Positions 1-48,114 of a stretch of 48,114 nucleotides of DNA are shown here, in pieces (the stretch's first letter is position 1; each line of letters begins with the position of its first letter). This DNA comes from Bacteroidaceae bacterium (GTDB lineage: Bacteria; Bacteroidota; Bacteroidia; Bacteroidales; Bacteroidaceae): assembly GCA_024401275.1 (NCBI GenBank), contig JAKSLJ010000026.1:1-48114 (forward strand). Reading direction: 5' to 3'. The notes under the pieces were generated by a model, which saw only the letters and a list, made by a program, of their open reading frames with translations, was not told the DNA's origin and did no database searches. Position numbers and translations under genes: made by a program.

Positions 1-7
1 TGATTTT

Positions 8-90
8 GCTCGAAGAAACTGGATAAGAAAAGAAAGAAATTTCCGTCGCCAAGTTTAGTTTCTTTTGTTTCTTATCCTTTTTCTTTGAGC
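8..90. repeat. Imperfect inverted repeat, GCTCGAAGAAA type, copy 1
   Basis: The left arm starts GCTCGAAGAAA and continues with GGATAAGAAA. The right arm is its near reverse complement, TTTCTTATCC...TTTCTTTGAGC. Each arm is about 35 bases with a short AT-poor centre. A second copy with the same termini lies at 5990-6084, so the two copies bracket the large secreted-protein gene and its small downstream gene. Function unknown. It could be a MITE-like element or a terminator of an upstream gene outside the window. Confidence 0.6.
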
Positions 91-312
91 CACCTATAAT
101 CTTAGATTGTTTGTGCATTTTGCAAACTGCATTTTGCAAATTGCGGAAGTAAAGGGGAAATCCTTGTTTTGTTTCTTGGCAAAAGATTTGTTGTTTTTTC
201 TAATTCGTTGAAATACAAAGAGATATGAAATTACAATGTTTCTTGTAAAGAGAAAGTTAATTCTTCCGAGTATGGTTATAGGCGGTAGTCGGTGAAAAAT
301 ATATTATTATTG
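91..312. other. AT-rich upstream region without a gene
   Basis: No credible coding region was found. Around 112-146 there are heptamer-like near-repeats (GCATTTT, GCAAACT, GCATTTT, GCAAATT). They resemble in period the 7-base repeats seen elsewhere in the window. The rest is ordinary AT-rich leader DNA before the promoter at 313-346. Confidence 0.5.
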
Positions 313-346
313 TTTGCGGGCGCGTACAAAAATATATGTAACTTTG
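313..346 (+). promoter_or_regulatory. Bacteroidetes-type promoter for the 1693-residue protein
   Basis: TTTG at 313-316 and TAACTTTG at 339-346 match the Bacteroidetes -33/-7 pattern TTTG/TAnnTTTG. The spacing is 22 bases, slightly above the usual 19-21. A transcript from about 352 would have a leader of about 120 bases before the ATG at 472. Confidence 0.6.
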
Positions 347-471
347 CAGCCGCTTATTCGGCAAACAACATAGATACGATTTCATTAAAGATTTTGATTT
401 AACCTTTACGTCAATAGAGTATTTTCCGGAATTAGGATAAACAATAATTAAAACAAACAATAAATTAAATC

Positions 472-3400
472 ATGACAATTATTAAACAAAAATCGAACGT
501 CCTCCTCCTGAGGATGTTGTTCCTGTTGGCCATGGTGCTGACGGGAAGTAGTGCGTCGTGGGCACAGACGCAGATTGCGCAGTTCAAAAGAACTACGGAA
601 TACGCCGCGGCTAGTGATGATAGGTATTACCTTGCCGAAAATAACGGAGTTACTTTTTATGCTCTCGGCTTAAAAAATAATGGAGCATGGAATTGGGTTA
701 ATAATGACGTGATATCACAAAAGAACATCAATGGTGTACAATTTGTGTTTCTCCCTTTGGACATGGGTGAAGGCGATACTGGTTCATTCATCAAGATGCA
801 GTTTGCTTCTGGCTTAGTGAAAGTTGGTGACGTGATATCTGTAGATTGTGCTGATGCTTTCACTAGTGGTGACGAGGTGCAGATTGGTTATCGTGTAGGA
901 GGCAGCAATACTGACGTTCAGAAAACGGTAAACAATCAAAGTGTAAATACCTTGAGCCACACTCTCACTGCAAGTGAGATTATTACTGATGGAGCAAATC
1001 AGTATATCCGTATAGGTAAACTTCCTTATAAAAATACTTATATTGGAACGATAACTATTACCCGTCCTGCAGGCTTTGCTGTAACTTTTGGTCCTAACAC
1101 TGCAAGTGCTGGTATGGGTACAGTGACAGCAAAGCGTACAGACACTAATGCTGCGATTAACTCTGGTGACAGGGTTCCAAACGGTACAAAGATTCAGTTT
1201 ACAGCAACTCCATCATCAGATAATCTCCACTGGGGGTGGGATGTTAACGGAACTCGTAATTGGGGATTCCCTAATCCATATACTGTTACCGAGGATGTAA
1301 AGGTTGAAGCAAACTTCACACCTGGTATCAAGATTAATGCATACCCTAATAACGGAACATTGGGTTCTATAAACATCACAGGTGGTGGACAAAGCGGAAC
1401 TAGCATTCATGTGACGCCTTACCCTGGAACAGTAACTTTTACTGCTACCCCTAATGCAGGAGCAAAGTTTGTTGGCTGGTATTCTAATGTAGAAATGACG
1501 AACCTCGTAACAACTGAGACCACGCTTACTTATAAGGATAACGACCCTGCAGACGATACTAATATCTTAAGGAAGACAGGTGAACTTAACCGTTGGGCAA
1601 AGTTCGAATCTGTGGCTAAGCCTCTCACTGTTACTGCCAATTGGCAACCAATCATTCCTGCTAACGCAGCAGGATGGGGTCTTACCACAGTTACGGTAAA
1701 AGCTAATGGTGCTGATGTTGATGCATCTAAGTATACACTCGAGTATGAGGTTGTTAATGGTCCTTTACAACTTGATGGTACGAGCAAAAATGCTACTGTT
1801 ACAAGCGCATATAATAAAGATACTAATAAAACCGCTAAAGTTAGGGTAACTGCTACTCCAACCGATGGTACATACACTGCAGGCTCATGTGAATTTGATG
1901 TAAACATCCTCCCTGTAGCAAAACCAAATATCACAGTAACTCCAAGCTCTAAGACAGTACGTGTTGGTGAGAAAGTTACTCTTGGCGTAACTCGTGACAG
2001 AGGTTTCAGCAATCCACAATACACATGGACTCTCTCTGACAACGCCAAGACAAGCCTCTATGGCTATAGTGACCCTATTACAGAGACTCAGGCTTCAGGT
2101 GCTGATGATCCATCACACACATTTGTTGCAAAGGCTCCTACATCTTCTCCTATCTCTGTAAACCTTAAGTTCTCTTCTAATGACAGTTACTTCAACGGTT
2201 CTGCAGAAAGAGGATATGAGCAGGCTAATGTTGGCGGTATTACCGTAAAGCCTGTTACTGTTCCTACAATCACCGAGGATGCTAGTGGTGTACATTTCAC
2301 TTACGAGAAGGATTATGGTGATGTAGAAGCTTACCTTCAGTATTTCATTGATGGCTTTGACGACAATCATCGCACACAGGTTGGTTTTGGTACATCAGAC
2401 AATGGAACATATACTGCTACTGGTATTGCACCTGGCAAGCGAATCTATGCTCAGTCAGTCGTTCGCTTCAAGTATCCAAGCGATGCTACTGAATGGACTT
2501 ACGTTGCCTCTGACATGATTCCGTATGTGATGGGTGAAGCTTCTCACCTTCCTGCAATATCTCTCATGATGCAGCCTCGTTATAAGAATGGTAATGCTAA
2601 GCGATATATTCCTATAGGAGTGATTAGTGAACTTAATGGCGGAACACTTACACCACTGGAGTCTCAGTGGCCAGAAGGTGTTGTGAAAGGTGAAGGCGCT
2701 ATCACTAATTATACAATGGGCTACTTGCTTGGAAACGATAACGCATATCCTGTAGACAAGGCTGACAAGGGTGTATGTATCAGCCGTAATGGTAAGGCTC
2801 AGTGGGCTTGGACAGGTGACAGCTCTGACCCGAACAGAAAATATCTTCCAAAGACAGCTGCCTTCTATATGGACGTAGCTGGAACTATGGATATTGTTCT
2901 TTTTGCAGAAAACACTTACAACAGCAGCCAGAATTCAGGTAATGAGTCAGACCGTCGATATATTAAGGTATCGTACTTGAATGACCAGTGTACAGACGGT
3001 AAGCCTATAGAACTTAAGTCTTGGGGTATTCTTGGTAATCGTGCAGAAGGAAATTATGCTAATGGCGGTAATGGTGCGGAACTCCGTCTGCACATCCGTC
3101 TCCCACAGCTTGGTACTGACGGTAAGACAACACTCTTCTTTACTTATGAGACTGACGCCAACGACACAGACCACGACTTGTGGATTAAAGGCTTCATGAT
3201 TCAGCGTCCTGACCTCACTCCGTCAATTGGTAGAACTGACGCTAAATACTCTGAAACAAGGAACAGTGAGTTGACAGGTCAGTGTGTGGCAACAGCAAAC
3301 ACTCCGTACGTTTGGTCGTTTGAGCCTAAAACAACAGGACATTCTAACGAACAGAATCATAAAAATGGCCATGATGCTGTAGGTTTCCGTCCTGCCTCTA

Positions 3401-5553
3401 CAACAGATACGAAGAAGACTAACGAGTTTGATGGCCGTACATATATCTGCGGTGAGCAGTGTGACCACCTCCTCGTATATTGCGACAATGAAGATGAACC
3501 TGGTAAGGTGGCTGCTGAAGAGCGTCCTGAATTTGATGGCCGTTCAAGTAGAAACGAGAAATCTCACCTTGAGCTCGTACGTCCTACTGTAATGGCTGCT
3601 AACAATGGTAACGCTGATTTGTTCAACCCTATCAAGTCAAACGGCCTCAAGGTTAACGTAACAGGTTCTGGTTGGTTTAAGGTTTGGGCTTCTGCTCCTA
3701 ACGGTGCTGTCAAGATGAAGTTCCTTACTTCTACTAACGGTGGTATGTCAAAGATTCGTGTACTTAAGGAATTTACTGTTGCAAGCGATAAGGGTTCTGA
3801 CGCCGAGCGTGAGGTTGACTTCCAGCCATATACAGCATACCTTAAGGCTCAGGTTACTCATGACAACACTTATGATGCAGTAGATGCTACAGGTGATCCT
3901 GAAGCTCAGAAAATGTCTCTCTATGTAGTATTTGAGGCTGCTGACGGTAGCGTTCTTACAGATGGTAAGTTCTCAAATGGAACTTATCCACAGCTCAATA
4001 TCCACAAGATGTCATGGTTGAACGAAGAGCCTGTAATCTATAACTTCCAGCGTGAGGAGAACCCAGCATTGCTTACAACTATGCAGAAGTCAAGCAAGGA
4101 TGCTAATCCAGACTTCTACTGGCAGATGGGTACTTCACTTAAGGAGAATGACGTAGATACTTATGATATTAATGACCAGACTCCAGAGAAGAGTGGTCAG
4201 GAGTCAACATACGGCAAGCCTTCTAACACAAACAGCAATGGTGGCAAGGGTGCTGGCTATCAATGGAATACAGCTGCTCCTGCATGTACTAATGCCCATA
4301 CAGAGGCTGCTTATGCAAATGGCCAGAAGAACTTCACTGGTAACGAATATGTTTCTGGTGACGCTAACAACAAACTTGAGTTTGGTTCTCCTATCTCTGG
4401 TTCTTTCCTCCGTATCTGTGCTATGAAGAACAGCTACATCGTAGCTCACTTCGTACAGAGCAGAGAAAATGGCGGTACCCCTACTGTATATGTAATGGAT
4501 GAGACAGGTAAGCTTGTTCCATACTGCTCAGGTGCTGACACATTCAACGAGACTAACCTCGGTAAGTTTACTACTGAAGCAAGAATGCGTGGATGTGTAT
4601 CTAACATTGTAGGCCTTTCTGAAAGCAACGGTGTGTACACTACTAATGGCGAGGCATTCCGTATAGATATCATTGCTCCTGCAGGTAAGGAGTTCTTCAT
4701 CTGTGCAAACAATGGCGCTCTCTCACTTGCTCGCCTTGAGTCACTTGCTTGGCGAATTGATAAGGTTCCTACTATCGAGACTGATGGTGAGTTGACATTG
4801 GCTGATGGTTTTGATAACTCTTCAGCTATTAATACAGCAATGTCTCGCACTGGCCGCTATGCGAAGTCTGTAACTCTCATACGCACATTCACTGCTGGCA
4901 ACTGGGCTTCTCTTGTACTTCCATTCTCTATGAACGAGAAGAAGCTTGAGGAGGTATTCGGCGAAGGTACAAGATGTATCCACTTCACTGACGTTGATAA
5001 GACTACTAATACAGTACACCTCACTCACCACTTCTATAACATGATTGTTGCTGGTCGTCCTGTATTTATCTGCCCAGCAAACAGTGTTACAAATCCTGTC
5101 ATCAAGGACGTAACTCTTTCTGCAAAGGAGGTTACTAACACTGTTACGGATAACGGCTTCACATTCTTCGCTTCATACGATAACTCAACAATGAATCAGA
5201 ATGACCTCTACATGAACAATGCAAACGCTATCAAGTACTTGACTGTGGCAACTAAGACTTACCCTGGTCTTCGTTCGTTCATAAAGAGTCCTGCTGGCTA
5301 TGACCCTTCTAAGCCAGGTACAGGTTCTACAGAAGGTGCTAAAGCTGTGTTCTTGAACTTTGATGACTCTGATTCGGAAGAAGCCACTGGCATAGAGACT
5401 CTTATCTCAGAGGAATTCGGCGAGAACGTGATGGTTGTTACGAAGCAAACTAAGGTTTACGACCTTAACGGACGTGTAGTTGCTAACGGTACAGATATCA
5501 GCAACCTCCCTTCTGGTGTATATATTGTTAACGGTAAAAAGTATGTGAAATAA
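472..5553 (+). CDS. Large secreted repeat protein with type IX secretion-like C-terminal tail
   Basis: A 1693-residue protein. Residues 1-32 form a signal peptide (charged start, hydrophobic core, cleavage near SWA-QTQ). Residues about 205-345 contain two consecutive beta-rich repeats of the bacterial InlB/listeria-like kind, with the typical F-x-A-x-P and G-W motifs. The middle (about 350-1550) is a long beta-rich region with no enzyme motif I recognise. Residues about 1560-1650 (RTFTAGNWASLVLPF and following) resemble a module common near the end of Prevotella secreted proteins. The last 35 residues (VYDLNGRVV...LPSGVYIVNGKKYVK) match the type A sorting tail exported by the type IX system and anchored at the cell surface. 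The start at 472 is supported by the signal peptide and the upstream promoter. The 58-residue gene at 5651 follows 97 bases later. The substrate or ligand is unknown; adhesion or glycan binding is a guess. Confidence 0.85.
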   Translation: MTIIKQKSNVLLLRMLFLLAMVLTGSSASWAQTQIAQFKRTTEYAAASDDRYYLAENNGVTFYALGLKNNGAWNWVNNDVISQKNINGVQFVFLPLDMGEGDTGSFIKMQFASGLVKVGDVISVDCADAFTSGDEVQIGYRVGGSNTDVQKTVNNQSVNTLSHTLTASEIITDGANQYIRIGKLPYKNTYIGTITITRPAGFAVTFGPNTASAGMGTVTAKRTDTNAAINSGDRVPNGTKIQFTATPSSDNLHWGWDVNGTRNWGFPNPYTVTEDVKVEANFTPGIKINAYPNNGTLGSINITGGGQSGTSIHVTPYPGTVTFTATPNAGAKFVGWYSNVEMTNLVTTETTLTYKDNDPADDTNILRKTGELNRWAKFESVAKPLTVTANWQPIIPANAAGWGLTTVTVKANGADVDASKYTLEYEVVNGPLQLDGTSKNATVTSAYNKDTNKTAKVRVTATPTDGTYTAGSCEFDVNILPVAKPNITVTPSSKTVRVGEKVTLGVTRDRGFSNPQYTWTLSDNAKTSLYGYSDPITETQASGADDPSHTFVAKAPTSSPISVNLKFSSNDSYFNGSAERGYEQANVGGITVKPVTVPTITEDASGVHFTYEKDYGDVEAYLQYFIDGFDDNHRTQVGFGTSDNGTYTATGIAPGKRIYAQSVVRFKYPSDATEWTYVASDMIPYVMGEASHLPAISLMMQPRYKNGNAKRYIPIGVISELNGGTLTPLESQWPEGVVKGEGAITNYTMGYLLGNDNAYPVDKADKGVCISRNGKAQWAWTGDSSDPNRKYLPKTAAFYMDVAGTMDIVLFAENTYNSSQNSGNESDRRYIKVSYLNDQCTDGKPIELKSWGILGNRAEGNYANGGNGAELRLHIRLPQLGTDGKTTLFFTYETDANDTDHDLWIKGFMIQRPDLTPSIGRTDAKYSETRNSELTGQCVATANTPYVWSFEPKTTGHSNEQNHKNGHDAVGFRPASTTDTKKTNEFDGRTYICGEQCDHLLVYCDNEDEPGKVAAEERPEFDGRSSRNEKSHLELVRPTVMAANNGNADLFNPIKSNGLKVNVTGSGWFKVWASAPNGAVKMKFLTSTNGGMSKIRVLKEFTVASDKGSDAEREVDFQPYTAYLKAQVTHDNTYDAVDATGDPEAQKMSLYVVFEAADGSVLTDGKFSNGTYPQLNIHKMSWLNEEPVIYNFQREENPALLTTMQKSSKDANPDFYWQMGTSLKENDVDTYDINDQTPEKSGQESTYGKPSNTNSNGGKGAGYQWNTAAPACTNAHTEAAYANGQKNFTGNEYVSGDANNKLEFGSPISGSFLRICAMKNSYIVAHFVQSRENGGTPTVYVMDETGKLVPYCSGADTFNETNLGKFTTEARMRGCVSNIVGLSESNGVYTTNGEAFRIDIIAPAGKEFFICANNGALSLARLESLAWRIDKVPTIETDGELTLADGFDNSSAINTAMSRTGRYAKSVTLIRTFTAGNWASLVLPFSMNEKKLEEVFGEGTRCIHFTDVDKTTNTVHLTHHFYNMIVAGRPVFICPANSVTNPVIKDVTLSAKEVTNTVTDNGFTFFASYDNSTMNQNDLYMNNANAIKYLTVATKTYPGLRSFIKSPAGYDPSKPGTGSTEGAKAVFLNFDDSDSEEATGIETLISEEFGENVMVVTKQTKVYDLNGRVVANGTDISNLPSGVYIVNGKKYVK

Positions 5554-5560
5554 TAGCAAT

Positions 5561-5597
5561 TCCCTCTAGCTCCCCCCTTGCGGGGGAGCGATGGGAT
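5561..5597. repeat. C-rich hairpin repeat (CTCCCCCCTTGCGGGGGAG)
   Basis: A GC-rich stem at 5570-5588 (CTCCCCC, loop CTTG, CGGGGGAG) lies just after the stop codon of the large gene. Similar C-rich hairpins occur at 19443-19471, 19613-19640, inside prmC near 34552-34603, and in an inverted pair at 46122-46287. Some terminator activity is possible, but there is no T-run directly after the stem. Confidence 0.6.
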
Positions 5598-5650
5598 GGC
5601 AACACACAAAGAATACTTATTAAGTTTAATTCCTAAAAAAGAATGTAACA

Positions 5651-5827
5651 ATGAAAAAACAATATATACAACCAAGCGTAAAAAATCACAAACTCTTCTT
5701 CGAATCTGCTCTTGCTGCAGGTTCTCCAGGAAGTGTGGAAACTGAAGATTTCGACAAAGATAATCCTAATCCTGATAATGATGGTATAGATACCAATCTT
5801 GGAGGTGGTGACGGTTCTGACTTCTAA
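5651..5827 (+). CDS. Small acidic peptide (58 residues), Prevotella-type MKKxYIxP family
   Basis: A 58-codon reading frame starts MKKQYIQPSVK and ends GGGDGSDF. A hydrophobic stretch (LFFESALAAGSPG) at residues 15-27 precedes an Asp/Asn/Gly-rich tail. There is no classical signal peptide. Short proteins of this kind (MKK-x-Y-x-x-P start, LAAGSPG-like centre, acidic polar tail) are frequent in Prevotella and Bacteroides, but I know of no assigned function. The LAAGSPG point resembles a leader-cleavage site, so a peptide precursor is conceivable; this is inference. It follows the large secreted-protein gene and is followed by an intrinsic terminator at 5885-5924, which supports a real transcript end. 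A real gene is likely; the role is unknown. Confidence 0.7.
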   Translation: MKKQYIQPSVKNHKLFFESALAAGSPGSVETEDFDKDNPNPDNDGIDTNLGGGDGSDF

Positions 5828-5884
5828 AACTAATGCAATAACGAAAGAATACACAATTGTTTGTTTATTATATATGATGAAAGT

Positions 5885-5924
5885 GCCGCAGGGTTCCGAG
5901 AGGAATATCCTGCGGCTGCTTTTT
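5885..5924 (+). terminator. Intrinsic terminator after the small peptide gene
   Basis: GCCGCAGG at 5885-5892 pairs with CCTGCGGC at 5909-5916. The stem is followed by TGC and a run of five T at 5920-5924. The position 58 bases after the stop codon fits termination of the 472-5827 transcript. Confidence 0.75.
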
Positions 5925-5989
5925 ATAGAGATGTCAACGGCATTTGTCCCAAAGACAAATAGTTGCCAAAATAAAAATACGGTGTCTTT

Positions 5990-6084
5990 GCTCGAAGAAA
6001 AAGCTAAGAAAGTAAAGAAATTTTGGATAATCCCTGCATTAAAGCCGTCCCTTATCAAGAGGCAAATATCCTGTTTCTTTGAGC
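5990..6084. repeat. Imperfect inverted repeat, GCTCGAAGAAA type, copy 2
   Basis: It begins GCTCGAAGAAA (5990-6000) and ends TTTCTTTGAGC (6074-6084), the same termini as the element at 8-90. The interior is more diverged. The two copies bracket the large secreted protein and its small peptide gene. Confidence 0.5.
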
Positions 6085-6103
6085 TGTCTCCTAAGCGGAC
6101 AGA

Positions 6104-6356
6104 AGCTCCCCCTTGGTCGGACGAAAACTTTCCCTTGGTCGGACAAAACTTTCCCTTGGTCGGACAAAACTTTCCCTTGGTCGGACGACTCATTTTCTTA
6201 TAAGAAAAAATATTTTTTCTAGTAAGAAAATGGGTCGTTTTCTTATAAGAAATTTTTCGTTTTCTTATAAGAAATGAAACTGCGCCCCTTGGCGAAACGA
6301 ATCGCGCCCCTTGGCGAAACGAATCGTGAGCCTTGGAGAAGTAAGTATTTAGCCTT
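6104..6356. repeat. Composite dispersed repeat, copy A (CCTTGG units plus TTTTCTTATAAGAAAA palindromes)
   Basis: Four tandem units of about 22 bases share CCCTTGGTCGGACGA/AAAACTTT (6111-6188). Then come four AT palindromes: TTTTCTTATAAGAAAA at 6193-6208, TTTCTAGTAAGAAA near 6215-6229, and TTTTCTTATAAGAAA at 6238-6252 and 6260-6274. After these, two units CGCCCCTTGGCGAAACGAAT and two more CCTTGG units follow. The same order of parts recurs at 20751-21010 and 33974-34190. No open frame here looks coding. Confidence 0.75.
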
Positions 6357-6370
6357 GGGAATCCCGCTTA

Positions 6371-6394
6371 GTGCGCTGAGGGCAGCGCACCTCC
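6371..6394. repeat. GGAGGTG hairpin repeat at the 5' edge of a gene remnant
   Basis: GTGCGCTG (6371-6378), loop AGGG, CAGCGCAC (6383-6390), then CTCC. In reverse complement this is GGAGGTGCGCTGCCCTC..., the same family as the repeat at 19493-19577. It abuts the PIN-domain remnant and may have removed its start. Confidence 0.5.
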
Positions 6395-6399
6395 ATAGA

Positions 6400-6522
6400 C
6401 TTGATACAAATATTATCCTGGATGCATTATTGCAGCAGCCTAATAGGACTAAGTCTCAACAAGTACTTGATATTATTGACAGGGGTGTAATAATTATGGG
6501 AATGATATACTCGAAATTTTAG
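6400..6522 (+). pseudogene. Remnant of a PIN-domain (VapC-like) gene
   Basis: The frame reads LDTNIILDALLQQPNRTKS, then QVLDIIDRG, which matches the N-terminal part of PIN-domain ribonucleases: the first catalytic Asp in LDTN-x-I-L-D and the helix before the second strand. There is no methionine directly before it, only a dispersed hairpin repeat. The frame stops after about 40 codons, whereas PIN proteins are usually 120-150 residues. No cognate antitoxin gene is visible. The likely reading is a decayed toxin gene truncated at both ends. Confidence 0.5.
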
Positions 6523-6598
6523 ACAAAAACCAGAAAAAACAAGGAAGTAATATACTATTTGGCACAACGCTGATTATAAAAAAAAACCAAGATAACCC

Positions 6599-6911
6599 CC
6601 TTGAAGAGTATGGGTGCTTGTCAGCACCTGATGTCATGCTTCCGCTTTGTTCTTATAAGAGCGAGCTCTTAACGCCCAAACCGAAAGCATAACATCACCT
6701 TCTTAACGAAGGCTTTCATACTCTTCAAGGCGATAAACCGAAGAAAAACATTCGCGGACGTTTGGCGAAATTGTGTTTATTTCTTGTTTATCGCTTTTTG
6801 AAGTCTGGTGGGTTTCTGTTTGGCATTTTATACGAGAGCTAGCTCTCAGGAGAAAATGACGAACAGAAAGACACGAAACTCCAGAGAGTTTCAACTGAAG
6901 ACTTCAAAAAG
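6599..6911. other. Three consecutive complex stem structures (cloverleaf-like region)
   Basis: Structure I: outer stem CCTTGAAGAGTATG (6599-6612) pairs perfectly with CATACTCTTCAAGG (6717-6730). Inside are a hairpin GGTGCT/AGCACC (6613-6628), a long stem 6629-6644 with 6682-6697 capped by the palindrome AAGAGC/GCTCTT (6657-6670), and a hairpin CCTTC/GAAGG (6698-6712). Structure II: GCGATAAAC (6730-6738) with GTTTATCGC (6786-6794), capped by TTCGC/GCGAA. Structure III: CTTTTTGAAGTCT (6794-6806) with AGACTTCAAAAAG (6899-6911), inner stem GTTTCTGTT (6812-6820) with GAACAGAAA (6861-6869), apex GAGAGCTAGCTCTC (6834-6847), and side hairpin GAAACT/AGTTTC (6875-6892). Structures I and III share one plan. 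This could be a structured RNA, a recombination site or a transposon-end array. No known family was recognised. Confidence 0.7.
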
Positions 6912-7215
6912 GGTTTTTATTGTTTTTGTTTTATAATCATCTTTGTGCCCAATTGCTTTCTTTCCTAATTTTTTTATTTTCATAATAAATTGCGGATAAT
7001 ATTCCGCGCATTATTTTCGTTCCAACAGTATAATCATGACCAAAAACCTTTGCTAAGGAAACATTCCCGATTGTTGATGTACATTATTTAATAATAAGTG
7101 CGGCGGTTTTAGTAACTTCGCACTCGGATTCTTTTTACACTTTAGTGTTTTTCCTTTCTAATACAATGTATTATTACTTTTCGGAACAGTATATTACCAA
7201 CTATTAAACATACCT
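6912..7215. other. AT-rich leader of the xylanase gene, no gene seen
   Basis: There is no credible coding frame. A small hairpin GCGGA/TCCGC lies near 6991-7006. TAACTTCG at 7113-7120 resembles a weak -7 box (TAnnTTTG with one mismatch), but no clear -33 TTTG stands at the right distance. The long leader may carry regulation of the xylanase gene; I see no defined operator. Confidence 0.4.
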
Positions 7216-9471
7216 ATGAAACTAAGATTTATTTCTTTTGCATTGCTGTGCATGTTCTGTCTCACAGCAAGCGCACAATTCCAGCGTAGAGATCCATTTG
7301 CTGGACTCAAGACTCTTCAGGAGGCTTACAAAGACTACTTCCTTATTGGTGTTGCCGTAAACCAGCGCAACATCTCTACAGACGAGCAGGTTCAGCTCAT
7401 CAAGACAGAGTTCAACAGCATCACTGCCGAGAACGACATGAAGCCGGGCGAAATGCACCCAGCTCCAGGCGTTTGGAACTTCGAGCGTGCTGACAAGATT
7501 GCTGATTTCTGTCGTAAGAACGGCATCAAGCTCCGTGGTCACAACCTCATGTGGCACTCACAGATGGCTGAATGGATGTTCTACGACTATGACAAGAAGA
7601 AGGAAAAGGAACTCAACGAGCTCGCTACTCAGCCACGCCAGCGTCCACAGGGCGGTCAGCCAGGTCAGCGCGGCATGCGTCCTGCTAGCCCATACGCAGG
7701 CTTGAAGTATGTTAGCAAGGAAGTTCTCTACCAGCGTATGAAGGAGCACATCGATGTTGTCGTTAAGCGTTATAGCGATGTTATTTACTGCTGGGATGTG
7801 TTCAACGAGGCTATTAGCGACTCTAAGTGGGGCGAGCCACTCCGTGACTCTCACTTCTTCAAGATCGTTGGCAACGACGAATATATCCGCAAGGCATTCA
7901 TCTTCGCTCACGAGGCAGACCCTAAGGCTCTCCTCTTCTATAATGATTATAATGAGTGCGACCCTACTAAGCGCGACCGCATCTACAACATGATCAAGAA
8001 GATGAAGGAAGACGGCATTCCTGTTGACGGTATCGGTATGCAGGCTCACTACAACATCTACGGTCCTTCAGAGGAAGATATGGAAGCTGCTATCAAGAAG
8101 TACAGCGAGATCGTTGACCATATCCATGTTACAGAGCTCGACATCCGCGTAAACCAGGAAATGGGTGGTCAGCTTCAGTTCTCTCGCAACGAGGGTGCCA
8201 AGGTTACTAACGACCAGAAGACTCTCCAGGAGTATCAGTACAACAAGTTCTTCCGTCTTCTCCGCAAGTATCACGAGAAGATAGACTGCGTTACTTTCTG
8301 GAACCTCTCTGACCGCGACTCATGGCTCGGCGAGAACAACTACCCACTCCCATTCGATAAGGAATACAAGAAGAAGAACCTCTACAAGGTGCTCGTAAGC
8401 TTCGATCCTAAGATTGACAACGCTCAGCCAAAGGAGGACTTCAAGCCTTGTGCTACTTGTCAGCCAGGTCAGGAATATCCACAGGTAAACTCTGAGGGCT
8501 ACATCCGCTTCAAGGTAAATGCTCCTGCTGCTACTTATGTTATCGCTTCTGCTGGTCTCGGTGGCGGTATGGCAGGTACTGTTCTCAAGAAGCAGAAGGA
8601 CGGCACTTTCGTTGGAACTACTCTTACTCCAGAGGACGAAGGTTTCCACTACTATACTCTTTCTATCGACGGCGCTCAGGTTCTCGACCCAGGTACTGCA
8701 AGCTTCTACGGTGGTAGCCGTTGGCAGAGTGGTACAGAGGTTCCTGCTCACGACGGTGAGTTCTATGCTAACCGCACAGACATCGAGCACGGTAACCTCC
8801 AGAAGGTTCGCTTCTTCTCTCAGAGCACAAACATGATGAAGGACGCTTGGGTTTACACTCCAGCAGGATACGACAAGTCTAAGCAGAAGTACCCAGTACT
8901 CTACCTCCAGCACGGTTGGGGTGAGAACGAGACTTCTTGGAATATCCAGGGTAAGGCTGACCTCATCATGGACAACCTCATCGCAAACAAGGAGTGCGTT
9001 CCTTTCATCGTCGTTATGACTTACGGTATGACTAACGAGGCTCGCTTCGGCTCTATTGGCTCATTCTCTGCAAAGGACTTCGAGACAGTTCTCGTTGACG
9101 AACTCATCCCTTACATCGACTCACACTTCCGCACAAAGGCAAACCGCGACAACCGCGCTATGGCAGGTCTCTCAATGGGTGGTATGGAAACTCATGCCAT
9201 CACTCTCGATCGTCCGGAAGTGTTCGGCTACTGGGGACTCTTCTCAGGCGGCACTTACAGTCCAAAGGAACTCGAAGGCAAGCAGGCTCCTAAGCTCATG
9301 TTCATCACTTGCGGTAGCAAGGAAGGTCCAGACCGCGTAAAGGCTGCCGTAGAAGAACTCAAGGGCGCTGGCTTCAATGCTGAGGCTTACATCTCAGAAG
9401 GCACAGCTCACGAATTCCTCACATGGCGTCGTAGCCTCCACGAGCTCGCTCCAATGCTCTTCAAGAAGTAA
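7216..9471 (+). CDS. Bifunctional GH10 endo-beta-1,4-xylanase / CE1 feruloyl esterase
   Basis: A 751-residue secreted enzyme. The signal peptide is residues 1-20 (ends TASA-Q). The GH10 barrel spans about 28-400, with acid/base Glu198 in WDVFNEA and nucleophile Glu307 in VTELDIRV. A Gln/Gly/Pro/Arg-rich loop at about 139-155 interrupts the barrel. Residues about 430-520 form a beta-sandwich of the E-set/CBM48-like kind often found before CE1 domains. Residues about 530-751 are an alpha/beta-hydrolase esterase with Ser653 in GLSMGG and probable catalytic His732 in GTAHEF. The same GH10-to-CE1 order is known from Prevotella Xyn10D-Fae1A, which cleaves xylan and releases ferulate from arabinoxylan. 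The export signal indicates periplasmic or surface action. No SusC/SusD genes are adjacent. It is monocistronic by spacing, with a palindromic repeat after the stop. Confidence 0.92.
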   Translation: MKLRFISFALLCMFCLTASAQFQRRDPFAGLKTLQEAYKDYFLIGVAVNQRNISTDEQVQLIKTEFNSITAENDMKPGEMHPAPGVWNFERADKIADFCRKNGIKLRGHNLMWHSQMAEWMFYDYDKKKEKELNELATQPRQRPQGGQPGQRGMRPASPYAGLKYVSKEVLYQRMKEHIDVVVKRYSDVIYCWDVFNEAISDSKWGEPLRDSHFFKIVGNDEYIRKAFIFAHEADPKALLFYNDYNECDPTKRDRIYNMIKKMKEDGIPVDGIGMQAHYNIYGPSEEDMEAAIKKYSEIVDHIHVTELDIRVNQEMGGQLQFSRNEGAKVTNDQKTLQEYQYNKFFRLLRKYHEKIDCVTFWNLSDRDSWLGENNYPLPFDKEYKKKNLYKVLVSFDPKIDNAQPKEDFKPCATCQPGQEYPQVNSEGYIRFKVNAPAATYVIASAGLGGGMAGTVLKKQKDGTFVGTTLTPEDEGFHYYTLSIDGAQVLDPGTASFYGGSRWQSGTEVPAHDGEFYANRTDIEHGNLQKVRFFSQSTNMMKDAWVYTPAGYDKSKQKYPVLYLQHGWGENETSWNIQGKADLIMDNLIANKECVPFIVVMTYGMTNEARFGSIGSFSAKDFETVLVDELIPYIDSHFRTKANRDNRAMAGLSMGGMETHAITLDRPEVFGYWGLFSGGTYSPKELEGKQAPKLMFITCGSKEGPDRVKAAVEELKGAGFNAEAYISEGTAHEFLTWRRSLHELAPMLFKK

Positions 9472-9491
9472 AAAACTAGTGTTCTATATTT

Positions 9492-9566
9492 TGTAGGGCG
9501 AGGATTTCCGAGCCGCCTGCGTGATATTTTTATTCGCGCTAACGGCTCGGAAATCCTCGCCCTACA
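9492..9566. repeat. TGTAGGGCGAG palindromic repeat, copy 1
   Basis: The left arm TGTAGGGCGAGGATTTCCG is followed by AGCCG, and the right arm is the exact complement, CGGCTCGGAAATCCTCGCCC then TACA. The stem is about 24 bp with a loop of about 25 bases. Related copies lie at 12231-12302, 41262-41365, 44601-44672, and a half copy inside prmC at 34752-34814. This copy lies after the xylanase gene and may act as a terminator. Confidence 0.85.
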
Positions 9567-9691
9567 TGTTTTTCCCCAGTTTTATATTTGGGAGGCATAG
9601 AGTATATCGCTGTCTGTTGATATGTCCAAAGTCAAATAGTGGGTGATTTCTGCAATATTTTCCGGGAATTTGTTGTGTAGTTCTTGAATAG

Positions 9692-9723
9692 TTTGTACTT
9701 TTGTCTTGTCAAAACTGCATTTG
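9692..9723 (+). promoter_or_regulatory. Possible promoter of the beta-barrel/dusB operon
   Basis: TTTG at 9692-9695 and TGCATTTG at 9716-9723 are 20 bases apart, one mismatch from TTTG/TAnnTTTG. An alternative is TACTTTTG at 9696-9703 with TTTG at 9669-9672, but the 23-base spacing is too long. The leader to the ATG at 9772 would be about 40-60 bases. Confidence 0.4.
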
Positions 9724-9771
9724 CAAAGATGAAATATAACCTCTATTTTATATACTAAAACATAATACCTT

Positions 9772-11238
9772 ATGGACAAGCTAAGATTTTTAATCGTGCT
9801 TTTGGCTTTCTCACTTTCATTGGGCATGTCTGCTCAAAGCCGAAAGACAACAGGCAAAAAGACGACTACTACTGCAAAGACTGCGTCTAAAAGTACTGCA
9901 AAAAAGAGTACTGCCAAGAAGCCTGCAACTACTTCTACAAGCAAGAAGTCAACGACAACTACGACCAAGAAGGCTCCTGCTACAACTGCAAAACCTGTTA
10001 CTACAACGACAGCTCCGTCAGCAAGCAACAGTTCGGCTAAGCAGGAGTACAAGGAAGGATACAATGAAGGCTTTGAGGCTGGACTTCGCGCTGCTCAGAG
10101 AAATGGCGTCGGCACAAAAGATGCTACTACACAAACAGACAACAGCAAAACTGCCAATAACTCTAGCTCTTCAAATTTCTTTTCTGACTTCAAATCTTCG
10201 TTGAGCCAGAAACCAGCAGAGTCTAAGAACGCAATGTTCGCTGAGTTCCAGGCTATCTTCGATGTCAACGGCGGACCGGTTGCAAACCACTTGTATGAGA
10301 TAGACTTTGGTTATCTTCGTAAGGTAAGCGAAAACTTCCGTTTGGGTTTCGGTCTCGGTTTCAGAGGCGACTTCCGTTTCAATAGCAGCCCACATGAAAC
10401 CCTTCCTGTATTCCTTCGCGGTCAGGTAAACGTGCCAACTATGACTGACATCACTCCTTTCCTGAACCTGGATTTGGGCTATGTCCTTAGCAGCGATTTT
10501 GAAGATTTGGACTTTGAAAAATGTCCTATCCGACTTAATCCTTCCGTAGGTGCTTACTTCGGTCAGGTTTATGCTGCCGTTGGTTACCTCGGTGAGATTC
10601 TGCCTGTTTCCGAGGCTAAGTTCGTGAACTACGTAAATCTTAAGCTCGGTGTCAAGATGGGCGACCGTCCTAAGAGCTACAAGGTGTTCAAGAGCTCTTA
10701 CCTCACTCTTGAGGCAGCTGCTGGTCCTACATTCCAGACTGCTTACTATGAATATGACTATAACCATGATGAAGACAAAAAAACAAGGGTTACTCTCAAC
10801 GGCGGTCTCGATTTTCACTGGATGTTCCCTCTTGGCGACCATGTTGCTATAGGTCCTGGTATTGGTGCTTATCATGTCACTACAAGTACTTTTTATAGGG
10901 GGTCAGAAGACGATCCAGAATACAACTCAGATCAGACTCTCTATGTTCCTCTGACTGTCCGTGCTGAAGGTACATTCTTGGATAAGAATGCTGCTATCCG
11001 TCCTTACGCAGCTGCCGACCTCGGAGTTGTCCTCGGCAATGCAGAGCTGAGTTCAGGAGAAGTAACATTCAAATCGCCTACGTTTGAGATCCAGGGTGGT
11101 ATAAAGCTTAACAACAAGGTGCGTGTTGGTGCTGGTCTTAAGTTTAATGGCATTGGCTTTGATGAAGATTATGATATGAAAAAACATGATGGCCAGACAC
11201 TCACCTCATTCAATGCTCACGTAGGTATTGACTTCTAA
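9772..11238 (+). CDS. Secreted protein with Lys/Thr/Ala-rich linker and outer-membrane beta-barrel-like domain
   Basis: A 488-residue protein with a signal peptide at residues 1-22 (LGMSA-Q). Residues about 23-85 are low complexity, dominated by Lys, Thr, Ser and Ala. They are followed by a short helical segment (YKEGYNEGFEAGLRAAQR) and a Ser/Asn linker. From about 150 to 488 the sequence alternates polar and hydrophobic residues and ends in F (VGIDF), as expected for an outer-membrane barrel of the porin or OmpA-like type; motifs such as LRKVSENFRLGFGLGF suggest beta strands. The basic linker could bind peptidoglycan, nucleic acid or lipid A; this is a guess. dusB begins 8 bases after the stop codon, so the two are probably co-transcribed. 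I do not recognise a named family. Confidence 0.7.
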   Translation: MDKLRFLIVLLAFSLSLGMSAQSRKTTGKKTTTTAKTASKSTAKKSTAKKPATTSTSKKSTTTTTKKAPATTAKPVTTTTAPSASNSSAKQEYKEGYNEGFEAGLRAAQRNGVGTKDATTQTDNSKTANNSSSSNFFSDFKSSLSQKPAESKNAMFAEFQAIFDVNGGPVANHLYEIDFGYLRKVSENFRLGFGLGFRGDFRFNSSPHETLPVFLRGQVNVPTMTDITPFLNLDLGYVLSSDFEDLDFEKCPIRLNPSVGAYFGQVYAAVGYLGEILPVSEAKFVNYVNLKLGVKMGDRPKSYKVFKSSYLTLEAAAGPTFQTAYYEYDYNHDEDKKTRVTLNGGLDFHWMFPLGDHVAIGPGIGAYHVTTSTFYRGSEDDPEYNSDQTLYVPLTVRAEGTFLDKNAAIRPYAAADLGVVLGNAELSSGEVTFKSPTFEIQGGIKLNNKVRVGAGLKFNGIGFDEDYDMKKHDGQTLTSFNAHVGIDF

Positions 11239-11245
11239 TAAATAT

Positions 11246-12235
11246 ATGTACAGAAAGTTCAAGGAAATAATAGAATCGGTATCAGTGGCAGAGGCTACTG
11301 AAAAAGGTGGAGTAGGGGGCGCTTTGTTCCTTGCTCCAATGGAGGATGTTACTGACATCGGTTTCCGTATGCTCTGCAAGCGTTTCGGTGCTGCGATGGT
11401 TTATACTGAGTTCGTCAGCGCTGAAGCACTCGTTCGCGATGTGAAGTCAACGGTTTCCAAGCTGACAATCAGTGATGACGAGCGACCTGTAGGCATACAG
11501 ATTTACGGTCGTGATGTTGACGCTATGGTGGAGGCTGCCAAGATCGTTGAGCAGGCAAAGCCAGATGTCATCGACCTGAACTTTGGCTGTCCGGTGAAGA
11601 AAGTGGCTGGCAAAGGTGCTGGTGCCGGTATGCTTCAGAACATTCCGAAACTTCTGGACATAACAAAAAAGGTGGTTGAGGCAGTCAATTTGCCTGTTAC
11701 GGTGAAGACTCGCCTTGGCTGGGATCATAACAACATTATTATTGAGGAACTTGCTGAGCAACTCCAAGACTGCGGAATTGCCGGACTTACCATTCACGGC
11801 CGCACTCGTTCGCAGATGTACACAGGCGAAGCAGATTGGGAACCTATTGGTCGCGTGAAGGCAAATCCTCGCATTCACATTCCTATTATCGGTAACGGCG
11901 ACATAACATCGCGCGAACAGGCAAAACTGGCTTTTGAGCGTTATGGCGTGGATGCTGTCATGGTGGGCAGGGCTACATTCGGTTGCCCGTGGTTTTTCTC
12001 GCCAGAGGAACTGACTGCCGACCAGAAGATTGATGTCCTGGAAGAGCAGTTGCGCATAAACATGGAGCGTATAGACGAGAAGCGCGGCATAATACACACG
12101 CGCCGTCATCTTGCTTCAACGCCTGTGTTCAAAGGCATTCCAAACTTCCGACAGACGCGTATTGCCATGCTCCGCGCAGAAACAGCCGATGAACTTATTG
12201 GCATCCTTGAGAGTTGCAGAGAGATGATAATGTAG
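11246..12235 (+). CDS. dusB: tRNA-dihydrouridine synthase, DusB type
   Basis: A flavoenzyme that reduces uridine to dihydrouridine in the tRNA D-loop, using FMN and NADPH. Visible signatures are LAPMEDVTDIGFR near the start, the catalytic-Cys motif DLNFGCPVKKVAGKGAGAG, VKTRLGWD, HGRTRSQMYTGEADWE, IPIIGNGDI and VMVGRATFGCPWFF. These cover the full TIM barrel plus the C-terminal helical region. I chose ATG 11246, eight bases after the upstream stop; a TTG further upstream would overlap that gene. The stop codon TAG (12233-12235) lies inside the left end of a palindromic repeat (ATGTAGGGCGAG), so that repeat appears to define the present C-terminus. It probably shares a transcript with the upstream beta-barrel gene and converges with the MATE gene. 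Confidence 0.92.
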   Translation: MYRKFKEIIESVSVAEATEKGGVGGALFLAPMEDVTDIGFRMLCKRFGAAMVYTEFVSAEALVRDVKSTVSKLTISDDERPVGIQIYGRDVDAMVEAAKIVEQAKPDVIDLNFGCPVKKVAGKGAGAGMLQNIPKLLDITKKVVEAVNLPVTVKTRLGWDHNNIIIEELAEQLQDCGIAGLTIHGRTRSQMYTGEADWEPIGRVKANPRIHIPIIGNGDITSREQAKLAFERYGVDAVMVGRATFGCPWFFSPEELTADQKIDVLEEQLRINMERIDEKRGIIHTRRHLASTPVFKGIPNFRQTRIAMLRAETADELIGILESCREMIM

Positions 12236-12302
12236 GGCGAGAATTTTCGAGCCGCGATTCTGGTTTTGTTGCATGAAACGGCTCGGAAATCCTCGCCCTA
12301 CA
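12231..12302. repeat. TGTAGGGCGAG palindromic repeat, copy 2, providing the dusB stop
   Basis: TGTAGGGCGAG at the left and CTCGCCCTACA at the right, with CGAGCCG and CGGCTCG inside. The left end overlaps the last codons of dusB. It sits between convergent genes (dusB and the MATE gene, whose stop is at 12307) and could terminate both. Confidence 0.85.
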
Positions 12303-12306
12303 GATT

Positions 12307-13653
12307 TTATACGGCAAAGCTCTTGCCCGCCCATTTCTTGCTATGCCAGCGGCGGGTAAGGATAATGCCGCGAGTGTTTTCGTCAAGGGCGAAAGCGCAC
12401 CAGATACCAAGAAGTCCGAAACCGAATCCGAAACCGAAAATATAGGCTACGCCAACGGCAATGAGCCATTGGAAAATAATGCCGATGACTACGGGATAGA
12501 TTGTATCTCCTGTGGCGCGAAGGCTTCCGCATGAGAAGATGTTGCGCGTACGACCAATCTCCAGTGCTATATTTATGATGAAAATCCATGTGCCAAGACG
12601 CAGGATTTCCTCGTTGTCAGTGAAGAAACTGAGAATCGGTCTGCCAAGGCAAGCCAGGAAAGCTGCCATTGAAACGCAGCAGATCAGTTCTATTCGCAGC
12701 ATGTAATTGCCCAGAATATATGCAGCGCGATTGCGTCCCTGGCCTACGAAATGACCTATGAGAATGCTGCCGCCCTGAGTAAAACTGGCAGAGAAAAGCA
12801 CGCAGTAGGCAAGTATGTTCCAGCAATAAGCTCGGGTGGCAAGGGCTGCGTCGCCGAGTTTGTTTATCATATAGATGCCCACAACCTGTGTGAGACAATA
12901 GCTCAGTTCCTCGCTCATGGCAGGAATGCCGACGAAAAGCAGATTCTTCAGTTCCCTGACAGGGAATGGCCTAAAATATTCGAGAGGGAATTTGCGGATA
13001 TGCTTCCTGGTATGGAATGCAGCAAGCAACAGCATTGCCACACAGCGGCTGAACGATGTAGAGATTGCAGCACCTTCCACTCCGAGAGCAGGAAAACCGA
13101 ACTTACCGAAGATGAGTGCATAGTTTCCGATGAAGTTCAGTATGTTGCTCACCAAGGTAACAATCATCGGATAAACCGTTTTGTCCGCACTGCGCAGAGA
13201 AGCCGAGAGAGCAAAGGAAACGGCTTGGGTGAAAGAGAACAAGCCAGTTATCTTCATATATACCAAACCGTCTGGCATAAGGGCGTCGCTCAAGCCCATA
13301 AGTCTCAGTATGTTTTCTGCCTGAAACCAAAGTATTGCGCTGACAGTCAGTCCGATGAAGATGTTAAGCAGTATGGCTATGCCCACCACTTGAACCAATC
13401 TTTTCTGCAGCTTTGCTCCGATATATTGTGCGCAGAGAATGGCTGCGCCCATGGAGATAAACTGATAGACAAGGAATATGAGTGAGAACAGTTGGTTGTC
13501 AACGCCAACGGCAGCCACGGCATTGTCGCTATGCTGGCTGAGCATCATGATATCGACCGTACCGAGCATCATTACGAGTGCGATATCAATGAATATAGGG
13601 AGTGTAAGTTTTGCGAGCTTTTGCTTAGTCTCGCTCTGTATCCTGAGTGTCAT
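12307..13653 (-). CDS. MATE family efflux transporter
   Basis: A 448-residue integral membrane protein with about twelve hydrophobic helices in two related halves, the length and layout of MATE (multidrug and toxin extrusion) exporters. These use a Na+ or H+ gradient to expel organic cations and other small molecules. The N-terminus (KLAKLTLPIFIDIALVMMLGTVDIMMLS) is typical of the family. Near the C-terminus a membrane segment contains FGFGFGFG, encoded by four 6-base units at 12415-12438, apparently a small in-frame expansion. It is the last gene of a minus-strand run: unknown protein, ssb, gldE, then this gene 73 bases after gldE. The substrate cannot be told from sequence. Confidence 0.88.
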   Translation of the reverse strand: MTLRIQSETKQKLAKLTLPIFIDIALVMMLGTVDIMMLSQHSDNAVAAVGVDNQLFSLIFLVYQFISMGAAILCAQYIGAKLQKRLVQVVGIAILLNIFIGLTVSAILWFQAENILRLMGLSDALMPDGLVYMKITGLFSFTQAVSFALSASLRSADKTVYPMIVTLVSNILNFIGNYALIFGKFGFPALGVEGAAISTSFSRCVAMLLLAAFHTRKHIRKFPLEYFRPFPVRELKNLLFVGIPAMSEELSYCLTQVVGIYMINKLGDAALATRAYCWNILAYCVLFSASFTQGGSILIGHFVGQGRNRAAYILGNYMLRIELICCVSMAAFLACLGRPILSFFTDNEEILRLGTWIFIINIALEIGRTRNIFSCGSLRATGDTIYPVVIGIIFQWLIAVGVAYIFGFGFGFGLLGIWCAFALDENTRGIILTRRWHSKKWAGKSFAV

Positions 13654-13726
13654 CTTTATGTTAAAGCTAAAAGCTTTGCTGCCTTGCGCAGTAAGGGTTA
13701 TTCTTCTATTGCTTTCTTCTATTGTT

Positions 13727-15076
13727 CTATTCTTCTTTGCTTTCGTGGCTTGTTATGGTCAACTTCACGGATGCCACGCGGCGTTCTTCTATTTTCATTA
13801 CCTCGAAGCGGTAGCGTTTGTAGCTGAAGACCTCGTGAGGCTTTGGGAAATCGCCTTTTATCTCGAGGAGAAGTCCGGCAAGTGTGTCTGCCTCGCCTTG
13901 GATTTCTTCAAACTCCTCGTCGTCAATTTCCAGCACTTTCTGCATATCGGTAAGCAGAATCTTGCCTTCGAAGAGGTAAGTGTTCTTGTTCAGGCGAGTG
14001 TATTGCTTAGTCTCCTCGTCGTATTCGTCGTTTATCTCGCCAACGATTTCCTCGAGAATGTCTTCCATTGTTACAAGGCCGGATGTGCCTCCGAACTCGT
14101 CAACAACGATGGCAATATGCACTTTGTTCTCTTGGAATTCCTGAAGGAGAGCGTCAATCTTCTTTGTTTCCGGCACGAAATATGGCGGACGGATAAGCGA
14201 TTGCCAGCGGAAACTGTCTGGTTTTCCGAGGTGGGGTAGGAGGTCTTTGATGTAAAGGATGCCGCGGATGTTGTCGCCGTTGTCCTGATAAACAGGGATT
14301 CGGCTGTAGTTGTTCTCCACGATGCATGAAATAACATCGCCGAAGTTCGCCTTTATGTTGATGTCAACGATGTCCTTTCTTGAAGTCATGATCTCTTTTG
14401 CCGTCTCGTCGCCGAAGCGGATAATGCCTTCAAGAATCTTCTTTTCCTCTGCAATGTCCTTCTTGTCAGTCAGTTCCAGAGCCTGTTCTAGCTCGTCAAC
14501 ACTCATTACATGATTGTCTTCAGTGACTATTTTCTCTGCCACGATGCTTGATTTCAGGAGAAGGTTCTCCAGTGGCCAGAACAGTGTGCGGAAGAAAGAA
14601 ATGCCCTTTGCTGCCATGCGGCAGAAACTCAAGGTTGATTGGCGTGCAAAAATCTTTGGAAGAATCTCTCCGAAAAGAAGGAGAATGAAGGTGAGCAGTA
14701 CGGTAAGTACAATAAACTCAAGCACAATATTGTCGCCAAAGTCTATCAGTTGCGCAAAGACATAGTTGCACAGCATGATTATCGTTACATTGACAAAGTT
14801 GTTGGTAATGAGTATTGTAGCAAGTGTGCGCTCGCTGTCCTCTCTCAGTTTGTTTATGAGTATGTCCGTCGCTGTCTTCTCGTCCTCCAGTTTGTCAATG
14901 TCTTTCGGCGAAAGGCTGAAGAAGGCTATCTCGCTGCCGCTGGCAAAACCCGATAGCAGCAGAAGGAAGGCGATAAGGATAATGGTGATGACAACGCCTG
15001 TGGTTGGGGAGTAGAAAGTTACTCCGCTAAAGGTGTTGTTGATTATTGTTGATATACTCGATATATAGTCGTCCAT
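13727..15076 (-). CDS. gldE: GldE-like DUF21/CBS/CorC membrane protein
   Basis: A 449-residue protein. The N-terminal part (about 15-200) has hydrophobic helices of the DUF21 (CNNM) type. A pair of CBS domains follows (about 215-340, with DIVDINIKANFGDV and RGILYIKDLL). The C-terminal CorC_HlyC domain (about 350-445) contains IVVDEFGGTSGLVTMEDILEEIVGEI. In gliding Bacteroidetes the orthologue GldE is a gliding-motility accessory protein encoded beside ssb, as here. In non-gliding gut species it is kept and is probably involved in divalent cation transport or in assembly of the type IX secretion apparatus. It lies 35 bases after ssb on the same strand. No gldD homologue follows; a MATE gene takes that place. 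Confidence 0.88.
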   Translation of the reverse strand: MDDYISSISTIINNTFSGVTFYSPTTGVVITIILIAFLLLLSGFASGSEIAFFSLSPKDIDKLEDEKTATDILINKLREDSERTLATILITNNFVNVTIIMLCNYVFAQLIDFGDNIVLEFIVLTVLLTFILLLFGEILPKIFARQSTLSFCRMAAKGISFFRTLFWPLENLLLKSSIVAEKIVTEDNHVMSVDELEQALELTDKKDIAEEKKILEGIIRFGDETAKEIMTSRKDIVDINIKANFGDVISCIVENNYSRIPVYQDNGDNIRGILYIKDLLPHLGKPDSFRWQSLIRPPYFVPETKKIDALLQEFQENKVHIAIVVDEFGGTSGLVTMEDILEEIVGEINDEYDEETKQYTRLNKNTYLFEGKILLTDMQKVLEIDDEEFEEIQGEADTLAGLLLEIKGDFPKPHEVFSYKRYRFEVMKIEERRVASVKLTITSHESKEE

Positions 15077-15111
15077 TTATTAATTGTAAATTAAAAACTA
15101 AAAATGAAAAA
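15077..15111. repeat. Short AT-rich heptamer-like run between ssb and gldE
   Basis: Units of seven bases (TTAATTG, TAAATTA, AAAACTA, AAAATGA, AAAATCA) can be read in sequence. This resembles the heptamer run at 35313-35345 in front of prmC. It is degenerate, so support is limited. Confidence 0.4.
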
Positions 15112-15459
15112 TCAGTTTTCGTTTTTCAATTTCTTGGGCGTAAGCATTTCCATGCTGTCTGCCTGGATTTCCGTTACGTCCTTGCGCTGTCCCGACTGGT
15201 CAACATAGCTGCGGTATCGTATTCTGCCTTCTATGTACAGCTTGTCGCCGGTATGCACGAACTCCTCCACGGTCTTGGCGAGTTTGCGGTATAGGATAAC
15301 GGTGTGCCAGTCAGTATGTTCTGGCACCTCTGTTCCGTTTGCAAGTGTGTAGCCTCGCTCTGTTGTAGCCAATGATATTCTGGCAACGGCCTGGTCGTGG
15401 TCAAAATAGCGTACCTCCGGTTCGCGTCCGACATTGCCGATAAGCATTACTTTGTTCAT
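15112..15459 (-). CDS. ssb: Single-stranded DNA-binding protein, short form
   Basis: A 115-residue OB-fold protein beginning MNKVMLIGNVGREPEVRYF, the standard SSB start, with TDWHTVILYRKLAKTVEEFVHTGDKLYIEGRIRYRSY as the core. It binds single-stranded DNA during replication and repair. It is short. The protein ends KKLKNEN soon after the OB fold and lacks both the Gly/Pro/Gln-rich tail and the acidic DDDIPF-type tip that recruits partner proteins in most SSBs. It lies 17 bases after the unknown gene at 15477 and 35 bases before gldE on the same strand, so an operon is likely. It may be a second SSB alongside a standard one elsewhere. Confidence 0.9.
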   Translation of the reverse strand: MNKVMLIGNVGREPEVRYFDHDQAVARISLATTERGYTLANGTEVPEHTDWHTVILYRKLAKTVEEFVHTGDKLYIEGRIRYRSYVDQSGQRKDVTEIQADSMEMLTPKKLKNEN

Positions 15460-15476
15460 AGTCTTTTCGGGCAGTT

Positions 15477-16034
15477 TTATACCTCAGGCTGGTCTCCGAG
15501 GAAACGATACTGGAAGTTCTTTCCCTTTATGGAAGGGAACTGGCTGCGTGAGTCAACCTTCTGTTGCAGGTGGTCGACGAGGCGGTTGTAGCAGTCAGCG
15601 GCAGATATTGCCTTGCACTGTGCTATGAAGCGAGTGTCAATATATACGCATTTGCCTGTATTTGGGTTGACAACGACGCGCTTGAAGTCGATGACACCTT
15701 CGTACCAACCGAATTTCTGCTCATTGATGTGCTGCATAATCTCGTTCTGCTGCTGTTTAGCCGCAGAGACGAATTCCTCTCCGTTTTCCTGTCCTTTCTT
15801 ATGATTCTTGAACTCCTCCATTGTGCGGGCGGTAGTCTTGATCATGATGAAGTACACCTTTGCGCGTACCTTGTAGCGCTTAGGGAACAGCACATTGCTG
15901 CTCATGTAGTCACGGATGTCCTGTTCGATACGAGGGTTCATGCCGATTTCGTCAATGGAGTAGAGGAAATCGAATGCCTGATCAAAGGATGTCGTTAGTG
16001 CTTCGTAGTCGAAATATCTAATGTATAAGTTCAT
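15477..16034 (-). CDS. Conserved-looking protein of unknown function upstream of ssb
   Basis: A 185-residue cytoplasmic protein starting MNLYIRYFDYEALTTSFDQAFDFLYSI. It has no signal peptide and no transmembrane segment. The centre is rich in Lys, Glu and Gln (MEEFKNHKKGQENGEEFVSA); a later segment reads KFGWYEGVIDFKRVVVNPNTGKCVYI. I do not recognise a family. The good codon pattern, the convincing start and the tight linkage to ssb (17 bases) support a real gene. In other Bacteroidetes the gene before ssb is often mutY, and this is not MutY. A role near DNA metabolism is only suggested by position. Confidence 0.65.
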   Translation of the reverse strand: MNLYIRYFDYEALTTSFDQAFDFLYSIDEIGMNPRIEQDIRDYMSSNVLFPKRYKVRAKVYFIMIKTTARTMEEFKNHKKGQENGEEFVSAAKQQQNEIMQHINEQKFGWYEGVIDFKRVVVNPNTGKCVYIDTRFIAQCKAISAADCYNRLVDHLQQKVDSRSQFPSIKGKNFQYRFLGDQPEV

Positions 16035-16105
16035 CTTTTGTGTTTTACCGTGTGCTTTTATGCACTAAAAAGTTATATTTGGGTAAGAAGTGTAATAAAA
16101 CAAAA

Positions 16106-16148
16106 AAATCTCAGTGCTTCACTTTAGTTGTGAAAGTCACTCAGATTT
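16106..16148 (-). terminator. Intrinsic terminator of the tRNA operon
   Basis: On the minus strand AAATCT...AGATTT closes a long stem that also pairs CTTTCAC with GTGAAG. It is followed by a run of seven T (minus strand of 16102-16108). It lies about 40 bases after the last tRNA. Confidence 0.75.
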
Positions 16149-16188
16149 CTACCAATTTTAACCTTAAAACCTTTCTTTACTAATGTAG

Positions 16189-16261
16189 AGCGGAAAACGG
16201 GACTCGGACCCGCGACCCCAACCTTGGCAAGGTTGTGCTCTACCAACTGAGCTATTTCCGC
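16189..16261 (-). tRNA. tRNA-Gly (GCC)
   Basis: Minus-strand cloverleaf starting GCGGAAATAGCTCAG. The anticodon loop is TTGCCAA (anticodon GCC) in the stem CAACC/GGTTG. The T-arm contains GGTCCGAGTCC, and the acceptor GCGGAAA pairs with TTTCCGC. Length is 73 bases with no encoded CCA. It is identical to the copy at 16589-16661. Last of four genes in the operon. Confidence 0.95.
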
Positions 16262-16360
16262 ATTATGTTTTGAAAAAAAATGCGAGATTTTCTTCCAGTT
16301 TCAAGTAACTCTTGGGTTACCCTCGCTGTTGAAAATTCCGCTTTTCTTTTCTTTTTGTAG

Positions 16361-16444
16361 TGAAGAGGAGGAGACTCGAACTCCCACGTCACAATTGACA
16401 CTACCCCCTCAAAGTAGCGCGTCTACCAATTCCGCCACCTCTCC
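16361..16444 (-). tRNA. tRNA-Leu (GAG)
   Basis: Minus-strand class II tRNA starting GGAGAGGTGGCGGAATTGG. The anticodon loop is TTGAGGG in the stem CTACT/GGTAG, giving anticodon GAG. It has a long variable arm and the T-arm motif GTTCGAGTC. The acceptor GGAGAGG pairs with CCTCTTC (one G-U). Length is 84 bases. Confidence 0.95.
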
Positions 16445-16460
16445 ATTACAATAAGTTTTG

Positions 16461-16542
16461 TGCCCAGAACAGGACTCGAACCTGCACATCTTGCGATACA
16501 CGCACCTGAAACGTGCGCGTCTACCAATTCCGCCACCTGGGC
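16461..16542 (-). tRNA. tRNA-Leu (CAG)
   Basis: Minus-strand class II tRNA starting GCCCAGGTGGCGGAATTGG. The anticodon loop is TTCAGGT in the stem CACGT/GCGTG, giving anticodon CAG. Long variable arm; T-arm motif GGTTCGAGTCC. Length is 82 bases. Confidence 0.95.
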
Positions 16543-16588
16543 AAATTTTTTCAAGAACGCAAGTTCTTTGTTAGTCTTTTCAAGCAAG

Positions 16589-16661
16589 AGCGGAAAACGG
16601 GACTCGGACCCGCGACCCCAACCTTGGCAAGGTTGTGCTCTACCAACTGAGCTATTTCCGC
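16589..16661 (-). tRNA. tRNA-Gly (GCC), second copy
   Basis: Same 73 bases as the tRNA at 16189-16261, with anticodon GCC. It is the first gene of the minus-strand operon Gly-Leu(CAG)-Leu(GAG)-Gly, about 46 bases downstream of the -7 box. Confidence 0.95.
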
Positions 16662-16707
16662 ATCTTTTTTATGCTTTTAGTAAGCAGCATTCCTCTGAAT
16701 GCGGGTG

Positions 16708-16738
16708 CAAAGGTATGACTATTTTGGAAACTGGCAAA
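16708..16738 (-). promoter_or_regulatory. Promoter of the tRNA operon
   Basis: On the minus strand TTTG (16735-16738) is followed after exactly 19 bases by TACCTTTG (16708-16715). This is a full match to the Bacteroidetes housekeeping consensus. It is the strongest promoter in the window and precedes the four tRNAs. Confidence 0.85.
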
Positions 16739-16816
16739 ACATTTCCAAGAAAAAGTTCTTATAACTTGTGTTTGTTTGATAATTATCAAAAGAGAGTAAA
16801 TTGAAAGCCTTCTTTC

Positions 16817-16848
16817 TTTCCTTATATTATAATAATGTGTTATCTTTG
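16817..16848 (+). promoter_or_regulatory. Promoter of the paaK gene
   Basis: TATCTTTG at 16841-16848 matches the -7 consensus. TTTC at 16817-16820, 20 bases upstream, is one mismatch from TTTG. The leader to ATG 16889 is about 35 bases, which argues against the upstream methionine at 16835. Confidence 0.6.
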
Positions 16849-16888
16849 CAGACGGAAAAACTCAAAATCCAAAAAACTAAAGAATACC

Positions 16889-18187
16889 ATGTATTTTAAT
16901 GAAGAACGCGAGTGCATGTCTCGCGAAAACCTAAAGAAACTCCAGAGTGAACAACTTGTAAAGATCGTAAAGCATACTTACGACAATGTGCCTTTCTATC
17001 GCGAGCGCATGGATAAGGCGGGTGTAAAGCCGGAGGACATCAAGTCGATTGATGATATCGTGAAGCTGCCTTTCACTACGAAGCAGGACCTCCGCGATAA
17101 CTATCCTGACGGACTTTTCGCCGTACCTCGTAAGGAAATCGTTCGTCTCCACGCTTCTTCTGGCACTACAGGAAAGCCTATCGTTGCCGGCTACACAAAG
17201 CATGATGTTGACAATTGGGCTGAAGGCGTTGCACGCTGTATGGTAGCTTGGGGCGGTTCTGCCGACGATACTATCCAGGTGAGCTACGGCTACGGCCTCT
17301 TCACCGGCGGTCTCGGTGCTCACGATGGCGCTTCACTCCTTGGTGCTACGGTTCTTCCTACAAGTGCCGGCAATACAGCAAAGCAGATCATGCTCATGCA
17401 GGACATTCAGACAACTGGACTATGCTGCACACCTTCATACGCACTCTTCCTTGCTGAGGAAATAGAGAAACTCGGCGTACGCGACAATATCAAGCTGAGG
17501 TTTGGCGGTTTCGGCGCTGAACCTTGGACAGAGAATATGCGCAAGGAACTCGAGGAAAAGCTTGGCATAAAGGCTTACGACCTCTATGGACTTACCGAAA
17601 TCTCTGGTCCTGGTGTTGGTGGCGAGTGTGAGTATCAGGACGGTACACACCTTTGGGAAGACATGTTCTATCCAGAAATCATTGACCCTGCTACCGGCGA
17701 GCAACTTCCTGAAGGCACTGAAGGCGAGCTCGTGTTCACTACTCTCGACAAGTGGGGCATGCCGATGATCCGCTATCGCACACGCGACCTCACCCATCTC
17801 AACTACGAAAAGTGCCGTTGCGGTCGTACTGCTGTCCGCATGGGCCGCATCCTCGGTCGTACAGACGACATGCTCATCATTCGTGGTGTCAACGTGTTCC
17901 CTTCACAGGTGGAGAGCGTCCTGCTTGAGTTCCCTGAGTTCCAGGCACAGTACTTTATCACTGTTGACCGCGTGAACAATGTTGATACCTTCGATATTGA
18001 TGTTGAGCTCCGTCCGGAATACTATTCTGACGATACTACCGCTATGCTCGACTACAAGAAGAAGCTCCGCGACCGCCTTCTCAGCGTCATCGGCATCAAG
18101 CCTTCTATCCATATCGTTGAGCCTAATGCCATCGAGCGCTCTCAGGGCAAGGCTAAGCATGTCAACGACAAGCGCAAACTGAAGTAG
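16889..18187 (+). CDS. paaK: Phenylacetate-CoA ligase family enzyme
   Basis: A 432-residue adenylate-forming enzyme starting MYFNEERECMSRENLKKLQ. The nucleotide-binding motif SSGTTGKP is at residues about 90-97. Further signatures are YGLTEISGPGVGGECEYQDG, YRTRDLT and GRTDDMLIIRGVNVFPSQVE, followed by the small C-terminal domain. Such enzymes make aryl-CoA thioesters from ATP, CoA and phenylacetate or related acids. In anaerobes they often accompany indolepyruvate oxidoreductase (iorAB), which is not here. The start at 16889 is chosen because the promoter at 16841-16848 overlaps the longer frame. The next gene, an esterase, begins 25 bases after the stop. Co-transcription would allow a role in activating aromatic acids released from plant wall esters, but that is inference. 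Confidence 0.88.
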   Translation: MYFNEERECMSRENLKKLQSEQLVKIVKHTYDNVPFYRERMDKAGVKPEDIKSIDDIVKLPFTTKQDLRDNYPDGLFAVPRKEIVRLHASSGTTGKPIVAGYTKHDVDNWAEGVARCMVAWGGSADDTIQVSYGYGLFTGGLGAHDGASLLGATVLPTSAGNTAKQIMLMQDIQTTGLCCTPSYALFLAEEIEKLGVRDNIKLRFGGFGAEPWTENMRKELEEKLGIKAYDLYGLTEISGPGVGGECEYQDGTHLWEDMFYPEIIDPATGEQLPEGTEGELVFTTLDKWGMPMIRYRTRDLTHLNYEKCRCGRTAVRMGRILGRTDDMLIIRGVNVFPSQVESVLLEFPEFQAQYFITVDRVNNVDTFDIDVELRPEYYSDDTTAMLDYKKKLRDRLLSVIGIKPSIHIVEPNAIERSQGKAKHVNDKRKLK

Positions 18188-18212
18188 TTACACAAACTTA
18201 ACATAAAAAACT

Positions 18213-19442
18213 ATGAAAAGAATCTCATTAATAATGCTGTTTGCTGTTCTCTCAATAGCAAACACATTTGCCCAGCAGGCTCTTTTCGGCAATAAGCCTC
18301 TTGTTTCTCCAGAGATCAATGCCGACAAGACAGTTACTTTCCGTCTCTATGCTCCAAAGGCTGTTACCGTTCAGGTTACGGGCGACTTCCTTCCTAAGAC
18401 CACTGTTCAGACACCTTTTGGCGTGCAGGAGGCAGACGGTGTTGCAGACATGAAGGAAGAAAACGGTGTTTGGACATACACTACGCCAAACGCCCTTGCA
18501 CCAGAGCTCTACAGCTATAAGTTCAAGGTGAACGGAATGGAACTCCTCGATCCTTCAAACGTCTATCGCACACGCGACATCACTTCGTTCGTTAACATCT
18601 TCATTATCACTAATGAGAAGGGCGACTGTGGTGATCTCTATTCAGTGAACAATGTTCCTCACGGAAATGTCAACCGCGTATGGTACGATTCTCCAACACT
18701 TGGCACAAAGCGCCGTATGACTATCTATACTCCGCCAACATACGAAGCTGGCGGAAAGTATCCGGTGCTCTACCTTCTTCATGGTGCCGGTGGCGACGAA
18801 GAGGCATGGCCTGCTCTCGGTCGTCAGGCTCAGATTCTCGACAATCTCATCGCCTCAGGCAAGGCTAAGCCAATGATTGTCGTTATGACAAACGGCAATG
18901 CCAACTGCGACGCTGCTCCAGGCGAATGGCACAAGGGCTTCTATACTCCTTCTTTCATGGGACATAACGAAGGCGCTCAGCCAAAGGCTACTACCGAAGA
19001 GGCTTACAAGGACGTTATGAAGTATGTGGAGAACCACTACCGCGTGCTCAAAGGTCAGAACAACACTGCAATCTGCGGACTTTCTATGGGTGGTTATCAC
19101 ACATACGCCATCTCTAAACTCAATCCTGGCAAGTTCGGCTACATCGGTCTCTTCTCTGCTGCAATACAGATGGGACAGAGCAATCACGGCAACGACATCA
19201 ACTCTGCCCTGAAGGCTGACGACAAGACTGCCGCACAGCTCAAGGCACTCTTCGCTGCAAAGCCAAAGCTCTATTGGATAGCTATCGGTAAGACAGACTT
19301 CCTCTATGATCAGAACAAGACTTACCGTCAGTATCTCACAGAAAATAACTATCCTTTCGAATACTTTGAGACAGGCGAAGGCCATATTTGGAAGAACTGG
19401 CGCATCTATCTATCGAAGTTCGCTACTATGGTGTTTAAGTAA
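18213..19442 (+). CDS. Secreted CE1-type esterase with N-terminal E-set domain
   Basis: A 409-residue protein with a signal peptide at residues 1-20 (NTFA-Q). A beta-sandwich of the CBM48/E-set kind covers about 30-125 (VTFRLYAPKAVTVQVTGDF). The alpha/beta-hydrolase domain follows, with LYLLHGAGGDEEAW (oxyanion region), nucleophile Ser291 in CGLSMGG, and probable catalytic His391 in GEGHIW. This architecture occurs in feruloyl and acetyl-xylan esterases of Prevotella and matches the second half of the GH10-CE1 enzyme at 7216. The expected product is a periplasmic or surface enzyme removing ferulate or acetate from xylan fragments. It starts 25 bases after paaK and is followed by a repeat-filled gap and a second esterase. 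Confidence 0.88.
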   Translation: MKRISLIMLFAVLSIANTFAQQALFGNKPLVSPEINADKTVTFRLYAPKAVTVQVTGDFLPKTTVQTPFGVQEADGVADMKEENGVWTYTTPNALAPELYSYKFKVNGMELLDPSNVYRTRDITSFVNIFIITNEKGDCGDLYSVNNVPHGNVNRVWYDSPTLGTKRRMTIYTPPTYEAGGKYPVLYLLHGAGGDEEAWPALGRQAQILDNLIASGKAKPMIVVMTNGNANCDAAPGEWHKGFYTPSFMGHNEGAQPKATTEEAYKDVMKYVENHYRVLKGQNNTAICGLSMGGYHTYAISKLNPGKFGYIGLFSAAIQMGQSNHGNDINSALKADDKTAAQLKALFAAKPKLYWIAIGKTDFLYDQNKTYRQYLTENNYPFEYFETGEGHIWKNWRIYLSKFATMVFK

Positions 19443-19640
19443 AAGACCCCCTAGCCCCCCAAGGGGGAACTCTTAATAGCTTTTAGCATAACGGGAGGTG
19501 CGTTGCCCTCAACGCATCAACACCCACTAGATCAATATTTACTGCGCGGATGGTGTCTTGAGGGCAAGACACCTCCCATCAATAAATGACTCTACCCTCC
19601 AAGTCAATTAAAAACTCCCCCTTGGGGGGATGGGGGGTCT
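19443..19640. repeat. Nested inverted-repeat element between two esterase genes
   Basis: Outer arms: a C-rich hairpin (GACCCCCTAGCCCCCC, then AAGGGGG) at 19444-19471 and its inverted copy (CTCCCCCTTGGGGGGATGG, then GGGGTCT) at 19613-19640. Inner arms: GGGAGGTG at 19493-19500 and CACCTCCC at 19570-19577. Each inner arm carries its own hairpin, GCGTTG/CAACGC at 19500-19515 and TGTCTTG/CAAGACA at 19554-19571. The whole 200-base gap is a set of nested palindromes and contains no gene. Both families recur elsewhere in the window. Confidence 0.75.
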
Positions 19641-19643
19641 ATT

Positions 19644-20645
19644 ATGACTCGCATTAACCTTATCCTCCTTGCCTTCATGGCAATATTTCTCGGAGCCAAT
19701 GCCCAGCCACTTGCTGATGCTCCTACAGAGGCTCCTGACATCACACCTGCCGATATTCCTGCCATTCCACAGAAGATGTGGACAAAGGCTGAGAAGCAGG
19801 GCACTGTGGAAGTGTTCAACTACGAAGTGAAGCGCGACGGCAAGACACTAAAGAAGCATGCTCGTGTCTATCTTCCTTATGGCTACAATGCAAAGGACAA
19901 GGACAGACCGTACAATGTGCTCTACCTCATGCACGGTGGTGGCGACAACACTACTTCCTTCCTCACTCCTCCACAGGACTGGCTCCGTCTCTGGGATGTT
20001 CTCGACCACATGATCCAGGATCATCAGATTGCTCCACTCATCGTTGTTACGCCTACATTCTATGACGATGACGAGAACATCGGTGCAAACTCTATGGACG
20101 ATGCCACTCAGCGCACAATGAACTTCCATAAGGAACTTCGTGAGTTCCTCATCCCTGCCGTTGAGAGCAAGTACAACACTTATTTCCTCCTCCACAAGTC
20201 GATGAAGAACATTAACGACAGAATCAATACCACTCGTCCTCACCGTGCCTTCGGAGGCTTCTCCATGGGCGCTCTCACCACTTGGTATCAGCTTATCTTC
20301 GACTGTGCTGCCGTGAAATACTACATCCCTCTCTCAGGCGATATCTGGCATTTCTCTGCCGACGGCAAGCGCGATTCGTACAAGCAGGTGGCAGAATGGG
20401 TGAACTCTGAAATATCAAAGTCCCTCTACAAGAATTCCTTCAAAGTCTTCGGCTATACAGGAACTGACGATATCGCAGGCACACCAGAGCGCAACATCGT
20501 AGCTGCCCTCAACGCCTACGCACCGGTATTCCGCTACAACAAGCCGGACGCCAACCTCTTCTTCTCAATGCGTCAAGGCGGAAAGCATTTCTACGGCGAC
20601 GTAAACCAGTATCTCTACTTCGCCCTTCCACTTCTTTGGAAGTAA
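19644..20645 (+). CDS. Secreted CE1-type esterase
   Basis: A 333-residue protein with a signal peptide at residues 1-20 (LGANA-Q). A short Pro/Ala/Asp-rich linker (TEAPDITPADIPAIP) leads to an alpha/beta-hydrolase domain of the CE1 family: RVYLPYGYN, NVLYLMHGGGDN, nucleophile Ser207 in GGFSMGA, and probable catalytic His315 in GGKHFYGD. It has no N-terminal E-set domain, unlike the preceding esterase. Related proteins include the feruloyl esterase parts of xylanases Y and Z. The likely role is release of ferulate or acetate side groups from plant xylan outside the cytoplasm. The start ATG lies just 3 bases after the right end of the nested repeat element. Confidence 0.85.
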   Translation: MTRINLILLAFMAIFLGANAQPLADAPTEAPDITPADIPAIPQKMWTKAEKQGTVEVFNYEVKRDGKTLKKHARVYLPYGYNAKDKDRPYNVLYLMHGGGDNTTSFLTPPQDWLRLWDVLDHMIQDHQIAPLIVVTPTFYDDDENIGANSMDDATQRTMNFHKELREFLIPAVESKYNTYFLLHKSMKNINDRINTTRPHRAFGGFSMGALTTWYQLIFDCAAVKYYIPLSGDIWHFSADGKRDSYKQVAEWVNSEISKSLYKNSFKVFGYTGTDDIAGTPERNIVAALNAYAPVFRYNKPDANLFFSMRQGGKHFYGDVNQYLYFALPLLWK

Positions 20646-20750
20646 TGAACTGGTTAGTGCCACAAATCGGAGTTGGAACTTCTTGCTTCTGATAGCAGGA
20701 TTCACACGGTTGTATAGATTCTTGTCAGATAAATAAGAACGACTAATAAA

Positions 20751-21010
20751 GGGCTGCAATGGCACATTCACCGTTGCAGCCCTTGGTGTATTTGTCACAA
20801 TTTCTAGGAAACGCTTTGAAATCCTTGGAGAAACGACCTGAAATCCTTAGGAAAACACTTCAAAATCCTTGGTCGGACGACAGGTTTTCTTTAAGAAAAA
20901 GTTTTGTTTTTAAAAAGAAAATGCTACTTCCCCCAAAGGGATACGAAAAAGCAATCCTAAGGGAGACGAAAAAACACCCTTGGGGAGACGGAAAGCAATC
21001 CTAAGGGATA
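20751..21010. repeat. Composite dispersed repeat, copy B
   Basis: Begins with the hairpin GGGCTGCAA/TTGCAGCCC (20751-20782), followed by CCTTGGTGTATTTGT. Then come several units around AATCCTTGG or AATCCTTAGG with GAAACG, the unit CCTTGGTCGGACGA, two AT palindrome-like units (TTTTCTTTAAGAAAAA and TTTTTAAAAAGAAAA), and four units of AAAGCAATCCTAAGGGAGACG type. The order of parts matches copy A and copy C. No gene is evident between 20646 and 21136. Confidence 0.75.
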
Positions 21011-21037
21011 CTGAAAATCCCTACAAATTCTAAGCCG

Positions 21038-21089
21038 AATCTGGCGCAAATCCCTACATTTATATTAATGTAAAGACTTGCGCCAGATT
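21038..21089. terminator. Perfect inverted repeat between convergent genes
   Basis: AATCTGGCGCAA (21038-21049) pairs with TTGCGCCAGATT (21078-21089), with an inner stem TACATT/AATGTA. It lies between the second esterase (plus strand) and the first fibronectin gene (minus strand), where a bidirectional terminator is expected. There is no clear T-run. Confidence 0.55.
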
Positions 21090-21107
21090 TGGGTTTATTC
21101 ACGTTCG

Positions 21108-21134
21108 GCAATAATCAAGCGAGCTTGTTATTGC
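21108..21134. terminator. Hairpin next to the stop codon of the first fibronectin gene
   Basis: GCAATAATCAAG pairs with CTTGTTATTGC across the loop CGAG, ending three bases from the minus-strand stop at 21137. It may serve as terminator or mRNA 3'-end stabiliser. No T-run is present. Confidence 0.45.
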
Positions 21135-21136
21135 TC

Positions 21137-24100
21137 TCACTTAACCATCACCTTTTTGCCATTCTTGATGATGATGCCGCGGAAGTTCTTGTCAACGCGG
21201 ATGCCCGATGTGCTGTACATCTTGCCGTCAACGCTTTCGGTAGTTACTTCGTCGATGGCAGAAGGAGCAGTAGTTGTCACAGTGAACTGACCGTAGCTCA
21301 TTGCATTGCCAGCCTCGTCAGCAACTGAGATGCAGATATCGTAATCAGTTCCCTTTGTGAGACCGTCGATGGTGTATGAAGTAGAGTTGCCTGTGTTGCG
21401 AGTGTTCCAAACAGACTCGCTTGCCTTCTTGTATTCCACTGTGTAAACGAGATCGCCCTGAGGAGTGCGGTCGTCGGTTGCAGGGCTCCAAGTCAATGCG
21501 ATGCTCTTCTCTGTCACCTCGTCCACACTGATTGTTACTTCACCCAATGAAGGAGCAGTCACGTCAGGGAGAGCCTTTGTAGTGACGGTTTCCTTTGTAT
21601 AGGCAGCGCCATTGCTTGCCTCGTCATAAACAACCACGTAGAAGTCGTATGATGTTTCTGGCTCAAGGTTATCTATCGTGCAGCTTGTCATGTCGTTTCC
21701 GCTGGCTACAGCATTATACACATTAAGCTGCAAACTTGACTCCGGATCAGAAGATTTCTTGTATCCGGCAATGTAATAAAGCTTGTCCTGCGCTGTGCGG
21801 TCGTCGCTTGCCTTAGCCCATGATATTGATACGCTGTTGTCTGTAACATCTGTGACGTTGATGGCGCTGTTAGAGAGAGTTGGAGCTTTCTTGTCAGACT
21901 CTGGAAGAGTCTTGAACGAAGTCTCCTTATAGAAAGTAAAGTTACGGTCCTTATCTGCTACGCGAACTATTGCATAATATTCTGTATTAGGCTGCAAGTT
22001 ATAGAGTTTGCATGAAGTGAGGTTTCTGCCGCTTGTATAGCCAGTGTAGTCAGTGTCGCCGTATCTTCTCATTGTGTAGAGCGTGTAATCGAGGTCTGAC
22101 TGTGGAGTGTTGTCGTCAGTTGCTGGTATCCATGAGAGCAGAGCACCTTCCTCTGTAACACCTTCCACCTCGATTTCATCGTTTACAAGCACCGGAACTC
22201 TGATAATCTCTGTGCTGATAACTACATCGTCCTTTGCCACGCCGCCCGATGCATTCAAGAAAGTCTTGCTTGCCGCAGCGTACTTGTGGTCGGAAGTGAT
22301 ATGGCAGTCTGTCATTGAGAGAGCACTAATGCCAGAGACAGTAGCGTTCTTGCCGTCGCCCTTTACCTTAAGCGTAGAGCCATAGACAGAAAGCTGGTGG
22401 CTGTTCAGAATCAAACCGGAAGTATTGCCTTTGCTTGTAGCATCAATCTCTACGGTACATTCGTTCTTGATAGTGAGGTCGCAATTGCCGTAGAAGTATC
22501 CGTTTTGTATTTTCAGCTGAGCGTTTTCGCCATTGTTGTCATCAGCCTTGATAGTAACCTTGCTGCTTGAAGCGGCATTGATATTACCAGAGATAGTGGT
22601 CCAACCAACGAGGTTGATGGTGATGTCGTCATTGATTTCGAGGGTATTGCTTGTGCTATACAAATCAGCCCAATTGAGATGGAGAGTCTTTGTCGTCGGG
22701 TCGTACTTGATAGTTCCACCATCACCCCAGAAGTCATTGGCGTTAGCTGAAGTTACCTGTGTGCCTTCGATGAAGAGAGGGTACTTAGTTACAGTCACAG
22801 GCTTAGCCGTTGTAGTTGCCTGAACGGTGTTGTACTTGCTTATGTTGCCAGCTTCGTCTTCCACGCGAACCTCGAATGTGTATTTTGTTGAAGGTTTGAG
22901 GTCGCCAACGATGTAGGAAGTTTCGTTCTTCATCTTCTTGCACAATACGCCATCACGATAGACAGAGTATTGCAGGTTCTCCTGCTTGGTAACGTTGTCT
23001 GTAGCCTTGTTCCAATTGAGAGTCACGCTGCCGTAAGTCGCGCCAGTTGCAGTAACCGTCTTGTTTGAAATTGTTGGCGCAGTCCTGTCCTGAGTGTTAG
23101 ATGTTGTGTAGGTGAGGATGTCGTAAGTGGCACGATTGCCCGCTCCGTCCTTTACACGCACATAGAATTCGTATGTCGTGTTTGGTTTGAGACTGGAAAT
23201 GTGACTTGAACTTATGTTCTTTCCTTGCTCTGCACCGTCTCTTGAATAGCGGCCACTTGATGGCTCTTTATACATAACCGTATAATCCAAGTCCTCATCG
23301 GCAAACAGATTGTCCTTGGCCTTTGTCCAGCTGAGCGTAAGAGAGTTGTCCGTGGCATTTGACACAGAGAGCTTCTTGTTTGACAGGGTTGGAGCCTCCT
23401 CGTCGTTCTCGTAGCCCTTTGGCATCGTTTTTACGCGGCCAGTCTCGTAATGAGAAACATTCTTGTCCTTATCATATACATCGACACGGAATTCGCACCA
23501 TGTGTTTGGACGCAGCAAATAAACTGTCGTTGACATTCCGCCATTGCTTTCCGTAATTTCATTGTAATCAGCATAATCATATTCCTGATGAAGACCTTCA
23601 AAATAGTGATAGCCCAGGCGATAAGAAAGGTCCTGTTGGCGTGTCTCGTCGTCAATTGCCTTGTTCCAGGAAATCTCAACCGAGTTATCAGTGATGTTCT
23701 TGAAGACAAGATAAGGGTCAGGGATGGTCGGAGCATTGAAAGAAGACGCAGGCAACTTGTACCTTACCTGATCGTATCTGGCTGTGTTTTTCGACTCATC
23801 CTGTACTTCTACAATGAAGTCATACGTGCCAGGCTCCAGATCCAGGAACTTCTCATACATCCGTTGCTTCTTGTAATTGAAGTTGTCTCTGTCCACAGCT
23901 TTCTGGTAATAAGTGTCCATGCTCAATTTTTTGTAATAGACAACGTATGACAAATCTGAGGATTTGGAAATATTGTCCTTGGCATCCTCCCATTCCAAGG
24001 TCACGAGACAGCCTTGACCTTTATAGTCCCAATCGGGCAAGGTTCTTTCGAACAAAACATCTACCTTCCTGTTCGGGATTGTCGGAGACTCGTTGTCTGC

Positions 24101-24484
24101 TAAGGTCTTTGTGTAAAGAGTCTCATAATATGTGGTATTAATGGAATAATCATACACAAAGAGCGTAATCTCGTATTCCGTATTCGGCTGAAGGGAGGTG
24201 AAAGTATATGATGATATTCCCCTCAATCCATCAACATTTCTGTAGAAAGCATCTTTTCCGGAAGTTGCCCTGTACTTTATTGCATAGAACAGTTTGTTTT
24301 GTTCTACCTCGTTGTCCGTAGCCATATTCCATGAGATGCTGATGGAAGTTAAATCGGTCTTGTCCACGGTAATCTTCTTGTTGCTTACCGTAGGCGGTTC
24401 TGTATCAGCTGCCCATGCCGTCGCAGTAGCCAGCATGGTCAGCAACAGTGCAACGAATGTTCTTAATGACAATAACCTTTTCAT
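21137..24484 (-). CDS. Fibronectin type III repeat surface protein, paralogue 1
   Basis: A 1115-residue protein with a signal peptide (residues about 1-25, TATAWA-ADTEPP). Five fibronectin-III-like modules follow (about 26-560), each opening with PT-x-S/P-N-x-x and carrying S-x-S-W-x-K/P-A-T/S-D and PNT-x-Y-E-x-x-V. The central region (about 565-760) is beta-rich with no FN3 motif (YPLFIEGTQVTSANANDF, then LTIKNECTVEIDATSKG); it resembles a carbohydrate-binding or right-handed-helix fold. Three more FN3-like modules follow (about 765-1078). The last about 35 residues (MYSTSGIRV...IIIKNGKKVMVK) look like a type IX secretion tail. Probably surface-anchored adhesin or glycan binding. Parts of the gene are identical by eye at DNA level to the paralogue at 29712. 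Confidence 0.85.
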   Translation of the reverse strand: MKRLLSLRTFVALLLTMLATATAWAADTEPPTVSNKKITVDKTDLTSISISWNMATDNEVEQNKLFYAIKYRATSGKDAFYRNVDGLRGISSYTFTSLQPNTEYEITLFVYDYSINTTYYETLYTKTLADNESPTIPNRKVDVLFERTLPDWDYKGQGCLVTLEWEDAKDNISKSSDLSYVVYYKKLSMDTYYQKAVDRDNFNYKKQRMYEKFLDLEPGTYDFIVEVQDESKNTARYDQVRYKLPASSFNAPTIPDPYLVFKNITDNSVEISWNKAIDDETRQQDLSYRLGYHYFEGLHQEYDYADYNEITESNGGMSTTVYLLRPNTWCEFRVDVYDKDKNVSHYETGRVKTMPKGYENDEEAPTLSNKKLSVSNATDNSLTLSWTKAKDNLFADEDLDYTVMYKEPSSGRYSRDGAEQGKNISSSHISSLKPNTTYEFYVRVKDGAGNRATYDILTYTTSNTQDRTAPTISNKTVTATGATYGSVTLNWNKATDNVTKQENLQYSVYRDGVLCKKMKNETSYIVGDLKPSTKYTFEVRVEDEAGNISKYNTVQATTTAKPVTVTKYPLFIEGTQVTSANANDFWGDGGTIKYDPTTKTLHLNWADLYSTSNTLEINDDITINLVGWTTISGNINAASSSKVTIKADDNNGENAQLKIQNGYFYGNCDLTIKNECTVEIDATSKGNTSGLILNSHQLSVYGSTLKVKGDGKNATVSGISALSMTDCHITSDHKYAAASKTFLNASGGVAKDDVVISTEIIRVPVLVNDEIEVEGVTEEGALLSWIPATDDNTPQSDLDYTLYTMRRYGDTDYTGYTSGRNLTSCKLYNLQPNTEYYAIVRVADKDRNFTFYKETSFKTLPESDKKAPTLSNSAINVTDVTDNSVSISWAKASDDRTAQDKLYYIAGYKKSSDPESSLQLNVYNAVASGNDMTSCTIDNLEPETSYDFYVVVYDEASNGAAYTKETVTTKALPDVTAPSLGEVTISVDEVTEKSIALTWSPATDDRTPQGDLVYTVEYKKASESVWNTRNTGNSTSYTIDGLTKGTDYDICISVADEAGNAMSYGQFTVTTTAPSAIDEVTTESVDGKMYSTSGIRVDKNFRGIIIKNGKKVMVK

Positions 24485-24529
24485 GTATTCTTGTTTTTGA
24501 TTTAACCTTACAACCTCGCAACCTTATTC

Positions 24530-25885
24530 CTATTTGAGTTTGGTGCGTCCGTAACCGCTCATGCCGTACTTGCCGTCCAGGTATATTACGGTCAAGCCAC
24601 GGTAGGCAGCTTGCTGCATCATGATGCCGTGGCAGAGCCAACGCTGTCCCTTGGCATCCTTGTATGTCCAACCTACATCGACAGCACGATGAGTGATGAA
24701 ACCATTGCGGGTGAGTGTGCGCCAACCGTCGCTGAGGTAGCATATCTGGGCATTCTTGTGCTCTGGGTCTTCGCGTGCCACCACCTGTTTAGCCATGTTC
24801 TGTATCTCGGCACTAACCTTGTAGGTTTTTGGCATGTCTATTGGGTCGGTGCTGTTTTCGATGACCGCGTTCTGCGCCTTCTGCATCTTCACGCGTGCCT
24901 CTTTATACATGGTCTCGAACTCGGCAGCTCGCTCGTCGCTCTTCCATCCCTCATGCTTCTGTAGGAAGTAGTCGAAGGAGGTGACAAACTCGCGATAGTT
25001 GGTCAGGGCAGCGTCCATATTGCCAGCCTCATACTGCTTCTCAGCCTGGGTGTAGCTGCCGTAAGTGCCACGGAAGACAATGTCGTAGTCGGACTTCATC
25101 GCCACATCAAGCATGATGTTCATAAGCTTGTTGTTGCGCTTCAGTCGTTCTTCCTCAGGCTCGAAGAGCACGTTCTTCTGACCATCCTTTGTGACGGTGG
25201 TCTGCGAGCCGGCATCCAGTGTGAGGCGGAAACGTCCCAGGAACTGCTGGTGGGCAAGGATGTATGCCTTGATCATCTGGCGGTAGGCTATGTACGAGTT
25301 AGGGTCGGCAAGATATTCTGCAAAGAAGGCATTGATGACAATCTCGCTGTAAGGTACGCTCTTACCCGTGTTGCCGATGCCAATCAATCCGTTATGTTCA
25401 AGTCCGTTGAGCTTGGCGTACGACTCGTCCATCATCTTGCGGCACTGCGTAGTGGTGTAATAGATGAAGTCCTCTACCTTCTGCGTTCCGTCGAGATAGA
25501 GTCCCGCATCACTATACTTGTAGTATGGCTGATAAGGGAATAGGTCCTTGTCAAGATGCTCGTAAGCGCCACGTATCTGTGCAGGCGACTTGGTGTAGTT
25601 CTTTCTGACAGTGTTGTCGGATGCCATTGGGTCGGCTTTTATCGCCTCCTTGCTTGGCTTATAGCTGCCAAATGGGTTGAACTTCATAGTCTGCTCGGAA
25701 GGGAAGGTGCTCAGTTCGCCTTCAGAACCAGGCGTTACAGCCTCCTTTGCCTTCTGGACTACTTTTGTCTCTGCCGCCTTTCCAACGGCTTTTTTCAGCA
25801 GATTGTTCACTTGAGCCTGTCCCGCCAATGGTGCCATGCTCATAATACTCAAGGCAACGATGCCACGCACGATAATCTTTTTCAT
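24530..25885 (-). CDS. Secreted protein of unknown function between fibronectin genes
   Basis: A 451-residue protein with a signal peptide (residues about 1-24, LAGQA-Q). After a Lys/Ala-rich helix (NNLLKKAVGKAAETKVVQKAKEA) comes a mainly helical body (KYSDAGLYLDGTQKVEDFIYY; RQMIKAYILAHQQFLGRFRL). The C-terminal part has a WRTLTRNGFITHRAVDVGW segment and ends YGRTKLK. It is not a fibronectin module and has no sorting tail. The family is not recognised; proteins with a similar start are common in Bacteroidales. It lies 45 bases upstream of paralogue 1 on the same strand and downstream of paralogue 2, so joint expression with paralogue 1 is likely. Confidence 0.65.
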   Translation of the reverse strand: MKKIIVRGIVALSIMSMAPLAGQAQVNNLLKKAVGKAAETKVVQKAKEAVTPGSEGELSTFPSEQTMKFNPFGSYKPSKEAIKADPMASDNTVRKNYTKSPAQIRGAYEHLDKDLFPYQPYYKYSDAGLYLDGTQKVEDFIYYTTTQCRKMMDESYAKLNGLEHNGLIGIGNTGKSVPYSEIVINAFFAEYLADPNSYIAYRQMIKAYILAHQQFLGRFRLTLDAGSQTTVTKDGQKNVLFEPEEERLKRNNKLMNIMLDVAMKSDYDIVFRGTYGSYTQAEKQYEAGNMDAALTNYREFVTSFDYFLQKHEGWKSDERAAEFETMYKEARVKMQKAQNAVIENSTDPIDMPKTYKVSAEIQNMAKQVVAREDPEHKNAQICYLSDGWRTLTRNGFITHRAVDVGWTYKDAKGQRWLCHGIMMQQAAYRGLTVIYLDGKYGMSGYGRTKLK

Positions 25886-25931
25886 AGGTTTATGTCTTAT
25901 TTATTGAGTAATAGGAGGAAAGAGATTATTT

Positions 25932-25966
25932 GGCTGCAACGGCGAATGTGCTGTTGCAGCCCTTGG
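25932..25966. repeat. GGCTGCAAC hairpin (lone copy of the composite repeat's left end)
   Basis: GGCTGCAAC (25932-25940) pairs with GTTGCAGCC (25953-25961) and is followed by CTTGG, as in copies B and C. The rest of the composite element is absent. It lies just downstream of the stop of paralogue 2 (minus strand) and may act as its terminator. Confidence 0.6.
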
Positions 25967-25995
25967 TGTATTTGTTTGATTTTGTCAATTTTTCC

Positions 25996-28900
25996 TTACT
26001 TAACCATCACCTTTTTGCCATTCTTTATGATGATGCCGCGGAAGTTCTTGTCAACGCGGATGCCCGATGTGCTGTACATCTTGCCGTCAACGCTTTCGAC
26101 AGTTACTTCGTCGATGGCAGAAGGAGCAGTAGTTGTCAAAGTGAACTGACCGTAGCTTATTGCATTGCCAGCCTCGTCAGCCACCTTGATGCTTACCTCG
26201 TAGTCAGTATCTTCGGTGAGTCCGTCGATGGTGTGGATGTTAGTGTTGCCGGCATTGCGGGTGATCCATGCCGATTCGCCAGCCTTTCGGTATTCTACGT
26301 AGTAAACGAGCTTGTCCTGAGGCGTGCGGTCGTCGGTAGCAAGGTTCCATGACAGAGTGATGCTGGTTCGTGTCAAATCGTCCACGCTGATTGTTATTTC
26401 ACCCAATGAAGGAGCCGTAATGTCAGGGAGAGCCTTTGTGACGACGGTTTTCTTTGTGTAAGTAGTACCATTGCTTGCCTCGTCATACACAACAACGTAG
26501 AAGTCGTATGATGTTTCTGGCTCCAGATTATCTATCGTGCAACTTGTCATGTTGTTGCCGTAGCCGACAGCATCAAGAGTAACAGAGGACTTTGACACAA
26601 ACCTCTTGATTGATGAGCCGCCCTGTTCCTGTTCCCCACTGTATCCGGCTGTGTAATACAGACTGTCCTGCGCTGTGCTGTCGTCGCTCGCCTTATCCCA
26701 AGATATTGATACGCTGTTGTCTGTCACATCTGTGACGTTGATAGCGCTGTTTGAGAGAGTTGGAGCAGTCTTGTCTGACTCAGGGAGAGTCGTGAACGAA
26801 GTCTCCTTATAGAAAGTCAAGTGACCTTCCTTGTCTTCTACGCGGACCATTGCATAGTATTCTGTGTTAGGCTTCAGGTTGTAGAGCTTGCACGAAGTGA
26901 AGTTTTTGCCGTCCTTGTAGAAAGAATAGTCTGTGTCGCCATATCTTCTCATTGTGTAAAGAGTGTAAACAAGTTCTGACTGCGGAGTGCTATCGTCAGT
27001 TGCTTCCACCCATGAGAGCAGAGCGCCGTCCTCTGTCACGCCTTCCACATATATTTCATCATTTACAAGCACCGGAACTTTGATAATCTCTGTACTGATA
27101 ACGATTTCGTCCCTTGCAACTATAGGTGATGGAGTTTTTGTCATGAAAGTCTGGTTTGACTGATCATACTTATGGTCGGAAGTGATTCGGCAGTCAGTCA
27201 TTGAGAGAGCACTAATGCCAGTGACAGTAGCATCCTGGCCATTACCCTTCACCTTAAGTGTTGAGCCATAAATAGAAAGCTTGTGGCTATTCATTGCCAA
27301 GCCTACGCTTGTTGCATCAATCTCTACGGTACATTCGTTCCTGATTGCGAGGTCGCAATTGCAGTAGAACCATCCTTGTATTTTCAGCTGAGCGTTTTCG
27401 CCATATTTGCTATCAGCCTTGATAGTAACCTTGCTGTTTGAATTTGCATTGATATTACCAGAGATTGTGGTCCAACCAACGAGGTTGATGGTGATGTCGT
27501 CATTGATTACGAGGGCATTGCTTGTGCTATACAAATCAGCCCAATTGAGATGGAGCGTCTTTGTTGTCGGGTCGTACTTGATAGTGCCACCATCCTCCCA
27601 GAAGTCATTGGCGTTAGCAGAAGTTACCTGTGTGCCTTCGATGAAGAGAGGGTACTTAGTTACAGTCACAGGCTTAGCCGTTGTAGTTGCCTGAACGGTG
27701 TTGTATCTGCTTATGTTGCCAGCTTCGTCTTCCACGCGAACCTCGAATGTATATCTTGTTGAAGGCTTGAGGTCGCCCACTATGCAAGAAGTCTCGTCCT
27801 TCACCTTCTGGCACAATACGCCGTCACGATAGACAGAGTATTGCAGATTCTCCTGCTTGGTAACGTTGTCCGTCGCCTTGTTCCATGAGAGAGACACGCT
27901 GCCGTAAGTCGTGCCAGTTGCGGTAACCGTCTTGTTCGAAATGGTTGGTGCTGTCCTGTCTTGGGCGTTGGATGTAGTGTGGGTGACGATGTCGTAAGTG
28001 GAAGTGTTGCCCATTCTGTCCTTTACACGCACACGGAATTCGTATGTCGTGTTTGGTTGGAGACTGGAAATGTGACTTGAACTTATGTTTTTTCCTTGTT
28101 CCGCACCGTCTTTAGAATAGCGGCCGCTTGATGGCTCTTTATACATAACCGTATAATCCAAGTCCTCATCGTCAAACAGATTATCCTTTGCCTTTGTCCA
28201 GTTGAGCGTAAGAGAGTTGTCTGAGGCATTGGTTATTGTGAGCTTCTTGTTTGACAGAGTTGGAGCCTCCTTGTCGTTCTCGTAGCCCAAAGGCATAGTT
28301 TTCACACTTGCTATTTCGTAAGTTGATATGTTCTTGTCATCGTCAAAAGCATCGACACGGATTTCATACCATGTGTTTGGCTTAGTGAAATAAGCTTTGG
28401 TTGACGTCATATCCATGCCCAAAGGAGACCCCAAGTTTGCATACATATCAAAAAAAGGTAGATCTGATTCTTTCAGTCGGGTGCCAACTCTGTACCAAAG
28501 GTTTGACTGACTGGTCTCTTTATCAATAGCTCTATTCCATGAAAGATCTGCCGATTTGTGAGTTATGTTACTTCTTCTTATGTTTGGATCAGGAATAGTT
28601 GGAGGATTGGCTGATGATGACTCGGGAACAGTTATTCTTGCTGGGTCATATTTTGTTGTATTTCCAGCTGCATCTTGAGCTTCTACCAAGAAATCATAGG
28701 TGTTTGGCTTTAGATCATATATATATGCAAGCCAAGATTTTGAATCATTATTAGTTATCGTTTTTGCATTTTGGTATTTCACGTTTGCTAACTTGTAATA
28801 GTTGCTTTCACTTGCTTTCTTATAGTAAAAATTGTAGATAAGATCCGCAGTGCAATTGTCAGAGGCTGGCAAATAATATAACGTTATTTGACTGGTGTGT

Positions 28901-29358
28901 TCTCTGTCATTTGTCCAATTTTGCACGAGTTTTTCGTAAAAAACAGAAACCTTCTTGTTTTCTACTGTCGGAGCTTTTGTGTCCGCTTTAGTGGTAACTG
29001 TTAAGGCAGCATACTTTAAGACGTTACGAGAAATGTCTTTTGCGGTAATGTTAATTTCGTATGTTGTGTTCGGTCTTAATCCTGTAAATTCTGTGGAACT
29101 GGTACAATAGCGAACAATATGGGTACTTTTATAGCCATTATCATTTGTTATAACTATTGTATATTCCACATCTTCTTTTGAAGTAGTGTTGTCTGTAGCC
29201 AAGTTCCATTTGACCGAAATAGAATTATCAGTAACATTTTTTAGGAATACTCTCTTGTCACCGACTGTAGGTGGTTCCGTGTCAGCCGCCCACGCAGTCA
29301 GATTTGCCAACGTAGTCAGCAACAGAGCAACGAATGTTCTTAACAATTTTGTTTTCAT
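25996..29358 (-). CDS. Fibronectin type III repeat surface protein, paralogue 2
   Basis: A 1120-residue protein with signal peptide (LTAWA-AD), five FN3-like modules, a central beta-rich domain at about 569-759, three more FN3-like modules and the same type IX-like tail as paralogue 1. Its first three modules differ strongly from those of the other paralogues, while modules 4-8 and the centre are close. The signal-peptide DNA is identical by eye to that of paralogue 3, and the last about 110 bases are nearly identical to paralogue 1, so the gene is a mosaic. Expected at the cell surface; ligand unknown. Codon use in the first third is more AT-rich than in the rest (for example 28440-29260), suggesting that this part has a separate history. 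Confidence 0.85.
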   Translation of the reverse strand: MKTKLLRTFVALLLTTLANLTAWAADTEPPTVGDKRVFLKNVTDNSISVKWNLATDNTTSKEDVEYTIVITNDNGYKSTHIVRYCTSSTEFTGLRPNTTYEINITAKDISRNVLKYAALTVTTKADTKAPTVENKKVSVFYEKLVQNWTNDREHTSQITLYYLPASDNCTADLIYNFYYKKASESNYYKLANVKYQNAKTITNNDSKSWLAYIYDLKPNTYDFLVEAQDAAGNTTKYDPARITVPESSSANPPTIPDPNIRRSNITHKSADLSWNRAIDKETSQSNLWYRVGTRLKESDLPFFDMYANLGSPLGMDMTSTKAYFTKPNTWYEIRVDAFDDDKNISTYEIASVKTMPLGYENDKEAPTLSNKKLTITNASDNSLTLNWTKAKDNLFDDEDLDYTVMYKEPSSGRYSKDGAEQGKNISSSHISSLQPNTTYEFRVRVKDRMGNTSTYDIVTHTTSNAQDRTAPTISNKTVTATGTTYGSVSLSWNKATDNVTKQENLQYSVYRDGVLCQKVKDETSCIVGDLKPSTRYTFEVRVEDEAGNISRYNTVQATTTAKPVTVTKYPLFIEGTQVTSANANDFWEDGGTIKYDPTTKTLHLNWADLYSTSNALVINDDITINLVGWTTISGNINANSNSKVTIKADSKYGENAQLKIQGWFYCNCDLAIRNECTVEIDATSVGLAMNSHKLSIYGSTLKVKGNGQDATVTGISALSMTDCRITSDHKYDQSNQTFMTKTPSPIVARDEIVISTEIIKVPVLVNDEIYVEGVTEDGALLSWVEATDDSTPQSELVYTLYTMRRYGDTDYSFYKDGKNFTSCKLYNLKPNTEYYAMVRVEDKEGHLTFYKETSFTTLPESDKTAPTLSNSAINVTDVTDNSVSISWDKASDDSTAQDSLYYTAGYSGEQEQGGSSIKRFVSKSSVTLDAVGYGNNMTSCTIDNLEPETSYDFYVVVYDEASNGTTYTKKTVVTKALPDITAPSLGEITISVDDLTRTSITLSWNLATDDRTPQDKLVYYVEYRKAGESAWITRNAGNTNIHTIDGLTEDTDYEVSIKVADEAGNAISYGQFTLTTTAPSAIDEVTVESVDGKMYSTSGIRVDKNFRGIIIKNGKKVMVK

Positions 29359-29711
29359 AATTTCTTTGTTTTTTTATTTATTAAATCGTTTCTACTTGTA
29401 CATAAAATAATTAATAAATAATTCGTGGGCAATTTATGGTCATTCTTTCTACGAAAGCGCTACGCGATAACGTGTTCAAAAAATAAATATTGCTTGCGGC
29501 GCAACATAAATTTACCATTAATGACCCATAAATTTATTCATTAATTATTTTTTGGGGAGTGTATTTTTTTTGATTTTTAACGTGAATTGCCGTGAATTAA
29601 ACGTAAATTTTCGTAAATGCTTTTTCTACATGCTTACAGTATAAAGGTATTCATGAAAATTCACGTTTAATTTACGATAATCGCGTTTTAAATAAAACAT
29701 ATTTATTTCTA
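29359..29711. other. Intergenic region with inverted and spaced repeats, upstream of paralogue 2
   Basis: AAAATAATTAATAAATAA (from 29404) with GCAATTTATGGTCATT faces its near complement AATGACCCATAAATTTATT...ATTATTTT (29519-29551). From 29581 come CGTGAATT, CGTGAATT, CGTAAATT and CGTAAATG, spaced 10-13 bases. Inverted counterparts TTCACGTTTAATTTACG lie at 29660-29676. These look like clustered protein-binding sites or decayed palindromes. No gene and no standard promoter were found. Confidence 0.5.
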
Positions 29712-32700
29712 CTATTTATTAAAATACTTCTTGCCATTCTTAATGACAACACCACGGAAGTTTACGCTAACTCTTACACCCGATGTGCTGTACATCTTCT
29801 CGTCACCGCTTTCGGCAGTTACTTCGTCGATAGCAGAAGGAGCAGTAGTTGTCACAGTGAACTGACCGTAGCTCATTGCATTGCCAGCCTCGTCAGCAAC
29901 TGAGATGCAGATATCGTAATCAGTTCCCTTTGTGAGACCGTCGATGGTGTATGAAGTAGAGTTGCCTGTGTTGCGAGTGTTCCAAACAGACTCGCTTGCC
30001 TTCTTGTATTCCACTGTGTAAACGAGATCGCCCTGAGGAGTGCGGTCGTCGGTTGCAGGGCTCCAAGTCAATGCGATGCTCTTCTCTGTCACCTCGTCCA
30101 CACTGATTGTTACTTCACCCAATGAAGGAGCAGTCACGTCAGGGAGAGCCTTTGTAGTGACGGTTTTCTTTGTGTAAGTAGCACCATTGCTTTCTCCGTC
30201 ATACACAACAACGTAGAAATCGTATGAAGTTTCTGGTTCAAGATTCTCCGCTGTGCAACTTGTCATGTCGTATCCGTTGGCAATAGGATTGTGCACATCT
30301 TGTTCCCATCCCGATTCCGGTTCAGACGATTTCTTGTATCCGGCAAAATAGATCAGCTTATCCTGCGCTGTGCGGTCGTCGCTTGCCTTAGCCCATGATA
30401 TTGATACGCTGTTGTCTGTAACATCTGTGACGTTGATGGCGCTGTTAGAGAGAGTTGGAGCTTTCTTGTCAGACTCTGGAAGAGTCTTGAACGAAGTCTC
30501 CTTATAGAAAGTAAAGTTACGGTCCTTATCTGCTACGCGAACTATTGCATAATATTCTGTATTAGGCTGCAAGTTATAGAGTTTGCATGAAGTGAGGTTT
30601 CTGCCGCTTGTATAGCCAGTGTAGTCAGTGTCGCCGTATCTTCTCATTGTGTAGAGCGTGTAATCGAGGTCTGACTGTGGAGTGTTGTCGTCAGTTGCTG
30701 GTATCCATGAGAGCAGAGCACCTTCCTCTGTAACACCTTCCACCTCGATTTCATCGTTTACAAGCACCGGAACTCTGATAATCTCTGTGCTGATAACTAC
30801 ATCGTCCTTTGCCACGCCGCCCGATGCATTCAAGAAAGTCTTGCTTGCCGCAGCGTACTTGTGGTCGGAAGTGATATGGCAGTCTGTCATTGAGAGAGCA
30901 CTAATGCCAGAGACAGTAGCGTTCTTGCCGTCGCCCTTTACCTTAAGCGTAGAGCCATAGACAGAAAGCTGGTGGCTGTTCAGAATCAAACCGGAAGTAT
31001 TGCCTTTGCTTGTAGCATCAATCTCTACGGTACATTCGTTCTTGATAGTGAGGTCGCAATTGCCGTAGAAGTATCCGTTTTGTATTTTCAGCTGAGCGTT
31101 TTCGCCATTGTTGTCATCAGCCTTGATAGTAACCTTGCTGCTTGAAGCGGCATTGATATTACCAGAGATAGTGGTCCAACCAACGAGGTTGATGGTGATG
31201 TCGTCATTGATTTCGAGGGTATTGCTTGTGCTATACAAATCAGCCCAATTGAGATGGAGAGTCTTTGTCGTCGGGTCGTACTTGATAGTTCCACCATCAC
31301 CCCAGAAGTCATTGGCGTTAGCTGAAGTTACCTGTGTGCCTTCGATGAAGAGAGGGTACTTAGTTACAGTCACAGGCTTAGCCGTTGTAGTTGCCTGAAC
31401 GGTGTTGTACTTGCTTATGTTGCCAGCTTCGTCTTCCACGCGAACCTCGAATGTGTATTTTGTTGAAGGTTTGAGGTCGCCAACGATATAGGAAGTTTCG
31501 TTCTTCATCTTCTTGCACAATACGCCGTCGCGGAAAACAGAGTATTGCAGATTCTCCTGCTTGGTGACGTTGTCAGTTGCCTTGTTCCAATTGAGAGTCA
31601 CGCTGCCGTAAGTCGCGCCAGTTGCGGTAACGGTCTTGTTGGAAATTGTTGGTGCAGTTCTGTCCTGAGTGTTAGATGTTGTGTAGGTGAGGATGTCGTA
31701 AGTAGAAGTATTGCCCACACCATCCTTTACACGCACATAGAATTCGTATGTCGTGTTTGGTTGGAGACTGGAAATGTGACTTGAACTTATGTTCTTTCCT
31801 TGTTCCGCACCATCTTTAGAATAGCGACCACTTGATGCCTCTTTATACATAACCGTATAATCCAAGTCCTCATCGTCAAACAGATTATCCTTAGCCTTTG
31901 TCCAATTGAGCGTAAGAGAGTTGTCTGTAGCATTGGTTACAGTGAGCTTCTTGTTTGAAAGAGTTGGAGCTTCCTTGTCGTTTTCGTAGTCCGTTGGCAA
32001 AGTTTTAGCAAATGCAGATTCGTAATAAGTGATGTTCGCTTCTGTATCATATACGTCAACAAGGAATTCATACCAAGTGTTAGGCTTAAGACCACTAACC
32101 TTTGCATATGTCATATCTTTGACACCATGTAATACGCGAACAAATTTATCACCATCTTTTTGACGACAGAATACCCGATACTTTAGTTCTGACTGTTTTG
32201 TCATATCGTCAGTAGCTCTTTCCCATTTAAGCTCAACAGATTGGTCTGTTATGTTATATCGATATAAATATGGAGAAGGAAGAGTTGGTGCTGCAGATTC
32301 CGGTATTGTATATGTTAAAGGATTATACTCTGATTGGTTTCCTGCCGCATCGTAAACTACAACCTTAAATCCATGAGTTCCTGGCTGAAGATTTTCGAAA
32401 GTTCTGTTATATTGATCTTTATGACTATCTACATAATCATACATATAACCAAAAACCTGCTCGTATGTACTATGGCCTGGTTCTTTATGGTATAGGTGGT
32501 GATAAATATTAGTCTGTTTGTCTTCTGCCATTGCCCATGCTAATTTTAATCTAGCAGTAGAACTAGTATAGAGGTCGCCAGGAAAAAAAGTTAATGTAGC
32601 CTCAATATTTTTGTTTGGTATTCTTGGTGGTTCAGTATCGGCTTTTGGTTTTGCGTATAGAGTTTCATAATAGCTGTAATTCCCTGCTTTATCACGCACA

Positions 32701-33014
32701 GAAATTATTATTTCGCATCCCAAACTACTACCGTTATATTGAACTGTATAAGAATTTATGTCATTAAAGCTTCTTGTAAAGTAAAGCTTATCAGTAGGTG
32801 CTTTAAACTTAATTGTATAAAGTAAGTCCTTTTGTGGTGTCAAATTATCTGTTGCTTTATCCCACTTAATATTGATAGTTTTATAATCTGTTCCTGTCAC
32901 GGTAATCTTCTTGTTGCTAATCGTAGGTGGTTCCGTGTCAGCCGCCCACGCAGTCAGATTTGCCAACGTAGTCAGCAACAGAGCAACGAATGTTCTTAAC
33001 AATTTTGTTTTCAT
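29712..33014 (-). CDS. Fibronectin type III repeat surface protein, paralogue 3
   Basis: An 1100-residue protein with signal peptide (identical to paralogue 2), five FN3-like modules, a central beta-rich domain at about 548-748, three further modules and a tail (MYSTSGVRVSVNFRGVVIKNGKKYFNK). DNA of 30361-31487 shows no difference by eye from 21786-22912 of paralogue 1 (about 1.1 kb). A second block of about 330 bases near the 3' end matches as well. Between these blocks about 195 bases differ clearly (the loop segment of module 7). Modules 1-3 are unique and AT-rich. The pattern indicates recent gene conversion or unequal exchange within the family. Confidence 0.85.
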   Translation of the reverse strand: MKTKLLRTFVALLLTTLANLTAWAADTEPPTISNKKITVTGTDYKTINIKWDKATDNLTPQKDLLYTIKFKAPTDKLYFTRSFNDINSYTVQYNGSSLGCEIIISVRDKAGNYSYYETLYAKPKADTEPPRIPNKNIEATLTFFPGDLYTSSTARLKLAWAMAEDKQTNIYHHLYHKEPGHSTYEQVFGYMYDYVDSHKDQYNRTFENLQPGTHGFKVVVYDAAGNQSEYNPLTYTIPESAAPTLPSPYLYRYNITDQSVELKWERATDDMTKQSELKYRVFCRQKDGDKFVRVLHGVKDMTYAKVSGLKPNTWYEFLVDVYDTEANITYYESAFAKTLPTDYENDKEAPTLSNKKLTVTNATDNSLTLNWTKAKDNLFDDEDLDYTVMYKEASSGRYSKDGAEQGKNISSSHISSLQPNTTYEFYVRVKDGVGNTSTYDILTYTTSNTQDRTAPTISNKTVTATGATYGSVTLNWNKATDNVTKQENLQYSVFRDGVLCKKMKNETSYIVGDLKPSTKYTFEVRVEDEAGNISKYNTVQATTTAKPVTVTKYPLFIEGTQVTSANANDFWGDGGTIKYDPTTKTLHLNWADLYSTSNTLEINDDITINLVGWTTISGNINAASSSKVTIKADDNNGENAQLKIQNGYFYGNCDLTIKNECTVEIDATSKGNTSGLILNSHQLSVYGSTLKVKGDGKNATVSGISALSMTDCHITSDHKYAAASKTFLNASGGVAKDDVVISTEIIRVPVLVNDEIEVEGVTEEGALLSWIPATDDNTPQSDLDYTLYTMRRYGDTDYTGYTSGRNLTSCKLYNLQPNTEYYAIVRVADKDRNFTFYKETSFKTLPESDKKAPTLSNSAINVTDVTDNSVSISWAKASDDRTAQDKLIYFAGYKKSSEPESGWEQDVHNPIANGYDMTSCTAENLEPETSYDFYVVVYDGESNGATYTKKTVTTKALPDVTAPSLGEVTISVDEVTEKSIALTWSPATDDRTPQGDLVYTVEYKKASESVWNTRNTGNSTSYTIDGLTKGTDYDICISVADEAGNAMSYGQFTVTTTAPSAIDEVTAESGDEKMYSTSGVRVSVNFRGVVIKNGKKYFNK

Positions 33015-33062
33015 AATGTTTATGTTTTTATTTGATTAATTGATTATATTTACACACGAAAA

Positions 33063-33104
33063 GCGCCTGCTATAGGCACTCATAAGAGTACCTATAGCAG
33101 GCGC
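33063..33104. terminator. Strong hairpin downstream of the toxin-antitoxin pair
   Basis: GCGCCTGCTATAGG (33063-33076) pairs perfectly with CCTATAGCAGGCGC (33091-33104). On the minus strand the stem is followed by TTTT. It would end the toxin-antitoxin transcript before the fibronectin gene. A tract of nine C lies nearby at 33138-33146. Confidence 0.7.
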
Positions 33105-33245
33105 AAAATATATAAGTTGTTGATAATAAGTCGTTTACCCCCCCCCTAAATTCCATACAAGCACACGAAGCCATTACGCTTGCAGCAACGTAAGACGAAT
33201 GGTTGTATGTAAGAGTAGGTTGAGTCATTTTGTTTGGGGGAGTGT

Positions 33246-33590
33246 TTACTGTTTCTTTACTTGTTGAACTAATTCCTTAGTGTATGCATCTGTGACACTG
33301 GAGATTTCGCTCTTGTCATAGATTGTGAGTAGTGTAACTTCATAAGAATCAGGTTCGGCGACCTTAACGGCATAGGTGATGACACGTCCGCCTCCACTTT
33401 TTCCACTGCTTTTCGAACTTATAGCAATGCGTATTTTATAAACTCCACCGCCAAGGTCTGTACCATGTGTGGGTACTTGGCGAAGAGTTGTGACGAGTTG
33501 TTGTAAATCCGTCTTGAGAGATTTATATTTCTTAGCCAAACGTTTTGCTCTGCGATCGAACTCTGGTATTGTGTTTATGCAGACTTCCAT
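33246..33590 (-). CDS. RelE/HigB-like toxin of a type II toxin-antitoxin pair
   Basis: A 114-residue basic protein: IPEFDRRAKRLAKKYKSLKTDLQQL, then GVYKIRIAISSKSSGKSGGGRVITYAV, then LLTIYDKSE. This is the fold order of RelE/ParE superfamily toxins, especially the HigB-like members of Bacteroidetes, which have the R-V-I-Y strand and the LxxIYDKSE end. Members usually cleave mRNA at the ribosome. The gene begins 16 bases after the small antitoxin gene and is transcribed with it from the promoter at 33903-33933. A long helical N-terminus and a Ser/Gly/Lys-rich loop are visible. Exact biochemical activity cannot be told. Confidence 0.8.
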   Translation of the reverse strand: MEVCINTIPEFDRRAKRLAKKYKSLKTDLQQLVTTLRQVPTHGTDLGGGVYKIRIAISSKSSGKSGGGRVITYAVKVAEPDSYEVTLLTIYDKSEISSVTDAYTKELVQQVKKQ

Positions 33591-33606
33591 GATATAGGTG
33601 AGTAGT

Positions 33607-33843
33607 TTAGAGTTCGTTGAAAAGTTCTTCTACAGGGCGTGCCTTGCCTTCTTTCAATTCTTTGAAAGCCTGTGTGAGGCTTTCCTTCATCATCATTTGC
33701 TGGCGGCGTGCCTCCACTTCTTCTGCATGTGCTTCGATAATATATTTAGTAAATGCACGCTGCACACTCTTCGATGATGAAGTGAAGTGCGCTAGGAGTG
33801 CGTCAAGCGGACTGGTTGCCGGCTGTATTGTTAATGTTGCCAT
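33607..33843 (-). CDS. Antitoxin partner of the RelE/HigB-like toxin
   Basis: A 78-residue mainly helical protein starting MATLTIQPATSPLDALLAHF and ending EGKARPVEELFNEL. No classic HTH is seen; the C-terminal helix with VEELFNEL is typical of antitoxins that wrap the toxin. Its position directly before the toxin gene, on the same strand with a 16-base gap and behind a good promoter, supports the role. Antitoxins of this sort usually also repress their own promoter; no operator was identified. Confidence 0.7.
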   Translation of the reverse strand: MATLTIQPATSPLDALLAHFTSSSKSVQRAFTKYIIEAHAEEVEARRQQMMMKESLTQAFKELKEGKARPVEELFNEL

Positions 33844-33902
33844 AGTGGTTGATATTTATTGTTACTTTATCTTTGTTCGTTAAGATTTGTTATATTCGGC
33901 TG

Positions 33903-33933
33903 CAAATATACGATTTTATTCATTTCCAACAAA
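33903..33933 (-). promoter_or_regulatory. Promoter of the toxin-antitoxin operon
   Basis: On the minus strand TTTG (33930-33933), 19 bases, TATATTTG (33903-33910): a full consensus match. The leader to the antitoxin ATG at 33843 is about 55 bases. Confidence 0.75.
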
Positions 33934-33973
33934 ATAAATCGGGGGAAAAATGAGGAAATAAAAAGAAAACCAA

Positions 33974-34190
33974 GGGCTGCAACGGTGAATGTGCTGTTGC
34001 AGCCCTTGGAGTATTTGTCCCAATTTCCAAGGGAAACGCTTTGAAATCCTTAGGCGGACGATCTGTTTTCTTATAAGAAAATGGAGATTTTCTAGTAAGA
34101 AAAAGTTTTGTTTCTAGTAAGAAAATGCTACTTCCCCCAGTGGGAGACTAAAAGCAATCCTTGAGCAATAAAAGCAATTCCAGGGCAAAC
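33974..34190. repeat. Composite dispersed repeat, copy C
   Basis: Hairpin GGGCTGCAAC/GTTGCAGCCC (33974-34005), CTTGGAGTATTTGTCCC, units with CCAAGGGAAACGCTTTGAAA and CCTTAGGCGGACGA, the palindrome TTTTCTTATAAGAAAA (34066-34081), two TTTCTAGTAAGAAA units, GCTACTTCCCCCAGTGGGAG, and three AAAGCAAT(C/T)CC units. The order of parts matches copy B closely. It fills the gap between the toxin-antitoxin promoter and the end of prmC, with no gene. Confidence 0.75.
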
Positions 34191-34238
34191 TTGTCATATT
34201 TGGGGTTAAAGTCCGATTTTGTCCTTTATAATAGGTTG

Positions 34239-35231
34239 CTATAACCTAGTTGCCTTTATCATTCGCTGTTTTCCGAACTGGTCTTTGCGCAGTTGAATGT
34301 CGAAGAAACCTTTGTCGCTGAGAAGCTGAAGCATCTCTTCGGCACAAAGCGGATTTATCTCGAAGAAAAGCATGCCGCCAGGAGAAAGGTGGAGTAGGGC
34401 GAAATCGGCTATGGCGCGGTAGAAACGCAGAGGATCGCTGTCTGGAACAAACAGGGCAAGGCTCGGCTCATGGTCAAGGACGTGGGCAGACATTTCCGCC
34501 TGCTCTTTCTCCATGATGTAAGGAGGGTTGGAGACGATGATGTCGAATGCCCGACCCCCTCCGGCTCCCCCACAAGGGGAGGGTAGGATCCCGCAAGGGA
34601 AGATGGTGGCTGTTTGATCAACGGCAAAACCATTGGGAACGGTAGTGGCGAGAATGTCCTGCTTGATGAAGGTGATGTCTGCGCCGAGTTTTTCTGCATT
34701 GCTCTGAGCTATGGCGAGAGCTTTGTCGGAGATGTCAATGGCCGTGACGTTGAATCGCGGCTCGGAAGGTTTAGCTCGGCGGCGCGAAGCGGAAAGCCAA
34801 ATTCTCGCCCTACATTCTGGTGCGTTGAGTTCCTTGGCGAGGGTGATGGCTATGGCGCCGGAGCCTGTGCCGACGTCGAGCACTCTGCATTCAGCATTCA
34901 GCACTCTGCATTCTGCATTCAGCATTCTGCATTCAGCATTCAGCATTCTGCATTCTGCATTCAGCATTCTGCATTCAGCATTCAGCATTCTGCATTCCGC
35001 ATTCTGCATTCTGCATTCCTCTATGACCCATTGGCAGAGTTCCTCTGTCTCGGGGCGAGGAATAAGGACGCCGTTGCCGACGGAGAATGTTCTGCCGAAG
35101 AAGGTCTCTTCGCCAAGGACATACTGAACAGGTTCGCCTGCGGCAATGCGAGCGACGATTTCAGCGAAAGCATTAGCGGAAACGTGCTCATTCTCAAGAC
35201 TATCCGCACAAAGCAGGTCGGCAAAGCTCAT
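34239..35231 (-). CDS. prmC: Release factor glutamine methyltransferase PrmC (HemK) carrying repeat insertions
   Basis: PrmC methylates the GGQ glutamine of release factors RF1 and RF2 with S-adenosylmethionine. Visible parts: PVQYVLGEETFFGRTFSVGNG, LIPRPETEELCQWVIEE, the SAM motif VLDVGTGSGAIAITLAKEL, VTAIDIS and the catalytic IVSNPPYI. Three insertions are in frame. A 7-residue repeat (NAECRML type, seven copies) precedes VLDVGTG. A 21-residue arginine-rich segment follows LAKELNAPE. A Pro/Gly/Cys-rich stretch (TIFPCGILPSPCGGAGGGRA) precedes FDIIVSNPPY. The length is 330 residues from ATG 35231, against about 280 usually. The true N-terminus is uncertain: the open frame continues upstream (RQSHEAGEAQAIARLLADKVLH, a good PrmC start region), but no ATG, GTG or TTG is seen before a repeat run at 35313-35345. 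Third gene of a minus-strand group. Confidence 0.88.
   Translation of the reverse strand: MSFADLLCADSLENEHVSANAFAEIVARIAAGEPVQYVLGEETFFGRTFSVGNGVLIPRPETEELCQWVIEECRMQNAECRMLNAECRMLNAECRMLNAECRMLNAECRVLNAECRVLDVGTGSGAIAITLAKELNAPECRARIWLSASRRRAKPSEPRFNVTAIDISDKALAIAQSNAEKLGADITFIKQDILATTVPNGFAVDQTATIFPCGILPSPCGGAGGGRAFDIIVSNPPYIMEKEQAEMSAHVLDHEPSLALFVPDSDPLRFYRAIADFALLHLSPGGMLFFEINPLCAEEMLQLLSDKGFFDIQLRKDQFGKQRMIKATRL
34552..34603. repeat. C-rich hairpin repeat inside prmC
   Basis: The plus strand reads CGACCCCCTCCGGCTCCCCC, ACAAGGGGAGGG, then TAGGATCCCGCAAGGGAAG. It belongs to the C-rich family seen at 5561-5597, 19443-19640 and 46122-46287. It encodes about 17-20 residues that interrupt PrmC directly before the FDIIVSNPPY strand. 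Confidence 0.7.
34752..34814. repeat. Half TGTAGGGCGAG palindromic repeat inside prmC (63 bases, in frame)
   Basis: In reverse complement it starts TGTAGGGCGAGAATTTGGC and ends CCGAGCCGCGATTC, the same as the left 63 bases of the copy at 41262-41365, including the rare internal segment CCGCTTCGCGCCGCCGAGC. It is exactly 21 codons and leaves the PrmC frame intact. Confidence 0.8.
34880..35019. repeat. Array of 20 heptamers (GCATTCT/GCATTCA) inside prmC
   Basis: Twenty consecutive 7-base units, mostly GCATTCA or GCATTCT (variants GCACTCT twice, GCATTCC twice). Because three units make 21 bases, they encode a repeated seven-residue motif (NAECRML). Gain or loss of a number of units not divisible by three would shift the reading frame before the catalytic domain. 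Confidence 0.9.
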
Positions 35232-35312
35232 GTGGAGAACCTTGTCTGCAAGGAGTCGGGCGATGGCTTGCGCCTCACCGGCTTCGTGACTCTGACGGAG
35301 AGTGGATATGAG

Positions 35313-35345
35313 TAATTGGTAATTGATAATTGAAAACTGAAAAGT
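35313..35345. repeat. Heptamer-like AT-rich run at the start of prmC
   Basis: TAATTGG, TAATTGA, TAATTGA, AAACTGA, AAAGTGA can be read in succession. The run lies between the end of the PAP2 gene and the conserved first helices of PrmC, where a start codon is expected. A similar run is seen at 15077-15111. Confidence 0.55.
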
Positions 35346-35352
35346 GAAAAAC

Positions 35353-36306
35353 TTACCAGAGGCGGAGCTTCTTGTAGAGCGTGTTGAAAATGAAATAGAA
35401 TGAAGTGCCGACGAAGAGTCCTACGATGGCATCAATGGCGTAGTGTGCCTGGATATATACCGTGGCGATGCTCATAAGGATAAAGAACGGCAGAAGGATG
35501 AGCGAGAGTTTCCATTTCCTAGAGAAGAGAAGGAGAAGCTCCATTACAGCGCAGCAGCCGACATGACTGCTCGGGAAGGCTGCTGTAGGTCTTTCGCCCG
35601 CATGGTGAGCGCCTTCAACGAGATGATAGAAGAAACCATCCTTATCGCCAGGCATGGTAAGGCACGCCTGACTGTTCATGAAGTGGTCGCCGGCATCTGG
35701 GAAGAGTCCTTCGCGAATGCTGTCCAAGCCAGCATATTCGTAGTAGTAGATAGGTCCGGTTACCGGAATGAGGTCGAATATCACATAGAACGCGAAGAAC
35801 GCCGTAAGCAATACGAAGGAAGCACGAAGGAAGTCCTCTCGCTGCCAGAAGAGGTAGTAGATGAGAGTGACGGCGATGAACAGGTAGTAAGAGTAATAGC
35901 CCATGTGCAGAGGCTCCGACATCCAACTTGGAAGGATGGTGTGGAGCAGAAGAGCCGGCTGGCAACCGAAGATGTTTTGGTCGATGCCGGCAAACGTAGG
36001 GTCAAGATTCGGCAGAACCTTGTTCAACTCGTAAGTGTCTGGATACCACCACGAAAGCAGAGCTGCCTGCAGAAGTACGCGGAGGAAGAGCGTAAACTGG
36101 CATGGCAACCAATAGTGTACAAGCCAAAGTCCGCCCATCATGGCAAGAATCTGCATGCGTCCGCCGATGAGAGCCAGCGGATTTGTGTGCGTGGTATAGG
36201 TAAAGAAGATAAGGATAATGGTGAATGCCATGTAGGCAAGTACCACCCATTCTACTGCCAGAAGGGCACGCGACGATGATCTGTCAATCTTGAAAAGCTG
36301 CTTCAT
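35353..36306 (-). CDS. PAP2 superfamily membrane protein (inositol phosphoryltransferase-like)
   Basis: A 317-residue protein with about six to seven hydrophobic helices. Signature regions of PAP2 phosphatases are seen late in the protein: GERPTAAFPSSHVG (phosphatase motif 2, S-x-H) and YIQAHYAIDAIVG (motif 3, H-x-x-x-D). The arrangement resembles the Aur1/PAP2_3 branch, which in Bacteroidetes includes proteins implicated in transfer of phosphoinositol to lipids, as well as ordinary lipid phosphatases. Active site expected on the periplasmic face. The gene follows the DUF308 gene with a 6-base gap and ends about 10 bases before the heptamer run in front of prmC, so the three genes form one transcript. 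Confidence 0.8.
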   Translation of the reverse strand: MKQLFKIDRSSSRALLAVEWVVLAYMAFTIILIFFTYTTHTNPLALIGGRMQILAMMGGLWLVHYWLPCQFTLFLRVLLQAALLSWWYPDTYELNKVLPNLDPTFAGIDQNIFGCQPALLLHTILPSWMSEPLHMGYYSYYLFIAVTLIYYLFWQREDFLRASFVLLTAFFAFYVIFDLIPVTGPIYYYEYAGLDSIREGLFPDAGDHFMNSQACLTMPGDKDGFFYHLVEGAHHAGERPTAAFPSSHVGCCAVMELLLLFSRKWKLSLILLPFFILMSIATVYIQAHYAIDAIVGLFVGTSFYFIFNTLYKKLRLW

Positions 36307-36312
36307 CTGCTG

Positions 36313-37035
36313 TTATTCCTCCTTTTCTGTAGGTTGTACCTGTATGTCGTTATCCTCTGTGCTCACAGGTTCGATAACATCAACAACATCGCCCGCAGAA
36401 AGCAACTTCTCGTTTTCTTCCTCGGCTTTCTGAATCTTCATCTGCTCATTAGCCTTGTTGTACTTGTGCTTGAAGATGGCAAGTTGTACGCTAAGAAGCA
36501 GTTCCACGAAAGCGTATGCCACAAAGCACCAGCCGCAAAGAACCATGAAGAACGAAACTGTCTCTGAGATGAAGCTCGGTTTCAGTATGATAAGGATTCC
36601 GAAGAGGAAGAGTATGGAAGTTATTACCCAGTAAGCCACAGGCACAAGAGAGTACTGTCGCGCCTTCATGAGCGTTATGAATTGGTTGAATGCACCGAGG
36701 ATAATCATCGCTCCAAAGATGATGTTGAGCACATTCTCCAAAGTTCCCGGAACAACAATCAGGATAAGACCGAGAATGATGCTTCCGCTACCAGCGATAG
36801 GGAAGAATGGAGTGGTCTGCGTAAGCTTGTTTCCTTCGGCATCGAAGACTTCCGTTTTGCCAGCGTTCTTCTTCTGATGAAGGTAACTAGCCCATGAAAT
36901 GGCACCTGAAGCGAGGAACAAAGCGCCGATGGCACGAATGAATCCGTGGCGCATATCCTCTGGATATTCTATAAGCATATAGCCGATTGCGATGGCGCAA
37001 AGGGCACGAAATAAAGTACTTTTTAGTATTCTCAT
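36313..37035 (-). CDS. DUF308 (HdeD-like) membrane protein
   Basis: A 240-residue protein. Residues about 5-180 form six hydrophobic helices in three pairs (ALCAIAIGYMLIEYPED; GSIILGLILIVVPGTLENVLNIIFGAMIILGAF; YWVITSILFLFGILIILKPSFI), the DUF308 pattern also seen in HdeD. The C-terminal about 50 residues are charged and rich in Glu (KAEEENEKLLSAGDVVDVIEP). HdeD is linked to acid resistance in E. coli; function here is unknown. First gene of the DUF308-PAP2-prmC group. Its ATG is only about 6 bases from a -7 box, which suggests a leaderless or nearly leaderless message. Confidence 0.8.
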   Translation of the reverse strand: MRILKSTLFRALCAIAIGYMLIEYPEDMRHGFIRAIGALFLASGAISWASYLHQKKNAGKTEVFDAEGNKLTQTTPFFPIAGSGSIILGLILIVVPGTLENVLNIIFGAMIILGAFNQFITLMKARQYSLVPVAYWVITSILFLFGILIILKPSFISETVSFFMVLCGWCFVAYAFVELLLSVQLAIFKHKYNKANEQMKIQKAEEENEKLLSAGDVVDVIEPVSTEDNDIQVQPTEKEE

Positions 37036-37040
37036 GGGTG

Positions 37041-37074
37041 CAAAATTATGAAATGTTTTTCAATTATTTGCAAA
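37041..37074 (-). promoter_or_regulatory. Promoter of the DUF308-PAP2-prmC group
   Basis: On the minus strand TTTG (37071-37074), 22 bases, TAATTTTG (37041-37048). The spacing is slightly long. The expected transcript start is at or next to the ATG (37033-37035). It lies back to back with the promoter of the regulator gene. Confidence 0.5.
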
Positions 37075-37078
37075 ATGC

Positions 37079-37109
37079 TTTGATTATTTTGTTAATTTTA
37101 GTAATTTTG
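37079..37109 (+). promoter_or_regulatory. Promoter of the membrane-spanning AraC regulator
   Basis: TTTG at 37079-37082, 19 bases, TAATTTTG at 37102-37109: a full consensus match. The expected start of transcription is near 37115, which leaves about 45 bases before ATG 37162 and makes the upstream ATG at 37120 unlikely. Confidence 0.75.
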
Positions 37110-37161
37110 CAACCGTAAAATGCTGTTTTTGGCTTTTATGTTACCTTACCTATTAAAACAA

Positions 37162-40122
37162 ATGAAACGCTTAATCCATATATTGTCAGTATTCATACTG
37201 CTTCCAACGCTCCTCTCCGCGCAGCCGCGATGCGACATTCGTTCCTATAATGTGAACGACGGACTTGGCAGTTCCATGGTGTCAACAATGGTGCAGGACA
37301 AGGACGGATTGATTTGGTTAGGCTCGTGGAGCGGACTTTCATACTTTGACGGCTATAGTTTTATGAACCTCTATAACCGCCATGGCGAGTTCGGCTACCC
37401 TATAAACAGTCGTATCCTCAGACTCTGCCCAGGAAAAAATGGGGGAATGTGGTGCATAACATACGACAGAAAGATAAACTTCTTCAACACGAAGTCGTGT
37501 AAATACACAGATGTTTCGGAGGTAATCAACAAGAAGTTTGAGCCGACGGAGTTTGACGGAATCTGTCCTTTGGAGAACGGCGCAACATGGCTTATCAGTT
37601 TGAAAGGGCAGAAAAGACTCTACAGAATATCGAAAGACCTAGCCGATGGCGAGGAATTCACGGAAGATGATGTGAGCGATGAGTACGAAAGGCTCTTCGG
37701 CAAGGAGGATGTTGAAGTTCGCATGGTGGCGCTGGACAAGAACGGCGTGGAATGGATCCTGACTTCGGAAGGAAACTATCGCGCAGACGGAAAACCTTCA
37801 AATCCTGCTGATTACAAGGGCGATACTGGTGGAGAGAAGGATGAATATTCTGACTCAAAAGGCAGAAAATGGAAATTCACTGACGACGGATCTATTGTCC
37901 TGACAGACGAGCGGAATGGTTTGACAAAGACTTTCGCCACAGGAAAGTTGCCGCAGTACTCCATTTCAGAGAGTCCGCTCTTTGTGGAAGACAAGTTTCA
38001 CACGGTGTGGGTGGCTTCGGCAAATTGCGTTTTCTCTTATTTTGATGAAGGAAAGTCGGAACTTCAGCCGTATTTGATTGACAGAAGGATGCTGAAGAAT
38101 GATAATATTGATGTCATTTCGCGATTCTTCGTTGACGGTCAGAGCAATATCTGGGTGCTAAGTATGCCTGGCTTGAGCTGTATATCGCCGAACTATCGCC
38201 ATCTGCAGATTACGGAAATAACAAGGAATGTTGGCGTGCGCTCGCTATGTGTAAGCAAGGAAGGCAACCTTCTGGCGGGAAGTGTCGATGGCAATATCAA
38301 TGACCTTACGGACAATAAGCTGATAAGAACGATTGACGGCAGGCCTTATTGCATGTTTGCAGACAGTAAGGGAAGGCATTGGGTTGGCACGAAAGGCAAC
38401 GGACTTTTCCTTATAGAGGATGGCAATGTGAAGCACTATACGAACAATCCTGCCGACAAATATTCGCTGCAGGGAAGTGAGGTCTTTGATGTCTTTGAGG
38501 ACCGCCTGCACCGAATCTGGATAGGCTGTTACGATGGCGGTCTTAATGTGTATGACGAAAAGGCTGATAGGTTTATCAATACCAACAACGGACTGCCTTA
38601 TTCCAACGACCAATCTCTGAAAGTGCGCCGCTTTACAAGCACTGCTGACGGCATCATAATCCTTTCTACTGGCGAAGGAATAACCGCTTTTGACGGCAAG
38701 ACGCAGAAGCTGGAGCAGATAAAATTCCACTATTATTATGCCAACCAGGGTGAAGAAGGAGCCTTGGAGGGAGGTAATGTGATGCAGACAGTCGTTGCAA
38801 AGGATGGCACAATTTATCTATCAACCATGGTCGGTGGACTCATAAAGGTTACATCCGGCGATTTGCTGAAGGACAATCTGCAGTTTGAACAGATAGAAAG
38901 CACTCAGCAATGGGGCGGCATCGTGCTGTCATTTATAGAATATGAGGACGGCACACTCTGGCTTGCACGAGAGAACCGCATAGAATGCTTCAACCCGAAG
39001 ACTGGCGAAACCGTTGTTTATGGCAATAGAGACTTCGGTCAGGATGTGGTGCTGACTGAGGCTTTGCCGGTATATAACAAGAAAGACGGAACTATCTCGA
39101 TGGGCATGCTCGGTGGAGTAGTTACTTTCAATCCGAAGTCTCTGCATAAAAACGACTATGCGCCAAGGATTGTTTTCTCGTCTGTGCAGTATCAGGGAGA
39201 GCTTGTCAAGCAGCCAATACTCTTTGCTGATGAGTTTGATGTTCCGTCTGACAAGCGCAATCTGACAATAAACTTCTCAGCCCTCAACTACGAAAACAAT
39301 TCAATGATACGCTATGCGTATAAGCTGGAGAGCGATGAGAAGTGGAACTATTTGGGTGAAGGGCATTCTGCCTCGTTCCATAACTTGCCATGCGGTCATA
39401 TAAAGTTGCTGGTAAAGAGTACCAACGGCGATGGCGTCTGGATGGATAATGTGGAGGTGCTGAATATCTATTCTCATCCTACATTTTGGGAAACCATTTG
39501 GGCAAAGCTTCTTGTCCTGCTTTTACTTGGTGGCTTTATTTATGCGACAGTTTATTTCCTTCATCAACATCATATTCACCAGATGGAAAGAAAGGAACTT
39601 CAGGACAGGCTTGAGAAGCTGCTGCATAATTTCGATATGGCGAAAAAGGAAACCTCTGAGCCAAAAGAGAAAGTAGTCGGAATAATGTCAATAGAAGATG
39701 AACCGATTGCGGAGAATGCTCCTGCTGCTCAGTCGGATACAAGCGAAGAGAATAATTTGCATGATGTCCATATAGAACAGTCAGAGAACCAGTTCATGAC
39801 TTCCGTAATGGAGTTTATGGAGGAGAATATCGGCAATTCCGATTTGAAGGTGGCAGACATTTCTGATTATTTGGGAATGAGCCGTTCTGTCTTCTATGGA
39901 AACCTGAAGAAAATCACGGGTATGTCGCCTGTTGATTTCATAAAATATCTGCGCATACAAAGAGCTAAGCAACTGATTTCAAGCAGTAACCTCTCACTCT
40001 CGGAGATAGCATATCGCGTAGGTTTCTCTGATCCGAACTATTTCGGAAAGTCGTTCAAGAAGACTGTCGGCATACCGCCGTCGGAGTATAGGGAAAAAGC
40101 AAGTTTACAGAAAACGCAATAA
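37162..40122 (+). CDS. Membrane-spanning one-component regulator: sensor propeller plus AraC HTH, no kinase
   Basis: A 986-residue protein with a signal peptide (LPTLLSA-Q). Residues about 25-680 carry repeated propeller blades of the two-component-regulator type (QDKDGLIWLGSWSGLSYFDG; DSKGRHWVGTKGNGLFLI; EDRLHRIWIGCYDGGLNVYD). A Y_Y_Y-like beta domain follows (about 690-770), then one transmembrane helix (about 776-800, WAKLLVLLLLGGFIYATVYFL). A short coiled linker and an acidic stretch lead directly to an AraC-type double HTH (about 880-985: LKVADISDYLGMSRSVFY; LSLSEIAYRVGFSDPNYFGKSFKKTVG). The usual histidine kinase and receiver domains of hybrid two-component systems are absent. It probably senses a periplasmic oligosaccharide and acts on DNA from the membrane. 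aroB starts 12 bases after it. Confidence 0.88.
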   Translation: MKRLIHILSVFILLPTLLSAQPRCDIRSYNVNDGLGSSMVSTMVQDKDGLIWLGSWSGLSYFDGYSFMNLYNRHGEFGYPINSRILRLCPGKNGGMWCITYDRKINFFNTKSCKYTDVSEVINKKFEPTEFDGICPLENGATWLISLKGQKRLYRISKDLADGEEFTEDDVSDEYERLFGKEDVEVRMVALDKNGVEWILTSEGNYRADGKPSNPADYKGDTGGEKDEYSDSKGRKWKFTDDGSIVLTDERNGLTKTFATGKLPQYSISESPLFVEDKFHTVWVASANCVFSYFDEGKSELQPYLIDRRMLKNDNIDVISRFFVDGQSNIWVLSMPGLSCISPNYRHLQITEITRNVGVRSLCVSKEGNLLAGSVDGNINDLTDNKLIRTIDGRPYCMFADSKGRHWVGTKGNGLFLIEDGNVKHYTNNPADKYSLQGSEVFDVFEDRLHRIWIGCYDGGLNVYDEKADRFINTNNGLPYSNDQSLKVRRFTSTADGIIILSTGEGITAFDGKTQKLEQIKFHYYYANQGEEGALEGGNVMQTVVAKDGTIYLSTMVGGLIKVTSGDLLKDNLQFEQIESTQQWGGIVLSFIEYEDGTLWLARENRIECFNPKTGETVVYGNRDFGQDVVLTEALPVYNKKDGTISMGMLGGVVTFNPKSLHKNDYAPRIVFSSVQYQGELVKQPILFADEFDVPSDKRNLTINFSALNYENNSMIRYAYKLESDEKWNYLGEGHSASFHNLPCGHIKLLVKSTNGDGVWMDNVEVLNIYSHPTFWETIWAKLLVLLLLGGFIYATVYFLHQHHIHQMERKELQDRLEKLLHNFDMAKKETSEPKEKVVGIMSIEDEPIAENAPAAQSDTSEENNLHDVHIEQSENQFMTSVMEFMEENIGNSDLKVADISDYLGMSRSVFYGNLKKITGMSPVDFIKYLRIQRAKQLISSSNLSLSEIAYRVGFSDPNYFGKSFKKTVGIPPSEYREKASLQKTQ

Positions 40123-40134
40123 AAACATAAGTAT

Positions 40135-41229
40135 ATGCAGAAAGTAATTATTTCAAGTAATCTTCAACAAGATATAATAAATGCTTACAACGAATGTGAG
40201 CATGACAAGACCTTCATCCTCTGCGATGAGACAACGGCTGAGTTGTGCCTGAACGCGCTGAATGCCAAGCAGGTAGCACCAGATAGAATTTGCATCTGCG
40301 ATGGTATAGAAGGTCAGCTGATAGTAATTCCAGCTGGTGATGACAATAAGACCGTTGAGAGCATTTCTAAGGTTTGGACAGCTCTTTCTACCGGCGGCGC
40401 CACTCGTCATTCGCTGCTCATTAATATTGCGGGAGGAATGGTTACCGACCTTGGCGGTTTTGCTGCGGCTGCTTTCAAGCGTGGCATAAACTTCATCAAT
40501 ATTCCTACCACTCTTCTTTCTCAGGTGGATGCTTCTGTCGGTGGCAAGACTGGAATAAACTTCTGCGGATACAAGAACGAGATTGGTGCTTTCTGCGATG
40601 CTTCGTCGGTGATTATCTCTAGCGAATTCCTCAAGACCCTTGATAAGGAAAACATTCTTTCCGGCTATGCAGAGATGCTGAAACATGCGCTTCTAAAGGA
40701 AAAGGAAATGCTTGCCGAGCATCTTTCTTTCGACTTTGACTTTAACTCTGACTCTGACTTAAACCTTGACTTTGAGAAAATTCAGGCTATGGTGGCTGAG
40801 AGTATCGCTGTGAAGCAGAAGGTGGTTACGGAAGATCCGCACGAGAAGGGCATACGCAAGGCGCTTAACCTCGGTCATACCTTCGGTCATGCCTTTGAGA
40901 GTTGGGCAATGCGCCACAATTGCCCTGTTCTTCATGGCTATGCCGTAGCTTGGGGCATTATCTGTGAGCTTTATCTTAGTGCGAAGAAGTGCAGTTTCCC
41001 TACAGATACTCTCCATCAGGTGGCATCGTTCATAAAGGAGAACTACGGAAAGCTTGGTATAACTTGCGACAATTATCCAGAACTTCTTGAGCTTATGACT
41101 CACGATAAGAAAAACAAAGACAATACGACGATCAACTTCACACTGCTTGGTGGAGTAGGAGATATCCGAATAAACCAGACTGCAACAAAAGAAGAGATAG
41201 AAGACGCGCTGGACTTCTACCTCTTCTAA
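40135..41229 (+). CDS. aroB: 3-dehydroquinate synthase
   Basis: Second enzyme of the shikimate pathway: converts DAHP to 3-dehydroquinate with NAD and a divalent metal. Recognised by GGMVTDLGGFAAAAFKRGINFINIPTTLLSQVDASVGGKTGIN (NAD and substrate binding), GYAEMLKHALL, and metal-binding HTFGHAFESW and HGYAVAWG. A 364-residue protein, normal length. In the middle an Asp/Phe/Ser/Asn-rich segment (FDFDFNSDSDLNLDF) is encoded by seven 6-base units of GACTTT type at 40732-40773, apparently an in-frame expansion in a surface loop. It is 12 bases downstream of the regulator gene, which suggests shared transcription; why is not clear. It converges with the GT2-GtrA gene across a palindromic repeat. 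Confidence 0.93.
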   Translation: MQKVIISSNLQQDIINAYNECEHDKTFILCDETTAELCLNALNAKQVAPDRICICDGIEGQLIVIPAGDDNKTVESISKVWTALSTGGATRHSLLINIAGGMVTDLGGFAAAAFKRGINFINIPTTLLSQVDASVGGKTGINFCGYKNEIGAFCDASSVIISSEFLKTLDKENILSGYAEMLKHALLKEKEMLAEHLSFDFDFNSDSDLNLDFEKIQAMVAESIAVKQKVVTEDPHEKGIRKALNLGHTFGHAFESWAMRHNCPVLHGYAVAWGIICELYLSAKKCSFPTDTLHQVASFIKENYGKLGITCDNYPELLELMTHDKKNKDNTTINFTLLGGVGDIRINQTATKEEIEDALDFYLF

Positions 41230-41261
41230 AAGGTATTGGTAAGTATATATTTTGCTTTGTT

Positions 41262-41365
41262 TGTAGAGCGAGGATTTGGCTTTCCGCTTCGCGCCGCCGA
41301 GCTAAACCTTCCGAGCCGCGATTCAGGTTTATGCGGTGAAACGGCTCGGAAATCTTCGCCCTACA
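41262..41365. repeat. TGTAGGGCGAG palindromic repeat, copy 3 (long variant)
   Basis: Begins TGTAGAGCGAGGATTTGGC, contains the extra segment CCGCTTCGCGCCGCCGAGC, then CCGAGCCGCGATTC, and ends ACGGCTCGGAAATCTTCGCC then CTACA. It sits between convergent genes (aroB and the glycosyltransferase). The half copy in prmC is of this variant. Confidence 0.8.
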
Positions 41366-41386
41366 TCTTTTTGTTCAAAATGTTTT

Positions 41387-42439
41387 TTATTGCTTCTTTT
41401 TGAAAACCCATTCGCGTTGAACGCAGAAATCAATGAAGAATATCACTGAGTCAACGAAGATCTTGAGCACTGTAGCGTTTATGCCAAGCAGGTTGTAAAG
41501 CGTTGATACACAGATTCCTGAGGTAAACATAATCGCAACAACAACGGTGTAGTATTTTAGGATAGAACTCTTGGTTACCTTCTTGAAGACGACCTTTGAG
41601 TTCATGCAGTAGTTGTAAATCGAAGAAATTGTGCGTGCCATTACTGTTGCCAACACAATCTTTGTCAATACTCCACAGTTTATGTCTGGCAGTACAGCAA
41701 CAAATATCGTGAAGAGCGTAATGTCAAGAAGGAAAGAACTGAAGGCAGAGAGAATGAACTTCAGGAACAGTTTGTAGATGATAATCGAGTCCTTGATAGG
41801 ATTGAAGTGGCTCGTTGCATTATTGTCGATGTATATAGTTGAGATAGTTACCTCTTCTATGTTGATGTCCTTCTCCTTGCAGGCTATAAGCATGTTAGTC
41901 TCATACTCATAGCGCTCGCCAGCAACCTTCATGAAAGCCTTCATCACATTTCTGCCGAAAGCACGAAGACCAGACTGAGTGTCCGTGATATTCAAGCCCA
42001 CAAAAGAAGAGAAAACGCTGCGAGTCATCTTGTTGCCGAACTGGCTGCGAAGAGGAACATTCTCCTTGTCGAAGTCGCGACAGCCGATGACAAGAGTCTC
42101 TGGCTTCTCCTTCAAGCGAGCCACAACCTTCAGAATGTCCTTCACGCAATGCTGTCCGTCGCAGTCTGCTGCAACCATGCCGATAGCGTCAGGGTAATTG
42201 TTGAGCACATGATTGATGGCAGTCTTCAAGGCACGGCCTTTGCCCTGGTTTACATTGTGAATAAGCAGGTCGAAGCCTTCTTCCTTCATTCGCTGGAAGA
42301 ATGGTGCTTGTTCCTCACCAGAACCATCGTCAACGATTACGATATGTTCGAAATTTTCTTTTACCTCTGCCATGAATTCCGCCATGATCTGTTCGTTAGG
42401 CTGGTAGGCAGGGATGACGATTACAACGTCTTTTTCCAT
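41387..42439 (-). CDS. Glycosyltransferase family 2 fused to a GtrA-like membrane domain
   Basis: A 350-residue protein. Residues about 1-215 are a GT2 domain of the dolichyl/polyprenyl-phosphate sugar synthase type: VVIVIPAYQPNEQI, IVIVDDGSG, NQGKGRALKTAINHVL, AADCDGQH (metal-binding Asp), and FVGLNITDTQSGLRAF. Residues about 220-350 contain four hydrophobic helices of the GtrA family, ending in VQREWVFKKKQ. Such fusions are thought to load a sugar onto a lipid carrier and move it across the inner membrane for decoration of surface polysaccharides. The likely promoter is at 42498-42529 (minus). The neighbours give no clue to the pathway. Confidence 0.85.
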   Translation of the reverse strand: MEKDVVIVIPAYQPNEQIMAEFMAEVKENFEHIVIVDDGSGEEQAPFFQRMKEEGFDLLIHNVNQGKGRALKTAINHVLNNYPDAIGMVAADCDGQHCVKDILKVVARLKEKPETLVIGCRDFDKENVPLRSQFGNKMTRSVFSSFVGLNITDTQSGLRAFGRNVMKAFMKVAGERYEYETNMLIACKEKDINIEEVTISTIYIDNNATSHFNPIKDSIIIYKLFLKFILSAFSSFLLDITLFTIFVAVLPDINCGVLTKIVLATVMARTISSIYNYCMNSKVVFKKVTKSSILKYYTVVVAIMFTSGICVSTLYNLLGINATVLKIFVDSVIFFIDFCVQREWVFKKKQ

Positions 42440-42497
42440 ATTGTTTGTATAGTTTCTATTTTTATTCGTAGAGGTATAATATGTCTTTCACGCGGTG

Positions 42498-42529
42498 CAA
42501 AGTTATATAATTAAATGTAAAAAAAGAAA
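42498..42529 (-). promoter_or_regulatory. Promoter of the GT2-GtrA gene
   Basis: On the minus strand TTTC (42526-42529), 20 bases, TAACTTTG (42498-42505). The -33 has one mismatch. It overlaps the T-run of the terminator upstream. The leader is about 55 bases. Confidence 0.5.
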
Positions 42530-42569
42530 AAAAAAGGCAAAAGTTTGAAAACCGCATTAAACTTTTGCC
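42521..42569 (-). terminator. Intrinsic terminator of the beta-barrel gene
   Basis: GGCAAAAGTTT (42536-42546) pairs with AAACTTTTGCC (42559-42569). On the minus strand the stem is followed by a long T-rich run (complement of 42521-42535). It lies about 30 bases after the stop at 42599. Confidence 0.8.
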
Positions 42570-42598
42570 TTTTATTGCACTAGTGGGGACGATATGTG

Positions 42599-43297
42599 CT
42601 AGAAATTTACACCCACTGTAAGTTGTAAACTACCCGTCTTTGATTCGTCAAAGTAGTCGTGAGATATGTTTGCAAGACCAATGTCGTAACTGAGATCTGC
42701 GTAGAACATATCCATTCCTACGCCACAACCAACCTTCAGACCGCCGTCAAAGCGCTTGAAGTTGTCTGATCTGTCGCCGAAGGAACTGTAAGCAACTCTG
42801 TCGCCGAAGTTCTTTATCTTTCCGCCAACGCCGCAAGCCAGATAGCCACCAGCATATGGCTGCACGCTGAATGTGCGGTCAACATTGTAGATGTACTTCA
42901 GGGTGATAGGCACTTCAAGATAGTTTAGCGAGTAACTCAGCTGGTCATATTTTGACTTGCTACCGCTTTTGCCACCTTTTTCCACATACTCAAGACCAGT
43001 CTCAAAATAGAGTGGGGTAGAAGGAGTAATCGGCATTCCGGCAACAACGCCAATGTCCAAGCCGCTCATTGCTTTGCCGCCATCAAGATACTTGTCGTCT
43101 GAATTCACTGTTGAGAAAGCACCGCCGATGCGGAATCCCACATAAGGGCGGTTGCTGTTGTAGCCGTAAATGCTGCTCCTGTTGGAATAGCCGCCTCTGG
43201 ATGAGTGGCTTCCACGAGTGCTGCGCCAGCTACTTTGCGCGTTTGCTCCTATGCTGCATATCACAGTCAGAAGAGCGAGGATAATTGTCTTTTTCAT
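42599..43297 (-). CDS. Outer-membrane beta-barrel protein, porin-like
   Basis: About 232 residues from MKKTIILALL, the normal look of a signal peptide (cleavage IGANA-Q); an upstream ATG at 43309 would add MRTA. A Ser/Arg/Gly/Tyr-rich stretch (SSWRSTRGSHSSRGGYSNRS) follows the signal peptide. The rest consists of alternating-pattern beta strands (YVGFRIGGAFSTV; LYFETGLEYVEKGG; SLNYLEVPITLKYIY; SVQPYAGGYLACGVGG) and ends in VNF, as in outer-membrane barrels of the PorT/porin-like family in Bacteroidetes. Predicted small barrel in the outer membrane; specific role unknown. It is transcribed alone and ends at a strong terminator. Confidence 0.75.
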   Translation of the reverse strand: MKKTIILALLTVICSIGANAQSSWRSTRGSHSSRGGYSNRSSIYGYNSNRPYVGFRIGGAFSTVNSDDKYLDGGKAMSGLDIGVVAGMPITPSTPLYFETGLEYVEKGGKSGSKSKYDQLSYSLNYLEVPITLKYIYNVDRTFSVQPYAGGYLACGVGGKIKNFGDRVAYSSFGDRSDNFKRFDGGLKVGCGVGMDMFYADLSYDIGLANISHDYFDESKTGSLQLTVGVNF

Positions 43298-43452
43298 TGC
43301 TGTTCTCATTTACTTTCTGAAATAGAAAAATTGTGTTTCTGTGGTGCAAAGTAAATGAAAAGATTCAATGATAGAAAGAGAGTTTCCCTATTCTGCTCGG
43401 GGAATCCCCTATGCTTGGTTTTTGAATTGTTTTTGGGGAAGTTGCGTCTTGT

Positions 43453-44253
43453 TTATGGCTTGTCGCTTAAGAAGTACTGTCCCTTTTTCTTTGTCATTCC
43501 GTTGAAACTGATTGCGTGTCGCGGGCAGATATGATAACATGCCATGCAAGTCATGCAGCGGCTGGTGTGCTTCCAGATTGGCTTTTTGTCTGAACCCATC
43601 TGTATGTTCTCTACCTGGCAGACTTTCTCACACATACCGCAGCCTACGCATGCCATACGGTTAACAGAGAAAGTGCGGTCAGTAATAAGCACATGATGGA
43701 AGAAACCACCGAAGACCTTTGACTTCAAATATGCACAAGCACCTTCGTGGACTTCATAAACTCCACGGGCTTTTGAACGGATTACGCTTGCTATATGTGG
43801 TATGGTGGTTTTGCGAGCCTTTTCTATCTTTAGCTGTTCTACATCGCCACGGTCAACATCCATGAAAGGCAGACCGACATAGCTTTCTGGCATTTGAACA
43901 GAAAAAGCACCTGCAATGCTAAGGCCAGTTTCGCTGGCAGTTTTTCGCAAATAGTCAATTGTTTTGCCGCAGTCGTCGCCGCAGGTAAGCACAACATAGA
44001 TGCTGCCCTCTATGGTGTTGAGGTTGTGGGCTTTCAGAAACTTTTCGACGATGCTCGGAACGCGCCATCCGTGAACAGGGAAACAGAGAATAGGGTAGTA
44101 GTCTGCCTTAGATTCTGTCTTCGACTTCTGTTCCGAAACGGCCGTAGTATCTACAGATGAGTCGGTTATTGAAACCGCCTCATCACCGAGTTCCTTTGCC
44201 AGTAGATTAGCTACATAGCGTGTGTTGCCGGTTGCAGAAAAGTAGTAAATCAT
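43453..44253 (-). CDS. EFR1-type ferredoxin with flavodoxin-like domain
   Basis: A 266-residue protein. The N-terminal half is flavodoxin-like, opening with IYYFSATGNTRYVA (phosphate-binding loop for FMN) and containing CFPVHGWRVPSIV and VVLTCGDDCGKTIDY. The C-terminal quarter has two Cys clusters for 4Fe-4S centres, CVGCGMCEKVC and CMTCMACYHICP. This arrangement is the EFR1 family of ferredoxins found in anaerobes, presumed to shuttle electrons in the cytoplasm. Partners are not visible nearby. Confidence 0.85.
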   Translation of the reverse strand: MIYYFSATGNTRYVANLLAKELGDEAVSITDSSVDTTAVSEQKSKTESKADYYPILCFPVHGWRVPSIVEKFLKAHNLNTIEGSIYVVLTCGDDCGKTIDYLRKTASETGLSIAGAFSVQMPESYVGLPFMDVDRGDVEQLKIEKARKTTIPHIASVIRSKARGVYEVHEGACAYLKSKVFGGFFHHVLITDRTFSVNRMACVGCGMCEKVCQVENIQMGSDKKPIWKHTSRCMTCMACYHICPRHAISFNGMTKKKGQYFLSDKP

Positions 44254-44296
44254 CAGAGTAATTTACGATTTACGGATTTACAATTTAGTGCGCCTT

Positions 44297-44488
44297 TTAT
44301 TTATGTTTTCTGTTGGCGCGCTGTTGGCGATATTTAGCCTTCTGCCTTGCGCTGCCAGAGCCGTGAGCGCCAGTGATGTAAGCCTTTTTCTTCGCCTTGG
44401 TCTTTACTTTTCCTGTTTCTTCCTGCTTGCGTGCAGGACGGAATGTAATGCCTCCGCCGGCAATGATTTCGTCAATATTGTCTCCCAT
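44297..44488 (-). CDS. Small basic protein of unknown function
   Basis: A 63-residue protein: a short acidic start (MGDNIDEIIAGGGITFRPAR) and a strongly basic remainder rich in Lys, Arg, Ala and Gln (KTKAKKKAYITGAHGSGSAR, then QKAKYRQQRANRKHK). It has no signal peptide. A perfect promoter (44508-44538) lies just upstream, with a leader of about 13 bases, which makes a real gene likely. The basic tail suggests binding to RNA, ribosome or DNA. It does not match small ribosomal proteins I know. Confidence 0.65.
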   Translation of the reverse strand: MGDNIDEIIAGGGITFRPARKQEETGKVKTKAKKKAYITGAHGSGSARQKAKYRQQRANRKHK

Positions 44489-44507
44489 AACTATTCGTTT
44501 TCGGCGG

Positions 44508-44538
44508 CAAAGTTACGAATAAGCGAGCGAAATACAAA
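44508..44538 (-). promoter_or_regulatory. Promoter of the small basic protein gene
   Basis: On the minus strand TTTG (44535-44538), 19 bases, TAACTTTG (44508-44515): a full match to the Bacteroidetes consensus. The ATG is 20 bases from the -7 box, so the leader is very short. Confidence 0.75.
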
Positions 44539-44600
44539 ACAAAAATGCCAAAATTTTAGTTTAGAATAAAAGTAACCATATAATAGTTGTCCTTTTCATT

Positions 44601-44672
44601 TGTAGGGCGAAGTTTACTGAGCCGCGATTAAGGTTTAATTCCCGCAAACGGCTCAGTAAACTTCGCCCTACA
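44601..44672. repeat. TGTAGGGCGA palindromic repeat, copy 4
   Basis: TGTAGGGCGAAGTTTACTGA and its complement TCAGTAAACTTCGCCCTACA flank the loop GCCGCGATTAAGG...CGCAAACGGC. The arms differ from copies 1-3 by AGTTTACTGAGCC instead of GATTTCCGAGCC, and the change is compensated on both arms, so the stem is kept. It lies between gltD and the small basic protein gene. Confidence 0.8.
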
Positions 44673-44699
44673 TCTTGGGGACAACACCTAATATAATAA

Positions 44700-44737
44700 G
44701 AGGTCTCCAAATGACCTGAATGTCAAATGAAGACCTC
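44700..44737. terminator. Hairpin downstream of gltD
   Basis: GAGGTCT (44700-44706) pairs with AGACCTC (44731-44737), with CAAATGAC and GTCAAATG inside. On the minus strand the sequence after the stem is TTATTATATT. It probably ends the gltBD transcript. Confidence 0.5.
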
Positions 44738-44790
44738 CTAGATGTTATGCTTCAATGTGCTTAACGGCACATATTATTTCAAGAACTTAT

Positions 44791-46119
44791 CTATTTCTTC
44801 AAGAACTTATCTACTGCGTAAGCAGTCTTTCTGCCGCTTGCCATAGCGCGAACTACGAGAGAAGCTCCATTGGCTGCGTCGCCGCAGACGAAAACGTTAG
44901 CAGGATATTCTGGATGCTCTGGCTTGAGGAAGCCCATTGCGAGGAGTACGAGTTCTGCCTTGATAATCTCTGGCTCGCCAGCTTCAACCATGATTGGGCG
45001 ACCGCCTTCTGGATTTGGTTTCCAGTCGATTGGCTGAACCTTAACGCCGGTGAGTTTGCCGTCCTTGCCGATGAACTCGAGAGTGTTGATGTTCCAACGG
45101 CGAACGCAACCTTCCTCGTGAGAAGTAGTAGTCTTGAGTACGCGAGGATAGTTTGGCCATGGGTTCTGTGGGTCGGCAGGACCTTCAACAGGCTTAGGCA
45201 TGATCTCAATCTGAGTAACGCTCTTGCAACCCTGACGGTGAGAAGTTCCGATACAGTCAGAACCAGTATCACCACCACCGATTACGAGAACGTTCTTGCC
45301 CTTTGCCGTAACACGCTCTTCCTTAGAGAACTCCATGCCGGCAAGCACGCGGTTCTGCTGAGCGAGCATTTCGAGAGCGAGGTGAACGCCCTTAAGTTCG
45401 CGACCAGGAATGTTGAGATTACGGGCTGTAGGAGTACCTGTAGAAACAACTACTGCTGCATATTCCTTTGCAAGCTCTTGAATCTTTGCCTCGTCAACAG
45501 CCTGGTTGAACTGGAACTCAACGCCTTCTTCCTTCATCACGTTCAAGCGACGAGTGATGACAGACTTGTTGAGCTTGAAGTTTGGAATACCATAGCGGAG
45601 AAGACCACCAGCATCCTCGTTCTTCTCGAAGACGGTTACGCTGTAGCCCATCTTGTTCAGACGGTTTGCGGCAACGAGTCCGGCAGGGCCAGCGCCTACA
45701 ACGGCAACCTTCTTTCCGTTGCGCTCATACTGCTGAGCAGAGATCCAACCCTCGCGCCAAGCAGCCTCTGTGATAGAGCACTCGTTCTCGCGGTTAGTTG
45801 TTGGAGCGAAGTCTGTGAGGTTATGCACGCAGGCTTTCTCGCAGAGAGCAGGACAGATGCGTCCAGTGAACTCAGGGAAGTCGTTTGTGCTGTTGAGCAG
45901 GCGATATGCAAGTTCCCATTCGCCCTTGGCGAGAGCGGCATTCCATTCCGGTGCCTTGTTACCGAGCGGACAAGCCCAGTGGCAGAAAGGTACACCGCAG
46001 TCCATACAGCGTGATGCCTGTTCTTTACGGTCGTGAGAGTTGAGCGTCTGCTCTACCTCTCCGAAGTCTTGTATTCTATCGTGTATTGGTCTGTGACCAG
46101 CTTCTTTACGTTCTATCAT
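44791..46119 (-). CDS. gltD: Glutamate synthase, small (beta) subunit
   Basis: A 442-residue protein. It feeds electrons from NAD(P)H through FAD to the large subunit, which makes glutamate from glutamine and 2-oxoglutarate. The N-terminal Fe-S region contains SRCMDCGVPFCHWACPLGNK and GRICPALCEKACV. The FAD-binding Rossmann motif is VAVVGAGPAGLVAANRL, and the NAD(P)H site is VLVIGGGDTGSDCIGT. The C-terminus has VFVCGDAANGASLVVRAMASG. The length is close to the usual 450-490. It lies downstream of gltB on the same strand, but a 170-base gap with an inverted C-rich repeat pair separates them. The sequence just before the ATG (GGGGGGAGAGG) is part of that repeat. Confidence 0.94.
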   Translation of the reverse strand: MIERKEAGHRPIHDRIQDFGEVEQTLNSHDRKEQASRCMDCGVPFCHWACPLGNKAPEWNAALAKGEWELAYRLLNSTNDFPEFTGRICPALCEKACVHNLTDFAPTTNRENECSITEAAWREGWISAQQYERNGKKVAVVGAGPAGLVAANRLNKMGYSVTVFEKNEDAGGLLRYGIPNFKLNKSVITRRLNVMKEEGVEFQFNQAVDEAKIQELAKEYAAVVVSTGTPTARNLNIPGRELKGVHLALEMLAQQNRVLAGMEFSKEERVTAKGKNVLVIGGGDTGSDCIGTSHRQGCKSVTQIEIMPKPVEGPADPQNPWPNYPRVLKTTTSHEEGCVRRWNINTLEFIGKDGKLTGVKVQPIDWKPNPEGGRPIMVEAGEPEIIKAELVLLAMGFLKPEHPEYPANVFVCGDAANGASLVVRAMASGRKTAYAVDKFLKK

Positions 46120-46121
46120 TT

Positions 46122-46287
46122 GGCCTCTCCCCCCAGCCCCCTCCCCGATTATGGTGAGGGGGAGTGATATGTTTTGTGGGGAGTATTATATCACATTAAT
46201 TTATTATTGTCTATTATATAAAACCTCAGTCCTTGAAGTGTAATTACTCCCCCTCTCCATAATCGGAGAGGGGGTAAGGGGGGTGAG
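46122..46287. repeat. Inverted pair of C-rich hairpin repeats between gltB and gltD
   Basis: The left unit (46122-46163: GGCCTCTCCCCCCAGCCCCC, TCCCCGATTATGG, TGAGGGGGAG) faces its near inverted complement (46246-46287: ACTCCCCCTCTCCATAATCG, GAGAGGGGGTAAGG, GGGGTGAGGC). The arms are about 40 bases with an 80-base AT-rich centre. Each arm is itself a hairpin. The element starts directly after the gltB stop and ends two bases before the gltD start, so it fills the whole gap of a conserved operon. Confidence 0.8.
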
Positions 46288-46289
46288 GC

Positions 46290-48114
46290 TTACTCCTGAG
46301 ATATCAGTCTTAACTTCTCCTGAAGTTGCTTCATCTTTTCCTCCTGGAGTACGCGCTTGTACTCGATAGGAGTAACCTGAACGAAGTCGTCAACGTAGCG
46401 GTTCCAGTCGTCGAGCATCTTGCGTGCGAGGGCAGAACCAGTGTAGAGGTAGTGCTGACGGATGAGTTCGTGGAGTTCCTTGCGTGAAGTAGCATCTTCA
46501 ACGAGAGAGATTTCCACCTGATCCATGTTACAGAAGTAGTCGAAGTTGTGCTTCTTGTCGTAAACATACGCAAGGCCACCTGACATACCAGCTGCGAAGT
46601 TTCTACCAGTATCACCGAGAACAACCACGCGACCGCCAGTCATGTATTCGCAGCAGTGGTCGCCAGCACCTTCGATAACGGCAATGGCACCTGAGTTACG
46701 AACGCCGAAGCGCTCACCGACGCGACCGTTCACATAGAGTTCACCGCTTGTTGCACCGTAGAGACCAGTGTTGCCGGCGATGATGTTGTCCTCAGCAACG
46801 AAGTCAGAGTTGCTGCGAGTAGGAGGCATGATAGAGATGCGACCGCCAGAAAGTCCCTTTCCGAAGTAGTCGTTTGTCTCGCCCTCGAGCTTGATGTTAA
46901 CACCCTTGACAGCGAATGCACCGAGCGACTGACCAGCAGAACCCTTGAACTTGATGTTGATAGTAGAATCTGGCAGACCTTCCTCGCCGTATTTCTTTGC
47001 GATAGCACCAGAGAGCATAGTACAAAGAGCGCGGTCTGTATTCTTAACAGCATAGTCGAGGTTTGTCTCTTCCTGCTTTTCGATAGCCTTTTCGCAAGCC
47101 TTGAGGATTTCCTCGTCCTTCACTGTCTCGAGATTAGAGAATTCGCCACGATCCCAATAGAGCTGACCTTCCTCCTTGTGGAGTAGGCGAGAGAAGTCTA
47201 TTGTGCCTTGCTTTGTATGAGGATCAGCAGCATTAACCTCGATGAGGTCTGTGCGACCGATGATATCCTTCAATGACTTGACGCCGATTTCTGCAAGATA
47301 TTCGCGAGTTTGCTCAGCGAGATAAGTGAAGAAGTTTACTACATATTCAGCGCGACCACGGAACTTCTTGCGGAGTTCTTCGCTCTGTGTGGCAACACCT
47401 ACAGGGCAGGTATTTGTGTTACACTTACGCATCATGAGACAGCCGAGAACGATGAGTGGCAATGTACCGAATGAGAACTCATCAGCACCGAGCATAGCCA
47501 TTAAGATTACGTCGCGAGCAGTCTTGAGCTGACCGTCTGTCTGGAGGCGAACCTGACCACGAAGACCGTTGAGAACGAGAGTCTGCTGAGTTTCCGCGAG
47601 ACCGATTTCAGGTGAGATACCAGCGAAGCGCATAGAGCTTGCAGGAGAAGCACCTGTACCACCTTCAGCACCAGAGATTACGATGAGGTCAGCTTTTGCC
47701 TTTGCCACACCGGCAGCGATAGTACCAACACCGCTCTCTGCAACGAGTTTCACGCTGACAGCTGCTGTAGGATTGATATTCTTGAGGTCGAAGATAAGCT
47801 GTGCAAGGTCTTCGATAGAGTAGATATCGTGGTGAGGTGGAGGAGAGATAAGAGTGATTCCTGGAATGGCGTTACGAGTCTTGGCGATGATCTTGTTCAC
47901 CTTGAAACCAGGAAGCTGACCGCCTTCACCAGGCTTTGCACCCTGAGCCACCTTAATCTGGATTTCCTCAGCATTTACGAGATATTCAGCAGTTACACCG
48001 AAACGACCAGATGCAATCTGCTTAGTCTTACTTGAAAGGCTAACTCCGTCAACCTCAGTGTGATAGCGAGCATTGTCCTCACCACCTTCACCTGTGTTGC
48101 TTCGTGCGCCAAGC
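46290..48114 (-). CDS. gltB: Glutamate synthase, large (alpha) subunit, C-terminal part
   Basis: An open frame of about 607 codons runs to the window end; the N-terminal half (glutaminase and central domains) lies outside. Visible parts: GARSNTGEGGEDNARY at the very edge, AQGAKPGEGGQLPGFKV, SPPPHHDIYSIEDLAQLI, the FMN-binding barrel GTIAAGVAKAKADLIVISG and GGTGASP, the 3Fe-4S cysteines CNTNTCPVGVATQ, and the C-terminal GXGXG beta-helix (GLSGGRISI; GNTGLYGATSGELYVNGRVG). Together with GltD it forms the NADPH-dependent ammonium-assimilating enzyme in the cytoplasm. A GTG at 47951 is an internal codon, not the start. Confidence 0.94.
   Translation of the reverse strand, partial: LGARSNTGEGGEDNARYHTEVDGVSLSSKTKQIASGRFGVTAEYLVNAEEIQIKVAQGAKPGEGGQLPGFKVNKIIAKTRNAIPGITLISPPPHHDIYSIEDLAQLIFDLKNINPTAAVSVKLVAESGVGTIAAGVAKAKADLIVISGAEGGTGASPASSMRFAGISPEIGLAETQQTLVLNGLRGQVRLQTDGQLKTARDVILMAMLGADEFSFGTLPLIVLGCLMMRKCNTNTCPVGVATQSEELRKKFRGRAEYVVNFFTYLAEQTREYLAEIGVKSLKDIIGRTDLIEVNAADPHTKQGTIDFSRLLHKEEGQLYWDRGEFSNLETVKDEEILKACEKAIEKQEETNLDYAVKNTDRALCTMLSGAIAKKYGEEGLPDSTINIKFKGSAGQSLGAFAVKGVNIKLEGETNDYFGKGLSGGRISIMPPTRSNSDFVAEDNIIAGNTGLYGATSGELYVNGRVGERFGVRNSGAIAVIEGAGDHCCEYMTGGRVVVLGDTGRNFAAGMSGGLAYVYDKKHNFDYFCNMDQVEISLVEDATSRKELHELIRQHYLYTGSALARKMLDDWNRYVDDFVQVTPIEYKRVLQEEKMKQLQEKLRLISQE

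Follow-up and report, generated by a model that had tools for sequence, protein, structure and literature searches.

In-frame short repeats in prmC and in other conserved genes of a Bacteroidaceae genome

The window analysed here, a stretch of 48,114 nucleotides, is contig C19 of a 71-contig assembly of 3.20 Mb that is 91% complete; the genus is presumably Prevotella. It encodes the release-factor methyltransferase PrmC in a reading frame that contains or adjoins repeats of several kinds, and upstream of it lies a PAP2-family gene. A RelE-like open reading frame (ORF; Pfam PF06296) was seen downstream of prmC at 33246-33590. The features of the locus, together with a second copy of one of the repeats, are as follows:

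34239..35231, minus strand: prmC ORF from its first ATG, 330 aa, 216.3 bits against the TIGR03534 cut-off of 199.1
34239..35327, minus strand: prmC frame with the N-terminal residues homologous to congeners, from the alignment and the predicted first helices
34552..34603, no strand assigned: C-rich repeat in linker 2 before NPPY, found at 15 places in the genome including prmC, pLDDT 44-53
34751..34814, no strand assigned: half of a dispersed palindrome with the end TGTAGGGCGAGAATTT, 64 bases, in frame in prmC
34880..35019, minus strand: GAATGCA-type heptamer array of 20 units in linker 1, between RPETEE and GTGSG, encoding ECRMLNA repeats
35309..35350, minus strand: fourth repeat, a degenerate heptamer array (TTTTCAC/TTTTCAG/TTTTCAA/TTATCAA/TTACCAA/TTACTCA) spanning the start region
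35353..36306, minus strand: PAP2-family gene upstream of prmC (Pfam PF14378), its stop adjoining the 5' heptamer array
41262..41325, minus strand: second copy of the palindrome half in the window, part of a longer palindrome ending at about 41365

A preliminary description had recognised three repeat stretches in prmC, all in frame and all between conserved PrmC motifs. Their presence in frame was confirmed by TRF, which reports the heptamer array at 34880-35018 (period 7, 19.9 copies, 88% matches), and by the palindrome and C-rich matches, and their position between the motifs is borne out by alignment with congeners. The palindrome half, previously measured as exactly 63 bases (34752-34814), is instead a stretch of 64 bases matching its counterpart at 41262-41325 with 97% identity, and it corresponds to a block of 22 alignment columns absent from all 19 congeners. 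The C-rich query matches prmC at 34553-34603 and 14 other places in the genome. The fourth repeat sits between the upstream stop and the prmC start region; its TTWTCAN-type pattern gave three overlapping matches in the window and none in 100 shuffles, and two further arrays of this family were present among the loci of the same genome that were scanned. Linker 1 of the window protein comprises 54 residues and linker 2, including the palindrome block, 106, as against ranges of 14-77 and 50-95 in 107 congeners and of 16-27 and 57-64 in 22 genomes of the order; a linker 1 of at least 54 residues occurs in 2 of the 107 congeners, a linker 2 of at least 106 in none of them. The heptamer array of prmC is one-armed and folds barely better than its shuffles (z -1.34), and is therefore not itself the hairpin element described below. 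Shuffles also fold at least as well as the palindrome half and the C-rich stretch when each of these is taken alone (z 1.79 and 0.72, respectively).

The beginning of the gene is less regular than its core. PrmC homology continues upstream of the listed ATG, with the profile alignment reaching 35261, and a start at this ATG removes the first helices (H3-11 and H16-29), which are modelled in blocks of pLDDT 91-95. The frame is open over 393 codons, and upstream of 35231 it contains no in-frame ATG, GTG or TTG; the codons near the start position of the relatives are ATT/ATC. At the equivalent position, the nearest relative found (G096) does have a standard start, and in 105 of 107 congeners an ATG, GTG or TTG occurs 70-130 residues before the PET motif by a lenient test; the frames of the remaining two congeners are shorter in the available DNA. 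An N-terminal domain that is complete from a standard start codon, as expected of a TIGR03534 member, was thus not found in the window gene, which may use a non-standard start at ATT or ATC or be initiated at the internal ATG.

These irregularities raise the question, already posed in the preliminary description, of whether the insertions are tolerated or the gene is decaying, with insertions and the absent standard start codon as signs of weakened or lost function. Besides the start, the load of four repeats in one gene and a segment from PET to the end of 268 aa, which exceeds the maximum of 249 aa in the 107 congeners, would fit decay. Against it, PrmC retains 58 of the 59 residues that do not vary among 19 congeners, along with the GTGSG and NPPY motifs; codon positions differ from G096 by 0.32, 0.24 and 0.55; the frame is open throughout; and the gene scores above the PrmC cut-off, as does no other place in the genome. 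The search for a second intact prmC proposed earlier thus found none over the cut-off in the 91% complete assembly, where the next best place reaches 57.6 bits. The core gives decay no support, and the start codon keeps it in play; we regard decay as unlikely. The protein is probably made with the extra segments in place and is probably active, if perhaps weakly so, given that its start has no standard start codon.

Structure modelling, likewise proposed earlier, distinguishes the core from the inserts. The AlphaFold model, built from the window protein aligned with named relatives (55 rows), has a mean pLDDT of 85.4 and a pTM of 0.85, and in it 224 of 362 residues, a further point against decay, reach a pLDDT of at least 90. 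Ten-residue blocks outside the inserts mostly lie at 81-98. The heptamer segment of linker 1 is modelled as a helix (H92-125, H130-144) whose middle drops to 64-78, the palindrome segment lies at 63-64 and the C-rich segment at 44-53.

The repeats of prmC recur elsewhere in the genome, with 58 heptamer matches, 21 palindrome matches and 15 C-rich places in all. The heptamer pattern (GCATTCN)2GCATTC has its 58 matches in the assembly against none for the reversed control. A chance origin of the repeats was rejected on this control and on the shuffles (0 of 100). The matches form 32 clusters, prmC and 31 others, and 27 of the 32 lie in frame in ORFs of at least 239 aa that stay open across them. 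The idea of prmC as the sole host was accordingly rejected, and the gene is not the exception that it had first seemed to be. Eighteen of the clusters are internal: four in MetH, two in GT9, and one each in RdgB, WbqC, a porin-like ORF, an acyl-ACP synthetase, ClpB, MurF, ABC-F, MnmE, a Sel1 protein, Lon, IleRS and PrmC. Four genic clusters lie near N-termini (Lgt, a SusD protein and two others), five lie in C-terminal tails, and the five between genes include three directly after a stop. Related elements are carried by YggS and an RluA-family protein. NCBIfam cut-offs are exceeded by MetH, Lon, ABC-F, MnmE, RdgB, MurF and Lgt, and Pfam assigns GT9, the acyl-ACP synthetase, WbqC, Sel1 and SusD; ClpB (1145 vs 1232.1) and a cut-off IleRS fragment (561.2 vs 621.4) stay below their NCBIfam cut-offs, and the porin-like ORF has no Pfam match. 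The labels "porin" and "secretion-tail" are our assumptions from the appearance of the sequences. In five secreted-looking proteins (C2:87666, C10:36676, C22:29607, C32:21158 and C56:41140), heptamer arrays were seen just before a C-terminal tail of the YNLAGQKV type.

Comparison of MetH with its counterparts in G096, G145 and G030 indicates how such segments differ from site to site. Repeats 1 and 2 measure 64 residues each where all three relatives have 7 and 3, respectively. Repeat 3 has 66 residues against 29, 44 and 27, and repeat 4 has 31 against 44, 34 and 34; being no longer than its counterparts, the latter replaces variable sequence. MetH thus contains two clean insertions (sites 1 and 2), one partial insertion and one replacement, and at site 3 G145 has heptamer peptides of its own, REESGER and SPLSTLH. 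In ClpB, an insert of 48 residues takes the place of the 6 that lie between residues 508 and 515 of the Thermus protein; the alignments of RdgB, MurF and MnmE are looser at the repeats. Apart from its insert, the ClpB frame (G000:C12, L309:1801-4239) aligns only from Thermus residue 146 on, so that it seems to lack the N-terminal domain.

In other bacteria, repeats are an established means of phase variation. The gain or loss of a single 7-base unit would change the frame, and prmC could on this account be a contingency locus in which heptamer units switch PrmC on and off. The units are, however, imperfect (88% matches), arrays occur in the middle of MnmE, IleRS and MetH, and all 27 genic clusters are in frame, which makes such switching very improbable. 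Since seven is not a multiple of three, all three frames of a stop-free heptamer array yield one and the same heptapeptide repeat, and consequently only the total length of the array must fit the host frame.

The other two families are distributed differently. According to the preliminary description, all three families otherwise occupy intergenic DNA and recur elsewhere in the window. The first part stands mainly for the palindrome, as 17 of its 21 genome matches (the query itself included) are not well inside an ORF and 4, prmC among them, lie in an ORF of at least 100 aa with 30 aa on either side; it fails for the heptamers, with 27 of 32 clusters genic, and for the C-rich repeat, with 6 of the 14 other places internal to identified genes. 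The second part held in these searches only for the palindrome, given that every (GCATTCN)2GCATTC match and every C-rich query match on the window contig lies in prmC. The C-rich hosts are a ClpA-like protein (below its cut-off), FolC, an amidohydrolase, NIF3, RNase R and an M20 deacylase; the remaining places are near the ends of frames or in no ORF of at least 90 aa. A Y1_Tnp gene on contig C45 (L395, about 14000; 27 bits vs cut-off 23) has a complete TGTAGGGCGAGGATTT palindrome on either side, with ends similar to those of the prmC palindrome; the 64-base stretch in prmC has no BLAST match beside this gene. Three side observations concern the window itself. AT-rich stem-loops of the TTTTCTTATAAGAAAA type are clustered at 6193-6274, 20881-20920 and 34063-34124. 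Three long regions within 21152-33014 have direct repeats of 300 bases in common, at 85-100% identity. On visual inspection, the ORF at 29712-33014 resembles fibronectin.

Many internal heptamer copies encode KMQNAECRMQN-DSPTNNNAQPN-SAFCILHSALN, i.e. a heptamer arm, a loop and an inverted arm. The underlying hairpin element is stop-free and consists of an arm of GAATGCA units, a loop encoding about DSPTNNNAQPN, and an inverted arm of TGCATTC units. All four complete hairpins that were folded proved far more stable than their shuffles (z -4.8 to -6.6); the fold of G096 covered the left arm only and so is no test of its hairpin. Among the fetched loci, one expression, which misses diverged loops such as those of MnmE, MurF and GT9, matched 11 loop copies, 10 in this genome (one of them atypical) and 1 in G096, and all 11 share one orientation and one phase with respect to their host genes. 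A search with the loop element (E 0.001) found it in 2 of 299 genomes of the genus, namely this one (25 matches, on both strands) and G096 (2 matches); given this narrow distribution, the loop copies and the linker arrays of PrmC need not share a mechanism. Judged by eye, both GT9 sites hold an insertion in the G096 orthologue as well, with a similar loop but with the heptamer TAATGCG in place of GAATGCA, which suggests that the two arms of the hairpin evolve in concert.

PrmC loci were assembled in three sets: the genus (150 genomes searched, 142 with a match, 109 loci fetched, 107 parsed), the order (29 loci fetched, 22 parsed) and named taxa (80 loci, of which 73 parsed, 16 from Prevotellaceae and 57 from others). 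The search of genome contigs with the window PrmC alone gave 0 relatives, and the alignment query gave the 80 loci. Among congeners, period 7 was found in linker 1 in 15 of 101 and in linker 2 in 21 of 106, as against 1/107 and 2/107 in two control segments; counted with the window, the linker figures are 17/102 and 23/107. At six other lags the linkers gave 0-7, and one control segment gave 11/107 at lag 10. Period 7 was absent from both linkers in the order set (0/22 each). Named Prevotellaceae have it in 2/15 (linker 1) and 6/16 (linker 2), with 2/16 in the N-side control, and named Bacteroidota other than Prevotella in 12/57 and 4/57, or 9/57 and 0/57 by a stricter measure. The arrays of linker 1 in the latter consist of different heptamers, e.g. 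CAAAAAT; the same segments thus did not turn up in distant genera, and what some other Bacteroidota have at the same linker is heptamer arrays of their own. As other species show the same kind of insertion, an assembly artefact is an unlikely source of the arrays. In linker 1 of L171, L018, L112, L202 and L206 from Prevotella, C-rich-looking or duplicated segments without heptamers were noted by eye, and the longest linker 1 seen, of 77 residues in L104, has no obvious repeat.

A different heptamer, of the GAGAG type, gave 215 matches in five congeners, with 101 in G034 and only 2 in G094; its reversed control is partly identical in sequence and provides no null. All 30 fetched loci of this type, which comprise 15 arrays including one in PrmC, fall within ORFs of at least 150 aa. 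Ten host ORFs were scanned, of which acetolactate synthase, RNase R, RsgA, RlmD and two MATE transporters pass their cut-offs, and two RsmF-like, one agmatine deiminase-like and one Dcp-like ORF remain below them.

The two linkers of PrmC differ in the strand composition of their arrays. In Prevotella, purine content separates the arrays of linker 1 from those of linker 2 without overlap (12 vs 12, p=3.6e-5, the species not being independent): heptamer-bearing linkers 1 are purine-rich in 10 of 12 (median 0.80) and the corresponding linkers 2 purine-poor (median 0.32), from baseline medians of 0.51 and 0.52. Outside Prevotella, linker 1 arrays have a purine content of 0.48-0.73 as against a median of 0.57 in the others, a weak enrichment. 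The split between the linkers suggests selection on the encoded peptide and thereby points to translation. It also bears on the idea that the inserts are removed from the mRNA or skipped by ribosomes, as introns or by translational bypassing; strongly folding hairpins in housekeeping genes could be read in this way, but the genic clusters keep the frame and are without stops, and together with the linker-specific composition this leaves removal or bypassing extremely improbable. Alternatively, the inserts may have been adopted for a function, e.g. as heptad-like helices or for translation pausing. The helix modelled for the linker 1 array and the common orientation and phase of the matched loops are in line with adoption; the modest pLDDT of the middle of that helix, the differences in the repeat between species and the many congeners with short linkers speak against it, and we consider it quite unlikely.

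Our preferred explanation, to which we assign a probability of about 0.7, is that short in-frame repeats burden the genome as a whole, with prmC as one of their hosts, and would be kept, like the palindromic elements of Rickettsia, wherever the encoded peptide is tolerated. As part of this explanation, linkers 1 and 2 of PrmC would be recurrent tolerant sites across Prevotella, each mostly accepting a repeat sense of its own. The main family would be a stop-free heptanucleotide array, often in the form of a hairpin. Arrays probably grow by slippage or template switching, hairpin copies may spread by copying, and the palindrome may owe its movement to a REP-associated Y1 transposase. Repeats are observed in linkers, loops, signal peptides and C-terminal tails, where selection would allow them to persist, and the proteins concerned seem to carry extra segments made of repeats that are apparently tolerated.

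A broader proposal is more tentative, and we put its chances at clearly below even. Stop-free heptanucleotide arrays could constitute a frame-agnostic class of coding elements throughout Bacteroidota, with each species having heptamers of its own that have spread into dozens of housekeeping genes in a genome. Insertions would stay at the same sites while their heptamer is replaced in concert on both arms, as GT9 may illustrate with GAATGCA here, TAATGCG in G096 and the loop kept; the site would select the sense of the repeat; and the arrays would be a continuous source of new protein segments.

Selfish-looking elements in frame in housekeeping proteins are best known from Rickettsia, and we found no report of such repeats in Prevotella in the openly licensed PMC literature. 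A genus outside Rickettsia with tens of insertions per genome that differ between species would make directly testable how essential enzymes absorb peptides, how heptamer repeats arise and spread, and whether new protein parts result. For annotation, the inserts matter in that they split or lower family matches and obscure starts.

Several known systems resemble these repeats in part. Phase-variable simple sequence repeats likewise have tandem units not divisible by three inside genes; here, the units are imperfect, the hosts are housekeeping genes and the genic copies are seen in frame. Dispersed tandem heptamers have been described from Xanthomonas and Nostoc, under-represented in coding regions, and TAACTGA repeats from Beggiatoaceae and some Bacteroidetes, mostly intergenic with some exceptions in ORFs and with a stop in the unit (PMC4692102, PMC4679880). 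The heptamers of our genome are dispersed and tandem as well, but the clusters examined lie mainly in coding sequence and lack stops. A similarity to REP elements with their REP-associated Y1 tyrosine transposases lies in the Y1_Tnp gene, beside which stand complete palindromes whose terminal bases (TGTAGGGCGAGGATTT) are nearly identical; the prmC copy differs in being half an element whose 64-base stretch has no BLAST match at that gene, and mobility here is putative. The resemblance to Rickettsia proposed in the preliminary description is supported by in-frame inserts in unrelated conserved genes. The palindromic elements of Rickettsia are short palindromes of several families that lie in frame in unrelated metabolic genes and each encode a conserved peptide (PMC10969869). 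Similarly, the heptamer elements lie in frame in unrelated conserved genes, with insertion relative to congeners evident at MetH sites 1 and 2, and the loop peptide occurs in one orientation and frame (11 of 11 matched copies, one atypical). Palindromic structure varies between copies, being present in the four complete elements folded (z -4.8 to -6.6) and not in the prmC array (z -1.34). Compared with that description of the Rickettsia elements, the host is a genus of Bacteroidota, the PrmC array has one arm, and the complete elements have tandem-heptamer arms that differ between two species around a similar loop.
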